From Prosthecobacter sp. SYSU 5D2 (GTDB lineage: Bacteria; Verrucomicrobiota; Verrucomicrobiia; Verrucomicrobiales; Verrucomicrobiaceae), in the NCBI RefSeq assembly GCF_039655865.1, contig NZ_JBBYXL010000004.1, forward strand, positions 62,001-126,000: DNA of 64,000 nucleotides, read 5' to 3'. The number at the start of each line of letters is the position of its first letter. Position 1 is the first letter of the stretch. Both the position numbers and the translations under genes were made by a program. This document shows, piece by piece, positions 1 through 64,000 of the stretch. Below the pieces are notes generated by a model. It saw nothing but the letters and a program-made list of their open reading frames with translations. It was not told the DNA's origin and searched no databases.

Positions 1-929
1 AACCTTATGAAGCGGCCAATGAGCCTGACGATGTGTATCCCGACGGCCAGACCGCCCTCAAAGCCATCGAGACACTTCAGCGTCTGAAAAGTGAAGGCAA
101 ACCTTTCTTTCTCGGCGTCGGTTTTGTGAAGCCGCACCTGCCTTTCACCTGCCCGCAAAAGTACTGGGACCTGTATCCCGAAGACAGCATCCGCATGCCG
201 GAAAACTCCGCCCCGCCAGAAGGTGTTCCCTCCCCTGCCCTGCATGATCTATACGAGCTGCGCAGCTACGGCGGCATCCCTCGTACCGGTGACATTGACG
301 AAGCCACAGCGCTGAAACTCATCCGTGCCTACCGCGCCTGTGTCAGCTTCATGGATGCCCAGTTAGGCCGTGTCATTGACGAGCTGGACCGCCTCGGTCT
401 TCGCGAGAATACCATCATCGTTTTGTGGGGTGACCATGGTTATCATCTGGGGGAACAGGGCCTCTTCACCAAGATGACCAACTTTGAACTCGGCACCCGC
501 GTGCCCTTGCTCGTCAGCGCCCCCGGCATGAAAGCCCCGGGCCAGAAAAGCCGCGCCTTGGTGGAGCTGGTGGACCTTTACCCCACCCTGGCCGAACTCG
601 CCGGACTGCCCGTTGCGGATTCCCTGGAAGGCAGCAGCCTTGCCCCCCTGCTGGACACACCGGACCGCCCTTGGAAAAAGGCCGCCTTCAGTGTGTATCT
701 GCGTCGCGGGCCGGAAGGCTACAAAGGCCGCAGCATCCGCACCGACCGCTGGCGCTACACCGAATGGAAAACCCCCAAAGGCAAGGACGCCGGCACCGAG
801 CTGTATGACCATGATAATGATCCCAAGGAGACCGTGAACCTGGCCGCAGATGCCAAGCACGCCGAGACTGTGCAGCAACTGTCCGCCCAGCTTGCAGCAG
901 GCTGGAAAGAGGCCGTCCCGGCACCTTGA
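1..929 (+). CDS. Sulfatase, iduronate-2-sulfatase-like (5' truncated)
   Basis: The reading frame is open from the window edge (frame of base 3), so the N-terminal half, including the formylglycine cysteine motif, lies outside. The visible part, about 308 residues, has the usual C-terminal sulfatase layout: GVGFVKPHLPF, an R-T-G-D-I-D stretch, then LWGDHGYHLGEQG, which carries metal- and sulfate-site Asp and His residues. It ends with a C-terminal subdomain reading ELYDHDNDPKETVNLA. This pattern matches iduronate-2-sulfatase-like enzymes of the PVC phyla, which are normally exported and remove sulfate esters from polysaccharides. The exact substrate cannot be told from this fragment. Confidence 0.9.
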   Translation, partial: PYEAANEPDDVYPDGQTALKAIETLQRLKSEGKPFFLGVGFVKPHLPFTCPQKYWDLYPEDSIRMPENSAPPEGVPSPALHDLYELRSYGGIPRTGDIDEATALKLIRAYRACVSFMDAQLGRVIDELDRLGLRENTIIVLWGDHGYHLGEQGLFTKMTNFELGTRVPLLVSAPGMKAPGQKSRALVELVDLYPTLAELAGLPVADSLEGSSLAPLLDTPDRPWKKAAFSVYLRRGPEGYKGRSIRTDRWRYTEWKTPKGKDAGTELYDHDNDPKETVNLAADAKHAETVQQLSAQLAAGWKEAVPAP

Positions 930-983
930 CCTTGGCCGCTTGACCACCTCCTGACCACCCCTTATAAAGGCGGTCCAATCATC

Positions 984-2000
984 ATGCCTGCCCCCCTGCC
1001 CTACACCAACGCCCTCGTCATCGGAGCCGGAAGCTGGGGGACGGCGCTCACCGCTGTCCTGGCCGAGCGAGGCCTTAAGGTTCAGTTTTGGGGCCGCGAC
1101 CCGGCGCTGATGGAAGAGATCCAGACCACCCGCCGGAACTCCCGTTACCTGCCCGGCCTGGTGCTGCCACCCAGCATCCATGCCACGGCCAATGCGGCCG
1201 AATTAAAGCCAGCCGACCTGGCGGTGTTTGTCGTGCCTTCCAAAGCCGTTCGCGAGACCGCCGCCAGCATGGCCGCCCTCCCCGCTTTGCAGTCCGTCCG
1301 TGTCATCATCTCCTGCGCGAAGGGCATCGAGATGGACAGCGGCAAGCGGCTGACTGAGATCCTGGCGGAATCTTTTGCTTCCACCCCGCTGGCTGTGCTC
1401 ACGGGCCCGAATCATGCCGAGGAAGTCTCCCAAAGGATGGCCACGGCGGCCGTCGTTGCCTGTGAACAGGAAGACATCGCCCGTGAGGTGCAGGGCTGTT
1501 TCACCCTGCCCTGGTTCCGCACTTATACCAGCGATGACGTCACCGGAGTGGAGTGGGCCGGTGCCATGAAAAACCCCTACGCCATTGCCGCCGGCATCGC
1601 CCTCGGTTTGAAGCTGGGGGACAATGCTATCGCCGCCCTCGTCACCCGTGCCCTTGCGGAGATGGTGCGCATGGGCATCGCCATGGGTGGCCGTGCCGAA
1701 TCCTTCATGGGCCTCGGCGGCGTGGGGGATCTCATGGCCACCTGTTACTCCGAGCACAGCCGCAACCACCGCGTGGGCCGGCTCATTGGTGAAGGCATGC
1801 CGCTTCAGGAAATCATGTCCAGCACCCGCATGGTGGCCGAGGGCGTGCCCAACACCGCCAGTCTTCACCGCGCCGCCAAAACCAAAGGCGTCCGCACCCC
1901 CCTGCTGGATGAAATCTACGCCATCCTCTATGAGGACAAGCCCGCCAAAGACGCCATGCGCGCCCTCCTCTCCCGCGATCCACGGGCAGAAAACGAGTAA
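984..2000 (+). CDS. gpsA: NAD(P)+-dependent glycerol-3-phosphate dehydrogenase
   Basis: This cytosolic enzyme interconverts dihydroxyacetone phosphate and sn-glycerol-3-phosphate and supplies the backbone for phospholipids. The 338-residue length is normal. The N-terminal Rossmann motif GAGSWGTAL sits at residues 14-22. The middle carries the SCAKGIE and LTGPNHAEEV signatures. The C-terminal domain has EWAGAMKNPYAIAAG with the catalytic Lys, and FMGLGGVGDLMATC. The family usually reads E-L-x-G-A-L-K-N there, so the Trp is a small variation. It starts 54 bases after the sulfatase stop and may be co-transcribed, though no functional link is evident. Confidence 0.95.
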   Translation: MPAPLPYTNALVIGAGSWGTALTAVLAERGLKVQFWGRDPALMEEIQTTRRNSRYLPGLVLPPSIHATANAAELKPADLAVFVVPSKAVRETAASMAALPALQSVRVIISCAKGIEMDSGKRLTEILAESFASTPLAVLTGPNHAEEVSQRMATAAVVACEQEDIAREVQGCFTLPWFRTYTSDDVTGVEWAGAMKNPYAIAAGIALGLKLGDNAIAALVTRALAEMVRMGIAMGGRAESFMGLGGVGDLMATCYSEHSRNHRVGRLIGEGMPLQEIMSSTRMVAEGVPNTASLHRAAKTKGVRTPLLDEIYAILYEDKPAKDAMRALLSRDPRAENE

Positions 2001-2121
2001 ACCGTAACCCGGCCAGCGTATCTTTAATGCGCACCCCATGACACTTTACCGGAATCCATTCCCATAAACCGGAATAAACTTCTTGCCAACTTAATGGATA
2101 CACATCCAATATACCGTTACC

Positions 2122-3150
2122 ATGAAAGCACTTGTCAAAGCCCATGCAGAACGCGGCCTCTGGCTGCAAGACGTGCCTGAACCTGAGGTGGGCATCAATG
2201 ATGTGCTCATCAAGGTGCGCAAAACCGGCATTTGCGGCACCGACCTCCACATTTATAAATGGGATGCGTGGGCGCAAAAGACCATCCCGGCACCCATGGT
2301 GGTGGGGCATGAGTTTGTGGGAGAGGTCATCCGCGTCGGATCCAATGTCTCCGACTTCCACCCCGGTGAAATCGTCAGCGCCGAAGGCCATGTCGTCTGT
2401 GGCCGCTGCCGCAACTGCCTGGCCGGCCGCCGTCATTTGTGCAAGGACACCGTCGGCATCGGCGTGAACCGCACGGGAGCCTTTGCCGAATACATCAGTG
2501 TGCCGATGACCAACGTCTGGCATCACCGCGAAGGGGTGGATGAGGAAGTGGCGTCCATCTTTGATCCCTTTGGCAATGCCGTCCACACCGCCCTGGCCTT
2601 TGAATGCCTGGGGGAGGACGTGCTGATCACCGGAGCAGGCCCCATCGGCATCATGGCCATCCCTGTGGTTAGGCACGCAGGCGCACGCCACGTCGTCATC
2701 ACCGATGTGAACGACTATCGCCTGGACCTCGCCCGCCAGATGGGCGCGACAGTTGCCGTCAATGTGCAGACGCAAAACCTGACCGATGTGCAAAAGCAGC
2801 TCGGCATGAAGGAGGGTTTTGATGTCGGCCTGGAGATGAGCGGCAATGCCTCCGCCTTCCGCAATATGATTGATAACATGTGCCATGGCGGCAAGATCGC
2901 CATGCTCGGCATCCCGTCGGAATCCATCAGCATTGACTGGAACAAGGTCATTTTCAACATGCTCACTATCAAAGGCATCTATGGCCGGGAGATGTATGAA
3001 ACCTGGTACCAGATGAGTGTCATGCTGGAATGCGGACTGAACATCAAGCCCGTCATCACCCATCGTTTTCATTACACCGACTTTGAACAGGGTTTTGCGG
3101 CAATGGAGTCTGGTCATTGCGGCAAGGTTGTGCTGGACTGGAGCCACTAA
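2122..3150 (+). CDS. tdh: L-threonine 3-dehydrogenase
   Basis: This zinc-dependent medium-chain dehydrogenase oxidises L-threonine to 2-amino-3-oxobutyrate with NAD+. The 342-residue length is typical. Visible are the catalytic zinc ligands in [10 protein letters not shown] (Cys) and GHEFVGEV (His-Glu), the structural zinc lobe [15 protein letters not shown] with four Cys, and the NAD-binding stretch [11 protein letters not shown]. The product is labile and is the substrate of Kbl, encoded two genes downstream. A 121-base gap precedes the gene. In it a weak TTGCCA/AATATA pair with 19-base spacing could be a promoter, but this is tentative. Confidence 0.95.
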
Positions 3151-3159
3151 TTTCACCCT

Positions 3160-4263
3160 ATGAACATCGGCGTCCCCAAAGAAATCAAGGAGCAGGAAAA
3201 CCGTGTGGCGCTGACTCCCTCAGCCGCCTACCAGCTCATCAAGCGCGGTCATCAGGTCTTCGTCGAAACCAATGCCGGCAACGGCGCTGGTTTCCCCGAC
3301 AAGGACTATGAAGCCGTCGGTGCCACCCTGCTCACCGACCACGCCAGCATCTTTGAAAAGGCCGAACTCATTGTGAAAGTGAAGGAGCCTCTGCCTTCCG
3401 AATACGGCCTGCTTCGTCCCGGCCATCTACTCTTCACCTACCTGCATCTCGCGGCCAACCGCCCGCTGACGGAGGCCCTACTCCAATCCGGCGCGACCGC
3501 TTTGGCCTACGAGACCATTGAGGTGAATCATCGCCTGCCCCTGTTGGAACCAATGAGCGAGATCGCCGGGCGCATGTCGGTGCTGGTGGGCGGTTACTTT
3601 TTGGCCAAACACGCCGGTGGCAGCGGCACCCTGCTCGGCGGTGTGCCCGGCGTACTGCCAGGGAAGGTCGTTGTCATTGGTGGTGGTGTCGCCGGCATCA
3701 ATGCCGCCCGCATGGCCACCGGCCTCGGCGCAGACGTGACGATCTTGGAAGTGGATCTGGAAAGGATGCGTTTCCTGGACATCACCCTGCATACCGCTCA
3801 TACGCTTTACTCCAACGAAACCCACCTCATGGAGCTGCTGCCGCAGGTGGATCTGCTCATCGGGGCCGTGCTCGTTCCAGGGGCTCGCGCGCCGAAGCTG
3901 ATCAACCGCGCCATGCTGCGCCAGATGCGCCCCGGCAGTGTGCTCGTGGACATTGCCGTGGACCAGGGCGGCTGCGCCGAAACCACCCGCCCCACCACCC
4001 ATCACGATCCCGTGTATGTGGAGGAAGGCGTGACCCATTATTGTGTGGCCAACATGCCCGGTGCCTATGCCCGCACCGCCACCCAGGCCCTCATCAACGT
4101 CACCCACCGCTACATCGAGCTCCTCGCCGACCACGGTCTCCAGGAAGCCTGCCACCGCCAGCCCGCCCTTCTCGGTGGCATCAACGTCATGCACGGCACC
4201 CTCCACAACGAAGCCGTCGCACAGGCCCACAGCATGGCGTTTACACCTCCAGTTTTTCCATGA
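3160..4263 (+). CDS. ald: Alanine dehydrogenase
   Basis: It reversibly deaminates L-alanine to pyruvate and ammonia with NAD+. The 367-residue length is close to the usual 370. The start [20 protein letters not shown] is diagnostic. KVKEP holds the substrate-binding Lys and YLHLAA the catalytic His. The Rossmann stretch [19 protein letters not shown] follows around residues 168-186. The gene lies 9 bases after tdh and its stop overlaps the kbl start (ATGA), so the three genes almost certainly form one transcript. An alanine dehydrogenase between tdh and kbl is not the common arrangement. It may recycle nitrogen or NADH in the same catabolic unit. Confidence 0.94.
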
Positions 4264-5456
4264 AATCCTACTCGCGCTTCCAATCCCATCTCACCGACCA
4301 GCTAGTCGCCGTTCGTGAAGCCGGGACCTATAAAAAAGAGCGCACGCTGACGACGCCCCAGGGCACCAGTGTGCAGGCGGATGGCGGGCGGGAGGTGATC
4401 AATCTTTGCGCCAATAACTACCTCGGTCTGGCCCAGCATCCACAGGTCCGGCAAGCGGCCCATGACGCCCTGGACAAATGGGGCTACGGCCTGGCCAGCG
4501 TGCGTTTTATCTGCGGCACCCAGGAAGTGCATAAAGAACTCGAAGCCAGCCTCAGCGACTTTCTCGGCACGGAGGACACTCTCCTCTACGGCTCCTGCTT
4601 CGATGCCAACGGAGGATTGTTTGAAACCTTGTTAGGCGCTGAGGATGCCGTTATCAGCGATGAACTGAACCACGCCTCCATCATAGACGGCGTACGCCTG
4701 TGCAAAGCCGCGCGTTATCGTTACAAAAACAATGACATGGCCGATCTGGAAGCCCGCCTGCAGGAAGCCACGGACAAAGGCGCACGCTTCAAGCTCATCG
4801 CCACGGATGGTGTCTTCTCCATGGACGGCTACATAGCCAATCTGAAAGCCATTTGCGACCTGGCAGACAAGTACGATGCCCTGGTCATGGTGGATGATTC
4901 CCATGCGGTCGGCTTCATGGGGGCCCATGGCCGAGGCACGCATGAGCATTGCGGCGTCATGGGCCGCGTGGACATCCTCACCGGCACGCTGGGCAAGGCC
5001 CTCGGAGGAGCCAGCGGCGGTTACACCAGCGGACGAAAAGAGATCATTGAATGGCTGCGCCAGCGATCACGCCCCTATCTTTTTTCCAACACACTTGCCC
5101 CCGTTATCGCAGGCGCTTCCATTGCCGCACTGGACCTGTTAAAAAGCTCCACCTCCCTGCGTGACCAGCTCGAAACCAACACCCGCTTTTTCCGCGCAGC
5201 CATGACCGAGGCCGGATTCAATCTGCTGCCCGGTGAGCACCCCATCGTGCCCATCATGCTGGGCGATGCTTCACTGGCCGCCAAGTTCGCCGAGGCCATG
5301 CTGCAACATGGCGTCTATGTCATCGGTTTCAGCTATCCCGTCGTGCCCCAGGGCAAGGCCCGCATCCGCACCCAAATCAGCGCGGCTCATACTATGCTTG
5401 AGCTGGATGCAGCCGTGAAAGCCTTCATCGAAGTGAAGCGTGAACTAGGCGTTTAA
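4260..5456 (+). CDS. kbl: Glycine C-acetyltransferase (2-amino-3-ketobutyrate CoA ligase)
   Basis: This PLP-dependent enzyme cleaves 2-amino-3-oxobutyrate with CoA to glycine and acetyl-CoA, completing threonine breakdown after Tdh. From the ATG that overlaps the ald stop the protein is 398 residues, the same as the E. coli enzyme. An earlier in-frame opening is out of family and overlaps ald, so it was not used. Motifs are [12 protein letters not shown] near the N terminus, [13 protein letters not shown] (PLP-ring Asp and His) and [10 protein letters not shown] with the Schiff-base Lys. Confidence 0.95.
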
Positions 5457-5566
5457 GGTTCCTACCAGCTTTTCCAGACCAGCACCTGAAATAAGCAGTA
5501 TTCTTATCTCTTCGCATAATCCAGCAAACAAGTTGCAAACAGGTGACAAGTTCGTTTCCTGGCTGG

Positions 5567-8500
5567 ATGACGGCTTCCCCCCAACCGCTTCATCGTCTTG
5601 TCGTATCTTTATGTCTGGCCATCCTGCTCACCATCCAGGGCCAGGCCGCGCCTTTCTTTTGGGATGCAGAGCCCGGCACCTTGCTCAATCAGAACGGCAA
5701 CGGCACCTGGATTTCCGGTGGCAATGCCGCTGATTCCAACTGGACCGGCAGTGCCGGCGGCAGCAACACCCCCTGGACCAATGGCAGCCACACGGCCAAC
5801 CTGGGAGCCACCACGGGCTACGATAACGACGGGGTGGGCGGCAGCATCACCCTGGGTGAAAACATCACCACCAACCGCATTGACAAAAGCAGCCGCGCCG
5901 GTGCCTACATCATTGATCCCGGCACCGGTTTTAGCCTCACCCTGACCGGATCCAATCCGGGCTTCGGGAATAACAACAGCAGTGCCGCCGCCGCCCTGAC
6001 CATCAACGCATCTGTGGATGCCGGCACCTCTGAACTGCTCAAGTTTAACAACGGCACCGTGATTCTCGCCGCCGACAACACCTGGTCTGGCGGCACCCGT
6101 ATCACGACCAATGCCACGTCAGGAACCAACAGCGTTTTGCAAATCGGCAATGGAGGCACCACTGGCACCCTCGGCAGCGGCAACGTCACCTTTGCCACCA
6201 GCCACGCCTCCCCCGTCAGCGCCCAAACCGTCCTCGCCCTTAATCGTAGCGATACGGTCACCCTCACCCAAAATCTTGTCAGCGGCACCACCGATCCCAA
6301 CAAAGGCATCCTGCGCCAGGCAGGCACCGGCACGCTCATCGTCGCCAGTGAAAACACCGCCTTCACCGGTGCCGCGCAGGTCACCGCAGGCACGCTGCAA
6401 ATCGGCGACGGAGCCACCAGCGGAGCCCTGGCCACGGCCACCGGCATCAGCATCTCCAGCGGAGCTACCCTGCGCTTTGACCGCACGGATGCCACCAGCT
6501 TCAGCACCCCCGTCACCGGTGCAGGCCGCCTGCAGAAGGCCGGCACCGGCACCCTGACCCTTTCCGGCGCAGCGCACACCTACAGCGGAGGCACCGTCAT
6601 CGAAGCAGGCGTCCTTCAGATCGCCAATGACAACGCCCTGCCCACATCTACCACCGTAACCTTCTCGGGTCCTGGCACCCTGGATCTCAATGGCTTCGAA
6701 CAGACCGTGGGCAACCTTTCCGTGGCAGACAATGTCACCGGCACAGTCATCGGCACAGGCAGCACCCTCACCGCAGGCGCGGCCAACATGGTCATCGGCG
6801 GCGTGGCAGGCGGCAGCAGCGCCAGCCTGGACATGTCCGGGCTGGACACCTTTGTCTTCAATGGTCCCACACGCAGTCTGTCCGTCGGCGGCACTTATGT
6901 CTCCAGTGCGGGTGCGGCGCTTTTCACCAGCGGCACGCTTCGCCTGGCACAAAGCAACCTCATCACAGCTGCCTCCGTCAACATTGGCAACGTCAACTCC
7001 GGCGGTGGCAACCATGAAAATACCGGCACCCTCCTGCTGGGTCAGACAAACAGCATCACCGCTGCTACCCTCAACATTGGCGCGGAGTTTAAAAACCAGG
7101 GCTTCGTTTACTTTGCCGATGGCATCACCGGCGGCACCGTCACCCTGCGCGGCACCAATCCCGACGAGCGGATGAACATCCTCATCAGCAGGCACGACTC
7201 CAATGGCGTCACCGTGGATGAAAGTTACTTCGACAGCCGCGGCGGCACCCTGGATGCCCTGGTAGGCACCCTCACCCTCGGTGTCACCAGCAACCGCTCC
7301 CGCTCCGCCCTGGGTCGTTTCAGCATCGGCCTCGGCACCCTGGATGCCACCACCATCATTCTCGGCCAGCGACTCAGCAGCGCAGGCAGCACAGGTGGAG
7401 CTGGTGCCAGCCCTACGGGTACGCTTGAACTGGACGGCGGACTCATCCTCGCCCGCACCATCCTTTTTGCCGACAAACGTGACGCAGGTGTCCCCGGCAC
7501 CGTCACCGGCATCTTCAATTTTCTCAGCGGCACCCTGCGTGCAGAGACCCTGCAAGGCGGCGCGGGGACCGAAGGCGTGAGCCGTCTGCTCAACTGGACC
7601 TCCGGCACCATCCAGCCCTATGATGCCTCCGGTGACCTCACCATCAATGACATCACCTTTCAGCTCATGGGCACCGGTGACCGCCTGTTCCAGATCGGCG
7701 AAGACCGCACCATCACCCTGAATGCGGCCATCAACAACGGCCCCACCGCCCCTGCCGTGGCCTTTACCAAACAAGGCGCAGGCACCCTCCTCGTGGGCAG
7801 TTCTGGCAGCACCCATACCGGCAGCATTGACCTCCAGGAAGGCATTCTCCGCACCACCACTAATGAAGTGCTCTCCAACGGAGCCGTGGTCAGCTTCACC
7901 GGCAGCGCCACCCTGGATCTTCAGAGCTTCAGCGAGACCGTCTCCTCCCTCACCGTCGCCGCCGGTCAGACCGCCACCGTTCTGAGCGCCAATGGCAGCC
8001 TCACCCTCAGCAGCGGTCCCAACTGGGTCATTGGCGCCTCCGTTGCCAATACGTCCACGATCCTGGACATGTCCGGTCTCGGCAGCTTCATCTTCGACAG
8101 CAGCACGGCCGACATCCACCTCGGTTCACAGGGCAATTTGGTTAACAATAGCGTCACCGTTTTCCTGGCCGCAGGCAGCAACCAGGTCACCGCCAAGTCC
8201 TTCGGCATCGCCACCCTGACCGCTGGTGCCACGGGCGGGCAAAACATCGGTACTGTTTACCTGGGCCAGACCAACGAGATCAATGCCAGCAACCTCATCA
8301 TCGGCGGTTTGAAAAGCCTCACCCGGCTGGAGTTTGCTGACGGAATCACCGGTGGCAGCCTGAAAATCCGTGCCACGGATGGCACCGCGCGTGCCACCTG
8401 GCTCATTGGCCGCGGACAGAGCAGCCCTGTGGGCACCGATGCTACCGTGGACCTCAGTTCGGGGAGTATTGATGCCCTCATTGGCACCCTTACCATCGGC

Positions 8501-9676
8501 CAGAATGATAACAACGGCACCCAAGGTTCCAACACCACCGGCAGCCTGACCGTCAGCGCAGGCACCCTGGATGCCACCAGCATCATCCTCGGCACCCTGA
8601 CCTCCACCTCCACATCCGCCACTTACCGGGCGGATGGCACCCTGACCCTAAATGGACCCGGCAGCATCAAAGCCGGCACCCTCACGCTCTCTCAACGCAC
8701 CAGCACCGGCGCAGGCTTTGCCAATGGCACTTTCAACCTCCTCGGCGGCACCCTCCAGGCGGCCACCATCCAGCGCGGCACCGCCCCCAAAGGCGATGCC
8801 ATCTTTAACTGGGAAGCCGGCACCCTGGAAAACTACGACAGTACAACCGGCCTCACCATCACCGGACTGGACCTCCGCCTCAGCGGCAGCGGCGCCCGCA
8901 CCTTCAGCGTCACCCCCGGTCGCACCACCACCGTCAATTCCGCCATTGTGGATGGCAGCAGCCCCGGCCCCCTGGCCTTCACCAAAACCGGCACCGGCAC
9001 ACTGCTGCTGAACTCCGCCAGCACCTACACCGGCCAGACCACCATTCAGGAAGGCATCCTCCTCGCCGCCAACAGCAGCGGCTCCGCCACGGGCGCAGGC
9101 AGCATCCTCATCCAGGCCAATGGCACCCTGGCAGGCAGCGGTCGCCTGGCCCCGCAAGGCACCGCCTCCCTGCTCAATGAAGGCACACTGAAAGCAGGCA
9201 CCCCCGGCAGCCTCACGGCCAGCAGCCTAACGCTGGCTCTGGATGCCACCACGGGCGGCCTCACCTCCACCGGCAGCCTTTCCTTCAGCCTTTTCACCAA
9301 TGCGGGTGATAACAGCGCCATCTCCACCGCCGCCGACCGCCTCCTCATCACCGGAGCCGAGGCCACAGACATCTCCCTCAGCAGTATCTTGCACCTCAGT
9401 TTGGGCCAGGGCAGCACGCTGGTTTCCGAAGACTTCAGCGAAGGCGACCGCTGGCTGCTTGTGGACTGGAGCAGCATTGTCACCGGTCTGCCCGGTGTGA
9501 ACTTCACGGCCATCCAGACTGAAGGCATCACTCTGCCCACCGATTTGAAATGGACCTATGAGTTCAATCAAACCGGCCTCTATGCCGTCGTCACCATCAT
9601 TCCGGAGCCTGGCCGCATGGCCCTGCTCGGCCTGGGCCTTGGCCTGGTCTTCCTGCGGCGCAAACGCCAGCATTGA
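5567..9676 (+). CDS. Giant autotransporter-repeat protein with PEP-CTERM anchor
   Basis: The protein is about 1369 residues and rich in Gly, Thr, Ser and Ala. A signal peptide follows the ATG at 5567 (hydrophobic LVVSLCLAILLTI, cleavage near GQA). A GTG at 5543 with an extra 8 residues is an alternative. The body is a beta-helix-like array of passenger-associated repeats such as SGGTVIEAGVLQIANDNAL and GTGTLLLNSASTYTGQTTI. It ends in IPEPGRMALLGLGLGL followed by a basic tail, a PEP-CTERM sorting signal. No outer-membrane barrel domain is present, so it is probably anchored or released through exosortase rather than self-exported. A roughly 400-residue module occurs twice in tandem. The function is probably surface or extracellular matrix; no catalytic domain is visible. 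Confidence 0.88.
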   Translation: MTASPQPLHRLVVSLCLAILLTIQGQAAPFFWDAEPGTLLNQNGNGTWISGGNAADSNWTGSAGGSNTPWTNGSHTANLGATTGYDNDGVGGSITLGENITTNRIDKSSRAGAYIIDPGTGFSLTLTGSNPGFGNNNSSAAAALTINASVDAGTSELLKFNNGTVILAADNTWSGGTRITTNATSGTNSVLQIGNGGTTGTLGSGNVTFATSHASPVSAQTVLALNRSDTVTLTQNLVSGTTDPNKGILRQAGTGTLIVASENTAFTGAAQVTAGTLQIGDGATSGALATATGISISSGATLRFDRTDATSFSTPVTGAGRLQKAGTGTLTLSGAAHTYSGGTVIEAGVLQIANDNALPTSTTVTFSGPGTLDLNGFEQTVGNLSVADNVTGTVIGTGSTLTAGAANMVIGGVAGGSSASLDMSGLDTFVFNGPTRSLSVGGTYVSSAGAALFTSGTLRLAQSNLITAASVNIGNVNSGGGNHENTGTLLLGQTNSITAATLNIGAEFKNQGFVYFADGITGGTVTLRGTNPDERMNILISRHDSNGVTVDESYFDSRGGTLDALVGTLTLGVTSNRSRSALGRFSIGLGTLDATTIILGQRLSSAGSTGGAGASPTGTLELDGGLILARTILFADKRDAGVPGTVTGIFNFLSGTLRAETLQGGAGTEGVSRLLNWTSGTIQPYDASGDLTINDITFQLMGTGDRLFQIGEDRTITLNAAINNGPTAPAVAFTKQGAGTLLVGSSGSTHTGSIDLQEGILRTTTNEVLSNGAVVSFTGSATLDLQSFSETVSSLTVAAGQTATVLSANGSLTLSSGPNWVIGASVANTSTILDMSGLGSFIFDSSTADIHLGSQGNLVNNSVTVFLAAGSNQVTAKSFGIATLTAGATGGQNIGTVYLGQTNEINASNLIIGGLKSLTRLEFADGITGGSLKIRATDGTARATWLIGRGQSSPVGTDATVDLSSGSIDALIGTLTIGQNDNNGTQGSNTTGSLTVSAGTLDATSIILGTLTSTSTSATYRADGTLTLNGPGSIKAGTLTLSQRTSTGAGFANGTFNLLGGTLQAATIQRGTAPKGDAIFNWEAGTLENYDSTTGLTITGLDLRLSGSGARTFSVTPGRTTTVNSAIVDGSSPGPLAFTKTGTGTLLLNSASTYTGQTTIQEGILLAANSSGSATGAGSILIQANGTLAGSGRLAPQGTASLLNEGTLKAGTPGSLTASSLTLALDATTGGLTSTGSLSFSLFTNAGDNSAISTAADRLLITGAEATDISLSSILHLSLGQGSTLVSEDFSEGDRWLLVDWSSIVTGLPGVNFTAIQTEGITLPTDLKWTYEFNQTGLYAVVTIIPEPGRMALLGLGLGLVFLRRKRQH

Positions 9677-9703
9677 GACCAGGCCAGGGGGTCTTTTCCT
9701 GGA

Positions 9704-10009
9704 TCAGGCCATGACCTTCACCGCGCCGACGCATTCTTTGCATCCGCCGGCGTCAACGATCAATGAGGTCGGCCGCAGTTCCTGACAGCGGTCGCACATT
9801 CTGAAAAAGCGGCGGTCCTTCAGCACCGCCAGCCGCGCCATTTCCACATTCTCAGGCAGCGCCCGTACGGGAAGCATTCTGCCGACACCTTTCCAGGTGA
9901 CTTCTGGATTTTCTGACGACGGTTTTTTGACCACCATGGCCTGGACCCACTGGCCAAGGCTGGTTTTGATAACACGGGTGTATTTATGTGCGATTTCGAC
10001 TTCTGTCAT
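9704..10009 (-). CDS. Small conserved protein with paired cysteine motif
   Basis: This is a 101-residue cytosolic protein without signal peptide. Its C-terminal third has MCDRCQEL and then GGCKECVG, two Cys-x-x-Cys pairs that could bind one zinc. The N-terminal part (YTRVIKTSLGQWVQAMVV) is mixed helix and strand. I do not recognise the family. A run of nine C on the coding strand lies six bases upstream of the ATG, where a ribosome site would be expected. The gene converges with the preceding giant repeat gene. Coding status is inferred from the conserved-looking cysteine pairs. Confidence 0.6.
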   Translation of the reverse strand: MTEVEIAHKYTRVIKTSLGQWVQAMVVKKPSSENPEVTWKGVGRMLPVRALPENVEMARLAVLKDRRFFRMCDRCQELRPTSLIVDAGGCKECVGAVKVMA

Positions 10010-10115
10010 AATGGGGGGGGGAGGTTACAACAAGCACCAGGATTCGTGCCAAGCTAGGCAAATCACCAGCGACAAGTCACAAACGTGTCTAAATTCAGCT
10101 CAAGGGGGCCTTATT

Positions 10116-10150
10116 GGACACAATATGAAATCAAGAATTTCAATGTGTCC
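10116..10150. repeat. Interrupted palindrome between the Cys protein and amt
   Basis: GGACACA pairs with TGTGTCC and, inside it, GAAAT pairs with ATTTC around a five-base loop. It lies 25 bases beyond the amt stop codon. It could be the 3' hairpin of the amt transcript, but no clear T-run follows on the minus strand. Confidence 0.5.
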
Positions 10151-10174
10151 TTTTGCTCACCCGCTCCGTTTGCC

Positions 10175-11644
10175 TCACGCCTGCTCCGTTGTCTGGAAGT
10201 CAGGGTAGGCGTTTGCCGAGTGTTCGGAGAAGTCCAGACCGTCAATCTGCTCCGTATCCGTGGCCCGAAGCCCGACGGTCAGGTCCACCAGTTTGAAGAT
10301 GGCGAAGCACAAAACAAAGGCCGTCCCGCTGATGGCGAAGGTGCCCAGCGCCTGCACCCCAAACTTCTGTGCATCAAACCCCGCTTCGTCAAAAAGCGAG
10401 ACCGACAGCGTCCCCCACCAGCCGTTCACCAGATGCACGGGCACCGCCCCTACCGCATCATCAATGCACATCCGTTCCAGGCCGATGGTCGCCACGGTGG
10501 TCAGCAGACCAGCCACAATACCGACGATCAATGCCGAGCCTGGGGTGATGCTTGCACAGCAGGCGGTGATGCCCACCAGCCCACCCAACGCTCCGTTGAG
10601 CGTGATGCCCACATCCGGCCGCCCTTGAACAAACCACATGGAGATCATCGCCGCGATCGCCCCCGCGGCCGGAGCCACTGTCGTGTTCACCACGATGCGG
10701 CCAATGCTCGCATTGGCGATCAGTGTGGATCCGCCATTAAAGCCAAACCAGCCGAACCACAGAATAAACACCCCCAGCGCTGCCAGCGGAATGTTATGCC
10801 CGGCGATGAGGCGGGAAGAACCGTCTTTGCCAAACCGGCCGTGCCTGGCCCCCACCACCAGAATGCCCGCCAGCGCACACGCACCGCCGCAGGCATGCAC
10901 CACGGTAGAGCCTGCAAAGTCCACAAAACCCATCGCCTCCAGCCAGCCCGGCTCCCCGCCCACACCAAAGCTGCCGCCAAAGCTGCCCCAGGCCCAATGC
11001 CCGGTCAGGGGATAAATGAATCCCGAGAGAATCCCCGCATACACCAGATACCCGATGAACTTGGTCCGTTCCGCCATGGCCCCGGAGACGATGGTGCAGG
11101 CCGTGCCCGCAAAGACCACCTGGAAGAACCAGAAGCTCCAAAGGCTGTCATCCCCCGGATGCCCCGACAGCCAGAAGCTGTCCGTGCCGATCCAGCCGTC
11201 CCAGGAGGTGCCAAACATCAGGCCGAACCCCAGGAACATGAACACCAGTGTGGCGATGCTAAAATCCAGAAAGTTTTTCATGATGATGTTGATGCTGTTT
11301 TTGGCCCTGGAAAAACCCAGCTCCACCATCGCAAATCCGGCCTGCATCATGAAGACCAGCGCCCCGCTCAGGATGATCCACACATAGTTGATGTTCACCT
11401 GAAGAGCCTCGACCTCGGCTTTGGCCACGGTTCCCACATCCGCTGTTGCGGCAGCAGGTGCCGTCGCGAGCGGTTCAGCGCCCACCTTGCTGGCCACTTC
11501 ATTCAGCGTCGTCTGGCTTGCGTCCAGCTTTTGGATGATGGTGTCCAGCCTCGTTTCAATGCCGTTCTGGGCTTGAACCGGGATCGTCGTTAAAGCCAGG
11601 CAGGCGAGGCCAGCAAGGGCCGTCAGGAGGGAGCGCTTGATCAT
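10175..11644 (-). CDS. amt: Ammonium transporter, Amt family
   Basis: This inner-membrane ammonium channel has 489 residues from the ATG at 11644. Earlier in-frame starts would overlap the upstream gene. A signal peptide (LLTALAGLACLALTTIPVQAQ) is followed by a 60-residue extracytoplasmic stretch predicted helical (RLDTIIQKLDASQTTLNEVASK). The eleven-helix channel then starts at NINYVWIILSGALVFMMQAG. Family motifs include DFAGSTVVHACGG and FNGGSTLIANASIG. The extra N-terminal helix is longer than in E. coli AmtB. No glnB/glnK gene accompanies it. It lies 22 bases behind two small cytosolic genes on the same strand, so a shared transcript is likely. Confidence 0.93.
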   Translation of the reverse strand: MIKRSLLTALAGLACLALTTIPVQAQNGIETRLDTIIQKLDASQTTLNEVASKVGAEPLATAPAAATADVGTVAKAEVEALQVNINYVWIILSGALVFMMQAGFAMVELGFSRAKNSINIIMKNFLDFSIATLVFMFLGFGLMFGTSWDGWIGTDSFWLSGHPGDDSLWSFWFFQVVFAGTACTIVSGAMAERTKFIGYLVYAGILSGFIYPLTGHWAWGSFGGSFGVGGEPGWLEAMGFVDFAGSTVVHACGGACALAGILVVGARHGRFGKDGSSRLIAGHNIPLAALGVFILWFGWFGFNGGSTLIANASIGRIVVNTTVAPAAGAIAAMISMWFVQGRPDVGITLNGALGGLVGITACCASITPGSALIVGIVAGLLTTVATIGLERMCIDDAVGAVPVHLVNGWWGTLSVSLFDEAGFDAQKFGVQALGTFAISGTAFVLCFAIFKLVDLTVGLRATDTEQIDGLDFSEHSANAYPDFQTTEQA

Positions 11645-11666
11645 GAAATGGGAGAAAAGTCTGCGG

Positions 11667-12362
11667 TCAAAGTTCGTCGAGGTGGGAATCCAGTTCGGAG
11701 AGCAACTGCCTTCGCTTGGAAACATTCGGGATGTGTTCAATGACACTGATGGCCAGTTTGCGGACCTGTTTGGGATTCAGCCGATAGGGATCCGGTGTGC
11801 CGCTGTCCTGGAGCGTCCGGTCAATCAGGTTGGAAACCTGCGCGCGCCCCATGACCTTGCCCAAAATGCCTTCGATAACCTTGCGCACCTGGCCCCAGTT
11901 GTTGACCACCATCTCCGCCTTGTCCGTCATTTCCTGAAGGCGGCGCGGGCTGGTTACGACCAGTTCCTCGATGCCGTCCTCCGTGCGCGGAGTCGAGGCG
12001 CCAGGCTCCGTGGAGAGCCCGTCCAGCAGGGCGGCGTGATCATTCAGCAGCACTGTCGCCGCGCTGGCCGCAAGGTCAGCATCCGCCCGGCCTGTGAGCA
12101 GAAAGACCAGCACGCTCTCCTCCTTGACAAGCACCAGCAGCACACCGCCGTCAAATTCCAGATACACCTGGCGCATCTTGCGGCGCACCTGGCGGTAGCC
12201 TTCCAGCATCTGGCCCAGCGTATCCGTCAGGTCCAGTGCCCGGCCTTCAGAAAAGGGCATCTGGCGGTGGACCGTGTTGCGGCCCTTGAAGAGCATCACA
12301 CCCGCCACCCCTTCCAGCCTTTGCAATGCAGCCACCGCTGCGATCAGAGAATTCAAAGTCAT
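11667..12362 (-). CDS. Roadblock/LC7-like domain protein
   Basis: The protein has 231 residues and no signal peptide. Residues 1-110 fit the roadblock/longin-type fold: an N-terminal helix (LNSLIAAVAALQRLEGVAGV), strands around MLFKGRNTV and VYLEFDGGVLLVLVKEES, and a central helix. Such domains usually act as dimeric platforms that regulate small GTPases or polarity systems. Residues 130-231 form a helical, charged tail with no recognised domain. It is preceded by a second small gene 12 bases upstream and followed by amt. A regulatory role for the cluster is inference only. Confidence 0.7.
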   Translation of the reverse strand: MTLNSLIAAVAALQRLEGVAGVMLFKGRNTVHRQMPFSEGRALDLTDTLGQMLEGYRQVRRKMRQVYLEFDGGVLLVLVKEESVLVFLLTGRADADLAASAATVLLNDHAALLDGLSTEPGASTPRTEDGIEELVVTSPRRLQEMTDKAEMVVNNWGQVRKVIEGILGKVMGRAQVSNLIDRTLQDSGTPDPYRLNPKQVRKLAISVIEHIPNVSKRRQLLSELDSHLDEL

Positions 12363-12374
12363 ACGCAGGGGATC

Positions 12375-12824
12375 TTAGCTCCTGGCCAGGGATTCTTTGA
12401 TCTGCTTCAATGACCGCCGGTTGCTGCTCACCACCCCGTGCCATCCGTTGGCGGAGGAGTGAAACGCCGTCTGCCCCTCCCTGTCTTCCACGATGCCGAG
12501 CTGAAGCTGGTGCATGCCCAGCGTCTCCGCCAGCTTATGCGCATAGAAAGTGATATATTTCACCTCGCTGGCAAATCGCTGTGAAGACTCCGCATCCCCA
12601 CCGGACAAGGATTCCCTCCCCTGCAGGGTATCCATCTTGATCAGTCCAGGGTCAGGTTCCATGCGGATGACATTGGAGGGTTGCTGCCCTTGTACGGGCC
12701 GGTTGGTTTGGATGGGAATGATTCGGGTTGCTTCCACAACCTTCATAAGTAGCACGCAGCGTGCCACTTTTAAGCTGTACACAATCTCATCATCTGGACT
12801 TGACGGGCTTTCTCCATTCGACAT
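12375..12824 (-). CDS. Uncharacterised small protein upstream of roadblock gene
   Basis: A 149-residue cytosolic protein. The N terminus is acidic and disordered ([12 protein letters not shown]). A strand-rich segment follows ([24 protein letters not shown]). The C-terminal half ([26 protein letters not shown]) alternates helix and strand in a way reminiscent of a roadblock-type fold, but I cannot assign a family. It is the first gene of the probable three-gene transcript with the roadblock-like gene and amt. It starts 51 bases from the divergent SDR gene. Confidence 0.65.
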
Positions 12825-12875
12825 CGGCTTATCCCTTGCTCTGCTCTAACTCTGTCAGCCTTTCCCCCTCCCATC

Positions 12876-13655
12876 ATGTCTTCCATCTTTGAACTCTTCT
12901 CTCTTCAAAACAAAACCGCTGTCGTCATCGGCGGCACAGGCGAGCTCTGCGGTGCCATCGCCCAAGGCTATGCCAGTGCCGGGGCGGAAGTGGTCCTCGT
13001 GGGCAGGGATCCTGCCAAGGCTGAAAAACGCCTTGAAGCCATCCATGCCGCAGGTGGCCAGGGATATTTTGTCAGTGCTGATGCCTCCCGCAAATCCGAC
13101 CTTCAGCTCCTGCTGGACCAGGTCCTGGAGCGCTCCGGCGGCTGCCACATCCTGGTCAATGGTGCCGGGGTGAACTCTGCCACCCCCTTCCTGGACATCC
13201 CAGAGGAGGAATACGACCGGATCATGGGCATCAACACCAAAGGCGTGTTTCTGGCCTGCCAGGTCTTTGGCAAATACTTTGTCGAAAACAAGGTGGAAGC
13301 CTCCATCATCAACCTCGGCTCCATGTCTGGACTGCTTCCCCTCAGCCGCGTCTTCACCTACAGCATGTCCAAAGGAGCCGTGCACAATCTCAGCAAGAAC
13401 CTGGCCCGCGAATGGGCGCCCCTGGGCATCCGGGTGAACACCCTGGTCCCCGGCTTCTTCCCGGCGGAGCAGAATAAGAAAGTCCTCACCCCGGACCGCG
13501 TGGCCAAGATCATGGGCCACACTCCCATGAACCGCTTCGGGGCCGCCAATGAACTCGTCGGTGCCGCCCTCCTTCTCGCCGCCAATGGCGCAGGCAGCTT
13601 CCTCACCGGCCAGGAGATGGTCGTGGATGGAGGTTACAGTTCCATGACGATTTGA
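12876..13655 (+). CDS. SDR-family oxidoreductase
   Basis: This is a classical short-chain dehydrogenase of 259 residues. The cofactor loop is [11 protein letters not shown], where the usual third Gly is Cys. NGAG replaces NNAG at 95-98. The catalytic triad is visible as Ser149 or Ser151, Tyr162 and Lys166 ([16 protein letters not shown]). The ending [16 protein letters not shown] is typical of gluconate 5-dehydrogenase or fructuronate-type sugar-acid reductases, and the opening [13 protein letters not shown] fits that group. A role in hexuronate or sugar-acid catabolism is plausible but is not supported by neighbours. Confidence 0.88.
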
Positions 13656-13715
13656 TCGTTTTAGGACGAAATAATGGTTGTGGAAAAATCGGCCTCCTGA
13701 TAAAAACGCGCCCTT

Positions 13716-14252
13716 GTGAATTTATTGGTTCGTTTTTCCAGCCTCATCAGCCTCCTCTGCGCCAGCGTTTATGCGCAGGACAGCCTGCTGCCCCTGCCAG
13801 AGGGAGGCCCTGATTTTCACACCTTGGAGGTGCCTGCTGAGACCGTCGTCTTCCTCAAGCCCACGAAGTCCATCAAGCCGCCGATACCGGCAGCCAGCTC
13901 CGCCCTGGCCGTCGCCAGGCCTCAGATCCATGCGCCCACCGTCGCCCGCCTCCGCCGACTCATTCTCATGCCCGGCGGCCTTTCCCCGGAGATGATGCGC
14001 GAGCAAATGGTGGCCAGCGGCCAGAACCGCACCCCGGTCACCATCGTCGGCATGGAGGCCCCCGCTCCCATTTTGAGCAATCTCGCCAATTTCTTCGGCA
14101 GCGATGTCAATGCAGACACCCAGAAGCAGCTTCTGGACACCGTCAGCCAGGGCATGGGCAACAAGACCTCCAAGGTCCCACGCCGCGTTGAAGTCGTCGG
14201 CTGGCTGCCGAATGAAGGTGTGATGGCCCTGGCCGTCTATCCCGAAAGCTGA
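13716..14252 (+). CDS. Exported protein of unknown function
   Basis: A 178-residue protein beginning with GTG. The first 20 residues (MNLLVRFSSLISLLCASVYA) form a signal peptide. The mature part has a Pro/Ala-rich spacer (KPPIPAASSALAVARPQIHA), a helical middle (SPEMMREQMVASGQNRTPV) and an ending with likely strands (RRVEVVGWLPNEGVMALAVY). I do not recognise a family. It sits 60 bases after the SDR gene. Its stop codon runs directly into a 25-base palindromic repeat also found at 45.4 kb. Confidence 0.65.
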   Translation: MNLLVRFSSLISLLCASVYAQDSLLPLPEGGPDFHTLEVPAETVVFLKPTKSIKPPIPAASSALAVARPQIHAPTVARLRRLILMPGGLSPEMMREQMVASGQNRTPVTIVGMEAPAPILSNLANFFGSDVNADTQKQLLDTVSQGMGNKTSKVPRRVEVVGWLPNEGVMALAVYPES

Positions 14253-14253
14253 T

Positions 14254-14278
14254 AGTAGCTCAGTTGGGCCCCAACTGA
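14254..14278 (+). repeat. 25-base palindromic repeat, copy 1
   Basis: The stem CAGTTGG/CCAACTG with a three-base loop is preceded by AGTAGCT. The same 25 bases with one loop change occur on the opposite strand at 45409-45433, again at the 3' end of a gene. The left part resembles the tRNA D-arm box A (TAGCTCAGTTGG), but no tRNA body follows. No T-run follows, so it is not a standard intrinsic terminator. Confidence 0.7.
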
Positions 14279-14341
14279 CTCTCCCTGATCGTCCGCCATG
14301 AGATAAGGGTCTTTGAACAACTCTCTCGAATACTGTGCCCC

Positions 14342-14821
14342 TTACTCCTCCCCTGCCCCCTCTTCCCCGTGGCCTTCCTCCGCCATGCGGTGAATGATGC
14401 CTGACAGGTATTCGATGTACCCATGCACATCCAGGTGGTCTTCCTCCGGCTCACCTTCCACGGCATACAGCCAGCCCACTTCATACGGGTCCGTCCTCAC
14501 CACACAGGCATCCTGTTTTAAATAGGGATTGCCGCCGGCAAAACGGCCGCTCATCACCGAATAGACATCCGATGCGGCCTTGAAGCCCTCCACCCAGCCG
14601 ATGTTTTTCCCTGGCTCAACCACATCGCCTTCTTTAGTCGGCCATTCGCAGTCCACCAGCTCCCCCAGCATCCGGGTGGCGAATTTGGTAAACCCCACCC
14701 GCCAGACGCCCGGCTGATCCGCCACGGGAGCCATCCAATAATGCGAGCGTGAATAGCTGTAAGCCTCAGGAAAGCGGGCGGAAAAACGGGCGTGTTTGAA
14801 GCGGACGGTCGGCAGGGACAT
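14342..14821 (-). CDS. Glycine cleavage H-protein-like lipoyl domain protein
   Basis: The 159-residue protein follows the H-protein fold: SHYWMAPVADQPGVWRVGFT at the front, then GELVDCEWPTKEGDVVEPGK, then the lipoyl-attachment hairpin with Lys81 (EGFKAASDVYSVMSGRF). Classic GcvH is about 130 residues and starts with a shorter lead. This one carries roughly 20 extra residues at each end, the last being Glu/Gly-rich and poorly ordered. No gcvT or gcvP lies nearby. It may be the H-protein of glycine cleavage encoded apart, or a specialised lipoyl carrier. The gene converges with the exported protein upstream. Confidence 0.8.
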   Translation of the reverse strand: MSLPTVRFKHARFSARFPEAYSYSRSHYWMAPVADQPGVWRVGFTKFATRMLGELVDCEWPTKEGDVVEPGKNIGWVEGFKAASDVYSVMSGRFAGGNPYLKQDACVVRTDPYEVGWLYAVEGEPEEDHLDVHGYIEYLSGIIHRMAEEGHGEEGAGEE

Positions 14822-14893
14822 GGCGGGAGCAGGAGGCGGCAGTCAACGCTGCCAGGCAGCACCTTCTAGCCAGAAGAATCCCAGTGGCGTAGA

Positions 14894-16093
14894 TTACTTG
14901 TTGAGGTCCAGGCATACCACCCGCCCTTCGGAGTTGCGCGCATAGAGCAGGCCGTTGGCCAGCACCGGGGCGCTCCAGCATTTGCCATTCAGGATCTGCG
15001 CACGGCTCTCTTCATCAAATTTCTCCGGGCCGGCTTTGACCACAATCAGCTCGCCTTTGGCAGAAAGGATGATCAGCCGTCCATCGGCAGCCATGAGTGA
15101 TCCAAAACCCATGTTCTCAGACCACATCTCCTTGCCATCGCTGAAGCGCACACACTTCAGGCCCGCACGGCTGTTCTGGTCGCCATCAATGCCGTAGAGA
15201 TGGCCATCAATCAGCACGCTGGAGTTAAACATGTTCTTCAGGCTCTTGTTCTCCCAGACTTTTTCCGGGGCTCCGCTACCCAGCTTCAGCAGCGTGCAGC
15301 CCTTGTTATAGCCGCTGGAGATGAACAGGCTGTCGCCGCTCAGGATCGGGTCTGCAGCATTGACGCCATAACGGGTGTTCCATTTATAAGACCAGAGCTG
15401 GCTGCCGGTTTTGACATCCACGGCCACATAGGCATCCGCAGATCCGATGATAGCGAGCTGCCTGCCGTCGCGGGTAATGGGATACGGTGTGGAATAACCG
15501 GCACTGTCCACCTCGCTCTTCCAGACAATCTTGCCGCTGGCTTTCTCCACCGCCATGCCGGCCTTGCCTACATTCAGGATCAACAGATTTCCCTGCACCA
15601 GCGGTGCACCGGCGAATCCCCAGTCGGGCAGATTGGCACCTGTCTCCTTCTGCACATTTTTCTCCCAGACCACCTTTCCCGTCGCAGCCTCAAAACAAAA
15701 CAGGTCTCCCCAGCGGCTGAGGTGATAAACCTTGTCCCCGTCAAAAGTCGGCGTCGCGGAAGTTCCGCCTTCGTAATATTTGTCGCCCAAATCTGCCGGA
15801 TAAACATGCTTCCAGACTTGTTTGCCCGTTTTGGCATCCAGGCAGAAAACGGTGTCCGCATCATCCGCATGGCCGGTGCTGATGACACGGCCTTTGGACA
15901 CGACAAAGGAGGAGAATCCAAGACCGATCTCAGCTTCCCAAACCACCTTGGGATCACCGGTCAGCTGCCAGTTCTTTTCGGTGGAAAGGCCGTCATACGT
16001 GGGCCCCCTCCAGATCGGCCAGTCTGCTGCTGCCACAGTGGTGGCACTGGCCATCAGGATGAAGATGCTATTGAGAAACGATGAGGCGTTCAT
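14894..16093 (-). CDS. Secreted PQQ-like beta-propeller protein
   Basis: The 399-residue protein has a signal peptide (NSIFILMASATTVAAA) followed by DWPIWRGPTYDGLSTEKNW, the standard opening of this PVC family. Repeated blades follow, such as DAKTGKQVWKHVY, EAATGKVVWEKNVQ, KASGKIVWKSEV and DVKTGSQLWSYKW. This is the PQQ/BamB-type eight-bladed propeller without the residues of a functional quinoprotein dehydrogenase. Such proteins are periplasmic and their ligand is unknown. It ends GLLYARNSEGRVVCLDLNK. Confidence 0.88.
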   Translation of the reverse strand: MNASSFLNSIFILMASATTVAAADWPIWRGPTYDGLSTEKNWQLTGDPKVVWEAEIGLGFSSFVVSKGRVISTGHADDADTVFCLDAKTGKQVWKHVYPADLGDKYYEGGTSATPTFDGDKVYHLSRWGDLFCFEAATGKVVWEKNVQKETGANLPDWGFAGAPLVQGNLLILNVGKAGMAVEKASGKIVWKSEVDSAGYSTPYPITRDGRQLAIIGSADAYVAVDVKTGSQLWSYKWNTRYGVNAADPILSGDSLFISSGYNKGCTLLKLGSGAPEKVWENKSLKNMFNSSVLIDGHLYGIDGDQNSRAGLKCVRFSDGKEMWSENMGFGSLMAADGRLIILSAKGELIVVKAGPEKFDEESRAQILNGKCWSAPVLANGLLYARNSEGRVVCLDLNK

Positions 16094-16208
16094 GCACAGT
16101 TAACTACGTGCCAGAGCATGAATCTGGCAACCCCCGTCTGAAACCATTTCGATTGAGCCTGAACTCCAGGCTGGAACATGGACATTCCTGCGCGGTCCAC
16201 ACATGCAT

Positions 16209-16250
16209 CAAAAAACGGCAAAAAGAGGAAACCCCTTTTTGCCGGTTTTT
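16209..16250 (-). terminator. Intrinsic terminator after the DUF6600 gene
   Basis: On the minus strand a 10-bp stem (CGGCAAAAAG/CTTTTTGCCG) with a nine-base loop is followed by six T. It lies 60 to 100 bases beyond the stop codon at 16308. Confidence 0.8.
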
Positions 16251-16307
16251 GAAGGTTTTAAACCGGTCCGTTCGCCAGCATCTGACTGCTTTCAGGCGAG
16301 GGCTGGA

Positions 16308-18494
16308 TTAACGCTTCTTCCTTTCGTCAGGCTTCTTGGATGAAGGTTTTTTGGCTGAAGGTCTTGCCTGTGGCTTTGGACTTGAAGAGGGCTTTTTCAC
16401 CTGAGGCCGGGGTGCCGGAGCAGTTTTCTTCACCTGAGGACGTGGAGCCGGAGCTGACTTCTTCACCTGGGGTTTGGGTGCAGGGGCAGATTTTTTCACC
16501 TGCGGTTTGGGTGCGGGTGCGGCTTTTTTCGTCTGGGGGCTGGATGAAGGCCGGGCCACATTTAGAGAAGGAGCATCCTTGCGCCTCTCGTCTTTTTTGG
16601 GAGGACTTGGCCGGGCTTTAGGTGCGGGTGCTGAGGATGGCTTCACATTAGGGGAAGGCATCGGAGTAGGCCGGGCCTTGGGTGCCTCTGGCCGGGGAGT
16701 CTGGCTAGGGCGCGCGTTGGAGGGCTTCTTGGGTTCTGGCATTGGCACCGGACGTGCGCTGGGTGGCACAGAAGGTCCTGAAGAAGGACGGCGCACCTCA
16801 GGGGCACCACCCGGGCGGTTGCCGGGCGAACTGGGATTCACTCTCGGCAGTTCAGGACGGGCTGAAGGGGGAGTTGGCATCTTCCGCTCAGGGGTGGAAG
16901 GACGGGCTGAAGGAGGTTGATTTTGAGTCTTCGGCGGTGTCACGGAGGAACTTGGAGCACCACCGGGGCGGCGGCTTTCCTCATTCGGCACCACGCCTGG
17001 GGCCATGCGTGGGCGGGGAGCTTCTTCAGGCTTCACCCCTGGACGGCGGTCACTTTTCGCGTCTCCTTTGCTGCCAGGCTGGCTGCCTGGAGGCACTAGG
17101 CTTGGGCGCTCACCGGGCTTCACATCTGGAGTGCGGCTTCCTGGGATCATGCCAGGAGGGCGGCCTTCTGGGCGGTCACCAGGACGGGCATCGCGATCTG
17201 GCATTCCTGGCCGGCCTTCGGGACGCTCACCAGGGCGGCCAGTACGATCCGTCATGCCAGGACGGGCATCCGGGCGGACATCGGGGCGGCCGCCCTCGCG
17301 GTCCGTCATTCCTGGACGGCCTGCCTGGCCAGGGCCAGGAGGCGTATCTTGGGGGCCTGGCCTGCCTGGAGTACCTGGGCGGTCAGCATTCGGTATCGGC
17401 GTCGCACGGCGCACTTCTTCATCCACTCCGCGTGGATCCGGGCGCTGGCTGCTGCCACGGCGCTCTTCCGGCCTGAGGTCGCGGCCCACGGCTGGAGGGG
17501 GCATATTGCTGGTGGCAATGAAGGGCCTTTTCTCCGGGAGATCGGCGGGTTTGGCTTTGGCAAATTCAGCACGCTGGCGCTCACGCAGCGCCTCAGCCGC
17601 TTTGGAATCGCCTGCATCACGCCAGCCACGGTTAATTTCCGGACGCTCGAAACGTTCCCGAACTCTGGAAGGCAGGCCTGCATTACCATCTCTTCTCACG
17701 GAAGGCGATGCGACCACCAGTTCATTCCGCTCAATGCGGGACAGGCTTCCGAAATCACGCGGACGGTCGCCGCGGTTGTCCAGCCAGTCACGGCGGAAGC
17801 GGTCGTCATCACGGCGCAGGCTCAGCCGGCGGATGCGGTTGTCACCACGGTCAAAGCGATCGGGGTCAGGTCCGCCTACAAAGATGTTGTTCACCACATT
17901 CTGGCGGTAGCTGATGTTTGTTACATTCACCGACCGGCTGATGTAGGTGATGTTGCGGCTGCGATTGACAATGAACGGACGCAACGAGCTGCTCCGCGCA
18001 AAGAGGTTAAAGGGCACAAAATTATACCAGGAAGGGCCGACATCGTAGTAGCTGTCCGTCCATTGGTTGAACCCCACATTTGCCGACCAGCGTGCTTCAG
18101 GTGGCAGCGGGGCCCAGCCTACGTGGTCATCGGTCTGCCGCCAGGAAACCCAGGCCGGAGCCCATTCAGTGCCTGGAACCCAGACCCAGCTTCCCTGCAT
18201 CTGGATCCAGCGGCCATAATGATATGTGGCCCAGCCGAAATCTTCGTTCGAAATCCAGGTCCAGCCTGCATCTGTATAAGCCCAGTAACCGTCCGAGTAT
18301 GGAGCCCAGTCGGTTTGCTGTGCCAGTGTTGGCTGAAAGACATAGCCGTAGTCATCCGCATAGATCCAGTCTCCGTGCGGACTGAGGGCATCGTAGAAGA
18401 AGTCTATGGAGACATCCACCTCCGCCCGCGCCGACGGAACTGGCGCGGCCACGGCAAGGACCGCAGCCAGGATTAATAATGAAAAGTGTTTCAT
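16308..18494 (-). CDS. DUF6600 domain protein with long Pro-rich tail
   Basis: From the ATG at 18494 the protein has 728 residues. A signal peptide (MKHFSLLILAAVLAVAAPVP) is followed by a Trp/Tyr-rich region, residues 25-130: DALSPHGDWIYADDYGYVF, SDGYWAYTDAGWTWIS, GSWVWVPGTEWAPAWVSW. This is the DUF6600 pattern. Residues 200-330 are Arg/Asp-rich. The last 380 residues are disordered and Pro/Arg/Lys-rich, with RPGMTDRxGRPG units and a final tandem of KKSAPAPKPQV-type units. A cell-envelope or secreted role is likely; the tail may bind polyanions. Its own terminator follows. Confidence 0.85.
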   Translation of the reverse strand: MKHFSLLILAAVLAVAAPVPSARAEVDVSIDFFYDALSPHGDWIYADDYGYVFQPTLAQQTDWAPYSDGYWAYTDAGWTWISNEDFGWATYHYGRWIQMQGSWVWVPGTEWAPAWVSWRQTDDHVGWAPLPPEARWSANVGFNQWTDSYYDVGPSWYNFVPFNLFARSSSLRPFIVNRSRNITYISRSVNVTNISYRQNVVNNIFVGGPDPDRFDRGDNRIRRLSLRRDDDRFRRDWLDNRGDRPRDFGSLSRIERNELVVASPSVRRDGNAGLPSRVRERFERPEINRGWRDAGDSKAAEALRERQRAEFAKAKPADLPEKRPFIATSNMPPPAVGRDLRPEERRGSSQRPDPRGVDEEVRRATPIPNADRPGTPGRPGPQDTPPGPGQAGRPGMTDREGGRPDVRPDARPGMTDRTGRPGERPEGRPGMPDRDARPGDRPEGRPPGMIPGSRTPDVKPGERPSLVPPGSQPGSKGDAKSDRRPGVKPEEAPRPRMAPGVVPNEESRRPGGAPSSSVTPPKTQNQPPSARPSTPERKMPTPPSARPELPRVNPSSPGNRPGGAPEVRRPSSGPSVPPSARPVPMPEPKKPSNARPSQTPRPEAPKARPTPMPSPNVKPSSAPAPKARPSPPKKDERRKDAPSLNVARPSSSPQTKKAAPAPKPQVKKSAPAPKPQVKKSAPAPRPQVKKTAPAPRPQVKKPSSSPKPQARPSAKKPSSKKPDERKKR

Positions 18495-18743
18495 GGGTAG
18501 TTGGTTTGGTTGTTTCACCAGCCTTGGATGGAGGGGAGAGGTTATAAATTCGATTGAATTCAAAACGCCCTTCCTTGCCTGACCAAAGCGGGTTAACTCC
18601 TCGCACTTCTGCACGTAACCGGCCAATCACCGAGAATCTACCAATGCATTGATAACCAATGATTTACACAAACAACTCAAACTCTTGATCCATGCGCTAT
18701 GCATGAATGAGCGGAACCATCGTGCATAAAGTCACCAACCCAT

Positions 18744-19421
18744 TTATGCCTTCCGGTCCGCCACGAAGATGACATGCGTCTTCCGCTTTGCCTGCGGATA
18801 GGCTTTGCAGCCCACCGTCTCCACTTTGAACCCTGCTTTGCTCAACCGGCGGGTGAAGGCGAAATCCTGATTGGCAGACCAAAACGTCACCCTGCCATCA
18901 GGCTTCAACACCTTCATGATCGTTGCCAGCCCCTGGGCCTGATACAGTCTGCCATTGCCATCTTTGACCATTGCCACGGGACCGTTGTCCACATCCAGAA
19001 GGATCGCATCATAATGCCCTGCCGGGGCCTGAGCGAGGATCTTGTAAACATCCTCCACTGAAATCTCCACCCGTGGATCATCCAGCAGAAGGCCGTTTAC
19101 AGACGTGAGGAACTCCCGGTTCCAGGCCACCACCTCCGGCAGCAGCTCCGCCACCTGCACCTTGGCATCTGGGCCCACACATTCCAGCACCCGCCGCAGG
19201 CTGAAGCCAAAACCCAGCCCGCCAATGAGGATGCGCGGCACCTTGGCAGATGCCAGCCGGGCACAGGCCAGCTCCGCCAGCACTTTCTCTGACTCGGAAG
19301 CATTGGTTCCCATCAGCGGCTGCCGGTTCACCCGCAGATAAAACTCCGTGTCATGGGAGTGAAGGGACAGCACCGCCCCCTCAGGTGTGCGGGCCTCAGC
19401 GAGATTGAGAAAGGGTTTCAT
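18744..19421 (-). CDS. Spermidine synthase-like SAM-binding protein
   Basis: From the ATG at 19421 the protein has 225 residues. It has a Rossmann methyltransferase core: ILIGGLGFGFSLRRVLE (SAM loop), VQVAELLPEVVAWNREFL (acidic residue ending strand 2) and AILLDVDNGPVAMV (strand 4). This resembles the spermidine synthase fold, though the N-terminal barrel of true spermidine synthases is reduced. It may be a small-molecule methyl- or aminopropyltransferase. An upstream in-frame extension overlaps the divergent gene's promoter and lacks family character. Confidence 0.75.
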   Translation of the reverse strand: MKPFLNLAEARTPEGAVLSLHSHDTEFYLRVNRQPLMGTNASESEKVLAELACARLASAKVPRILIGGLGFGFSLRRVLECVGPDAKVQVAELLPEVVAWNREFLTSVNGLLLDDPRVEISVEDVYKILAQAPAGHYDAILLDVDNGPVAMVKDGNGRLYQAQGLATIMKVLKPDGRVTFWSANQDFAFTRRLSKAGFKVETVGCKAYPQAKRKTHVIFVADRKA

Positions 19422-19548
19422 GGATTGGCAGTCAGTGGCTGCGCACAAGCCGCCTCCAAGATGGCAAAAGAGCGCAGAGCCGCGAGTCTGCAAGGAGTAA
19501 CCACAAAGCCCCTTGTCCCCGCCCCCCGGCTGGTGGATGAATGTCCAC

Positions 19549-20769
19549 ATGAACGCATTCTTCAAAGACCTGGGCCGCACCGTTTTACAGCGCTGGAAAC
19601 AGGCGGACTTTTCATTGGAGAAGTTCCCGGAAATCGCCCGCAACGCGCTCGATGAAAAACCCCCGGCCCAGCATGTCAAACTGGCCGATTTCATGCGCGA
19701 ATTCCTCCTGGATGACGAGCAGCCCTTTCAGACCCAGTCCGGCTTCGGCCAGCCGGAGATCATCGCCTACGACCACCCGCGCTTTTACATCCAGCTCCTG
19801 TTCTGGCTGGATGGCACCACAGACATTCACCAGCATGAATTTTCCGGCGCCTTCCATGTCATGGCCGGCTCCAGCATTCATGCCCACTATCAGTTTGATC
19901 CCAAGCATACCATCACCCCGCATTTGCAGCTCGGTGACGTCCGCATGAAAAAGATCGAGCTGCTGGAGACCGGTAGCACCGTGCCCATCATCTCCGGGTC
20001 CAAGTGCATCCACTCGCTCTTCCATCTGGAGACTCCTTCCGTGACCGTCGTCGTCCGCACCCAGAACGATCCCGGCACCAGCCCGCAGTTTAACTTCCTG
20101 CCCCCGCACATCGCGCTGGATCCGCATCTCAACGACTTCCTCACCATGCGCCGCAAACAGTTGCTGGATGTCATGGAGCAGTCCGAAGACCCTGCCTATG
20201 CGGAACTCGTGCTCGCCATGATCCAGGAGCTCGACTTCGAGCGCGGCTTCTACGTCCTCCAGCACAGCATGGGACATATGGCCGATCTCGGCGAATGGGA
20301 CACCGTCCTCACCGCCTTTGAGACCAAACACGGTCTCGCCTCAGCCAGCATCGCCCCCACGCTGGAGCAGTGCGTGCATCGCGACAGCATCAAAAACATG
20401 CGCAGCCGCATCGCCGATCCTGAGCACCGTTTCTTCCTCGCCCTGCTCATGAACGTGGCCTCCAAAAGCGATGTGCTCACCCTCGTCGGCCAGCGGTTTC
20501 CTGAGGTCAAACCCGTCGAAACCCTCCTGCGCTGGGCCGAAGAACTGACCGATGTCTCCGAAGACGGCACCTCCATCCTGGACGCCACCTTCCCCGAGGT
20601 ATTGGAAACTCCCGCTGAAGAGCAGCCCGAAATCTTCCTGACCTCCTTGCGATACTTCTTGTTAGCCCCCAAAAAGGCTCCTGCCATCCTCAAATCCCTG
20701 TCTGCCGATGACCTGGATGAACTTCGCAAAAGCTTTGCCTTCTCCAGCTTGCGTGTCCTCGTTTCCTGA
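19549..20769 (+). CDS. Uncharacterised protein with cupin-like N-terminal region
   Basis: A 406-residue cytosolic protein; an ATG at 19537 is an alternative start. Residues 60-180 look like a cupin beta-barrel: YIQLLFWLDGTTDIHQHEF, SGAFHVMAGSSIHAHYQFD and a later CIHSLFHLETPSVTVVVRT. His residues are placed as for metal binding. Residues 190-406 are helical with Leu/Glu-rich segments and no known motif. The cupin part resembles cysteine dioxygenase-like proteins. The helical half is unassigned. It is divergent from the SAM-binding gene and is followed 24 bases later by a LURP-like gene. Confidence 0.7.
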   Translation: MNAFFKDLGRTVLQRWKQADFSLEKFPEIARNALDEKPPAQHVKLADFMREFLLDDEQPFQTQSGFGQPEIIAYDHPRFYIQLLFWLDGTTDIHQHEFSGAFHVMAGSSIHAHYQFDPKHTITPHLQLGDVRMKKIELLETGSTVPIISGSKCIHSLFHLETPSVTVVVRTQNDPGTSPQFNFLPPHIALDPHLNDFLTMRRKQLLDVMEQSEDPAYAELVLAMIQELDFERGFYVLQHSMGHMADLGEWDTVLTAFETKHGLASASIAPTLEQCVHRDSIKNMRSRIADPEHRFFLALLMNVASKSDVLTLVGQRFPEVKPVETLLRWAEELTDVSEDGTSILDATFPEVLETPAEEQPEIFLTSLRYFLLAPKKAPAILKSLSADDLDELRKSFAFSSLRVLVS

Positions 20770-20793
20770 ACTCATTCTCACCTCTCCCGTTGC

Positions 20794-21384
20794 ATGAACT
20801 ATCCCCTCACCTTCCGCTTCAAACTTGTTACCCTGGCCCCGCAGATTTATGTGGAGGATGCCTCGGGAAAACAGGTCTGTTATGTGAAGCAGAAGATGCT
20901 GCGCTTCCGTGAAAAGGTGGAGGTCTTCACCGACGAATCCCGCACCCAGCTCCTGGCCACGATCGAAGCCGACCGCATCATTGACTGGTCCGCCCGTTAT
21001 ACCTTCCGCGATGCCCAGGGCAATGAGATCGGTGCCGTGGGCAGACGCGGCATGAAGTCGCTCTGGCGGGCTCATTACGAGGTCTTCGCCCCGGGCTCCC
21101 GCGACATCTCATTCCTCATCCGTGAGGAAAACCCCGGTGCCAAGCTGATGGACGGCTTCGTGGACCAGATCCCCATCATTGGCATGTTCAGCGGCTACAT
21201 GTTCCATCCCCGCTACCTGGCCAGCCGTCTGGATGGCACCCCGGTCCTGAGGCTCACCAAGCAGAGCGCGTTTTGGGAAGGCCGCTTCGGCCTGGTCCAG
21301 GTGAATGCCGCCAGCGAAGGCGAGCACACCGCCCTCATGCTTTCCTTCCTCATGATGAACCTGCTGGAGCGCAAACGAGGCTAA
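20794..21384 (+). CDS. LURP-one-related / tubby C-like protein
   Basis: A 196-residue protein without signal peptide. The sequence alternates strands in the order seen in LURP-one-related proteins: MNYPLTFRFKLVTLAPQIYV, DASGKQVCYVKQKMLRFREK, then YTFRDAQGNEIGAVGRRGMK and a segment with hydrophobic residues near SFLIREENPGAKLMDGF. The family has a tubby-like barrel and may bind membranes or lipids. The assignment rests on the QKMLRFREKV and RDAQGNEIG patterns. It probably shares a transcript with the cupin-like gene. Confidence 0.65.
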   Translation: MNYPLTFRFKLVTLAPQIYVEDASGKQVCYVKQKMLRFREKVEVFTDESRTQLLATIEADRIIDWSARYTFRDAQGNEIGAVGRRGMKSLWRAHYEVFAPGSRDISFLIREENPGAKLMDGFVDQIPIIGMFSGYMFHPRYLASRLDGTPVLRLTKQSAFWEGRFGLVQVNAASEGEHTALMLSFLMMNLLERKRG

Positions 21385-21387
21385 TCT

Positions 21388-22089
21388 TCACAGCCGCCGC
21401 CGCATCAGCACGCCCCCCAGGGCGAGCAGACAAAACATGCCGCGTGAGGGCTCGGGCACAGAGGTGACGGAGATCGCGATGTTATCAATGTTGATGTTGC
21501 GGGCGGTATTGTTCAGGTTCTCAACAACGCGGATCTGGAATACATCACCCACATCCTCGGCAACGGCCTCATAGCTGACATTGAAGTTATGAAACGGATT
21601 GATGTCCGCACTTTCATCCGCCCCGGCCCGGGTCCCGCCCAATGCCGACGAAGTTACCATTACCCGGCCATCGGTGACATTGTACAACCCTACCGTGTAG
21701 TTTAGATTGGAACTGGAATAGGCATTGAAGGCTGCGCCATATAGATTGAAAAGATCGCCCTCATTGATGGTCGCCGCAAAGGTATAGGTCCAAAATTCAT
21801 TCCCCGGAGTGGCATCCTTCGTATCCAGGAAAAGCGAGCCATCCCCTTTCACGCCGTCACCGCCATAGACACCGGGACTAATGAGAAAGTTGTCCCAAGA
21901 ATTCACCGACCGGGACACGGTCCCGCCTTCAGCACCCGCTGCCCAGCCAGCGATGCTGTTGGCACCACTGGTCGTGCTGAAGTTACTGGAATAAAGGACC
22001 GTCACCGCACGGGCTGAGCCCTGGCTGAAGGCGGCCAGCAGGCAGAGAAAAAGGGCATGGCAGAGACTTGGAAAGGTACGTCGGTTCAC
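21388..22089 (-). CDS. PEP-CTERM secreted protein
   Basis: The 233-residue protein has a signal peptide (HALFLCLLAAFSQGSARA). The mature domain looks like a concanavalin/LamG-type sandwich (VLYSSNFSTTSGANSIAGW, NNTARNINIDNIAISV). The C terminus SVPEPSRGMFCLLALGG plus a run of Arg is a PEP-CTERM sorting signal. It should be processed by an exosortase, which is not encoded in this window. Its role is unknown; such proteins are commonly envelope or exopolysaccharide-associated. Confidence 0.85.
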   Translation of the reverse strand: MNRRTFPSLCHALFLCLLAAFSQGSARAVTVLYSSNFSTTSGANSIAGWAAGAEGGTVSRSVNSWDNFLISPGVYGGDGVKGDGSLFLDTKDATPGNEFWTYTFAATINEGDLFNLYGAAFNAYSSSNLNYTVGLYNVTDGRVMVTSSALGGTRAGADESADINPFHNFNVSYEAVAEDVGDVFQIRVVENLNNTARNINIDNIAISVTSVPEPSRGMFCLLALGGVLMRRRL

Positions 22090-22170
22090 GGCAGGCTTGG
22101 GGGGTTACCTCCAGCATTGTCCGCAGGTTGGGTGCCAACCTGTTGATAATCACCCGCCTAGCTGTACTGG

Positions 22171-23490
22171 TTAAGCCAGATCCAGCAGTCCGCCGTCACA
22201 AAGCTCCGCCTTGCCGAAGGTCTTGAGGCCGGTGTGCCCCATGGAATGGGCGACGGTCATCCAGAGCCGGTTGTGGGCGGCTTTGTCGAACTTCAGGGTG
22301 CGGCCCATCTTGAATCCGGCCCCGCCGCCGACCATGACGTAAGGGATGTTATCCAGGGTGTGGCTGTTGCCTTTGCCGAGTTCGTTGGTCCAAACAAGCA
22401 GGGTGTTGTCAAGCATGTTGCCATCGCCCGTGGGCTCAGGTGTTTCGCTGAGGCGTTTGGCCAGGTAGGCAAACTCTCCGGCAAACCATGTGTTGATCTT
22501 CATCAGCTTGGCGTAGCTGTCCTTGTTATCATCCGGATCGTGAGACAGGGAGTGGTGGCCTTCCTCAATGCCCAGCCAGCGCATCTGCGCCATGCCGACG
22601 GAGCGCATGTACTGCAGCGTGGCCACGCGGGCCATGTCATTGGCCAGACTATTGACCAGCAGGTCAATCTGCACCCGGCTGATCTCCGGCGTGTTGTCAT
22701 TCACCAGCTCGATGCTGGGGTCAATCTGTGGCACCGGATGCGCCAGCTTGCCCTGTTTGTCGGCATTTTCCAGGTCCTGCTCCAGACTGCGGACGAGGGT
22801 CATGTGCTGGTCCAGCAGGGCTTTGTCCCGGGCGCTGAGCTTGGAGGAAACACGCTTCAAATCATCCCGCACATCATCCAGGATGCTGACCAGGCTTTCC
22901 TTGTCCTTCATCTGGCCATACAGTTTGCCTAACATCTGATGCGGATCATCTACGGGGGCGATGGGCTGGTTGCCGCCGGCATAGCTCATGCGCGTCCAGG
23001 GGTCCGCCCGGTCCGGCACGGCCACGCCAAATTCCAGGGAACCAAAGCGCGTGCGGGTCTCCGCCCGGCTCTGAAGGAAATTTTTGATTTCCTGGTCAAT
23101 GGAGATGTTGCTGGCCCAGCCGGCCGGATTGCCACCACCGCCCATGATGTTGCCCTTCAGCAGCTCGTCACAGGTCAGCAGGCAGCTCATGCCGCGCATG
23201 TGGCTGTCGCCGTCGCCCCGCACCTTGTTGGCGATGCCGTGAAGAATGAGGGTCTTTTCCTTGAAGGCCTCCAGCGGTTTGAGGATGGATTTGAATTCAA
23301 AACCCGCCCCTTCCTGCTCCGGCCAGAATTCTCCCGGCACCGTGCCATTGGGGGAAAACATGATGATCAGCCGCTGCCGCTTCTGCGGAGCCGGAGCCCC
23401 GCTGATGCTGGGCAGCCCGGCCAGGAACGGCAGGGCCGTGGCAGAAATGCCGAGGTCACGGAGAAATTGGCGGCGGTTCAGGGCTTTCAT
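22171..23490 (-). CDS. DUF1552 family secreted protein
   Basis: The 439-residue protein starts with a twin-arginine-type leader (LNRRQFLRDLGISATALPFL). The mature part has the DUF1552 hallmarks: LIIMFSPNGTVPGEFWPE, SHMRGMSCLLTCDEL, an alkaline-phosphatase-like segment LVWTNELGKGNSHTLDNIPY and the ending HSMGHTGLKTFGKAELCDGGL. In PVC bacteria this protein is normally encoded directly beside a DUF1592/DUF1588 cytochrome, and the pair is thought to work together in the periplasm. Here the partner lies upstream but a toxin-antitoxin pair sits between them. Confidence 0.9.
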   Translation of the reverse strand: MKALNRRQFLRDLGISATALPFLAGLPSISGAPAPQKRQRLIIMFSPNGTVPGEFWPEQEGAGFEFKSILKPLEAFKEKTLILHGIANKVRGDGDSHMRGMSCLLTCDELLKGNIMGGGGNPAGWASNISIDQEIKNFLQSRAETRTRFGSLEFGVAVPDRADPWTRMSYAGGNQPIAPVDDPHQMLGKLYGQMKDKESLVSILDDVRDDLKRVSSKLSARDKALLDQHMTLVRSLEQDLENADKQGKLAHPVPQIDPSIELVNDNTPEISRVQIDLLVNSLANDMARVATLQYMRSVGMAQMRWLGIEEGHHSLSHDPDDNKDSYAKLMKINTWFAGEFAYLAKRLSETPEPTGDGNMLDNTLLVWTNELGKGNSHTLDNIPYVMVGGGAGFKMGRTLKFDKAAHNRLWMTVAHSMGHTGLKTFGKAELCDGGLLDLA

Positions 23491-23552
23491 GAGAGGGGAG
23501 GACAGAGAGGGCTACGTTGCAGATCACCGGCTCTTGCCTGGATTTTATTCTT

Positions 23553-23825
23553 TCATCGGCGTTTCAAGAGAAGATCATACTCCGCGTGTGAGCCAATCCA
23601 CACCCACTCGACCCCTCCGTCCGCAACCTTCCAGCCGATGGCCCGATAGTGGTCCCCCACCCGAACGGAAAAGCGATGCCCGCTGCCAGCCAGCCTCTTG
23701 AAATGCAGTGAAGGATGCTGCGGATCTTCTGCCCAAAGGCGATAGTTCTTTTCCGCCAAGGCTTGAACATCGGCTGGCAGGGCATTCAATAATTGCCAAA
23801 ACCGGGGCGTTGCAGTGGACTTCAT
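23553..23825 (-). CDS. RelE/ParE-like toxin
   Basis: A 90-residue protein from the ATG at 23825. The sequence fits the RelE/ParE fold: helical start (FWQLLNALPADVQALAEKNY), then HFKRLAGSGHRFSVRVGDHYRAIGW and WIGSHAEYDLLLKR. The RVGDHYRAIG stretch is the family core, found in mRNA interferases and gyrase-targeting ParE proteins. The start overlaps the antitoxin stop (ATGA), the normal order of antitoxin then toxin. Target and activity cannot be told from sequence. Confidence 0.85.
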   Translation of the reverse strand: MKSTATPRFWQLLNALPADVQALAEKNYRLWAEDPQHPSLHFKRLAGSGHRFSVRVGDHYRAIGWKVADGGVEWVWIGSHAEYDLLLKRR

Positions 23826-24034
23826 GCCTGTACCGGCCAGGGGACCGTTTTTCCTGAAGTACGCGCAGCTTGTGCCTCCTCGAAAAGAAAGTCCAGATTT
23901 CCAGCCTCGGCATCCACCGCCATTTGTTCTTCCCAAGTTTTGGAACGCTCTTGGTCAAACCACTCGGCCAGCTTCCAAAAATCTTCTTTGGGAAGGCCTT
24001 GAATAGCAGATTCGATTTCGACCACAGTACTCAT
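23822..24034 (-). CDS. Putative antitoxin of a RelE/ParE-type pair
   Basis: A 70-residue acidic protein from the ATG at 24034: helical VVEIESAIQGLPKEDFWKLA and a C-terminal region rich in Ala and Glu. It shows no clear ribbon-helix-helix signature, but size, order and the four-base overlap with the toxin identify it as the antitoxin. The genes lie between the DUF1592 and DUF1552 genes on the same strand. Confidence 0.8.
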   Translation of the reverse strand: MSTVVEIESAIQGLPKEDFWKLAEWFDQERSKTWEEQMAVDAEAGNLDFLFEEAQAARTSGKTVPWPVQA

Positions 24035-24096
24035 TCGACAAGATAACTGATACGCTGGCAGTTCGCAATTAGACATTGGCCAGGGCAATGGCTGGC

Positions 24097-26550
24097 TTAC
24101 TTCATTCCATCCAACGCCGCGATGAGGGAGATTTCGACGAGGAGGATTTGGATGTTGCAGCCGCTGGCGGCGAAGCTGCGCTGGAGGCGGTCCAGGACGT
24201 CGGGACCGTAGGCAGGGATCTGCTGCTTGACGGTGTGGTTGAACAGATGGCGGATGAAGGCGCGGTGGCCGGCGGGATTATCGGCGACGTAATTGACGAT
24301 GTCACGGGGGCCGGTGAGGTGGATCTTCTGGCCTTCTTCGGTGGCGAAATCGCTAACGGGATTAACAGGCTTTTTGTTATCCTGGGTGCGCCAGCGGCCG
24401 ATGGCATCAAAGTTTTCCAGGCTGAAACCCAGGGGATTGATGGTGGAATGGCAGGACATGCAGGACTGGTTGCGGGTCAGCTCGGTGATCTTTTCACGCA
24501 TGGTCAGGCTGGGGTTGAAGTGGCTCTCATCAAAGCTCACGGCCATGGGCGGCGACTTCAGCGACAGGCCGACGATGTTGCGCGTGAGGAAGACGCCGCG
24601 ATGGATGGGGGAGGTCTGCTTGCTGTAGGCCAGGGAGGAAAGCAGGTAAGGGTGGGTGACGACACCGGCACGCTGTTTGGAATCAAAGGCGACGCGCTGG
24701 AACTCCGGGCCTTCGACTTTTTTGCCGTAAAATTTGGCCAGCCGGTCATTGAGCAGGAGGTAATCGGCCTGGAGCAGCTCGCGGTAATCGGACTTTTCAC
24801 TCCACACCACCTGGTCAATAAACTGTAGCAGTGAGCGGCGGAGGTCGGCCAGTACTTCCGTGTTAAAACCGGGGAATGCCTTGGGGTCTTTGGAGGTGTT
24901 TTCGGCGTGCTCCAGCTCCAGCCAGTGATGGAAAAAGCCATGCAGCTTGGCCTTGGTGCGGGAATCGCTGATCATCCGGTATGCCTGGGCTTTCACCTGC
25001 TCAGGTGTGTGCAGCTTTCTCTCAGCGGCGGCCTGGGTGAGCTTTTTATCTGGGATGGAATCCCACAACGCCAGGGCCAGCCGGGAGGCGACATCATAGT
25101 CATCAGGCTGGTCGTTTTCACGGAGGTCCGGGTAGAGAAAACGGGGGGATTTAAGGGTGAAAAGGGCCACGCGTTTGGCCGCCTGCTCGGGGCTTTTGGC
25201 GGTCTTGAAATGGCTTTCTACATAGAGGTCCTTTTGCTCATCACTCAGCGGACGGCGAAAGGCGGTTTCGGCAAAGGCGAGGGCAAATTTCTTCAGTTTT
25301 TCCGGGCGGTCTTCGGCCCCGGGTTTGGTCCCGGCCAGGCGGTCCAGATTGGTTTCCACATACTCGGCGGTGGCGATGGCTGCCTCGGTGGTGGCCTGGT
25401 CCCAGGCCTTGCTGATGCTGGACCCGCGCTCATAGCCCACGCTGCGGTCATCCGCCGGGAAATTGGTGCTGATGATCATAAGCGGGTTCGGCCGGTCCTG
25501 GCGGAGCGCGTGTTGGGGGATGATTTCCAGAACGCCATGCGGCGGTTTCCACCAGAGTTCCACGGAGGCGGAGGCCTCTTTGAATTTAAAGTGCTCCAAA
25601 ATCAGGCGATAGGCGCGGCCACCGACGAGATAGATGCTTTGCTTTTCCTCCCTGACCTCCGGCCCGCTGCTGACCCAGCCGTCAATGAGGGCCTTTTGAT
25701 CGTCATTGATCCACAGGCGGACGCCGTTCTCACTCTTGATGATGAATTCATAAACTCCGGTTTCTTCGGCGAAGACGCTGCCGTCCCAGCGGTTGTTAAA
25801 CTGCTCTGGCACCATCTTCTCCTTGTCCGGGCTGTCTGCGCCGAAGTGGAAGGCGATGCGGCTGTCCACCCGTTCAAGCCGGTAGGCTTTGCGGTCCTTC
25901 AGGCGCTTCTCCTCCCGTTCGCGTTTTTCTCTCGCCCGTTTGTCCCTGGCTTTGCGCAGGCTGGCCTCCGCCGCCTCGATGAGTTTTTTCTCCGCTTTGG
26001 TCGCTTTCAGCTCTTGAAGCTTCTCTTCTTCAGGAAGTTTTTCATCGGGCTTTGCCGCCTCAGGCGGCTGCGGTTCGAAACCCCGGTAGAGAGCTTTGAT
26101 CCCCGTCTCCTTGCCATAAGGACGGTCAAAACCAGCCCCCATGCGGAAACGGCCAACGAGGTCCATCACACTGGTGCGGTATTGAGGGATGGTGAGGCGG
26201 GTGAGGTCCTTGGCGGGCGGATTGATCCGGGCCTGGGCTTCCTGGGAGTAAAAGGCGTCATAAATATACGCTGCCACCTGCCGGGCATCCTCACCGGTGC
26301 ACAGGTCCGGGTCCTCTTCAGGCATGGTGCGGTCAATCTTCCGGGCCAGGGCTTCTAGCGTACGCTCACCGATGAGGGGCTCCTCGTATTCGCCTTTCAC
26401 CCCCTGGCCCCGGTCGCCATGACATTCCAGGCACTGCTTTTCATAAATAATCTGTCCTGGGTGCGGTGCGGCGGGCGCAGCGCGGAGGGCCGGGATCGAA
26501 AAGAGACAGGCCGATAAAAAGAGCTGGAAGGTGTAAGGAGAGCGGGGCAT
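24097..26550 (-). CDS. PVC-type cytochrome with DUF1587/1592/1588/1585 and PA14 domains
   Basis: From the ATG at 26550 the protein has 817 residues with a signal peptide (FLSACLFSIPALRAAPAA). A cytochrome c motif CLECH lies near residue 45. A DUF1587-like region (LTRLTIPQYRTSVMDLVGRF) follows. A Lys/Glu-rich coiled linker comes near residue 200. A PA14 domain follows (AETGVYEFIIKSENGVRLW). Then come the DUF1595/1592/1588/1585 blocks, including DVASRLALALWDSIPDKKL and CMSCHSTINPLGFSLENFD with a second heme-type motif. This family is usually paired with DUF1552 proteins and is presumed to act in periplasmic electron transfer. Confidence 0.9.
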   Translation of the reverse strand: MPRSPYTFQLFLSACLFSIPALRAAPAAPHPGQIIYEKQCLECHGDRGQGVKGEYEEPLIGERTLEALARKIDRTMPEEDPDLCTGEDARQVAAYIYDAFYSQEAQARINPPAKDLTRLTIPQYRTSVMDLVGRFRMGAGFDRPYGKETGIKALYRGFEPQPPEAAKPDEKLPEEEKLQELKATKAEKKLIEAAEASLRKARDKRAREKREREEKRLKDRKAYRLERVDSRIAFHFGADSPDKEKMVPEQFNNRWDGSVFAEETGVYEFIIKSENGVRLWINDDQKALIDGWVSSGPEVREEKQSIYLVGGRAYRLILEHFKFKEASASVELWWKPPHGVLEIIPQHALRQDRPNPLMIISTNFPADDRSVGYERGSSISKAWDQATTEAAIATAEYVETNLDRLAGTKPGAEDRPEKLKKFALAFAETAFRRPLSDEQKDLYVESHFKTAKSPEQAAKRVALFTLKSPRFLYPDLRENDQPDDYDVASRLALALWDSIPDKKLTQAAAERKLHTPEQVKAQAYRMISDSRTKAKLHGFFHHWLELEHAENTSKDPKAFPGFNTEVLADLRRSLLQFIDQVVWSEKSDYRELLQADYLLLNDRLAKFYGKKVEGPEFQRVAFDSKQRAGVVTHPYLLSSLAYSKQTSPIHRGVFLTRNIVGLSLKSPPMAVSFDESHFNPSLTMREKITELTRNQSCMSCHSTINPLGFSLENFDAIGRWRTQDNKKPVNPVSDFATEEGQKIHLTGPRDIVNYVADNPAGHRAFIRHLFNHTVKQQIPAYGPDVLDRLQRSFAASGCNIQILLVEISLIAALDGMK

Positions 26551-26705
26551 GGGGGGCAACGAAGCACAAGTGGCGTTTTCCAGCCTGTGAGCAGGATACG
26601 GATAAGGAACCGTGACCCATTCAAAATAAGGCACGCATTGGCATTTATCATCCTGGGATTTGAGTTCTTATCTCCCAGTCGCCCGGGCCACGATCCGCGC
26701 GACCG

Positions 26706-26861
26706 TCATTCATCGCCTGTGCAGCAGGAGCCTTTGGCGGTGTAACAATCGTCGCAAATGAACTGGCCGGCGTAAAGGTGGGCATCGGGCTGACCGCAGA
26801 AGGCGCAACCCGAGGGGGGAGAAGCTGGCGGGGATGACTGGGGTATGAGCAGGGGGTTCAT
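26706..26861 (-). CDS. Small zinc-ribbon protein
   Basis: A 51-residue protein. Its last 35 residues contain CAFCGQPDAHLYAGQFICDD, CYTAKG and a final CC, giving two Cys-x-x-Cys pairs plus a Cys-Cys end. The zinc-binding pattern resembles small uncharacterised zinc-ribbon proteins. An upstream in-frame extension is possible but lacks character. A second small Cys-rich gene sits at 60.3 kb. Confidence 0.6.
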   Translation of the reverse strand: MNPLLIPQSSPPASPPSGCAFCGQPDAHLYAGQFICDDCYTAKGSCCTGDE

Positions 26862-26947
26862 ACAGGATTTACAAAATGGCAGGATTCGCAGATTTAGCCT
26901 CATACCTTCAGGGCTGCCGGGGCGATCGTCATGACCTTTTTTTCGGA

Positions 26948-28330
26948 TCACGGGACCACATAGGCGAAACGGTAAAAGCGGGTGCCGGTGAGACTGACGC
27001 TGTGCTGCAGGAGGCCGGAGCTGTCTGCGGTGAGGGTAGTGACCACCTGGTTCCAGTCCGCGAGATCGGTGGAGGCCTGGAGCTGGTAAGAGAGTCCGGG
27101 CACGGCCTGGCAGCTCACGATGGCGTTTGCAGCAGCGCTTTTTTTAATGACCACCTGGGTGGGAGGAAAGACGATGAGCGCAAGCCGGCCTTCTTCATCA
27201 AAGGGGTCTGACCAGCGCGTATCGGTATAGACGGAGCTGCCGGTCAGAGTTTGCAAAAAGGCGACGAGGGCGTCTTTCTGCGGCTGGGTAAGGCCGAGGG
27301 ACTGCGTGCCTGCAGGAGGCGGACGGCGCAGGCGCTGGTCCAGGTTGTCGTTGTCACCGGGGATCAGATTGTAGTGGTCAATGACCTGGGCCAGCGTCGT
27401 GAGGCTGCCGTCATGCATGAAAGGTCCGTTGGAGGAACCGCCGGGGCCGACAAGGTCGCGCAGGGTGGGCGAGCGGGTGTTGGTGAGGTCTGTGCCGCCG
27501 CCGATCCGGGTGATGACGCCGTTGTTGCGGCTGGCGGGATCAATGTCAAACTCCCCCGGGCGGTGACATCCGGCACATCCTGCCCCGCCATTGTTGGGTG
27601 CCGCGAGAAATAGCTGCTTGCCGGTATTTTCCTGAGGGGTGAAATTGGGGAAGGCTGTGTTCACATTGGCCACCTGGGCGCGGCCTTCATCAAAGCGGGA
27701 GTCGAAGGACTGGATGCTGCGGATGAACTGGGCCAGTGCGCGCTGGATGCGGGCTTCCGTCACGGCGGGATCTCCGAAAGTCATGGCAAACAGTACGCGG
27801 TATTCATCAATGGCGGCCAGTTTAACCAAAAGTTGCGAAAAGGACGGATCGCCTTCACTGCCACTGAAACCCATCTCGGCATGGTCGCGGATGGGCTGGG
27901 TGGTCTGGTTTTCCAGGGTGGTGGCACGCTCATCCCAGAAAAAGCGCACCTCCTGGGCGAAGCGGCTGTTGATGAGGCGCATGGAATGGCGGCCTGTGGT
28001 CCCGTTTACCCCCGTACTGGCCGTGGCGGTATCGCTGAAAGCATGGGCCTGCTGATGGCAGGAGGCGCAGGAGATGGTGTCATTCCGCGACAGCCGCTTA
28101 TCATAAAACAAAACCCGGCCGAGGGTTGCACCGAGGTCGGTGATGGCATTGCCCGCTGTGGTGTTGTTGCGGGTGATGTAGGCGGGCACGTCCTGGCTGG
28201 CGTAATTGGCCAGATTTGTCAGGTCAATGATCCCATCCCCTGCCCTGGCGGAGGCGGGCACACCCAGCAACAGAGTACTTAAGACGGCATAAGCAAGCAC
28301 CTTCATAGAATAGAGGGCCGTTTTTCTCAT
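26948..28330 (-). CDS. MauG/CcpA-type di-heme cytochrome c peroxidase
   Basis: From the ATG at 28330 the protein has 460 residues. A GGAGG at 28340-28344 stands at good spacing and decides this start. A signal peptide is followed by two heme motifs, CASCHQQAHAFSD and CAGCHRPGEFD, with LGRVLFYDKRLSRNDTISC between signal and first heme. The RHSMRLINSRFAQEVRFFWD segment is typical of MauG-like peroxidases. The last 70 residues (VPGLSYQLQASTDLADWNQV) form the short beta domain common on exported Verrucomicrobia proteins. It reduces hydrogen peroxide or modifies a partner in the periplasm. Confidence 0.9.
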   Translation of the reverse strand: MRKTALYSMKVLAYAVLSTLLLGVPASARAGDGIIDLTNLANYASQDVPAYITRNNTTAGNAITDLGATLGRVLFYDKRLSRNDTISCASCHQQAHAFSDTATASTGVNGTTGRHSMRLINSRFAQEVRFFWDERATTLENQTTQPIRDHAEMGFSGSEGDPSFSQLLVKLAAIDEYRVLFAMTFGDPAVTEARIQRALAQFIRSIQSFDSRFDEGRAQVANVNTAFPNFTPQENTGKQLFLAAPNNGGAGCAGCHRPGEFDIDPASRNNGVITRIGGGTDLTNTRSPTLRDLVGPGGSSNGPFMHDGSLTTLAQVIDHYNLIPGDNDNLDQRLRRPPPAGTQSLGLTQPQKDALVAFLQTLTGSSVYTDTRWSDPFDEEGRLALIVFPPTQVVIKKSAAANAIVSCQAVPGLSYQLQASTDLADWNQVVTTLTADSSGLLQHSVSLTGTRFYRFAYVVP

Positions 28331-28530
28331 GAGACGAATCCTCCGGCAATGAGCTTTACGATGGCTTAACAAAACTCATTTTCGGCTGGTTCTCGTGGAG
28401 GCGGGCCAAAAGCCCGGATTCGGCTCCTTTCCCTTCCCTCACATCCACTCTGGACAAGGCTCCGTGTCTGTGAAATCATCTTTTACTTTGGCAGTCCTTT
28501 GTTGTCAGAAAAGAATGATTCAATTCCACC

Positions 28531-29574
28531 GTGCCTGCTACCTCAACGCTTCCCAGCCCTGATGTCGCCGCCTATGCGGACCTGCGTGATGACTTTCTGA
28601 AGTCACTTCGCTGCATGATCCTTTCCCGCATTCTTGAGGACAAGCTCGGCAGCCTTTACCGGGCCGGAGGGCGTATTGTGGGCGGAGTTTACCTGGGCCG
28701 CGGCCAGGAGGCCTTCAGCGCCGCCGCCGGGGGGAATCTGCGCTTTGGCAAGGACATCTACGGTCCCTTGATCCGGGACCAGGCAGGCCGCATCGCCTAC
28801 GGTGAACCGCTTCTGGACACCATGCGCACTTATCTGGGCGTCGTCACCGGGCCTATGCGCGGGCGCGATGGCAACATCCACCGGGGACGCCCCCGGGACG
28901 GATACATGGCCATGATTTCCCATCTGGGCAGCCTGCTTTCAGTCGTGGCGGGTGCGCTTTTTGCACGGCGTTTGCGAGGCCAGCTTGGGGATACGGTGGG
29001 TGCCACCAGCATTGGCGACGGCGGCACCTCCACCGGAGCCTTTCATGAAGGCCTGAACATGGCCGCTGTGGAAAAGCTGCCGCTCGTTGTCAGTGTTGCC
29101 AACAACCAGTTCGCCTATTCCACCCCCACCTCCCGGCAGTATGCCTGTGAGGACCTTGTGCACCGTGCCAAGGGCTATGGGGTCGAAGGCCACAGTGTGG
29201 ACGGCACGGATCTCCTCGCCTGCGTCGCCACCTTCCGCACCGCCTTTGCCCGTGCCCGTGCGGGTCATGGACCCCAGCTTGTCGTGGGGAAACTGCTCCG
29301 CCTCGGCGGTCATGGCGAGCATGACGACGCCTCCTACATCCCCGATTCCGCCCGCCATCAGCATGAGGCGCGCGACTGCATCGAAGTGGCCAAGGCCCAG
29401 GCCGTTGAGCTCGGCTGGGCGACCGATGCCGATTTCCTCGCCTGGGAGGAGGAAGCCCGCCGCGATGTGGATGCGGCCCAGGCCATTGCCAGCAAAGAAC
29501 CCACCCCCGATCCCTACCGGGAAACCTGGCACGCCCTGTCCACCAGTGCGCTTGTAGAAGGACAGCACGGATGA
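28531..29574 (+). CDS. 2-oxoacid dehydrogenase E1 alpha subunit
   Basis: A 347-residue protein starting with GTG. The thiamine-diphosphate motif GDGGTSTGAFHEGLNMAAVE and the following LPLVVSVANNQFAYSTPT identify the alpha chain of a branched-chain 2-oxoacid, pyruvate or acetoin dehydrogenase. It catalyses decarboxylation with the beta subunit. Its stop overlaps the beta start. No E2 or E3 gene is adjacent, so the substrate is undetermined. The 200-base upstream gap is divergent from the MauG gene. Confidence 0.9.
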   Translation: MPATSTLPSPDVAAYADLRDDFLKSLRCMILSRILEDKLGSLYRAGGRIVGGVYLGRGQEAFSAAAGGNLRFGKDIYGPLIRDQAGRIAYGEPLLDTMRTYLGVVTGPMRGRDGNIHRGRPRDGYMAMISHLGSLLSVVAGALFARRLRGQLGDTVGATSIGDGGTSTGAFHEGLNMAAVEKLPLVVSVANNQFAYSTPTSRQYACEDLVHRAKGYGVEGHSVDGTDLLACVATFRTAFARARAGHGPQLVVGKLLRLGGHGEHDDASYIPDSARHQHEARDCIEVAKAQAVELGWATDADFLAWEEEARRDVDAAQAIASKEPTPDPYRETWHALSTSALVEGQHG

Positions 29575-30533
29575 GCATCACCTATCTCGAAGCCATACGC
29601 GAGGCGCAGTATGAGGCGCTCCGCTCCGACCCCAGCGTCTTCCTTTACGGGCAGGACATCAGCACTTTCGGCGGCGCATTCAAAGCCACCAAAAACCTCA
29701 GCCGCGAATTTCCCGGCCGGGTTTTTGACGCTCCCATCAGCGAGGATGCCATGATCGGCATGGCCGTCGGTGCCGCCATTGAAGGCGCCCGCCCCATCAT
29801 TGAGATGCAGTTTGCCGACTTCTCCTCTGTCGGCTTCAACCAGATCGTCAACCAGGCTGCCACCCTCTACTGGCGCACCGGCACCCCCTGCCCCATCACC
29901 ATCCGCATGCCCTCCGGCGGCACGCCCGGCAGCGGCCCCTTCCACAGCCAGAGCATGGAGAGCATCTATGCCCACTACCCTGGCATTGTCATCCTCACCC
30001 CGGCCACGGTTGAAGATGCCTACTGGATGCTGCTGGAAAGCGTGAAGCTGAACGACCCGGTCATCTTCTGCGAGCACAAGTTCCTCTATTACCACCTCAA
30101 GGCCGAAGGCTTTGGGGAGGCCCTGCCCATTGGCAAAGCCCGCATTGCCCGGCCGGGCCGGGACGCCACCGTCGTCACCTACAGTGCCATGCTGCATGAG
30201 GCGCTGAAATCTGCCGAAGAGCTCCAGATGGACGGCTACCAGGTGGAGGTGGTGGACCTCCGCAGCGTCAAGCCCATGGATACGGACACGATTCTCGCCT
30301 CCGTCTCCCGCACCGGCCGCCTCCTGGCTGTGGGTGAGGCCTTTCCGTGGGGCGGTGTGACGGCTGAAATCATTGCCCGCGTCAGCAGCGAGGCCTTCCA
30401 CATGCTGGATGCGCCCCCCATGCGCCTCAACAGCAAGGACACACCCATCCCCTATCATCCCAATCTCTGGAAAAGCCACCGCCCGACGACCCACAGCATC
30501 ACCGCTGCGCTGCGCGACCTGCTGAGGTATTAG
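29571..30533 (+). CDS. 2-oxoacid dehydrogenase E1 beta subunit
   Basis: A 320-residue partner of the alpha chain, beginning at the overlapping ATG. The N-terminal YLEAIREAQYEALRSDPSVF and GQDISTFGGAFKATKNLSRE are typical. GAAIEGARPIIEMQFADFSS and PFHSQSMESIYAHYPGIVIL carry family residues of the transketolase-like fold. The C-terminal domain (DGYQVEVVDLRSVKPMDTDT) is the transketolase C domain. Together the two chains form the E1 heterotetramer. A short hairpin follows the stop. Confidence 0.92.
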   Translation: MSITYLEAIREAQYEALRSDPSVFLYGQDISTFGGAFKATKNLSREFPGRVFDAPISEDAMIGMAVGAAIEGARPIIEMQFADFSSVGFNQIVNQAATLYWRTGTPCPITIRMPSGGTPGSGPFHSQSMESIYAHYPGIVILTPATVEDAYWMLLESVKLNDPVIFCEHKFLYYHLKAEGFGEALPIGKARIARPGRDATVVTYSAMLHEALKSAEELQMDGYQVEVVDLRSVKPMDTDTILASVSRTGRLLAVGEAFPWGGVTAEIIARVSSEAFHMLDAPPMRLNSKDTPIPYHPNLWKSHRPTTHSITAALRDLLRY

Positions 30534-30536
30534 CAC

Positions 30537-30557
30537 ACCTCACGCTCCGAGTGAGGT
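30537..30557. repeat. Palindrome containing CTCCGAGTGA, after the E1 beta gene
   Basis: ACCTCAC pairs with GTGAGGT around a seven-base loop. The core CTCCGAGTGA recurs, inverted, in the palindrome at 37923-37939. No T-run follows, so termination is doubtful. Confidence 0.55.
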
Positions 30558-30751
30558 GATCCACGGCAAAACCTCTCCTGCCCAAACGCATCCATGACTC
30601 TTCATCATGTTATTTGACATTGTTTATTGATATCTCAACCCACCTCCCCATCCCCTCTGAAAGAAAAACACGTTTCATCACGAAAATATCACCCCCATAT
30701 TCTCCATCTCTCCCGCTCCCGCTTTTCCACGTCACTTTTGCACGCTTCACG

Positions 30752-33700
30752 ATGTTACGTCTCCTTTTCGCCTGCCTCCTCCTCGTCACCTGCACAGATC
30801 TCGGCAACGCCGCACCTGTCCCTCTTTTTGATGGAAAGACATTCAAAGGCTGGGAGGGTGAAACCACAAAAGTCTGGCGCATCGTGGACGGAACCATCGT
30901 CGGCGGCTCCCTCGAAGGGAACCCGCAGAATGAATTTCTGGCCACCAAGAAGCAGTATCGCAATTTTCACCTCAAGCTCGAATACAAGCTCACAGGCACC
31001 GAAGGCTTCGTGAACGGCGGCGTCCAGTTCCGCTCCCTCCGCATCACTGAGCCGCCCAATGAAATGATCGGCTACCAGGCCGATATCGGTGCCGGTTACA
31101 GCGGCTGCCTTTACGATGAATCCCGGCGCAAAAAGATGCTCGCCACCGCTGTCAAGGAGGTCATCGAAAAAGCCGAAAAGCCGGGCGAATGGAACACCTA
31201 TGAAATCATCGCCGAGGCCGAGCGCATCCGCCTCGTCGTCAATGGCGTGCGCACCGTGGACTACACCGAGCGTGGCGCGGACATCGCCATGAAAGGCCAC
31301 ATCGCCCTGCAGATTCACGGCAAGTGCAAGGCCGAGATCGCCTTCCGCAACATCGTCATCGAGGAGCTGCCAGACGCCATCGTCCCCGGTGAAAAAGAGG
31401 TCCTCAACCGCTTTGGCGACCCCGATGCCGCCCGCGCCGCTCCCGCTGCTTTTAAAGACGGCCAGTTCGAAGTCAGCGACCAGGAAATCATCGTCCTCAC
31501 AGGCCAGACAAACTTTGTCCGCGAGCAAAAGTCGGGAGAGCTCGAAGCCGTCCTCACCCACGCCCTCACCCAAAAAGCCCCACGCTTCCGCAGCATGGCC
31601 TGGGAGGGCGACACCGTCTATGAACAGTGGCGCGACCTCAACTTTGGCGACTGGAAAGCCCAGCTCCAGACCGCCGGTGCAGGTATGGTCATCGCCCAGT
31701 TTGGCCAGGTGGAATCCTTCGACGGCCAGGCCCGGCTGGCGGAGTTCCAGTCCTCTTATCATCGTTTGTTAGACCAGTTCAGCAGCGTCACCCCGCGCCT
31801 CGTCCTCATTGGCCCGATGCCCTTTGAACGCACGGAGGCTGAGCACGCTCCCGACCTCACCCTCCGCAACGACGATATCGCCCTCTATGCCAATGCCGTG
31901 CGCGACATCGCCAAGCAACGCGGAGCCATCTACGTGGACCTCTATACGCCTCTCTCCGAGCGCAATTCCACCCTGCCCCGCCTCACCGACAACGGCCTCC
32001 ATCTCAATGAAGAAGGCCTTCGCACCGTCGCCCGCCTCATCGCCAGCCAGCTCCGTCTCTCCATCAGCGAGGCCGATGACCTTACCGCCATCAAAGCCGC
32101 CATCGTCGAAAAAAACCGCCTCTGGTTCGACTGCTGGCGTCCCGCCAACTGGTCCTTCGTTTACGGCGACCGCGTGACCCAGATGTTCGGCAAACCCTCC
32201 GAAAACGCCCCTTCCCTGCGCGAAAGTTTCGAAAGCTACAAACCCCTCATCGCCGCCCAGGACGCCCACATTCTCGCCATCGCCAAAGGTACCGCAGGCA
32301 CTCCTGCGCGCATTTCCGAGAGGAGCGTGGGCACTCCTGCCCGCAATCAAAACCCAAGCGACGAAGTCGCCACTTCTCTTCCCCCTCCCCCCCTCACTCC
32401 CGCGCAGCAGCTCGCCGCCTTTACCGTCGCCGACGGCTACGAGATCAACCTCTTCGCCTCCGAAGACCTGGACGTCGCCAAGCCCACCCAGTTCTCCTGG
32501 GACGAGCGCGGCCGCCTTTACGTCGCTTGCTCCCCCACCTATCCCCACACCCTTCCCGGCATCCAGCCGAACGATTACATCCTCATCCTCGAAGACAGCA
32601 ATGGCGATGGCCAGGCCGACAAATCCACCCGCTTTGCCGAAGGCCTCACCATGGTCCAGGGCGTCGAGCCCGGCGATGGCGGCGTCTATGTCTGCGACTT
32701 CGACCAGATCCTCCACCTCAAGGATACCGATGGCGACGGCAAGGCCGATGTGAAGACCGTTCTCTACTCCGGCTTTGGCATTGGAGATACCCACCAGCTT
32801 GTCAATTCCATCTGCCATGGCCCCGATGGTAGTCTCTGGTTCACCCAGGGTCTGCATGCCTATTCCCGCGTCGAGACCGCCCATGGGCTGGCCATTCTGG
32901 AGAAGGCCGGAGTCTGGCGGTATAACAAGCGCACCCAGAAAATGCACGCCTTTTTCAATGGCGGCAAAGCCGGGCATAACTGCTGGGGCGTGGCCTTTGA
33001 TGACTACAACCAGGTCTTCCACAAAAGCGGTGACCGCCCCGCCGGATACTTCAGCACCCCCGGCCTCATCGCCATGAAGGACCCGGACGAATACCATCCC
33101 ACCGGCATGCTGTTTGATACCAGCCCGAAGACCAACTCCATCGAGATCATCGGCACCCGCGCCCTCCCGGATGACATCCAGGGCACCGCCCTCATTGGCG
33201 GCTACTTCGGCGGCGTGGTCGAGCTGCACCGTTTTGAGGACGAAGGCTCCGGGTACAAAACCACCCAGCTTCCCCGCCTCGTCACCTCCTCGGATCCCTC
33301 CTTCCGCCCCGTGGATGTCAGCGTCGGCCCGGACGGTGCCATGTATCTTTGCGACTGGTTCAATCCCGTCATCGGCCACTATCAGGCCAGCTATGCCGAC
33401 CCGCGCCGCGATCGCAGCCATGGCCGCATCTGGCGCATCACCGCCAAAGGCCGCGCCCCAGTCAAACAGCCCGCCCTGGCCGAAATGAAACCCGCCGAGC
33501 TCCTCGCCCAAATGGCCTCCCCCGAGCGCTGGACCCGCTACCAGGCCAAGCGCCTGCTCTTCGACGGCCTAACAAAAGACGTAATCTCTGCCGCCGATGA
33601 ATTCATCACCCAGACCCAGGACGAGCACCAGCTCATGGAAGTCTGCGGCGTGTATGAAGCCCACGAAGCCGTCAACGAAGCTCTCCTCGACCGCTTGCTG

Positions 33701-34420
33701 ACTGCCAAAGACGCCCGCATCCGTGCCTACGGCGCGCGTGTCACCGGTGCCTGGGCTGACCGTCTTCCCGATGCCCTCGTCAAGCTCGCCCGTGCCGCCC
33801 ATGATGACCATCCGCGTGTGCGCCTGGAAGCCGTCGTCGCCACCGCCCGCATCCCCCAGCCGGAGGCCGTCGAAGTCGCCACCCAGGTGCTCGATCATCC
33901 TATGGACAAGTTCCTGGACTACGCCCTCCGCCAGGCCGTCCGCGCCTTGCAGCCCCAGTGGCAGCCGGTCCTGGCCAGCCTCACCTTTCACAAACAACCT
34001 GCCCAGGCCGAGTATGTGAAGAAGATCGCCAACGCCGCCCCCGTTGTCGCCCATCCGGGCAAGGCCGTTTATGACGCCCTCTGCCTCAACTGCCACCAGC
34101 CCGAAGGCAAGGGCCTGCCTGGGATCTATCCGAGCATCGCAGGCACCGACTGGGCCACCGGCGATCCTTCCCGCCTCATCAAAATCATCCTTCACGGCCT
34201 CAGCGGCCCCATCCAGGTGGACGGCCAGGAATTCAAACAAATGGCCCCCCTCCCCATGCCCCCCATGGGCCTGGATGACCAGCAAATGGCCGACGTGCTG
34301 ACCTATGTACGGTCCAACTTCGGCAATCAAGCGACGCCAGTGAGTCCTGACCAGGTCAAGCAAGTCCGCGCTGCCAACGCCGACCGCACCACCTTCTGGA
34401 CGCAGGAGGAATTGAAATAG
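30752..34420 (+). CDS. DUF1080 - SGNH-like - PVC dehydrogenase - HEAT - cytochrome c fusion
   Basis: From the ATG at 30752 the protein has 1222 residues. A signal peptide (LRLLFACLLLVTCTDLGNA) leads to a DUF1080/3-keto-disaccharide-hydrolase-like domain, residues 22-207. An SGNH-like domain follows near 240-435 with D-N-G-L-H at its end, but the usual G-D-S nucleophile position reads T-G-Q. A Pro-rich linker (513-546) is built from palindromic repeat DNA. Residues 548-960 form the PVC-type glucose/sorbosone-dehydrogenase-like propeller. HEAT-like repeats then run to about 1090. A cytochrome c with CLNCH at 1111-1115 closes it. A periplasmic sugar-oxidising role is likely. Confidence 0.88.
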   Translation: MLRLLFACLLLVTCTDLGNAAPVPLFDGKTFKGWEGETTKVWRIVDGTIVGGSLEGNPQNEFLATKKQYRNFHLKLEYKLTGTEGFVNGGVQFRSLRITEPPNEMIGYQADIGAGYSGCLYDESRRKKMLATAVKEVIEKAEKPGEWNTYEIIAEAERIRLVVNGVRTVDYTERGADIAMKGHIALQIHGKCKAEIAFRNIVIEELPDAIVPGEKEVLNRFGDPDAARAAPAAFKDGQFEVSDQEIIVLTGQTNFVREQKSGELEAVLTHALTQKAPRFRSMAWEGDTVYEQWRDLNFGDWKAQLQTAGAGMVIAQFGQVESFDGQARLAEFQSSYHRLLDQFSSVTPRLVLIGPMPFERTEAEHAPDLTLRNDDIALYANAVRDIAKQRGAIYVDLYTPLSERNSTLPRLTDNGLHLNEEGLRTVARLIASQLRLSISEADDLTAIKAAIVEKNRLWFDCWRPANWSFVYGDRVTQMFGKPSENAPSLRESFESYKPLIAAQDAHILAIAKGTAGTPARISERSVGTPARNQNPSDEVATSLPPPPLTPAQQLAAFTVADGYEINLFASEDLDVAKPTQFSWDERGRLYVACSPTYPHTLPGIQPNDYILILEDSNGDGQADKSTRFAEGLTMVQGVEPGDGGVYVCDFDQILHLKDTDGDGKADVKTVLYSGFGIGDTHQLVNSICHGPDGSLWFTQGLHAYSRVETAHGLAILEKAGVWRYNKRTQKMHAFFNGGKAGHNCWGVAFDDYNQVFHKSGDRPAGYFSTPGLIAMKDPDEYHPTGMLFDTSPKTNSIEIIGTRALPDDIQGTALIGGYFGGVVELHRFEDEGSGYKTTQLPRLVTSSDPSFRPVDVSVGPDGAMYLCDWFNPVIGHYQASYADPRRDRSHGRIWRITAKGRAPVKQPALAEMKPAELLAQMASPERWTRYQAKRLLFDGLTKDVISAADEFITQTQDEHQLMEVCGVYEAHEAVNEALLDRLLTAKDARIRAYGARVTGAWADRLPDALVKLARAAHDDHPRVRLEAVVATARIPQPEAVEVATQVLDHPMDKFLDYALRQAVRALQPQWQPVLASLTFHKQPAQAEYVKKIANAAPVVAHPGKAVYDALCLNCHQPEGKGLPGIYPSIAGTDWATGDPSRLIKIILHGLSGPIQVDGQEFKQMAPLPMPPMGLDDQQMADVLTYVRSNFGNQATPVSPDQVKQVRAANADRTTFWTQEELK
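32294..32370 (+). repeat. Palindromic repeat cluster translated inside a protein linker
   Basis: Three short hairpins lie in a row: GCAGG/CCTGC (32294-32307), GGGCA/TGCCC (32329-32342) and GCGAC/GTCGC (32358-32370). The segment GGCACTCCTGC occurs twice. It is read in frame as a Pro/Ser/Ala linker between two domains. Confidence 0.65.
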
Positions 34421-34423
34421 AAT

Positions 34424-34885
34424 TCAAGGCAGTGCGATGGGTCGCGCATTCACCCCTGGCAGCAGCAGCAATGCATCCGACAATGGCGATGACGGATCCA
34501 TCGGAAGCTCTGGTTCCGGAGCCGTCATTCGCTCCAGCCGGACATTCGTATTCATCCGGCGCGGCTGCGGTTTGAGGGCCTTTTTCGCCTGCTCACTCCA
34601 CACCGTCACCCGCTCATCCACGGTCTCCCAGGGGACCGAGAAAGAGGAAAACGCCACTGCCAGCAAGGCCAGCCAAAAGGTGGGCACATTGAGGCTGGAG
34701 CGGCGGCTGGTCTGCTCCAGCTGCTTGAGCCTCTGCGTCATCTCCTCCAGCTTGCGCAGCGTCTCCGCATGCTGCCTGTCTGCCAGTTTTTCAGCCGTTT
34801 CACGCTCCACCTCCGGTGCAGGCAAGTGCCTGGATGCCGGGTCTTTGCCAGTGGCATCAGGGGTCAGGGTTGGGTCGGCATTCAT
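34424..34885 (-). CDS. Membrane protein with N-terminal coiled coil
   Basis: A 153-residue protein. Residues 25-62 are charged and helical (ETAEKLADRQHAETLRKLEE), giving a coiled coil. One membrane segment follows (FWLALLAVAFSSFSV, about 69-83). The C-terminal part is Pro-rich and Lys/Arg-rich. I see no known family. It converges with the fusion cytochrome, only three bases separating the two stops. Confidence 0.65.
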   Translation of the reverse strand: MNADPTLTPDATGKDPASRHLPAPEVERETAEKLADRQHAETLRKLEEMTQRLKQLEQTSRRSSLNVPTFWLALLAVAFSSFSVPWETVDERVTVWSEQAKKALKPQPRRMNTNVRLERMTAPEPELPMDPSSPLSDALLLLPGVNARPIALP

Positions 34886-35207
34886 CGCACACAGGCTGGG
34901 TCAGGTTGAACAATCTTTGCTTTCCGGCTGGGGGATGCCGGTTAGGCTGGAGCCCTGTTGAATCAGGCGCTCTTATGAAAGCAACGCGGCGCAAATGGCA
35001 CCGGATTGGAAAAAGAAAAGATTCTTAAATTCGAACGTCTTGATGCCTTTTTCTGACGCGATTGCGAAGTATCGTGAGTGCGGGAGGATATGGAGGTATG
35101 GGCGTGGAAGACTCCTCGCTCGCCTTTCAGAATGGCGAGTAGCGTTCGCTCCGCTCAGCATACTCGCGCTCCGTGCGGCGGGCCTCTTTCGACCTCGCAC
35201 CTCAGCA
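34886..35207. other. Intergenic region with possible inverted repeats
   Basis: These 322 bases separate the coiled-coil gene from the purB stop. They hold a weak inverted pair GCGAGTA (35135-35141)/TACTCGC (35161-35167) and a GC-rich tract with several short repeats of CGCTCCG. I see no credible ORF or RNA gene. Confidence 0.4.
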
Positions 35208-36635
35208 TCACAGAATGCTGCCGGGCTCATAGGCGGCGGCCTCAGGATGCTGCGCGGTGAGCTGACCCACGCGGGAGACGAAGTGATCCACCTGCTCAGG
35301 AGCATCACCGGAGTTGGCTTTGCCGTGGGCGACGACGGCGTCCAGGGCATCGGCCTTGAGGCCGAGGCGGTCATCGGCGGCGAGGCGGGCGAGGAGGTCG
35401 TTGTGGGTGACTTTGCCGGTGCGCATGTCGCGGGCGACGGCGACGGCGTGTTCTTTGATGGCCTCATGGGCGGCTTCACGGCCGGCACCGGCTTTGACGG
35501 CTTCCATGAGCACAGTGGTGGTGAGCAGGAAGGGCAGGTAGCGCATGAGCTCCTGCTCGACGACGGCCTCAAAGACTTCCATCTGATTGAGCACGGTGAG
35601 CAGGGTTTCCAGCAAGCCGTCCATGGCCAGGAAGGCATCCGGCAGCATGACGCGACGGACGACGGAGCAGGAGACATCGCCTTCATTCCACTGGTCGCCA
35701 GCGAGACCGGCGGCCATGGCGAGGTAACCTTTGAGGATGACGTGGAAGCCGTTGATGCGCTCGCAGGAGCGGCTGTTCATCTTGTGCGGCATGGCGGAGC
35801 TGCCCACCTGGCCTTTGGCGAAACCTTCGCTGGCCAGCTCGTGGCCGGCCATGAGGCGCAGGGTCTTGGCGAAGCTGCCCGCACCGCTGGCCACATGGGT
35901 GAGGGTGGAGACAACCTGGAGGTCCAGGCTGCGCGGATACACCTGGCCCACGGCATCCAAAGAAGCGCTGATGCCGAGGTGATGCAGGATGCGGTCCTCC
36001 AAAGCGCGGGCCTTGGAGGCATCGCCATTGAACAGGGTGATCTGGTCCAGGCGGGTGCCGACAGCGCCCTTCAGCCCACGCGCCGGATAACTGGCGATGA
36101 GGGCGTTTAGCGCCTCCACGCCGATGAGCATTTCCTCACCAAACATGGCGATGCGCTTGCCCAGCGTGGTGACCTGCGCGGCGACGTTGTGCGTGCGGGC
36201 GGTCATCGGGATGTCGCGGCACTGGGCGGCGCGTTTGGCGAAGCCGGACAGCGCTGCGATGCTCTTTTTGCGGACTTCCAACAGCGCGCGGAAGACCTGG
36301 AGCTGCTCGACGTTTTCCGTGAGGTCGCGGCTGGTCATGCCCTTGTGGATGTGCTCATGCCCGGCCAGGTCGCAGAACTCCTCGATGCGGGCTTTGACAT
36401 CGTGACGGGTCACGCGCTCGCGCTCCATGATGGAGGTGAGGTTGACCTGGTCCTTCACCTTTTCGTAGCTTTCGATGACGCCATCCGGCACCGGGATGCC
36501 GAGGTCGCGCTGGCCCTTGAGAACGGCGATCCAGTAATCCCGCTCCAGCTTCACTTTCCCCTCGCCCGACCAGAGGGCGCGCATGGCGGGAGTGGCGTAA
36601 CGTTCGGCAAGGACATTGGAAATGGCATCAGTCAT
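35208..36635 (-). CDS. purB: Adenylosuccinate lyase
   Basis: The 475-residue protein catalyses two steps of purine synthesis, releasing fumarate from SAICAR and adenylosuccinate. Signatures include HEHIHKGMTSRDLTEN, the loop MTARTHN with the general-acid His, and GSSAMPHKMNSRSCERI, the fumarase/lyase signature. The length is as expected for the longer, eukaryote-like clade of the family. It is transcribed alone; the neighbours are unrelated. Confidence 0.94.
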   Translation of the reverse strand: MTDAISNVLAERYATPAMRALWSGEGKVKLERDYWIAVLKGQRDLGIPVPDGVIESYEKVKDQVNLTSIMERERVTRHDVKARIEEFCDLAGHEHIHKGMTSRDLTENVEQLQVFRALLEVRKKSIAALSGFAKRAAQCRDIPMTARTHNVAAQVTTLGKRIAMFGEEMLIGVEALNALIASYPARGLKGAVGTRLDQITLFNGDASKARALEDRILHHLGISASLDAVGQVYPRSLDLQVVSTLTHVASGAGSFAKTLRLMAGHELASEGFAKGQVGSSAMPHKMNSRSCERINGFHVILKGYLAMAAGLAGDQWNEGDVSCSVVRRVMLPDAFLAMDGLLETLLTVLNQMEVFEAVVEQELMRYLPFLLTTTVLMEAVKAGAGREAAHEAIKEHAVAVARDMRTGKVTHNDLLARLAADDRLGLKADALDAVVAHGKANSGDAPEQVDHFVSRVGQLTAQHPEAAAYEPGSIL

Positions 36636-36709
36636 GGGCCGCCCATCTTGCCGGGGAGAAGCGGCGAGTCAAGGAGGGCTGAGGAGAGAGGAACGGACAA
36701 ATCCAGGCA

Positions 36710-37225
36710 TCAAAACTCGCCTTCCCACTCCATGGAACTGTTTTCAAAGGTATTTAACATCCCAAAAAGAGCTTGGTCATTAAACCGGAATGAATATGAC
36801 TGCCCGTCTGACTGGTAGCTTTCAGCACTCATCATTCGTGGAAGTGAAGGAGGATTCGGGAGTTCTTTGAGATCACGCGGATAGGTACCATGCTTCGTCC
36901 GATATTCCTCAAGCAGCGGGCTCAACCGGTCAGGAAAGGCCATGGCGTCATCTCTGGCCAGACGGAAAATTTGGCGGTTTACCGGAACCAGCACCACAGA
37001 GAAAGCGAAGGCAATCAGCAGCGCATGTAAAACAGGCATCACCCATTCAACGGTTCGCCCGCGCCGCCAGCCTAACCACAAACAGATAAAGGCGAAAACA
37101 AGCACCGGCAGGAGCAGTGCGCCCAGTAACACTATGGTCATAAAAAGTGGAAAAGGGGGGATAAACCACGCCAGGATGGCAAAAAGGCTGAGCAACAGCG
37201 CGATCCAGAACAGGCGGGTTTTCAT
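36710..37225 (-). CDS. Membrane protein of unknown function
   Basis: From the ATG at 37225 the protein has 171 residues. Three hydrophobic segments are visible: LFWIALLLSLFAILAWF, FMTIVLLGALLLPVLVFAFI and VMPVLHALLIAFAFSVVLV. After the third comes a soluble tail (LSPLLEEYRTKHGTYPRDLK) resembling the end of type IV pilin-like or secretion proteins, though no pilin motif is present. No function is assigned. It is 18 bases downstream of the zf-TFIIB-like gene on the same strand. Confidence 0.65.
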   Translation of the reverse strand: MKTRLFWIALLLSLFAILAWFIPPFPLFMTIVLLGALLLPVLVFAFICLWLGWRRGRTVEWVMPVLHALLIAFAFSVVLVPVNRQIFRLARDDAMAFPDRLSPLLEEYRTKHGTYPRDLKELPNPPSLPRMMSAESYQSDGQSYSFRFNDQALFGMLNTFENSSMEWEGEF

Positions 37226-37243
37226 CGTCAAGGAGACCTGGGC

Positions 37244-37810
37244 TTATTCAGGAAGCGGCTCATGTTTCAGTGGAGAATTGAGCAGGGCGAGGGCGGCGGC
37301 GCGTTCGGGATGGTGGGCAAGTTCCTGGTGGAGGGCCTCAAGCCGGGCATGCAGGTCTGGGCCGAGGCGCTGGATGAGCTGGAGGCGATGGGTTTCATCG
37401 CGGGCCTGGTCACGGACGGCTTTCTGCCAGGGCGCGCCAAAGATGAGGTGCAGGGTGTGGTGGAGATTTTCGGCTTTCAGTGCCTCCCATTCTCCGCCAT
37501 CCAGCCAGATGCTGCCGGTGGTGGAGCGGTCAATGCGAAAGGCATGACCGTGGCCCACGCGGTAGCGGGTCAGGACGGTGCCGGAATCTGGACAGAGTTT
37601 CACCGCATCGTCGTATTCGCTGACCGGATGGTTTTCCTCGTCGAGAGCGGGGGTGCTGGCGGGGGGTGTATCCTTCCGGGTGCTGTGCCATTTCCAATAG
37701 TGTTCCGCGCGAATCCAGTGGCCCCCGGATTCGGGGCAGCGGTAGGCGATGAGGCCTTGCTCCAGTTCAATCCGCTCCAGGCGGGGGTGATGGCCAACGG
37801 GACTTCTCAT
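37244..37810 (-). CDS. zf-TFIIB-like protein with degraded zinc ligands
   Basis: A 188-residue cytosolic protein. Two ribbon-like segments are present: AYRCPESGGHWIR and KLCPDSGTVLTR followed by GSIWLDGGEWEALK, which is the zf-TFIIB ending. In each the second Cys of the usual Cys-Pro-x-Cys is Ser, and the last Cys pair is also replaced. Zinc binding is therefore doubtful. The C-terminal 80 residues are helical. The family assignment rests on the G-x-W-L-D-G-G-E signature. Confidence 0.65.
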   Translation of the reverse strand: MRSPVGHHPRLERIELEQGLIAYRCPESGGHWIRAEHYWKWHSTRKDTPPASTPALDEENHPVSEYDDAVKLCPDSGTVLTRYRVGHGHAFRIDRSTTGSIWLDGGEWEALKAENLHHTLHLIFGAPWQKAVRDQARDETHRLQLIQRLGPDLHARLEALHQELAHHPERAAALALLNSPLKHEPLPE

Positions 37811-37865
37811 CCCCGTTATTTAAATGATCTGTGGTTGGGGAGAAAGGAGAAAGGCGAGCTTTTAT

Positions 37866-37892
37866 CACTCCCCCGGAACTTCCGGGGGAGTG
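37866..37892. repeat. Perfect palindrome, 13-bp arms
   Basis: CACTCCCCCGGAA pairs with TTCCGGGGGAGTG around a single central base. It lies between the zf-TFIIB-like gene start and the next gene's 3' end. Confidence 0.6.
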
Positions 37893-37922
37893 AAGCGACA
37901 TTTACTGTCGGACTCCAAACCC

Positions 37923-37939
37923 ATCACTCGGAGAGTGAT
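37923..37939. repeat. Palindrome with CTCCGAGTGA core, next to a cytochrome 3' end
   Basis: ATCACTC pairs with GAGTGAT across GGA. Read on the minus strand it contains TCACTCTCCGAGTGA, the same core as at 30537-30557 with one change. It lies immediately downstream of the stop at 37942. Confidence 0.55.
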
Positions 37940-37941
37940 GA

Positions 37942-40900
37942 CTACTGAACTTTAAACATGGCGTTCGTCTTGTCGCCACCGCTGAGGATGTAGGCGAGGA
38001 GGTCGAGGATCTCTTCCTTTTTCAGCATGGCGAGGAGCATGGGGGGCATGGGGGAGACTTTGCTGGTCTCGATGCTTTTGACTTCTTTGCGGTCAATGCC
38101 GACGCGCTGGTTGGGGTCGCTAAGGTCGGTGTTGAGGGTGACGTTGTCGCCGCTGAGGTTGACGACGACGCCGATGTGGACTTCACCGCTGTTGAGGGTG
38201 ACGACGATGGGGGCGAACTGCTCGTTGATCTCTTTGCTGGGGTTGATGATCTGGTCCAGCAGGTCATGCGGGCTGTAGCGGCCACCGGCTCCGGTGAGGT
38301 CGGGGCCGTTCATGCCGCCGGCATTGCCGAAACGATGGCAGGCGTAGCAGGCGGCGGCACCGAACATCTTGCGGCCGGTATCGAAGTCGCGGTTTTTGAG
38401 GCCGGTTTTGGCAGCGGCGCTCAGCTCTTCCAGCGTCCACATGGTGGGGGTGCGGCCGGCGAGCATGGCGCCGACGTTTTCGATGGCGGATTTGCGCTCG
38501 GGCTTTTTGGCGATGAGTTCGGCATGGAGGGTTTTTTCCTCTTCGGTGAAGGTGGCCAGGGAGTCGTTGCGGATGAACTCGATGAACTTGTCAAAGCTGG
38601 AGCCGCCCTTGTAGTTGGCGGCTTTCAGGAACCACTCGAGCTGGGCGGTGCGCAGCTCAGGAGTCCAGCCAGTTTTGAGCATGCGGAGGCTGCGGGCGAA
38701 TTCCATCTGCGGTTCCTGGCTGTCGGCGGCGGCGATGAGGGCCATGCCTTTGGCGGCGGTGTTCGGGGCCTGCAAATAGGCCAGGGTCTCGCAAAGGAGC
38801 CAGTTCAGCTCGAAGCTTTCCGAGGGGAAGGCAGGGTCAAGCTGGGCGATGAGCTTGTCCATCGTGGCCTGGTCAGGATTGCCAAAACGAGTAAGGATGA
38901 TCTGGGCGAGGCGAACGTGGCTGAGCTTTTGGTCCGGCGTGAGAGCGGCGAAGTCCAGCTTCAACAGGGCGGCGAGCATCTTGTCGCGGGCGGCGGTATT
39001 GATGGTGATGGCGGCACCTTCGGGGCGCTGGCTGGGGCTCACACCGGTGACGCGGGCGAGCGCGAGCAGGGCCTCGAGCTGGCGGCCGGCATCGGTTTCG
39101 CTGAGTGCTTTGGCCTCCCATTCAGCCAGCGGCTGATGCTCAATGGCGACGCGGGCGGCGCTGCGGATGAAGCGGTCTTTGCTATTCAGGTGCGGCCAGG
39201 CGGTGGCGACGGCTTGCGGATCCTGCTTGCCATGGAAGGCTTCAAGCTGATGACGCAGCGCACGCTCGGCGGAGACTTTCGGCGTGAGGTCAATGGGGGA
39301 GGTATCCTCACTGCCGGTATAGGTGACGCGATAGAGGCCGGACTGCACGCGGCGGCCGCCGATGGCGAAGTACATGGCACCGTCTTTGGGATGGATGATG
39401 GCATCCGTGAGAGGCAGCGGGGCTCCGGTGATGAAGTCCTCTTTGACGCCGGTATAGGAGGAGCCGTCTTCGGTGAGATGCACGGCGTAGAGCTTGCCCC
39501 AGCTCCAGTCCATGATGTAATAGGCGCGCTGGTATTTGGCGGGGAATTTGGCCCCATAACCAAAGGTGGTACCGGTGGGGGAACCAGGGCCGATGTTGAC
39601 GGTGGCAGGCAGGTTGTCAGGATAAAATTCAGGATACTTCCCTGCCCCGTTGCGCCAGCCGTATTCACCACCGCTGACGACGTGGTTCACGCGGGTTGGG
39701 CGGTACCAGGGCGTATTGAAGTCATACTCCATGTCGGCATCGTAGGTGAAGAGTTCACCGTCGCTGTTGACGCCGCCGTCATAGATGTTGCGGAAGCCGG
39801 AGGCGAAGATCTCGAAGTTTTTGCCATCAGGAGAGACGCGGTAAACGATGCCGCCGGGGGCCAGAACGTGGCGGTTGTGGCCGCGACCGTCGGGCATGCG
39901 CGGAAGCAGGTGGTCATCGCCCCAGAGCTTCGGCACAGGGGAGGTGGAGGGAGTGCCGTCAATGGGGCCTTCGGCGAGGACGGCGTTGTTTCCGGTGATG
40001 AGATACAGCGCCTTGCCATCGGGAGTGGGCATGAGGGCATGCACGCCGTGGTCGCTCTTGGAATCGAAAGCGCGGAGGAGTTCCACCTTGTCGAGCTGGT
40101 CGTCGTTATCGGTATCGGAGATGCGGTAGAGGCCGCTCTGGGCCACCTGTTCGTAGTCGTTCACACCGGCATAGAGGGCACCAAAAGCGAAGACCATGCC
40201 GTTGATGGCGCGGATGTTGACGGGCACTTTCTGGACGTCTTTCTGCTCCAGCATCTGGCCTGCGGCAGGCGGGGAGAAGCGGTAGAGATCGCCATACTGG
40301 TCGCTGGCGTAGATGCGGCCCTTGTCGTCATTGCAAAGGGCCACCCAGGAGCCCTGCTCGCCACCGGGAACGGAATAGAGAAGCTCGACTTTGAAGTCCT
40401 TCGCAGCCTTGATGCGCTCCACCGGCGTGGCCTTGTTTTCACCAATGGCCGGGCCGACGGCTGCCGGGCGGCGAGCCTGGGCGGGTGCTTTGGCCTTGCC
40501 TTTGCCCTTGGCAGGCGCAGGTGCATTCCCTGCGGCCTTTTCTTTGCCTTTGCCTTTGGCCTTGTCCTGCGCCGGGCCTTTTTTGGCAGGTCCCTTTTTC
40601 GCGGCCGGACCGGGTTTTTCGATCTTCTGGGCGTCGTTCGGAATGTTGGTTTTGGCGAAGGGAATGACGCCGCCCTCAGGCAGCTCCTTGAACATCACTT
40701 CCTTGATCTGGACGTTCATGGCCGGACCGCGATGGATCTGGAAAGCCAGCAGGCCCTCCAGCGCCATGGCCTTTTCCTCATGGTCCACGAGGTCAATGGT
40801 GACCTGGCCGTTGAGCTTGTGGATGAGGTGGTTTCCCTGGGCGATGACGGTGTATTCATTCCACTGGGCGACATCCACGGCGACGGGGTCGCGCTCGGCG

Positions 40901-41352
40901 ACGAGCCACTTGCTGCCCGCCTGGTCAATGACCACGCTCTGGCCGTTCTGGCAGATGATGCCACGGCCTTTTTCTTCATACACCATGGCGTTGTTCGGCG
41001 CGGCAGGATGGATGTCGCACTGGTAACCGCCGACGGACCACTTGCCGTTTTCCGGCAGCTCCTTGCTGCGGTACTGGATGCCGGTGTTATTGCCGGTGAC
41101 CTTGGCCTTGATGCGCAGCTCGAAGTTTTTGACCTGACCGCCGCGCCAGATGAGAAACTGGTTGTAGCTCAGGTGCTCCGGGCCGTTCGTTTTGCCCGTG
41201 ATGCAGCCGTCCTCGACACTCCACAGCTCTGGATTGCCATCCCAGCCGGTGAGATCCTTGCCGTTGAACAACGGACGGAAGCCCTCCTGGGCCTGGGCGG
41301 CCGTGAGCCCGAAGGACAGGAGTGCGAGGGTGAGTAACGAGGTCAGTTTCAT
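37942..41352 (-). CDS. DUF1080 - PVC dehydrogenase - HEAT - cytochrome c fusion
   Basis: From the ATG at 41352 the protein has 1136 residues. A signal peptide (LTSLLTLALLSFGLTAAQA) precedes a DUF1080 domain (FRPLFNGKDLTGWDGNPELW to about 240). A disordered linker rich in Lys, Gly, Ala and Pro follows (about 260-330). Then comes a glucose/sorbosone-dehydrogenase-like propeller. Near residue 700 HEAT-like repeats begin. A C-terminal heme-binding domain has CYACH at 1002-1006 and PDLTGAGGRYSPHDLLDQII. A periplasmic dehydrogenase that passes electrons to its own heme is likely. It resembles the protein at 30.7 kb but lacks the SGNH-like block. Confidence 0.9.
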   Translation of the reverse strand: MKLTSLLTLALLSFGLTAAQAQEGFRPLFNGKDLTGWDGNPELWSVEDGCITGKTNGPEHLSYNQFLIWRGGQVKNFELRIKAKVTGNNTGIQYRSKELPENGKWSVGGYQCDIHPAAPNNAMVYEEKGRGIICQNGQSVVIDQAGSKWLVAERDPVAVDVAQWNEYTVIAQGNHLIHKLNGQVTIDLVDHEEKAMALEGLLAFQIHRGPAMNVQIKEVMFKELPEGGVIPFAKTNIPNDAQKIEKPGPAAKKGPAKKGPAQDKAKGKGKEKAAGNAPAPAKGKGKAKAPAQARRPAAVGPAIGENKATPVERIKAAKDFKVELLYSVPGGEQGSWVALCNDDKGRIYASDQYGDLYRFSPPAAGQMLEQKDVQKVPVNIRAINGMVFAFGALYAGVNDYEQVAQSGLYRISDTDNDDQLDKVELLRAFDSKSDHGVHALMPTPDGKALYLITGNNAVLAEGPIDGTPSTSPVPKLWGDDHLLPRMPDGRGHNRHVLAPGGIVYRVSPDGKNFEIFASGFRNIYDGGVNSDGELFTYDADMEYDFNTPWYRPTRVNHVVSGGEYGWRNGAGKYPEFYPDNLPATVNIGPGSPTGTTFGYGAKFPAKYQRAYYIMDWSWGKLYAVHLTEDGSSYTGVKEDFITGAPLPLTDAIIHPKDGAMYFAIGGRRVQSGLYRVTYTGSEDTSPIDLTPKVSAERALRHQLEAFHGKQDPQAVATAWPHLNSKDRFIRSAARVAIEHQPLAEWEAKALSETDAGRQLEALLALARVTGVSPSQRPEGAAITINTAARDKMLAALLKLDFAALTPDQKLSHVRLAQIILTRFGNPDQATMDKLIAQLDPAFPSESFELNWLLCETLAYLQAPNTAAKGMALIAAADSQEPQMEFARSLRMLKTGWTPELRTAQLEWFLKAANYKGGSSFDKFIEFIRNDSLATFTEEEKTLHAELIAKKPERKSAIENVGAMLAGRTPTMWTLEELSAAAKTGLKNRDFDTGRKMFGAAACYACHRFGNAGGMNGPDLTGAGGRYSPHDLLDQIINPSKEINEQFAPIVVTLNSGEVHIGVVVNLSGDNVTLNTDLSDPNQRVGIDRKEVKSIETSKVSPMPPMLLAMLKKEEILDLLAYILSGGDKTNAMFKVQ

Positions 41353-41476
41353 GGGTGGTCGGAGCGCCGGAGTGTGCGCGGTTGTGTCTTTTGAAACGAG
41401 ATCTTTCGCGAAATCCCACGGCAAAAGATGTGTCGAATTTCGCAATGGGGCCCTTGAACATTGAAATTGGACTTGG

Positions 41477-41768
41477 CAAATTCCGCTGTGAGCACAGTTC
41501 GATGAAGACGGCCAGGTAAAGCCATTTTTCGCCACGGAGGATGAAGGTGATGTCGCCGGCTCATATATATATTGTTAGGGCACTCTGGCAGAGGCTTGTC
41601 CAGCAGCAGTTGGGCGAGGGGAGGTCGGCACGACCGTCGCAGGTCTGAGGTGCGCAGGTCTTGGGCTGGAGGACGATGAGGCCTTGCTCCTGCATGAGGC
41701 GGCGCACGCGGTCCGGAGCGCACACAAGGCCTTGGCAGCGATGGTGGCAGAAGATCACACCGATGGCC
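41477..41768 (-). mobile_element. Degraded IS3-family transposase remnant
   Basis: About 290 bases encode pieces of an IS3-type OrfB. The part APDRVRRLMQEQGL plus PKTCAPQTCDGRADLPSPN matches the region before the catalytic core. After a frameshift (about 41620) it continues LLLDKPLPECPNN. A TGA stands where Trp is expected, followed by DITFILRGEKWLYLAVFIEL, the DDE-domain block with the first Asp. Both ends are missing and no terminal repeats are visible. Confidence 0.75.
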
Positions 41769-41776
41769 TTGCTGAG

Positions 41777-42010
41777 TTAGAGCGCAGTGACCACACTTCG
41801 CAAAACTCCCAACCAAAGGCCCCCAAAAGTAAACGCTTCCAGACGCAGCCTTTGCAACCGCAGCCGCCGGATTCCAAACGTCAAATTCGCACCCAGCTTG
41901 ATCAGCAGCACGGAGCGGCCTTTCTCATTCATGCCGCAGCCTGCATAGTCAGACTTACGGACATTTGGGATCACCCGCACCACCCGTTGGGTCATCGTCA
42001 CGTCGCTCAT
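41777..42010 (-). CDS. Small hypothetical protein after the amidase
   Basis: A 77-residue basic ORF. A GAGGA sits seven bases before its ATG, inside the amidase 3' end, and it starts four bases after the amidase stop. It has no known motif; the middle is Arg/Leu-rich (FGIRRLRLQRLRLEAFTF). The IS3 remnant begins just beyond its stop, so it could be a damaged end of something longer. Coding status is uncertain. Confidence 0.4.
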   Translation of the reverse strand: MSDVTMTQRVVRVIPNVRKSDYAGCGMNEKGRSVLLIKLGANLTFGIRRLRLQRLRLEAFTFGGLWLGVLRSVVTAL

Positions 42011-42014
42011 GGCT

Positions 42015-42617
42015 TCATCCTCGCACCGCCAGGATACCCGCAGCGATACCTTCCGCAATGGCCTGCCGATGTGAGGGAGTCGCGCAGCGGTTGGCCTCCG
42101 TGCGGTTGCTGATGTAACCGCATTCGATCACCGCGGCAGGCATTTTGGTGGAGCGCAGGACCTTGAAATTGCGGCTGATGAGGCCCCGGTATTTACCCGT
42201 GACCCGCCGGTCCATAGAGCGCAGGATGCTTCCCGCCAGGATCTTGCCATTGCTGCTGCGATAGTATCCCTCCATGCCATGAATGCTGGTGGTGCGGTTG
42301 GCATTGAAGTGGATGCTGACAAAGACGGAGCGCGAATTGCGGTTGGCGATCCAGGCCCGGTCATCCAGAGAGACAAAAGTATCCGTGCGCCGCGTCATCA
42401 CGACTTTCAACCCTTTGGCCTTCAGCAGACGCTCCACGCGCTGGGCCACATCCAGGCACAGACGCTTCTCCACCAGTCCATACCAGGCCGCGCCGCCATC
42501 GTGTCCACCATGCCCGGCATCCAGGATCACGGTACTAAAGGTCAGCGCCTGGGCTGTGGCGGGCAGCGCCAGCAGCAGGAGGAAAAGCATGCATCGTATG
42601 ATCCGTGAAGATGCCAT
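42015..42617 (-). CDS. N-acetylmuramoyl-L-alanine amidase (Amidase_3)
   Basis: A 200-residue exported enzyme with a signal peptide (IIRCMLFLLLLALPATAQAL). It cleaves the amide between MurNAc and the peptide in peptidoglycan. Zinc-site motifs are visible: ILDAGHGGHDGGA (His), LVEKRLCLDVA (Glu), VFVSIHFNAN (His) and VIECGYISNRTEA (catalytic Glu). It is a bare catalytic domain without AMIN or SPOR modules. Confidence 0.93.
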   Translation of the reverse strand: MASSRIIRCMLFLLLLALPATAQALTFSTVILDAGHGGHDGGAAWYGLVEKRLCLDVAQRVERLLKAKGLKVVMTRRTDTFVSLDDRAWIANRNSRSVFVSIHFNANRTTSIHGMEGYYRSSNGKILAGSILRSMDRRVTGKYRGLISRNFKVLRSTKMPAAVIECGYISNRTEANRCATPSHRQAIAEGIAAGILAVRG

Positions 42618-42729
42618 TTTCTAAACTTTACTTAAAATTAAATAAAGGGGAATATAAAAGAGCGTATTTTTGCCAATTCCTGCCACACTTTCGTCTTTGC
42701 TCCCGCCATCGCTCTGCTAAAAGTTCCCC

Positions 42730-43572
42730 ATGTCCGGACTCGCCAAACTTGATGACCTCATCTCCCTGCTGGATGATGAATCCCAGGTGGTGCAGGAGGC
42801 AGTGCAGAAGGAGCTGATGAGCATCCGCCAGGATTTGCCGGAGCGGCTACGGCTGATGGACCGCCAGCTCACGGCGGATGAGGAGCGCCACATGGGCCGC
42901 CTGCTGGAGCCTGCGCGGCGCGCGGAGCTGGAGGAAACCTGGATGCGCTGGCGCTGGCTGGACCATCCGACCACCCAATTGGAGGAAGGCATTGCGCAAA
43001 TCTCCGCCTACATGCATGGCTGGCGCACGCAGACAGGGGAACTGGCCAAACGCCTGGACGACCTGGCCGAGGAGGCCTTCAAGGACCAGGGGCGCATGGA
43101 TGCGCGCGAGCTGAGCGAATGGATGTTTACCGTGCGCGAAGGCAGTGTGCGCTTCCGTGGCAACAGCAAGGACTATTACACGCCCAATAACAGCAACCTG
43201 CTGTGGGTGCTGGAGACGGGACTGGGTAATCCGATCAGCCTATGCTGCCTGTATCGTTTGTTAGGCAAGCGGTTTGGCCTGGACATCCAAGGCTGCAATT
43301 TTCCCGGACACTTTCTGGCACGGGTGGAGCATTCTGACCGCACCTGGCTGGTGGACTGTTTCAATCGCGGGCGCTTCATGCTCTCCAGCGATGTGGCCCG
43401 GCATCACCCGGCCGCGAATCCATCCATTGAGGATGTGGTGCAGACGCCGGCCAGCACGGATGCCATTCTGCTGCGCATCCTGCGCAACCTGGACGAGGCC
43501 TTCGACCGCCTGAACAACGTCACTTACCGGCAGACCATGCGGTCATTGGCGGTGAAACTGATGGAAGACTGA
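42730..43572 (+). CDS. SirB1 / transglutaminase-like family protein
   Basis: A 280-residue cytosolic protein. An N-terminal helical region (LDDLISLLDDESQVVQEAVQ) precedes the SirB1 core: RFRGNSKDYYTPNNSNLLWV, GNPISLCCLYRLLGKRFGLD and IQGCNFPGHFLARVEHSD. SirB1 proteins belong to the transglutaminase-like superfamily, but the enzymatic Cys-His-Asp is not clearly retained. The function is unknown. The neighbours downstream are AraC and RluA genes. Confidence 0.8.
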   Translation: MSGLAKLDDLISLLDDESQVVQEAVQKELMSIRQDLPERLRLMDRQLTADEERHMGRLLEPARRAELEETWMRWRWLDHPTTQLEEGIAQISAYMHGWRTQTGELAKRLDDLAEEAFKDQGRMDARELSEWMFTVREGSVRFRGNSKDYYTPNNSNLLWVLETGLGNPISLCCLYRLLGKRFGLDIQGCNFPGHFLARVEHSDRTWLVDCFNRGRFMLSSDVARHHPAANPSIEDVVQTPASTDAILLRILRNLDEAFDRLNNVTYRQTMRSLAVKLMED

Positions 43573-43613
43573 CCTCCGCCGCAGATGCCCGCCCTCCGCG
43601 CCGATGCCGCCCG

Positions 43614-44378
43614 ATGCCCAGCCCCGAACAGCTCCGCGACCGTTTCCTGCGCGCTCTTGCGCCTGAGAGCCAGTTTTACCGGGTGCTGGACCACCTGCCG
43701 GGGATCTCCTTCTTTGCCAAAAACGCCCGTTTTCAGATTGTCTGCGCCAACCAGCACTTCGTTGAGAGCCTGGGGTTCAAGAGCGAGGCAGAGCTGATCG
43801 GCAAAGAGGACTTCGATCTCTTCCCTGCCCGGCTGGCGGAAAACTTCCGCCGGGATGACCAGGAGGTCCTGACCACCGGCGAGGCGCGGCTGAACTTGGT
43901 GGAGCTGTTTTTCAATCCGCAGGGTATTCCGGACTGGTTCATCACCAACAAGCTGCCTGTGAGGGACCGCCGGGGGCGCGTCATCGGCATCATGGGCACC
44001 ACGCAGAGCTATGGCCACGCCGTGGAGACGGTGCATCCATACCGGCAGATCGAGCATGCGCTGGCGTATATCCGGGAGCACTTTCGGGAGCGAATCACGG
44101 TTGAGGACCTGGCCGCCCTGGTGCATATCTCCACGCGCCAGCTTCATCGCAAGTTTGTGGAGACCTTTGGTGTCAGTCCGCAGGCTTTCATCATGAAGCT
44201 GCGCATCCAGGCCGCCTGCGATGCGCTCCAGCAGGAGGACGCCCAGATCAACCTCATCGCTGCCGACCTCGGCTTCTGCGACCAAAGCAGCTTCACCCAC
44301 CACTTCCACCGCCACATCGGCATCACGCCGCTGAAGTACCAGCGCCAGTTCCGACTCGTCAGAAAAACCGGAGAATGA
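43614..44378 (+). CDS. AraC-family regulator with PAS sensor
   Basis: A 254-residue transcription factor. Residues 18-140 are a PAS domain (VLDHLPGISFFAKNARFQIV, GFKSEAELIGKEDFDLFP). Residues 145-250 are two helix-turn-helices of AraC type (LAALVHISTRQLHRKFVETF, CDQSSFTHHFHRHIGITPLK). The ligand of the PAS domain is unknown. It overlaps the next gene by four bases (ATGA). Confidence 0.9.
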   Translation: MPSPEQLRDRFLRALAPESQFYRVLDHLPGISFFAKNARFQIVCANQHFVESLGFKSEAELIGKEDFDLFPARLAENFRRDDQEVLTTGEARLNLVELFFNPQGIPDWFITNKLPVRDRRGRVIGIMGTTQSYGHAVETVHPYRQIEHALAYIREHFRERITVEDLAALVHISTRQLHRKFVETFGVSPQAFIMKLRIQAACDALQQEDAQINLIAADLGFCDQSSFTHHFHRHIGITPLKYQRQFRLVRKTGE

Positions 44379-45259
44379 CATCCAAAACCGCCACCGAAAC
44401 CGCCCCGCTCCTGCCCTTCCTGCTGGCCCAATGGCCCGAGGTCAAACGCACGAAAGTGAAACAATGGCTGCGCTTTGACGCCATCAAGGTCAATGGCCGC
44501 ACCATCACCCAGCACGACCACAAGCTGCAGCCGGGGGACGTGGTCAGCATCCAGCCGCAGAAGGCTCCGCCCGCCACCACGCCCCTGCCTGCGGGACTGA
44601 GCGTGGTGCATGAAGATGATGAGCTTTTGGTTATCCGCAAGCCCGTCAACCTCCTCACCATCGCCACCGATACCGAGCGCGACAAGACCGCCTTCCGCAT
44701 CATGACGGACTACCTGCGTGAAAGCACCCACGGCAGCCACGACCGCCTGTGGATCGTCCACCGCCTGGACCGTGAGACCTCCGGCTTGCTGGTCCTGGCC
44801 AAGAGCGAGGACGCCAAAGTCTGGCTCCAGGAAAACTGGCACCGCATGGACAAACGTTACCTCGCCATTGTGGAAGGCAGCATGAAGGCCCCGTCCGGCA
44901 AACTGGTGAACCACATTGACGAGACGCAGCCGCATCGTGTCTATGCCCTGGACCACGCCACCGCCACGACTCGCGAAGCCGTCACGCATTACCGCGTGCT
45001 GGGCACAGGATACGGTCGCAGCCTGCTGGAGATCACGCTGGAAACCGGCCGCCGCCATCAGATCCGCGCGCAGCTTGCTGCCGCAGGGTGTCCCATTGTG
45101 GGCGATGACAAATACGGCGCGAAGAGCGATCCCGTGAAACGCATCGCCCTGCATGCGAGTGACTTGAAGCTGCTGCATCCTCAGGATGAGCGGGAGCTGA
45201 CGTTTCACTCTCCTTTGCCTCAGGACCTGGCGCGACTTGTGCCGGTGACGGTGGGCTGA
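44375..45259 (+). CDS. RluA-family pseudouridine synthase
   Basis: A 294-residue enzyme that isomerises uridine in rRNA or tRNA. Residues 10-65 form an S4 RNA-binding domain (KVKQWLRFDAIKVNGRTITQ). The catalytic motif IVHRLDRETSGLLVLA has the essential Asp, and ETGRRHQIRAQLAAAGCPIV is the family ending. It could be an RluC/RluD homologue; the exact site is not determinable. It is co-transcribed with the AraC gene. Confidence 0.9.
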   Translation: MTSKTATETAPLLPFLLAQWPEVKRTKVKQWLRFDAIKVNGRTITQHDHKLQPGDVVSIQPQKAPPATTPLPAGLSVVHEDDELLVIRKPVNLLTIATDTERDKTAFRIMTDYLRESTHGSHDRLWIVHRLDRETSGLLVLAKSEDAKVWLQENWHRMDKRYLAIVEGSMKAPSGKLVNHIDETQPHRVYALDHATATTREAVTHYRVLGTGYGRSLLEITLETGRRHQIRAQLAAAGCPIVGDDKYGAKSDPVKRIALHASDLKLLHPQDERELTFHSPLPQDLARLVPVTVG

Positions 45260-45298
45260 TGTGCGATGCGATGAGCGAAGGCGGTGCGAGGGTTACAA

Positions 45299-45319
45299 CC
45301 GCGCCTTAAAAAGGCGCGG
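45299..45319. repeat. GC-rich hairpin after the RluA gene
   Basis: CCGCGCCTT pairs with AAGGCGCGG over a three-base loop, 40 bases after the stop at 45259. No T-run follows, so termination is possible but weak. Confidence 0.5.
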
Positions 45320-45408
45320 CTAATGGACGTACGCCGCTCTGCGACGGGGAGAGGGGGACGGGAGGTCTGAAACGGTTTCCACCAGCCGGTGTGGAGATAG
45401 CGTATGAA

Positions 45409-45433
45409 TCAGTTGGAGCCCAACTGAGCTACT
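45409..45433 (-). repeat. 25-base palindromic repeat, copy 2
   Basis: On the minus strand this is the copy of 14254-14278 with one change in the loop. The TAG stop of the coiled-coil gene lies inside it, so the repeat directly follows the gene. Confidence 0.7.
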
Positions 45434-46505
45434 TCTCCTGAGCGACGCGTTGTTGCTCAGCTTCCATGGCTGCTTTTTCGGCAGCGATCGCCGCAATGGC
45501 CGCAGCGCGGCGGGCACGTTCTTTGGCTTCCTGCTCGGCGCGGACCTTGGCGGCGGCAGCTTCACGCCGGGCTTTGGCTTCTTCGGCTGCCTGGCGGGCG
45601 GCTTCTTTTTCGGCATCCTGTTTCGCCTTCAGCGCGGCGGCGGCAGCTTTCACGGCTTCAAGTTCGCGACGGGCCAGCTCGCGGGCGGCCTCACGCGCAG
45701 CTTCGCGTTCGGCATCGGCCTTGGCTTTGGCCTCGGCAGCGGCCTGACGGGCGGCAATTTTCTCGGCCTGCTGGCGTGCCTTTTCAGCTGCCTGCTCGGC
45801 GGCGGCCTGGGCCCGCGCAAGAGCGGCGGCTTCTTTTACCTGCTGGAGGCGGGCTTTCTCAGCGGCTTTTTCGGCGGCGGCCTTTTCTTTGGCGATGCGG
45901 GCGGCTTCCTTTTCCTCGGCGATGCGGATCTTCTCGGCAGCCTTCTCTGCATCGGCCAGTTCTTTGGCCACTCGCGCCGCTTCCTTCTCAGCCTGGAGAC
46001 GGGCTTTTTCAGCCGCTTTTTCAACATCGGCCAGTTCTTTGGCCACTCGCGCAGCTTCCTTCTCTGCAGCAATACGCGCTTTTTCAGCGGCCTTCGCCGC
46101 GGCCTCCTCTTCTCGGGCACGGATGGCCGCTTCTTTTTCAGCCTGGAGACGGGCTTTCTCGGCCACTTTTTCAGCAGCGGCCTGCTCTTTGGCCACTCGG
46201 GCAGCTTCTTTCTCTTCAGCGATGCGTGCCTTCTCAGCCGCCTTCGCCGCCTCCTTCTCCGCAAGGGCCTGCTCACGGGCCAGGATGGCGGCCTCCTTGG
46301 CGGCGATGTCGGCGGCCAGTTTGGCTTCCTGGGCTTGGATCAGGCTGGCGGCAAAGCTGCGCAACTCCTGGGCAAGACGGGCAGCGGTTTCACCCAGCCC
46401 TGGAGCCACTTCGGTGGGGACGCGAGGCTGGATTTCGAGCGATTCGAGCCGGGCGGCCATGTCGCTAAGCAGGGAGGTAAACTTGAGGTCGGGTCTCGTG
46501 GTCAT
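45429..46505 (-). CDS. Long Ala/Glu/Lys coiled-coil protein
   Basis: From the ATG at 46505 the protein has 358 residues. The N-terminal 80 residues (MTTRPDLKFTSLLSDMAARL) lack a signal peptide. The remainder is a continuous coiled coil of units like AEKARLQAEKEAARVAKELA, repeated with high similarity. Such repeats occur in structural, TolA-like or cytoskeletal proteins. No membrane segment is present. Earlier in-frame starts were rejected because they run into the carA promoter. Confidence 0.75.
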   Translation of the reverse strand: MTTRPDLKFTSLLSDMAARLESLEIQPRVPTEVAPGLGETAARLAQELRSFAASLIQAQEAKLAADIAAKEAAILAREQALAEKEAAKAAEKARIAEEKEAARVAKEQAAAEKVAEKARLQAEKEAAIRAREEEAAAKAAEKARIAAEKEAARVAKELADVEKAAEKARLQAEKEAARVAKELADAEKAAEKIRIAEEKEAARIAKEKAAAEKAAEKARLQQVKEAAALARAQAAAEQAAEKARQQAEKIAARQAAAEAKAKADAEREAAREAARELARRELEAVKAAAAALKAKQDAEKEAARQAAEEAKARREAAAAKVRAEQEAKERARRAAAIAAIAAEKAAMEAEQQRVAQEK

Positions 46506-46723
46506 CAGAGGGTTGGCTGAAACAGAACCGTCATGAATGGAGACGGTTGTCCCCCTGTAAAGTCCCTTCCTTACATTCGCCGACAGGGATCCAGGGGAAG
46601 CCAGGAATGCGAGTAAATCTGCTCTGACGATTGCCCTGCGCACACCCCGAGCATCTTGCAGACATTTCATCCGCCCCTTGCATTCCCCGTACTATGGCGC
46701 TAGGTGCCCAAGTTTCCCATTTA

Positions 46724-47887
46724 ATGAAAGCAATTCTGGCACTCGAAGACGGACGATATTTTGAAGGCATCTCCTTTGGCGCACCCGGCACCCGCACGGG
46801 CGAAATCTGCTTCAACACGTCCATGTCCGGTTATCAGGAAGTCCTGACGGACCCATCCTACCGTGGCCAGATCGTGGCGATGACCTACCCGATGATCGGG
46901 AACTACGGCATCAACACCCTGGACGATGAAAGCAGCGAGCCGCATGTGCGCGGATTTGTCATTGAGGAACTGTGCGATGTGCCCAGTAACTGGCGTAGCA
47001 GCCAGTCCCTGGACGGATACCTGAAGCAGCATAACATCCCCGGCATCCAGGGCATTGACACGCGCGCGCTGACCAAGCACCTGCGCACGCTGGGTGCGAT
47101 GCGCTCCGTCATCACCACCGAGGTGGGCACAGTGGAAGAGGCCGTCAAGCTGGCCCTGGAAAGCGCGCCCATGAGCGGCAGCGATTTCGTCAAGGAAGTC
47201 AGCACGCCCAGCATCTACACCTGGGACCCGGAAAACGAACTGAGCCGCCAGTGGGACATCCCCAGCCCCAGCCAGAACCGCGAAGGCGGTCCGGAAGGCG
47301 CTTTCCATCCTCTGGGCGAGGCCCGGCACCACATCGTGGCCTATGACTTTGGCATGAAGCGCAACATCCTGCGCGGCCTGCGCCAAAGCGGCTTCCATGT
47401 GACCGTCGTCCCTGCCGCCACCTCTGCTGCCGATGTGCTCGCCCGGAATCCGGACGGCGTCTTCCTGTCCAACGGTCCTGGAGATCCGGCCGCGCTGGGC
47501 TACATCCATCAGGAGGTCAAGTCGCTGATTGGCAAGACGCCCGTCTTTGGTATCTGTCTCGGCCACCAGATCCTGGGACACGCCTATGGCGGCAAGACTT
47601 TTAAACTCAAGTTCGGTCATCGCGGCGGCAACCAGCCCGTCAAAGACCTGCGCACCGGCAAGGTATCCATCACCAGCCAGAACCACGGTTTTGCCATTGA
47701 TCCTGGCAGCCTGCCGTCCAATGTGGAAGTGACTCATATCAACCTCAATGACGGCACCGTCGAGGGCATGCGCCATCGTGAAGCGCCGGTCATGAGCGTC
47801 CAATACCACCCTGAGGCAGCTCCGGGTCCGAATGATGCGAAGTATTTCTTCGATGAATTCGCGAAGCTGATTGATAAGGCGGACTGA
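46724..47887 (+). CDS. carA: Carbamoyl phosphate synthase, small subunit
   Basis: From the ATG at 46724 the protein has 387 residues. It hydrolyses glutamine and passes ammonia to CarB for arginine and pyrimidine synthesis. The N-terminal domain starts [19 protein letters not shown]. The class I glutaminase part shows GPGDPA, the nucleophile loop [16 protein letters not shown] with the catalytic Cys, and [13 protein letters not shown] with the His and Glu. carB is not adjacent. Confidence 0.95.
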
Positions 47888-48243
47888 GGCGGATTAGGGG
47901 TGCCTATCGAGATGCTGCAGCACCTGGGGTAACGCCAGTTTGAGCGCCTCGAGGAGCACACGAAAGTGCTGCTGCCGAGGCAAGAGACTTGCGTCTGCCA
48001 CTCTGCCCCGCACTCCAGGACGTGCTGCGAATTCAGAAATCCACATGCCGCGCGGAGCGTCCCTATGGGCGGCGAAAGCGCAGAGCGCATCACCACTTTT
48101 CTCTGAAGTCAGCCTGCCACCTAACAGCATGTGTGACCGAGCGACACTGCCCGTCCCCCCCTTCATGCAAGACTTCCCGAAAACAGAAACGGCAGCCTGC
48201 GAAGAAACAGGCTGCCGTTTGAAGGGTGGATGAACAGAGGCGT
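47888..48243. other. Intergenic region between carA and the ABC operon
   Basis: These 356 bases hold a strong hairpin at the right end and otherwise nothing I can identify. A minus-strand frame of 90 codons (47894-48166) has no known motif and an Arg/Leu-rich end (SLLPRQQHFRVLLEALKLAL). It could be a degraded gene. Confidence 0.4.
48187..48220 (-). terminator. Intrinsic terminator of the ABC operon
   Basis: A 13-bp stem (AAACGGCAGCCTG/CAGGCTGCCGTTT) with an eight-base loop lies 24 bases after the stop at 48244. On the minus strand it is followed by a T-rich stretch. It may also serve carA from the other side. Confidence 0.85.
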
Positions 48244-49668
48244 TCAGTTCTGAGGCTGCACCTGAGGTGCGGCTTCTGGGTCTGCCTCCGGTTTGATTTC
48301 CGATGCGGGTGCTGCAGGAATCTGGATGGGAGGAGTGGTCACCGACGGCGGCTGGGGATTCAGAGAGTCTGCACCAGCCGCAGGGGCGGCCGGGGTCTCA
48401 TTCGTCGCCGGAGCAGGGGTGGACTTTGAGGCTGCCGGAGCTTCAGGCGCGGTTACCGGACTAACTGGAGCGTCGGGTGCGGGAGCTGCGGGCGCTTCAG
48501 GCGTTGTGGCAGGAGCGGGAGTGGCCTTGGCCTCCACTTTCACGATTTCGCTGCGTTTTTTATGCACGTTATTAACGGTGTATTCGGAGACTTCATAGAC
48601 CCAGTTGGCGAATTTCTTCTCCTTGGCGAGCTTCTCTTCGAGGGTCTTCTTTTTGGCAGCGAATTCTTCGTCCGCTTTCTTTTTGTCTTCTTCCTTCTCA
48701 TCCGCAACCGGGGGCCGCGTCTTGGGAATGTCGGCGCTCACGTCCACCGTGAGAAAAAAACGGTCTGTCCCATCCTTGGTTTGTTTAGTGGTGAGCAGAT
48801 CGTAGGTGAAACCGTCGAAGGTGACGATCTTGACTTTGATGGCATCCTTGAGCAGTTCCGCCCCCTTTTCTTTCGAAATCACATCGTTGAAGACCGGGCT
48901 GGAAAGCAGGTTGTAAACGGAGAGCTTGGAATTATCCAGAGCCTCTCCCGGCTTGGCATCCAGAAGCGTGAAATCATTGGTTACGTCGTCTTTGCGGACC
49001 ACCCTCCAGCTTTCCCGGTCATCCGGAAAAGTGACGCTTACCTCTTTCACTCTCTGGACATCCAGAAAGGATTTGTCCAACCAGGTATCAGCGCTTGGCT
49101 CCAGGCTGAAAAAGGTGTTGCTGACAACCCAGATGGTGTCCCCATCCTCGGGAATGCGAACAAACCGCTGATTACCCCCGTCGAACTGGGTGCTGCTGCG
49201 GCCACCGGTGATGTCAATCTGTTTGCCGAGGATGAGGGATTTGACGAGTTTGTCCCCTTCTCCCAGGAGTTCAACCAGGGTGCCAACACCTTCATTGCCT
49301 TCACCGGGAGGCTGGACTTCGATTTCAGCCCAGGCTCCTTTGCGGACTTCCTGCTTGCTGGCAATACGCTGGTCGTAAAGCTCCGTCAATATGGAGCTGA
49401 TGCGGTCCAGACTGGCAGGATAACCATCACGCTCGGCGACCTTTGCGCTCTTGCCATCTGCGTCAATAGTGATGTTAAGTTCGGATTTGGCGTCTTTGAT
49501 GCGCAACTTTTTGACTGCCAGAATGTCGAGGTCCGGCAACAGCCGCTCACGGGACTTCACGCCACGGCTGGCGGCGGTGTTCAGGGTGGCGTTCTGCTGG
49601 TTCTGATAAACAACAGCGGCGGCCACAAGTCCGGCGAGGATGATGAAAAGGATGAGAATCTTCTTCAT
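48244..49668 (-). CDS. DUF4340 domain protein
   Basis: A 474-residue protein with an N-terminal membrane anchor (ILILFIILAGLVAAAVVY). Residues 70-330 match DUF4340, with a repeated strand-rich pattern such as YPASLDRISSILTELYDQRI and RDGxxWRVVRKDD-like sequences. The last 90 residues are Pro/Ala-rich (ATPAPATTPEAPAAPAPDAP). It is the last gene of an operon with an ABC ATPase, a permease and a GldG-like protein. DUF4340 is a common companion of that set. Confidence 0.85.
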   Translation of the reverse strand: MKKILILFIILAGLVAAAVVYQNQQNATLNTAASRGVKSRERLLPDLDILAVKKLRIKDAKSELNITIDADGKSAKVAERDGYPASLDRISSILTELYDQRIASKQEVRKGAWAEIEVQPPGEGNEGVGTLVELLGEGDKLVKSLILGKQIDITGGRSSTQFDGGNQRFVRIPEDGDTIWVVSNTFFSLEPSADTWLDKSFLDVQRVKEVSVTFPDDRESWRVVRKDDVTNDFTLLDAKPGEALDNSKLSVYNLLSSPVFNDVISKEKGAELLKDAIKVKIVTFDGFTYDLLTTKQTKDGTDRFFLTVDVSADIPKTRPPVADEKEEDKKKADEEFAAKKKTLEEKLAKEKKFANWVYEVSEYTVNNVHKKRSEIVKVEAKATPAPATTPEAPAAPAPDAPVSPVTAPEAPAASKSTPAPATNETPAAPAAGADSLNPQPPSVTTPPIQIPAAPASEIKPEADPEAAPQVQPQN

Positions 49669-49707
49669 AAAATGGGAATATAACGTCGAAATTAAAGGTT
49701 GGCAGGA

Positions 49708-51765
49708 TCAAACGGCGGCGGTGGAAACACGACGGCGGATGGCCAGGAGGAGACCCACGCTGATGACCAGCAGCGGCACGACAAGGAAGTTAAGCAGGGT
49801 GATCATGGACTCCGTGAAATCTATTTCCTTGTTTTGGGTCTTTTTGACCTCGCGGATCTCACGGTTGATGTCCGACTGGGTCCTCATGAGCTCATTCAAT
49901 TCCTTGATCTGGCGCGGGTCGGCAAGCTGGCCGTTTTTGACACGGAGCGGACCCATTTTCTGGGCCGTTTCATCCAGTTTGGCCTGCAATGCCTGAAGTT
50001 TAGGACGGTAGTCTTTTTCCACCTTCTCACGCAGTTCGTCCATTTTGATGAAGGGACGCTGGATGGAGGCGCGGCTGCGCACTTTCAGGAGGTCACCGCC
50101 GCCGCTCAGAGCCTCGATGGCATTCAGCATCAGCGGCAGATTGGAGTTGGCAGCGACGAGACCGCCAGTCACGCGGTCCTGCTCCACACAGAGGGCATCA
50201 AACATCATGTCAGCATCGGAAAACAGGATGACCACGCCTTCTGTATTCACAGATTCTTTGATGGTGCCGTCGGTAATTTCGATCGGCTTCTTCGGCGATT
50301 CGGCTTTCGGAGCTTCTGTGGCTGGAGCTTCAGTTTGAGGGGCCACTGGTGCGGCTGCTTCAGTCGCGGTTGCAGCCTCTGGTGTTGCTGCTGCGGGAGC
50401 GGGCGCATCTGCGGCTGGGGCGGCATTTGGAGCCGTGGCATCGTCCTGGGCACCGCCGGTTTCAGCACTGCCAGCGGGGCCTTTCGGCCGACCGCCAGGG
50501 AAAGCGGTTTTGAACCTTCCGCTCAACCGTACGCCCATGATCTGGCGGCGGCCGCTCGGGTTGAAATTGGTCATTTTTTCGCGGATCAGCTTCTCAGCCT
50601 CCGTGGTGTCAATCATCTCGCTGGCTTCCGAGCTGCTGAAAAGAGTGTCAGCGGTAATGCCTTCTTTGGCATCAATGCTGAAGGAACCTGCCATGAGCAT
50701 CCGGAGGGACTGCAAGCTGGAAGTGATGCTTTCATCTTTGCTGAGTGCCTCACGGGGAAGCTGAAGCTCCACGGGATTCTGTCCGCCCTGGGCCATGCCG
50801 CGATAGTTCACATCGGCGACAACCAGGGATTTGTTATAGTTCACGCCCCAGGCTTTGAAAAGGTTGGCCAGATCTGAGCTGGGATTGATCACTCCCCCCG
50901 GCTGGCCGGTCATGGGATTCTGCTGGTTGCTGTAAACACGCTGGGCGACGATGCTCTGCGGATCCACAAGGGCGATGACCTTGCCGCCTTTGAGGAGGTA
51001 CTGGTCAATGGCGTATTCGGAAATTTCGGAGATGTCCGCCGGGTGGATGACCACCAGTGTGCTGATGTCTGAGTCAATTTTGTCGGCGCTTATCGGGATG
51101 TCACGCACTTCATAATCCATGCGCAGTCTCTGGATGACGATCCATGGATCCTGACCCGCCTGCCGCTGATAGGGGAACATGGGAGAGCCCATGACCGGCA
51201 TGGCGCTCATGACTCCAATGACGGTCTTGGTGTTCTTGGACACCTTTTGGATGGCCCGGGCGATGTTATACTCCAGAGCGTTTTCCTCGTTGGGGCTGAG
51301 GAAGGGCAAAACTTCTTTCTGCGCGGCGCTCTGGATGGCCATGCCCAGATAGATGTTGTCACCGTTCTGGTTCACTGTCATGCCCTGGAGATCGTCCTCA
51401 CGGGCACGGTCCTCATCTTCCGTGTTGGGATTGGGGGCCAGCTTTTCCAGGATGAGCTTGCCCTGGGATGCCTTTTGAAATTCCAGCAGCAGATCCTGAA
51501 CGGTACTGGCATGGGACTTCAGCATGGGCGGCATGACCCGGTCCTCGGTGGTGACATAATAACGGATGGTCACCGGCTTGTCAGGATTCAGGCGTTCCAG
51601 GATGTTTTTGCTGCCCTGGGTAAGGGTGTAGAGCTTGTCCTGGGTGAGGTCCACCCGCAGGTTGCCGAGGCCAAGACCTCCGACCAGAAAGTTCACGGCG
51701 ACGACAATGGCGATGACCAGCAGGGCCGTGATGCCTGCGGTGCCTTCTTTGCTGTTTAAATTCAT
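49708..51765 (-). CDS. GldG-like ABC auxiliary protein
   Basis: A 685-residue inner-membrane protein with a transmembrane helix at each end (GITALLVIAIVVAVNFLVGG near the start, LVVPLLVISVGLLLAI near the end). The periplasmic part has the GldG-family stretch LTQDKLYTLTQGSKNILERL and ETxVIGVMSAMPVMG-like sequence. A Pro/Ala/Glu-rich insertion lies around 445-505. GldG works with GldF (permease) and GldA (ATPase) in Bacteroidetes gliding. In Verrucomicrobia the set is conserved but motility is unproven. Confidence 0.85.
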   Translation of the reverse strand: MNLNSKEGTAGITALLVIAIVVAVNFLVGGLGLGNLRVDLTQDKLYTLTQGSKNILERLNPDKPVTIRYYVTTEDRVMPPMLKSHASTVQDLLLEFQKASQGKLILEKLAPNPNTEDEDRAREDDLQGMTVNQNGDNIYLGMAIQSAAQKEVLPFLSPNEENALEYNIARAIQKVSKNTKTVIGVMSAMPVMGSPMFPYQRQAGQDPWIVIQRLRMDYEVRDIPISADKIDSDISTLVVIHPADISEISEYAIDQYLLKGGKVIALVDPQSIVAQRVYSNQQNPMTGQPGGVINPSSDLANLFKAWGVNYNKSLVVADVNYRGMAQGGQNPVELQLPREALSKDESITSSLQSLRMLMAGSFSIDAKEGITADTLFSSSEASEMIDTTEAEKLIREKMTNFNPSGRRQIMGVRLSGRFKTAFPGGRPKGPAGSAETGGAQDDATAPNAAPAADAPAPAAATPEAATATEAAAPVAPQTEAPATEAPKAESPKKPIEITDGTIKESVNTEGVVILFSDADMMFDALCVEQDRVTGGLVAANSNLPLMLNAIEALSGGGDLLKVRSRASIQRPFIKMDELREKVEKDYRPKLQALQAKLDETAQKMGPLRVKNGQLADPRQIKELNELMRTQSDINREIREVKKTQNKEIDFTESMITLLNFLVVPLLVISVGLLLAIRRRVSTAAV

Positions 51766-51806
51766 ATAAGGATTCTCAGATGGTTTGGGATGTTCCTTGG
51801 GAAGAA

Positions 51807-52565
51807 TCAGGCACGCTTGGAGCGCAGTGCCAGGTGGGTGATGAGGAGGCCTACCACGATCACCGAGAGAAAATACAGGACGTCACGGAAGACGAAGATG
51901 CCTTTGGTCATCTCAAAAAAGTGGTCCATGAAGCTGAGGTAGCTGACGAACCTGACCACGTATTCAAAGGAGGACGGCAGCGTGCGTACCACGGTGTCCA
52001 CAATGCCAGGATTTCCGATCAGCGTCAGCGTCACACAGACGGCCACGGAGACAATGAAGCAGACGACTTGGCTGCGGGTATAAGCACTGACCGCGCTGGT
52101 CACGGCAAGACAGCCGAGGGCATAGAGATAGCTGGCCGCGTATCCGGTGATGATGGGCCCCGGGTCTGGATTCCCCAGCCAGAACACCGTGATAACGACG
52201 GGGAAGGTCAGCGCCAGGGCAATGAGCCAGACGAGGGCCGCTGCGACGAATTTGCCAATGATGGCCTGCCAGGGGGAGACCGGCATGGTCATCAGCAGCT
52301 CAAACGTTCCGAGACGGTGCTCTTCCGACCATAGGCGCATGCCGACAGCCGGGGCAAGCACGATGTAAATCCAGGGGTGCCAGAAGAAGAACGGCTGCGT
52401 GAGAGACGCATTGTCCGTGTTCAAAAGCTGGCCGAAGAAGAACGTAAAGCCCATTGTGGCCAGGAGGAAGATCACCACGATGACGTAAAACACCGGTGAG
52501 TTGAAGTAGGAGAGGAACTCCCGCTTAAAAATAGCGAGGGTATTGTCCAGATCTCTGCTTTTCAT
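51807..52565 (-). CDS. ABC-2 type permease, GldF-like
   Basis: A 252-residue membrane protein with about six transmembrane helices, for example FYVIVVIFLLATMGFTFFF and VICFIV-like segments. The motif EEHRLGTFELLMTMPVSPWQ is the diagnostic ABC-2 stretch. It pairs with the ATPase upstream and GldG-like protein downstream. The substrate is unknown. Confidence 0.88.
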   Translation of the reverse strand: MKSRDLDNTLAIFKREFLSYFNSPVFYVIVVIFLLATMGFTFFFGQLLNTDNASLTQPFFFWHPWIYIVLAPAVGMRLWSEEHRLGTFELLMTMPVSPWQAIIGKFVAAALVWLIALALTFPVVITVFWLGNPDPGPIITGYAASYLYALGCLAVTSAVSAYTRSQVVCFIVSVAVCVTLTLIGNPGIVDTVVRTLPSSFEYVVRFVSYLSFMDHFFEMTKGIFVFRDVLYFLSVIVVGLLITHLALRSKRA

Positions 52566-52603
52566 GAGGTTGTTTAAAAAGAGTAAAGGGGTTCTGAGTT
52601 GGA

Positions 52604-53332
52604 CTATTTCACCGTGTCAGGACGGGTGATGGCGCGGAAGACTTCATCCAGCGTGTTCACACCCGGGACGAGCTTCTTGAGCTGCTCCGGTGTGCCGTCT
52701 GCGACGACCTTGCCGCGGTCAATGATGATGGCGCGGGAGCATGCGGCCTCCACTTCCTCCAGAATGTGGGTGGAGAAAATGATCGCCTTGGATTCCCCCA
52801 TGCGCTTGATCAGCCCGCGCACTTCGTGCTTCTGATTGGGATCCAGGCCGTCCGTCGGCTCATCCAGAATCAGCACATCCGGATCATGGATGATGCTCTG
52901 GGCGAAGCAGGTGCGGTGGCGATAGCCCTTAGAAAGGGTGTCCACACTCTGATTCCGCACATTTTCCAGGAAGCAAAGTTCCAGCACTCGGTCCACCGCC
53001 TTGCTCTTGGCAGATCCCGTGACTCCACGCAGCTCTGCGCAAAAGCCCAGGAAGCTGGCCACCGTCATATCGGAATAGAGGGGGGCGTTTTCAGGAAGAT
53101 AGCCAATGGAGCGCTTGGCCAGCTCTGGCTCTTCAAGCATGTTGATGCCGCCAATGCTGATGCTGCCGGAGGTGGGGCGGAAATAGCCCGTCACCATGCG
53201 CATGGAGGTGGATTTGCCAGCACCGTTCGGCCCGAGGAAGCCGAGGACCTGACCCTTTTCGACAGAGAAGGAGACGTTGTCCACCGCCACCTTGCTGCCG
53301 AACACTTTTCGGAGGTTTTGCACTTGGATCAT
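52604..53332 (-). CDS. ABC transporter ATP-binding protein, GldA-like
   Basis: From the ATG at 53332 the protein has 242 residues. Walker A is GFLGPNGAGKSTSMRM, the signature loop is LSKGYRHRTCFAQSI and Walker B is DVLILDEPTDGLDP. It supplies energy for the GldF/GldG-like complex. The gene starts the operon; a 240-base divergent region separates it from a Gfo/Idh gene. Confidence 0.92.
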   Translation of the reverse strand: MIQVQNLRKVFGSKVAVDNVSFSVEKGQVLGFLGPNGAGKSTSMRMVTGYFRPTSGSISIGGINMLEEPELAKRSIGYLPENAPLYSDMTVASFLGFCAELRGVTGSAKSKAVDRVLELCFLENVRNQSVDTLSKGYRHRTCFAQSIIHDPDVLILDEPTDGLDPNQKHEVRGLIKRMGESKAIIFSTHILEEVEAACSRAIIIDRGKVVADGTPEQLKKLVPGVNTLDEVFRAITRPDTVK

Positions 53333-53572
53333 ACTGTCACTATCATGGTTGTTTGGGGTTGTCTTGGTAAGAGCGCACTGTGACACACAGGCACTCTGGA
53401 GCGTTCAAAAAACGCGGGCGTTTTATGGTTGCCACCGTTCATTTTGCAAACGGATTTTCCGAAGGGGTGGCAGCTTTAGTGCGGTTTGCCAGGAATGGCC
53501 AGCAAACTTACTGTTTCAGCCCGGAAATCGTTCTCGACACGACTGCCCACCTTTGGCTAAAACGCCCCAAGC

Positions 53573-54937
53573 ATGAAACGAATTCCTCTTTCTTCCCGCC
53601 GTGAATTTCTGACCAAAACGGCTGCCGTCATCGGCTTTCCCACCATCATTCCCGCGAGCGTGCTGGGGCAAAACGCCCCTTCTAACAAGATCACCATGGC
53701 CGTGCTGGGATGGGGCATGATGGGGCCGGGTAATACGAACAAGTTCCTGGCTGAAGCTGACTGCCGCATTCTGGCCGCCTGTGACATTGATAAACGCAAC
53801 CTGGAAAAAGCGGTCGGCACAGTCAATGCGGCTTACAAAAACACGGATTGCAAAGGCTACCACGATTATCGCGAGGTCATGGCCAGGGGTGATATTGACA
53901 CGGTCATGCTCGCCCTGCCGGACAACTGGCATGCGCTGACTTCGATTGAAGCAGCCAAAAACGGCAAGGATATTTACGGAGAAAAACCTCTTGCCCGGAC
54001 CATCGCCGAGCAGCAGGCCATCGTTGGTGCGGTCCAGCGCTATGGCCGGATCTGGCAGACGGGCTCCTGGCAACGCAGCGAGGACAATTTCCGCATTGGC
54101 GCAGAGATCGTGCGCAACGGCCTGATCGGCAAGCTCACCCATGTGGAAGTCGGCCTGCCTGCCGGTCACAACGATTTTGCCAAAACCGGGGACAAATGGA
54201 ATGTCACTCCACCGCCTGCAGAACTGGACTATGAGATGTGGATCGGCCCGGCCGCCATGCAGGATTACATTGAATGCCGCGTCCATAAAAACTGGCGCTG
54301 GGACTATAATATCGGCGGCGGCCAGCTTCTCGACTGGATCGGCCACCATTGTGACATCGCCCATTGGGGCATGGACATGGACAGCAGCGGCCCTTCTTTG
54401 GTCAAACCGCTCCAGGTGGACATGCCGCCTCGCACGGACATCTGGAACACGGCGACCAAATATCGCGCCGAGGCCACCTACGCAGGAGATGTCATCATGA
54501 CCATCGCCGGCGGCCACGATGACATCAAAATGGGCACCAAGTGGGCCGGCACCGATGGATGGGTGTATGTGAACCGCAACGGCACGTATGATGCCTCCAA
54601 AGCGGAGCTGAAAAAGATCATCAAAAAACGCGAGGGAGACAAAGTGGTGGAAGCCTCCACCGCGCCAAAACTGGGGGACGACGTCATCAAGACCCGCCTG
54701 TACGAGACACCCGGGCATCACCGTAATTTCCTGGACTGTGTGAAGTCCCGCAAGCCAACTGTCACCCCGGTGGAAACCGCCCACCGCAGCGCCACGCCCG
54801 GGCATCTGGCGCTGATTGCCTTCCTCGTAAACCGGCCCATCCGATGGGACCCTGTCACCGAGACCATTCTCGATGACCCGGAGGCGTCCAGGCTTCTCAC
54901 CCGCGAATACCGGGGCAACTGGAAACTGGAGGCGTGA
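53573..54937 (+). CDS. Gfo/Idh/MocA-family oxidoreductase, exported
   Basis: A 454-residue protein with a Tat-type leader (SSRREFLTKTAAVIGFPTII). The Rossmann domain begins ITMAVLGWGMMGPGNTNKF and the family Lys motif is GEKPLA. The C-terminal domain includes HKNWRWDYNIGGGQLLDWIG with the His-Asp region. In PVC bacteria such exported oxidoreductases probably act on sugar derivatives with a tightly bound NAD(P). It follows the ABC operon divergently. Confidence 0.9.
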   Translation: MKRIPLSSRREFLTKTAAVIGFPTIIPASVLGQNAPSNKITMAVLGWGMMGPGNTNKFLAEADCRILAACDIDKRNLEKAVGTVNAAYKNTDCKGYHDYREVMARGDIDTVMLALPDNWHALTSIEAAKNGKDIYGEKPLARTIAEQQAIVGAVQRYGRIWQTGSWQRSEDNFRIGAEIVRNGLIGKLTHVEVGLPAGHNDFAKTGDKWNVTPPPAELDYEMWIGPAAMQDYIECRVHKNWRWDYNIGGGQLLDWIGHHCDIAHWGMDMDSSGPSLVKPLQVDMPPRTDIWNTATKYRAEATYAGDVIMTIAGGHDDIKMGTKWAGTDGWVYVNRNGTYDASKAELKKIIKKREGDKVVEASTAPKLGDDVIKTRLYETPGHHRNFLDCVKSRKPTVTPVETAHRSATPGHLALIAFLVNRPIRWDPVTETILDDPEASRLLTREYRGNWKLEA

Positions 54938-54952
54938 AGAAAGCCCTGCGGC

Positions 54953-55384
54953 TCAGCGCTTCTTTAAGAAGAGGTGCTTGTACTTCATCATCCAGTCTTC
55001 CGGCAGACGCATGGGCTTCCCCTGGGGCATCTGGACGAGCGCCAAGGACTGGCGGCAGGTGATGAGCACCGTCTCTTCCCCTGCCCTGCGGACCTCAAAC
55101 GCACACCAGAAACGCACACGCTCCACGCTGTCCAGACGGCCGGTGATGACCAGTTCATCCCCCAAGGTGGCTGGCTTCCGGTAATCAATTTCCGTCCGCA
55201 CAACCACGGGATAAACCTGCGTCTGGGCCATATCCCGTAACTTCATGCCGAGCTTGGCGGCCAAGCGGGTCCTGGCCGTTTCGATCATGCGCAAGTAGGC
55301 GATGTTGTGGACGACACCGCCAATGTCAGTATCAAAAAACATGACTTCCTCGCGCGTCTCGATGGTGGTGTTTTCGTCGTTCAT
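54953..55384 (-). CDS. Acyl-CoA thioesterase, 4HBT hotdog fold
   Basis: From the ATG at 55384 the protein has 143 residues. The start TREEVMFFDTDIGGVVHNIA has the catalytic Asp and the 4HBT signature. RTEIDYRKPATLGDELVITG is the following core strand pattern. It hydrolyses acyl-CoA or acyl-ACP thioesters; the chain length is unknown. The gene converges with the Gfo/Idh gene and is divergent from coaD. Confidence 0.88.
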   Translation of the reverse strand: MNDENTTIETREEVMFFDTDIGGVVHNIAYLRMIETARTRLAAKLGMKLRDMAQTQVYPVVVRTEIDYRKPATLGDELVITGRLDSVERVRFWCAFEVRRAGEETVLITCRQSLALVQMPQGKPMRLPEDWMMKYKHLFLKKR

Positions 55385-55495
55385 GGCTGATAGTGGACTG
55401 GCATCCAGATATTGGAAACGACAAGGTTTTACAACTTTCCTGAGCAATCGCTTTTCTCCCGCTGTCTGAACGAGTAACGAATGCGTCTCACCTTT

Positions 55496-55975
55496 ATGCG
55501 CCGCGCCATTTATCCAGGAAGTTTTGATCCCATCACCAATGGCCACCTTGACGTGCTGCAAAGGGCCGCCGGGCTGTTTGATGAGCTGATTGTGGCCGTG
55601 GCCCAGGACAATGCCAAGCAGAGCCTCTTCACCCTGGATGAACGCGTGGAACTGCTGGTCGGCGCGACGGAGCACATCTCCAATCTGCGCGTCATGCCTT
55701 TTCAGGGCCTGCTGGTGGACTTCGCCAAACAGCAGTCTGCCGTGGCCTTGGTCAGGGGCCTGCGCGCAGTGAGCGATTTTGAATTTGAATTCCAACTGGC
55801 CCTGATGAACCGCAAGCTGGAACCCAACCTCGAAACAATGTTCCTCATGCCACGGGAAGAACTCACCTACATCAGCAGCCGGCTGGTCAAAGAGATCGCC
55901 CGGCTGGGAGGCAATGTGAACCAGTTCGTGCCGCCGCACGTCGTCGTCGCGCTGAAGAAGAAACAGTCAGCCTGA
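55496..55975 (+). CDS. coaD: Pantetheine-phosphate adenylyltransferase
   Basis: The protein, 159 residues from the ATG at 55496 (an ATG at 55481 adds five), transfers AMP to 4'-phosphopantetheine in CoA synthesis. The nucleotidyltransferase motif [18 protein letters not shown] opens it. [20 protein letters not shown] and the [10 protein letters not shown] motif are conserved. It appears as the first of a coaD, DUF177, rpmF cluster. Confidence 0.95.
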
Positions 55976-56014
55976 TCCGAAGGGGCTGCCTACAACTCAA
56001 CCGCACCTTATCCC

Positions 56015-56491
56015 ATGAAACCTTTTCAATTCGACATCCGCAACCTGCCCGCAGACGGCAAGCAGGTCACCGGCACGCAGCCAGCCAGCTTTTTCAACCT
56101 GCCGGAAACCGACCTCGTCAAGGCGGAGTCTCCGCTCACCTATGACCTCACCTTCATCAAGGATGACAAGGACATCATCGTCACAGGCAGCCTGGACGCC
56201 ACCTTCAGCCTGGAATGCGGCCGCTGCCTGGAGCGGTTCCAAATGAAAGTGGACTTGGCAGAATACGAAGCCGAAATTCCTATTGAAAAGGATACAACGA
56301 TGGACTTGACAGACCTTATAAGAGAAGACATTCTGTTAACCCTTCCAAACTTCCCGCGCTGTGAAGATGGCAACGTTGATCCGCGCGACTGTCCAGCTGA
56401 GGGCAAATTCGAACCACGCGACGAGCCTCTGGTCAACGAAGAGCCCGGTGCAGACGGCGGAGTCTGGAATGCCCTTGATCAACTGAAATAG
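56015..56491 (+). CDS. DUF177 (YceD-like) protein
   Basis: A 158-residue protein. DUF177 features are visible: LECGRCLERFQMKVDLAEYE with the Cys-x-x-Cys, an acidic middle and ILLTLPNFPRC. The family is encoded beside rpmF in most bacteria and takes part in 23S rRNA processing or ribosome assembly. rpmF follows 16 bases later. Confidence 0.88.
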   Translation: MKPFQFDIRNLPADGKQVTGTQPASFFNLPETDLVKAESPLTYDLTFIKDDKDIIVTGSLDATFSLECGRCLERFQMKVDLAEYEAEIPIEKDTTMDLTDLIREDILLTLPNFPRCEDGNVDPRDCPAEGKFEPRDEPLVNEEPGADGGVWNALDQLK

Positions 56492-56507
56492 CGACCCCCT
56501 TCCGAAC

Positions 56508-56693
56508 ATGGCCAATCCAAAACGCAGACAATCCAAGAGCCGCCAACGCCTCCGTCAGGGAGCCAACCGCTGGCGCGCCCCCGTCCTCAAGAGCTGCCCT
56601 GAGTGCGGCACTTCCGTTCCCGGCCATGTGGCCTGCCCTTCATGCGGCTACTACAAAGGCCGTCAGGTGCTGAACATCACCGCAGGCGAGTAA
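56508..56693 (+). CDS. rpmF: Ribosomal protein bL32
   Basis: A 61-residue basic protein starting MANPKRRQSKSRQRLRQG. The zinc ribbon has CPECGTSVPGHVACPSCGYY, four Cys. It is a structural protein of the 50S subunit. The order DUF177 then rpmF is the usual one. A clear terminator follows. Confidence 0.96.
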   Translation: MANPKRRQSKSRQRLRQGANRWRAPVLKSCPECGTSVPGHVACPSCGYYKGRQVLNITAGE

Positions 56694-56716
56694 TCCGCCC
56701 GCCACAGCCCCCTTTC

Positions 56717-56756
56717 AAAAACCCCGCCGCGTTTTCCGCTGGCGGGGTTTTTGTTT
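56717..56756 (+). terminator. Intrinsic terminator after rpmF
   Basis: A 12-bp stem (AAAAACCCCGCC/GGCGGGGTTTTT) with a 12-base loop is followed by GTTTT. It stands 24 bases after the rpmF stop. Confidence 0.9.
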
Positions 56757-56909
56757 TGCCATCCGGTCTCCTCTGCACACAGATGCCGCAGCCAACATGT
56801 GTGCGGCAGGACAGCGGGTTTGAATTATTGACTTTCCGCGTTGCTTCTCACCATTGCCATGAGAGCGCGAAAGCGAAACTTTTGAATTCGCCATACACCC
56901 ACCACACTG

Positions 56910-56969
56910 AAATTGCCTCAATTTTGGCAATTTTCAAAGCAACAACACCCCATTTAATGTGAAATTGCC
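56910..56969. promoter_or_regulatory. Repeated AAATTGCC boxes upstream of ilvB
   Basis: AAATTGCC occurs at 56910-56917, inverted as GGCAATTT at 56926-56933 and directly again at 56962-56969. The first two form an 8-bp palindrome with an eight-base spacer. They lie 85-145 bases before ilvB in an AT-rich stretch. They could be an operator for branched-chain amino acid control. The regulator is not known. The rest of the 360-base gap holds only the rpmF terminator. Confidence 0.45.
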
Positions 56970-57053
56970 ACTAAATCACCAAACTTTTGATTGCTATTTT
57001 ATGGCTAGACGCGAAAATGACCCCCGAAATCACAATTTTCATCTGACCAACAC

Positions 57054-58781
57054 ATGAGCACACAAAAAATGGACGGCGCACAGGCGCTGATCAAAACCCT
57101 GGCCGATCTCGGCATTGAATACGTGTTCGGATATTCGGGTGGCGCGGCCATCCCGATCTTCGACGCTCTCGAAACCATGAAGACGGACATGAAGTTCGTC
57201 CTCGTGCGCCATGAACAGGGTGCCGTCCACATGGCCGATGGGTATGCCCGCGCCACAGGCAAGCCCGCCGTGGTGCTCGTGACCTCCGGCCCCGGTGCCG
57301 GCAATACCATCACCGGTCTCATGACGGCCCAGATGGACAGCGTGCCCATGATCGTGCTTTGCGGCCAGACGGTGAGCTGGATGCTGGGCAAGGATGCTTT
57401 CCAGGAAGCGGACATCTTTAACATCACGGCTCCCGTGGTGAAGCATAATTACCTGGTGAAGGATACCAATGCTATCCCGCGCATCGCCCGCGAGGCCTAC
57501 CACATCGCCACCACCGGCCGTCCCGGCCCGGTGCTCATTGACATTCCGAAAGACAAAAGCCAGGCCCCCTTTACCGGTAACTACGATGAGCCTATGGACC
57601 TTCCTGGATACCATCCGGAAGAGTCTTTGAAGATTGACATGAAGGGCATCGAAGAAGCCGCCGCCCTCATCGCCCAGTCCAAGCGCCCCGTCATCCTCGC
57701 CGGCCAGGGAGCCATGATCGCCCGTGCGGACAAGGAACTGCTGCAGCTTGCCGAAACCCTCGGCGCGCCAGTGACCACCACCCTGCTGGGCAAAGGTGTG
57801 TTTCCTGAAACCCACGCGCTCTCGCTCGGCATGCTCGGCATGCACGGCACCGCCTATGCCAATAAGGCCATTTGCGAAGCCGACCTCATTCTTAACATCG
57901 GCTCCCGCTTCGATGACCGCATCATCGGCAAGGCCCACATGTTCGGCCGCAATGCCAAGCTCATCCACATTGATATTGATGCGGCGGAGTTTAACAAAAT
58001 GATCCAGGTGGATGTGGCCATCAAGGGCGATGCCAAAGCCGCCCTGACCAAGCTGCTGCCGCTCATGGAGAAACTCCCTACCGAAGACTGGGTAGAGCAT
58101 CTGGACGGCTACAAAAAGAAATTCCCCCTCACTTACAAGAAGCAGGGCGGCCTGCGCATGCAGCAGGTCATTGATGAGCTTTACACCCTCACCCAGGGCA
58201 AGGCCATCGTCACGACCGATGTGGGCCAGCACCAGATGTGGGCGGCCCAGTTCTACAAGAATGATGCCAGCTATCATTGGATCAGCTCCGGCGGTGCAGG
58301 CACGATGGGCTTTGGCTTCCCGGCCGCCATTGGTGCGCAGCTCGCCTGCCCGGACAAGCTCGTGGTGACCATCTGCGGTGACGGCGGTTTTCAGATGACC
58401 CTGTTTGAACTGGCCACTGCCGCCATCCACAAGCTGCCCATCAAAATCATCATCCTCAACAACAGCTACCTGGGCATGGTGCGCCAGTGGCAGGAGCTGT
58501 TCTTTGAAAACCGTGAAAGCGGGGTGGATCTCGTTGGCAACCCTGACTTCGTGAAACTTGGCGAGGCCTATGGCATCAAAGGCTTCCACATCCGCCGTCC
58601 AGCCGATGTGGAGCGTATCCTCCAGCAGGCTCTCGACTACAACGACGGCCCTTGTATCATCGAAGCCGAGTGCATCAAGTATGAAAACGTGTTCCCGATG
58701 ATCCCTGCCGGCGCGGCCCTCGAAGACATGATCACCGAGGCACCCAAGCACAAGATGGAGAAGCCCACCGGTTCCACGTAA
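57054..58781 (+). CDS. ilvB: Acetolactate synthase, large subunit
   Basis: The 575-residue thiamine-diphosphate enzyme condenses pyruvate to acetolactate or acetohydroxybutyrate for valine, leucine and isoleucine. [20 protein letters not shown] has the catalytic Glu. The diphosphate motif [16 protein letters not shown] and following [13 protein letters not shown] are clear. The regulatory subunit ilvN lies downstream, separated by a DNA methyltransferase gene. Confidence 0.95.
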
Positions 58782-58785
58782 TACT

Positions 58786-58846
58786 CGGAGCGCGGACGTC
58801 CCCGTCCGCCTCCAGTCTTGCTCCGGACTGCGGACGCCCCGTCCGC
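58786..58846. repeat. Twin palindromes between ilvB and the methyltransferase
   Basis: GCGGACG/CGTCCGC occurs twice, with arms at 58792-58798 and 58803-58809 and at 58830-58836 and 58840-58846. A short CAGTC/GACTG pair lies between them. The element starts with ACTCGGAGC, the inverse of the CTCCGAGT core seen at 30.5 and 37.9 kb. Confidence 0.65.
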
Positions 58847-58859
58847 TTCCCCTCCTCCC

Positions 58860-59648
58860 ATGAAACTGAACACCGTCATCAAGGGCGATGCGTTGAAAGA
58901 GTTAAAAAAGCTCCCCAATGCATCCGTCCAGGCGGTGATCGCCGACCCTCCTTATTTCAACGTCCTCGAAGATGAAGCCTGGGACACGCAATGGAAAACG
59001 CCCGAAGCCTACCTTGCCTGGTGCAAGCGCTGGGTGGCGGAGTGCCTGCGCGTGCTCAAAGATGACGGCCTCTGCTTCATCTTCGGCCAGTTAGGCAAGC
59101 GAGAGCACACCTTCATTCACCTCATGTCCCAGCTCTGTCTCCAGCACGCTTATCACGATCTCATCATCTGGGACCGTGCCGTGGGCTACAATGAACGCCG
59201 GGACAGCTTCACCCCGCAGTATGAGATGATTCTCGTCCTGCGGAAGGGGGAGAAGGTCAAGTTTAACAAAAAGTCCGTACGCATCCCTTACGATGCCGAG
59301 ACCATCTCCGCCTACCTGCGCGACACGCGATACAAGAACATGGAGGCCCGCAAAGCCCACCTTGAAGAGGGCAAATTCGCCACCAACATCCTCCGCATTC
59401 CCAGCCTTAAAGGCCTCAACAAGGAGAAGTGCGGCCACCCTAGCCAAAAACCCCTGGCCCTCATCAGCAAACTCATCTCCTGCAGCACCGACGCCGGCGA
59501 TGTCGTCCTGGATCCCTTTCTGGGCAGCGGCACCACCGCTGTCGCTGCAGAAAAAGAAGGCCGTCCATGGATCGGCATCGAATGTGATGCCACATACGCG
59601 AAAATAGCCCGCCAGCGCCTTAAGACCAGCCGCATTACTCTTTCTTAA
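58860..59648 (+). CDS. DNA methyltransferase (N6_N4 class), orphan
   Basis: The 262-residue protein has motif IV first (VIADPPYFNVL, Asp-Pro-Pro-Tyr at 29-32) and motif I late (DPFLGSGTTAVAAE), so it is of the beta class that methylates adenine N6 or cytosine N4. The segment HPSQKPLALISKLI is also typical. No restriction enzyme or specificity subunit is nearby. It may be an orphan regulatory methylase. It sits between ilvB and ilvN on the same strand; the spacing is 78 bases upstream and 37 downstream. Confidence 0.9.
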   Translation: MKLNTVIKGDALKELKKLPNASVQAVIADPPYFNVLEDEAWDTQWKTPEAYLAWCKRWVAECLRVLKDDGLCFIFGQLGKREHTFIHLMSQLCLQHAYHDLIIWDRAVGYNERRDSFTPQYEMILVLRKGEKVKFNKKSVRIPYDAETISAYLRDTRYKNMEARKAHLEEGKFATNILRIPSLKGLNKEKCGHPSQKPLALISKLISCSTDAGDVVLDPFLGSGTTAVAAEKEGRPWIGIECDATYAKIARQRLKTSRITLS

Positions 59649-59685
59649 ATTTCCACCCACCCCTTTAACAGAACACCCCAGCACC

Positions 59686-60231
59686 ATGAGCGACCGCATC
59701 CCCGCCACCACCGATAAAAAACCAGCCCCGCTGGCCGACATCATCAACATCCACACGCTCAGCGTGTACGTGAACAACCAGCCCGGCGTGCTCGGCCGCA
59801 TCTGCGCGGTCTTCAGCCGCCGCGGGTTCAACATCGAATCCCTCGTCGTGTCCCAGACACGCGACCCGCGCTTCAGTCGCATGACCATCGGCATCAGCGG
59901 CCACCCGGAAGGCCTGCACCAGATCATCATGCAGGTGAACAAGCTCATTGACGTGATCCACTGCGCCGAGCATAACGACACTGACGCCGTGGCCAAAGAA
60001 CTCGTGCTGGTCAAGATCGCCGCCGGCCCTGAGCAGCGCACCGAAATCCTCCAAATCGTTGAGCATTACGCCGGCAAAACCGTGGACCTTCAGGATGACA
60101 GCCTCATCGCCATGATCAGCGGCAACACCGACAAGCTGGACGCCGCCGTGCGTCTGCTCAGCAAGTTTGAGATCGTCGAAACCGTGCGCACCGGCAAGGT
60201 GGTCATGGCACGCGGCCTCGAGACGACCTAA
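59686..60231 (+). CDS. ilvN: Acetolactate synthase, small (regulatory) subunit
   Basis: The 181-residue protein begins with an ACT domain (HTLSVYVNNQPGVLGRICAV, GFNIESLVVSQTRDPRFSRM). It binds valine and controls IlvB. The C-terminal half resembles IlvH/IlvN in general (RTEILQIVEHYAGKTVDLQD). A terminator follows. Confidence 0.95.
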   Translation: MSDRIPATTDKKPAPLADIINIHTLSVYVNNQPGVLGRICAVFSRRGFNIESLVVSQTRDPRFSRMTIGISGHPEGLHQIIMQVNKLIDVIHCAEHNDTDAVAKELVLVKIAAGPEQRTEILQIVEHYAGKTVDLQDDSLIAMISGNTDKLDAAVRLLSKFEIVETVRTGKVVMARGLETT

Positions 60232-60259
60232 CCGCCGTTGACACACTTCTCGTTAGTCA

Positions 60260-60296
60260 AAGGAGTGAGTGGTTGCGCCCTCACTCCTTATTTTTT
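60260..60296 (+). terminator. Intrinsic terminator of the ilv operon
   Basis: A 10-bp stem (AAGGAGTGAG/CTCACTCCTT) with a ten-base loop is followed by A and six T. It lies 29 bases after ilvN. Confidence 0.92.
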
Positions 60297-60307
60297 GTGG
60301 TGCGGGC

Positions 60308-60550
60308 TTACTGGCGGTCCTTGAGTCCAGGCTCACCCGCATGCGTGGCGCAGTGGGCACAGCAAAAGATCTTGTCTTCGGACTCCACACCGTGCCCCAC
60401 GATCCGGCAGTCGCAGTGCTCGCAGGTCGGAGCCAGGGAGTGTATGGCACATTCAAAGCTGTCAAAGACATGCTCCTTCTCATGGAGGGTCACGGTGAAG
60501 GCTTTGTCATAAACATTTCCGCAGGTTTCACACGGTGCAGTATTTTTCAT
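60308..60550 (-). CDS. Small Cys-rich zinc-binding protein
   Basis: An 80-residue protein with three Cys-rich clusters: CETCGNVYDKAF, FECAIHSLAPTCEHCDCRIV and IFCCAHCATHAG. The layout fits several zinc sites, like small metal-binding proteins. The function is unknown. It converges with the ilv operon. Confidence 0.75.
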   Translation of the reverse strand: MKNTAPCETCGNVYDKAFTVTLHEKEHVFDSFECAIHSLAPTCEHCDCRIVGHGVESEDKIFCCAHCATHAGEPGLKDRQ

Positions 60551-60654
60551 GGTGATGGAATGGGTTCAGAGAGGCATCGCAGCCCTCCCGCCCTTTGGCC
60601 TCGTTTTTTTAGCTCCCCGCTTGCCCTTCCCCTTCATCACGCCCACCTTGCCCC

Positions 60655-62046
60655 ATGCCCCAGCGCATTGCCCTCTTTGGAGGCAGCTTCAATCCACCTG
60701 GCCTGCATCATCGCGTCATCGCCCAGCGCCTCGCGCAGGAGTTTGACCGCGTATGCATCATCCCCTGCGGCCCACGTCCGGACAAGCCGGTCACGGATTC
60801 CATCCCTGCCGTTTACAGGGCAGCTCTTGCCGATCTCACCTTTGGCAGGCTGCCCGGCGTCACCGTGGACCTCTTTGACCTGGAGCAGTCCACCTTCACG
60901 CCCAATTGGGATCTCCAGGCCCGTTACGAGCCGGAGGGGGAGGTCTGGCACGTTGTCGGGGCAGATCTCGTCGCGGATGGGGCCACGGGCGAGTCCATGA
61001 TCCAGCGAACCTGGAAAAACGGTGCCTCCCTCTGGCAGACCGCCCGCTTCGCCGTGCTCACGCGTCCGGGTTATGTCATGGAGCCTGCAGATCTCCCGCC
61101 GCATTCACAGGTCTTCCAGATTAAGGAAACAGGTTCCAGCACCGTCATCCGCGAAAACCTCAGCAAAGGCCGGCCGGTCGAAAACCTCCTGTCCACCCGT
61201 GCCCTGGCCTATATTGCCCGGTACGGTTTATATAGAGCTCCCAACCCGGCAAGCTGGGCGCAGCAGAGCCTCAGCGGACATACGTTTTCCGCCCAGACCG
61301 ATCCGCACAACGAAAAAGCCAAAGCCTGGCTGGCCGACCTAGGCCCCGGCACGGAGGAAAATCCGGGCTTTATCACTGTACTTGGTGGCGATGGAGCCAT
61401 GCTCCGCTGCATCCGCGAGCGCTGGCGTGAGAGGCTGCCCTTCTTCGGTATCAATGCTGGCCATCTCGGCTTCCTCATGAATGCGCCTGAGCAGGTCTTC
61501 GGCAGCCCTTTTCCGCCTGCGGATGTCATCCTCCGCCAGATGCCGCTTCTCTATATCGAGACCGTTGACCGCGAAGGCCGCGTGCAACAGGCCTATGGCT
61601 TCAATGATGCCTGGCTGGAGCGCTCCACCAGCCAGAGCGCCTGGCTGCAAGTCATCGTCAATGGCGTAGAGCGCATCCCCAAGCTCGTCAGTGACGGTGC
61701 CCTTGTGGCCACCGCCGCCGGCTCCACCGCCTATGCCCGCAGCATGGGCGCCAGCCCTCTCCTCGCAGACACCCCCGCCTGGCTCCTCGTCGGCTCCAAT
61801 GTCATGGAGCCCGCCCATTGGCGCAGCGCCCTGCTTTCCGTGGATAACACCGTGGAAATCCGCAGCCTCAGCCCGGACCACCGCCCCGTTCAGGCCTATG
61901 TGGACGGTCTCAGTCTCGGGGAGGTCATCACCTTCCGCGCCCGGCTCAGTCGCGCCGCCAGCGCCGAGCTGGCCTTCTGCGCCAGCCATGACATGGCGGA
62001 CAAGATCGCCGCCATCCAGTTTCACCGTTCCACCGATGGCCACTGA
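60655..62046 (+). CDS. Fused NadD-like adenylyltransferase and NAD kinase
   Basis: A 463-residue protein. Residues 1-195 look like nicotinate-mononucleotide adenylyltransferase: FGGSFNPPGLHHRVIAQRL, the VVGADLVADG segment, FAVLTRPGYVMEPADLPP and the S-S-T-V-I-R motif at 161-166. The usual H/T-x-G-H motif reads Gly16-Leu-His-His19, so its first His or Thr is lost. Residues 210-463 look like NAD kinase: VLGGDGAMLR (GGDG at 244-247), INAGHLGFL and SDGALVATAAGSTAYARS (346-363). The fusion would make NADP from the mononucleotide in one chain if both halves are active. Confidence 0.88.
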   Translation: MPQRIALFGGSFNPPGLHHRVIAQRLAQEFDRVCIIPCGPRPDKPVTDSIPAVYRAALADLTFGRLPGVTVDLFDLEQSTFTPNWDLQARYEPEGEVWHVVGADLVADGATGESMIQRTWKNGASLWQTARFAVLTRPGYVMEPADLPPHSQVFQIKETGSSTVIRENLSKGRPVENLLSTRALAYIARYGLYRAPNPASWAQQSLSGHTFSAQTDPHNEKAKAWLADLGPGTEENPGFITVLGGDGAMLRCIRERWRERLPFFGINAGHLGFLMNAPEQVFGSPFPPADVILRQMPLLYIETVDREGRVQQAYGFNDAWLERSTSQSAWLQVIVNGVERIPKLVSDGALVATAAGSTAYARSMGASPLLADTPAWLLVGSNVMEPAHWRSALLSVDNTVEIRSLSPDHRPVQAYVDGLSLGEVITFRARLSRAASAELAFCASHDMADKIAAIQFHRSTDGH

Positions 62047-62085
62047 GAGGACGTAAGAAACCTTCTCCGCGAGCGTATTTTGCCA

Positions 62086-64000
62086 ATGCCACGCCTCTTG
62101 CTGACCCTCGCCACCGCTCTTACCCTGGGCTCCCCTGCCCTGGCCGATGAGCGCCCGGTCAGCTTTGTCCACGATGTCATGCCACATCTGCAGAAAGCCG
62201 GCTGCGCAGCGGGCAACTGCCATGCCAAACCCGAAGGGCAGAATAACTTCAAGCTCTCCGTCTTTGGCTACGATCCGGCTAACGACTACCATGAGATCAT
62301 CCGCGATGACCGTGGCCGCCGCGTCTTCATGGCCGCGCCGGAAGAAAGCCTCCTGTTGAAAAAGGCCACCGGTGCCGTGCCCCATGAAGGTGGAGCCGTC
62401 ATCGCCAAAGACAGCGAGCCTTATCAAATCCTCGTGCGCTGGCTCAAACAGGGCGCACCCGCCGCCTTGGAAAACGAAACCTCCCTCGTCAGCGTCGCCG
62501 TGGAGCCCCGGGAGCAAAGCTACAAAAAAGGCGGCAAACAAAAGCTGACCGCCACCGCCACCTTCTCCGATGGGCAGACCAAGGACGTCAGTGAGCTAAC
62601 CGAATTCCTCTCTCAGGATAAAGAGATCGCCCAGGTGGATGAGCACGGCACCGTCACCGTTGGCAGCACCAGTGGTGAAGGCGTCGTCCTCGTGCGTTAC
62701 ATGGGTCACGTGGATGTCGCCCGCATCACCGTCCCGGCGGACAAGCTCCTGCCTGACGACCTGTATGCCAAACTCCCTGTCAACAACGAGATTGACCGGA
62801 AGGTTTACGACCGCCATCAAAAGCTCGGCCTTCTCCCCTCCTCCACCTGCACGGATGAGGAGTTTATGCGCCGCGCCTCCCTGGATGCCATCGGCATCCT
62901 GCCCACCGCTGAGCGTGCCAAAACCTTCCTCGCAGACACCCGTCCGGATAAACGCACTCTCTTCATCAACGAGCTTCTCGAACACCCTAATTATGCCGAC
63001 CATTGGGCCGTCAAATGGGGCGATTTGATCCGCCCAAACCCCTCCCGCGTCGGCGTGAAGCCCGTGTACCTTTTGGACCAGTGGCTGCGCGAAGCCTTCC
63101 GGCAAAACATGCCTTATGACCAGATGGTCAAAGAGCTCCTCACCGCCGAAGGCAGCAGCCATGAATACGGCCCCGTCGCCGTTTTCCGCGACAAGCGCGA
63201 TCCTATTGATACCAGCGCGTTCGTCAGCCAGATCTTCCTCGGCGTGCGCCTGGACTGCGCCAAATGCCACCATCACCCCAGCGAAAAATGGACGCAGGAG
63301 GACTACTACCAGCTCGCCGCCTTCTTCGGCCAGATGTCCCGCAAAGGCCAGGCCATCTCCGCCCCCATCTCGGGCGAGCCTGAATACTGGTGGTATGGCG
63401 GCAAGGGCTCCGTCCTCCACCCCATCACGGAGGCCGTCATGATGCCCAAACCTCCCGACGGCCCGGAGATGCCCTATGTCGAAGGCCAGGACCCGCGCAC
63501 CCGCCTAACCGATTGGATGGCAGGCAGCGACAACCCCTTCTTTGCCAAAGCCATCGTCAACCGTCTCTGGTCCGAATTCCTCGGCCGGGGCATAGTCGAG
63601 CCTGTGGATGACTTCCGCGTCTCCAATCCCGCCACTAACGAAGCCCTGCTCGACTGGCTCGCCGCCGACTTCATCGCCAGCGGCTACGACCTCAAGCACC
63701 TCATCCGCACCATCCTCAATTCCCGCACCTACCAGCTCAGCTCAGAACCCAACGAGCACAACCTCGCCGACACCAAAAACTTCTCCCGCGCCCAAAAGCG
63801 CCGCCTCAGTGCCGAAGTCCTCCTCGATGCCCTCGATGACCTCACCGGCGTGCGCGACACCTTCAGCGGCCTGCCGCCCAATTCACGCGCCGTGATGACC
63901 TGGAACCACAAGCTGGAAAGCAATTTCCTGGACGCCTTCGGCCGCCCCAATGCCAGCCAGGAATGCCCCTGCGAACGAGAAAGAAAGTCCAGCGTCATCC
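62086..64000 (+). CDS. DUF1549/DUF1553 PVC cytochrome with Big2 domain (3' truncated)
   Basis: The frame is open to the window edge, about 638 residues visible. A signal peptide (LLLTLATALTLGSPALA) leads to a heme-like region with CAAGNCH and GQNNFKLSVFGYDP, the family opening. A Big2-like domain follows (QDKEIAQVDEHGTVTVGSTS). DUF1549 then runs from VNNEIDRKVYDRHQKLGLLP to CAKCHHHP, a second heme-type motif. DUF1553 begins near NRLWSEFLGRGIVEPVDDFR. It probably works in the periplasm. The C terminus is outside the window. Confidence 0.88.
   Translation, partial: MPRLLLTLATALTLGSPALADERPVSFVHDVMPHLQKAGCAAGNCHAKPEGQNNFKLSVFGYDPANDYHEIIRDDRGRRVFMAAPEESLLLKKATGAVPHEGGAVIAKDSEPYQILVRWLKQGAPAALENETSLVSVAVEPREQSYKKGGKQKLTATATFSDGQTKDVSELTEFLSQDKEIAQVDEHGTVTVGSTSGEGVVLVRYMGHVDVARITVPADKLLPDDLYAKLPVNNEIDRKVYDRHQKLGLLPSSTCTDEEFMRRASLDAIGILPTAERAKTFLADTRPDKRTLFINELLEHPNYADHWAVKWGDLIRPNPSRVGVKPVYLLDQWLREAFRQNMPYDQMVKELLTAEGSSHEYGPVAVFRDKRDPIDTSAFVSQIFLGVRLDCAKCHHHPSEKWTQEDYYQLAAFFGQMSRKGQAISAPISGEPEYWWYGGKGSVLHPITEAVMMPKPPDGPEMPYVEGQDPRTRLTDWMAGSDNPFFAKAIVNRLWSEFLGRGIVEPVDDFRVSNPATNEALLDWLAADFIASGYDLKHLIRTILNSRTYQLSSEPNEHNLADTKNFSRAQKRRLSAEVLLDALDDLTGVRDTFSGLPPNSRAVMTWNHKLESNFLDAFGRPNASQECPCERERKSSVI

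Follow-up and report, generated by a model that had tools for sequence, protein, structure and literature searches.

Two-domain enzymes of NAD metabolism and the HxGH motif

Two-domain proteins are known in the NAD pathway, including NadR and NadM-Nudix and also PRK07152, a NadD with a second domain of the HD type. PRK07152 and PRK14076 (NADP phosphatase/NAD kinase) are among the NCBIfam families matched by the gene described here and, like it, they join pyridine-nucleotide enzymes in one chain. To our knowledge, no two-domain protein of this pathway joins NadD with NadK or carries a G-x-H-H motif, and searches of the open-licence PMC literature brought up no earlier account of this kind of fusion or of the G-x-H-H form.

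HxGH is regarded as a superfamily signature in a study of E. coli NadD (PMC1249556). The same study assigns H19, R46 and D109 to the active site, D109 by mutation, and reports that H19A retains 0.62% activity and that H45A gives colonies near normal (PMC1249556). In the FAD synthetase of C. ammoniagenes, mutation of either HxGH histidine brought kcat below 0.1 per min vs 17 for the wild type (PMC3509593). The locus reported here, from Prosthecobacter sp. SYSU 5D2, holds a NadD-NadK fusion that, judged by sequence comparison, is real and family-wide and carries the variant motif G-x-H-H; its N half is probably catalytic.

A single gene with a NadD-like and a NadK-like half

The window, that is, the whole stretch of 64,000 nucleotides that was analysed, contains on its plus strand a 463-residue frame that begins with ATG at 60655, ends with the stop codon at 62044-62046 and has no internal stops. 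The preliminary description had proposed that this one chain joins a NadD-like half (residues 1-195) to an NAD kinase half (210-463), and both the single frame and the domain limits were borne out, the latter by Pfam and NCBIfam matches. The features of the gene are the following:

60655-62046, plus strand: NadD-NadK fusion gene, 463 aa (P0001), from the open reading frame and 14 full-length homologues from named contigs
60655-61239, plus strand: NaMN/NMN adenylyltransferase-like half, residues 1-195, from Pfam, NCBIfam and PDB sequence matches and a model compared with PDB NadDs
60700-60711, plus strand: G16-L17-H18-H19 at the place of HxGH; G-x-H-H in 57/57 distinct fusion N halves
60964-60966, plus strand: D104, presumed equivalent of E. 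coli D109 by alignment and spacing; 100% in fusions and separate NadDs
60979-61002, plus strand: eight-residue insertion 109-116 (GATGESMI) between D104 and W120; alignment columns 100% gap in 52 separate NadDs
61132-61152, plus strand: GSSTVIR, residues 160-166; S162 and R166 100% in fusions, S161 82%
61240-61281, plus strand: linker, residues 196-209, between the domain matches and mostly variable among homologues
61282-62043, plus strand: NAD kinase half, residues 210-463, from Pfam, NCBIfam and PDB matches and a low-confidence model
61384-61407, plus strand: kinase motif GGDGAMLR, residues 244-251, aligned to M. tuberculosis NadK; invariant columns (A248 varies)
61693-61734, plus strand: kinase motif DGALVATAAGSTAY, residues 347-360, from the same two comparisons

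In Pfam, PF01467 (cytidylyltransferase-like) matches residues 7-167 above its cut-off (3.1e-9) and PF01513 (NAD kinase) matches residues 219-279 (7.2e-8, 33.3 bits vs a cut-off of 25.5); PF20143 at residues 341-398 stays below its own (0.0023, 18.1 bits vs 23.7). The NadD models of NCBIfam cover residues 3-195 (NF000840, 69.6 bits, cut-off 150; TIGR00482, 65.7 bits, cut-off 112.45) and the NadK models residues 212-457 (PRK04761, 145.2 bits, cut-off 211), every model among the best 25 of 31 families scoring below its own cut-off. A phmmer search of the PDB placed NadDs at residues ~3-195 and NAD kinases at ~238-418. By these matches, the N half is clearly a relative of NadD and the C half a relative of NadK.

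Structure modelling, which the preliminary description had suggested, points the same way. In the AlphaFold model, the N half is predicted to have a nucleotidyltransferase fold of NadD type: in the comparison with the PDB, ranks 1-30 were all NadDs (Z 18.0-19.3, rmsd 2.3-3.0, 169-186 aligned), further NadDs stood at Z 16.6-17.6 among NMNATs, and CoaD came at 14.8 and below. The full-length model, built from a 10-row alignment, is a weak one with a mean pLDDT of 58.8 and N-half blocks at 43-94. The predicted kinase half (residues 198-463), a low-confidence model with a mean pLDDT of 58.2 and likewise a 10-row alignment, matched NAD(H) kinases in 50/50 rows (Z 11.4-12.3, rmsd 5.0-6.9).

The N-half active site

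The reading G-L-H-H in place of H/T-x-G-H, put forward in the preliminary description, holds at residues 16-19, within the context GGSFNPP-G16-L17-H18-H19. In the alignment, G-x-H-H occurs in all 57 distinct fusions (exact duplicates only were removed, near-identical copies being counted separately), with ten different residues at x, whereas 51 of 52 separate NadDs have H-x-G-H and the remaining one H-x-A-H. These 52 comprise the 30 proteins that scored best with TIGR00482 in the phylum sample, which are biased to canonical motifs, 20 proteins from the order, one from genome G254 and one from an actinobacterial plasmid. Thus (H/T)-x-G-H is absent from the fusion N halves and just its final histidine is retained (57/57). 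GGSFNPPG-x-HH was also present in 15/15 relatives found when one genome per species was scanned. The numbering 16-19 coincides with that of E. coli NadD (PMC1249556).

Around the motif, much of a NadD site is kept. H19, K44, R55, G102, D104, W120, R137, S162 and R166 are 100% conserved across the 57 fusions, and the S-S-T-V-I-R motif was rightly described as intact. By alignment and spacing only, the counterparts of R46 and D109 of the E. coli enzyme, the SSxxIR motif and the tryptophan are kept as K44, D104, S162/R166 and W120. The N half resembles NadD (TIGR00482, PF01467) in its modelled fold (Z up to 19.3), its GG-S-F-N-P start, its second histidine, K44, R55, D104, W120, R137 and the S162 and R166 of an SSxxIR-type motif. 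It is unlike NadD in G-x-H-H, the eight-residue insertion, H43D, T87L, its score below the cut-off and its NadK partner. Peculiar to the fusions, and almost without variation among them, are G16, H18, D43, L87 and the insertion 109-116, in which G109 and I116 are 100% and S114 96% conserved. Position 43 is D in fusions vs H in 85% of separate NadDs, and position 87 is L in 98% of fusions vs T in 94% of separate NadDs. If D43 corresponds to E. coli H45, its change may be mild, because H45A colonies are near normal.

The loss of the first histidine is a real objection to activity, because mutants of either histidine fail in the C. ammoniagenes FAD synthetase. It could be explained by a non-catalytic N half that senses pyridine nucleotides or ATP, by binding or allosterically, on behalf of the kinase, an unrecognised enzyme making NaAD. 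The break of HxGH in 57/57 distinct fusions fits such a domain, as does the abolition of a related adenylyltransferase by single histidine changes (PMC3509593). The 100% conservation of D104, K44, R55, H19, W120 and R166, however, would be unexpected in full for a mere binding domain. Since glycine has become histidine in every fusion compared and x is free, the pattern suggests either that H18 stands in for the missing ring or that ATP is placed in another way.

The kinase half

The kinase half retains the GGDG, DG and GSTAY motifs. By and large this bears out the earlier statement that all kinase motifs are intact; in comparison with the M. tuberculosis kinase, GGDGA (for GGDGT), ND (for NE) and TAAGSTAY (for TPTGSTAY) deviate. 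The closest described type is PRK04761, which its plasmid relatives indicate is alphaproteobacterial. This is the best match in NCBIfam (145.2 bits), and the likeness extends to GGDG, DG, GSTAY and a grouping with alphaproteobacterial kinases in the tree. The fused kinase is unlike that type in scoring below 211 bits, in TAAGSTAY and GGDGA, and in its position behind a NadD half.

Distribution of the fusion

The scan of one genome per species, whose patterns came from a single protein and reach close relatives only, gave 15 relatives, of which 14 are full length with 50-82% identity. These 14 stand under the record names Prosthecobacter, Brevifollis, Verrucomicrobiaceae or Verrucomicrobia, and include Brevifollis gellanilyticus NBRC 108608. 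The preliminary description had also proposed looking for the same domain order across Verrucomicrobiota, and whole-genome surveys covered this phylum and order. With an N-half profile run on 288 genomes of the order, the fusion type was found in 65 of the 68 own-family genomes (f1, with Prosthecobacter and Brevifollis, assigned via identical loci); the three genomes without a match (G427, G347 and G393) are 78-90% complete. A frame of at least 461 aa, enough for both halves, is seen in 59 of the 65, among them G215, which is cut by a contig end, and six have shorter frames (G451, G379, G351, G399, G460 and G424). Elsewhere in the order, the type occurs in G290 (family f64) and G461 (family f2). 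In a phylum-wide draw, 7/387 genomes matched at E 1e-24 or better, all with frames of at least 462 aa: six of the own family and G254, which belongs to a different family in the class and has a sequence matching that of locus L014.

A similar frame could come about in one record through a sequencing or assembly fault that ran two genes together, or through a change that arose by chance in a single strain. Nothing in the window points to this, and among the homologues one, L015, has a disrupted frame. The intact frame, the 14 full-length homologues, whose contigs come from various isolates and assemblies, and the dozens of genomes, with 65/68 of the family carrying the N half, exclude such an artefact or a split gene, leaving it a negligible probability. 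Nor are there shared neighbour genes able to carry a common error: when six neighbouring window genes were sought in 18 fusion loci, several of them with short flanks, a single partial match was obtained (L009, 34% identity). Because neighbours are nearly absent from these loci, the conserved unit is the fusion and not its surroundings.

No unfused G-x-H-H protein was met in the searches, which took in the phylum N-half profile, IMG/VR and the phage and plasmid collections. In IMG/VR, the coded motif had 0 exact matches, and the one NadD-like protein that came up, distant and unfused, carries HLGH. Distant NadD-like matches were found in 12 phage and 35 plasmid records, with listed identities below 32% (30/35 plasmid records listed); the motif was examined in one of these, L197.

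As a separate observation, in L015 (JAGKWZ010000277.1, ~1813-2938) the N half does not share a frame with the GSTAY motif, and the distance between the two is shorter than in the window gene, so that this sequence would be either a broken fusion copy or an assembly fault.

Other nadD and nadK genes and the route to NAD

The preliminary description had considered that a separate nadD might accompany the fusion in every genome. On the contrary, TIGR00482 scored above its cut-off in 0/68 genomes of the family; in the phylum sample, which takes in six members of the family, it did so in 269/288 genomes. In the own genome, which is 99.98% complete, no second nadD was found, TIGR00482 matching the fusion and CoaD only. 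All five PF01467 matches of this genome were assigned, namely the fusion and CoaD (TNGH), RibF (HLGH), an HldE-type domain (HAGH) and PanC (HEGH), the last four keeping HxGH or TxGH. A PF01467 search would also pick up NadM and NadR. The absence of substitutes is judged by homology, which a non-homologous NaMN adenylyltransferase would escape.

The lack of a separate nadD in the family and of another candidate among the PF01467 proteins of the own genome weighs further against a non-catalytic N half. That reading draws some support from G254 and G461, which have a separate nadD beside the fusion, and on balance we regard it as unlikely. An N half active in an unusual way and a binding or allosteric domain had both been offered at the outset; the former is much better supported, by the 0/68 count and by the conserved site residues.

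No second NAD kinase was found among the PF01513 matches above the cut-off in the own genome. The other such match, which adjoins nadA, was rejected as an NAD kinase, being lipid-kinase-like (it scores best with the MamU model, short of that model's cut-off); four further PF01513 matches are all below the cut-off, and two PF02540 matches exist besides those named. The kinase profile, which picks up separate kinases of the order's other families at ~38-70 bits, found only the fusion or contig-split pieces of it in 31 of 32 matching family genomes (33 searched; G347 gave no match). The exception, G351, has an extra unfused alphaproteobacterial-type NAD kinase (L188) on a 5.1 kb contig (C393), probably a contamination. 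G187 has a second PF01513 match.

In G290, the only PF01513 match is the fusion. The same is true of G254 at E 1e-4 or better (L169:6218-7621, L170), where a canonical HxGH nadD is kept, and G461 has separate nadD and nadK genes besides the fusion. Transfer, retention or binning error may lie behind both genomes. The G461 fusion (L167:9122-10522, C2) lies between ABC-transporter ATPase-like and MFS-like genes, as a look at the sequence indicates, and reads VGG where other fusions have VDG; it is possibly a transferred, diverging copy.

The own genome contains nadA, nadC, nadE and pncB (nicotinate phosphoribosyltransferase), so its route needs NaMN adenylylation. Its NadE is a protein of 650 aa (PRK02628, 849.7 bits), a length presumably typical of the glutamine-dependent form. 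Because the genome makes NaMN and has this NAD synthetase, NadE acts between the two halves of the fusion. The claim that the halves perform two consecutive activities in NADP synthesis would thus be right if the N half used NMN and does not apply to the NaMN route.

An active N half that prefers NMN would make NMN, NAD and NADP truly consecutive in salvage, with NaMN as second substrate, and overlaps with the explanation preferred below. H43D, T87L and the insertion 109-116 may lie near the substrate, and direct channelling would be an obvious rationale for a fusion. Nevertheless, the genome makes NaMN via nadA/nadC and pncB and has NadE, and the sole PF04095 match is the nicotinate phosphoribosyltransferase; the NMN preference is thus doubtful, if deserving of more weight than a non-catalytic N half.

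Phylogeny and selection

The N-half tree, in which all 52 separate NadDs and 24 fusion rows out of the 57 distinct ones were kept, unites the fused N halves in a single clade (SH-aLRT 100) with a long stem. The kinase halves also form one clade once L065 and L097, which are contig-end fragments, are counted as fusions, and this clade groups with alphaproteobacterial kinases over very long branches. The trees were made with a quick method, midpoint rooting and shallow sampling; with such long branches they do not fix a sister group for the N or the kinase halves, and they are compatible with one event each for the fusion and the motif change. No intermediate between a separate NadD and a fused G-x-H-H protein was found in the genomes searched.

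NG86 gave dN/dS values of 0.08-0.19 (N half) and 0.02-0.18 (kinase half), each in 6 usable of 7 pairs, dS having no computable value in one N and one K comparison. These ratios are rough because dS exceeded 1 in all six N-half pairs and in most comparisons overall. Taken together with the conserved residues, the N-half active site looks remodelled under constraint rather than decaying.

Proposed function and meaning

The gene would encode a bifunctional enzyme, the sole source in the cell of both NaMN (or NMN) adenylyltransferase and NAD kinase activity, with a remodelled N-half site. The sequence comparisons establish the fusion, its conservation, its clade and the lack of recognisable substitutes within the genomes searched; catalysis, substrate and the part played by each changed residue are inferred. 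This explanation is given a probability of about 0.8. The N half would transfer AMP from ATP onto NaMN to form NaAD, the separate NadE would convert NaAD to NAD, and the C half would phosphorylate NAD to NADP. The motif would have changed from H-x-G-H to G-x-H-H apparently once, on the stem of the clade, with loss of the first histidine, replacement of the glycine two residues on by histidine, and retention of H19, K44, R55, D104, W120, R137, S162 and R166. H18, perhaps with the insertion 109-116 and D43, may take over phosphate binding or reposition ATP. Speaking against activity are the replacement of H43 and T87 of separate NadDs by D and L, the scores below the curated NadD cut-offs, and the canonical nadD retained beside the fusion in G254 and G461.

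A broader proposal, to which we give even odds, is that G-x-H-H is a new working HIGH-type adenylyl-transfer motif, in which the job of the first histidine is done at the glycine position within a pocket remodelled at 109-116, D43 and L87. The NadK-fused enzyme would then have replaced nadD and nadK family-wide, coupling the steps that flank NadE and possibly acting as a scaffold for it. A natural change of two motif positions, 1 and 3, that is fixed in a family's sole and apparently essential enzyme offers a system for probing what the motif needs, and the fusion would physically tie NaAD formation to NADP formation. For annotation, the curated TIGR00482 cut-off would label all 68 family genomes nadD-negative.

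Other observations in the genome

The own genome also holds, at L017:808-1875 (contig C14, ~120665), a 355-aa frame in which an HldE-type heptose-1-phosphate adenylyltransferase domain is fused to PurN. In the window, a DNA adenine methyltransferase-like gene (58818-59648) lies between the genes for the large (57054-58781) and small (59686-60231) subunits of acetolactate synthase.
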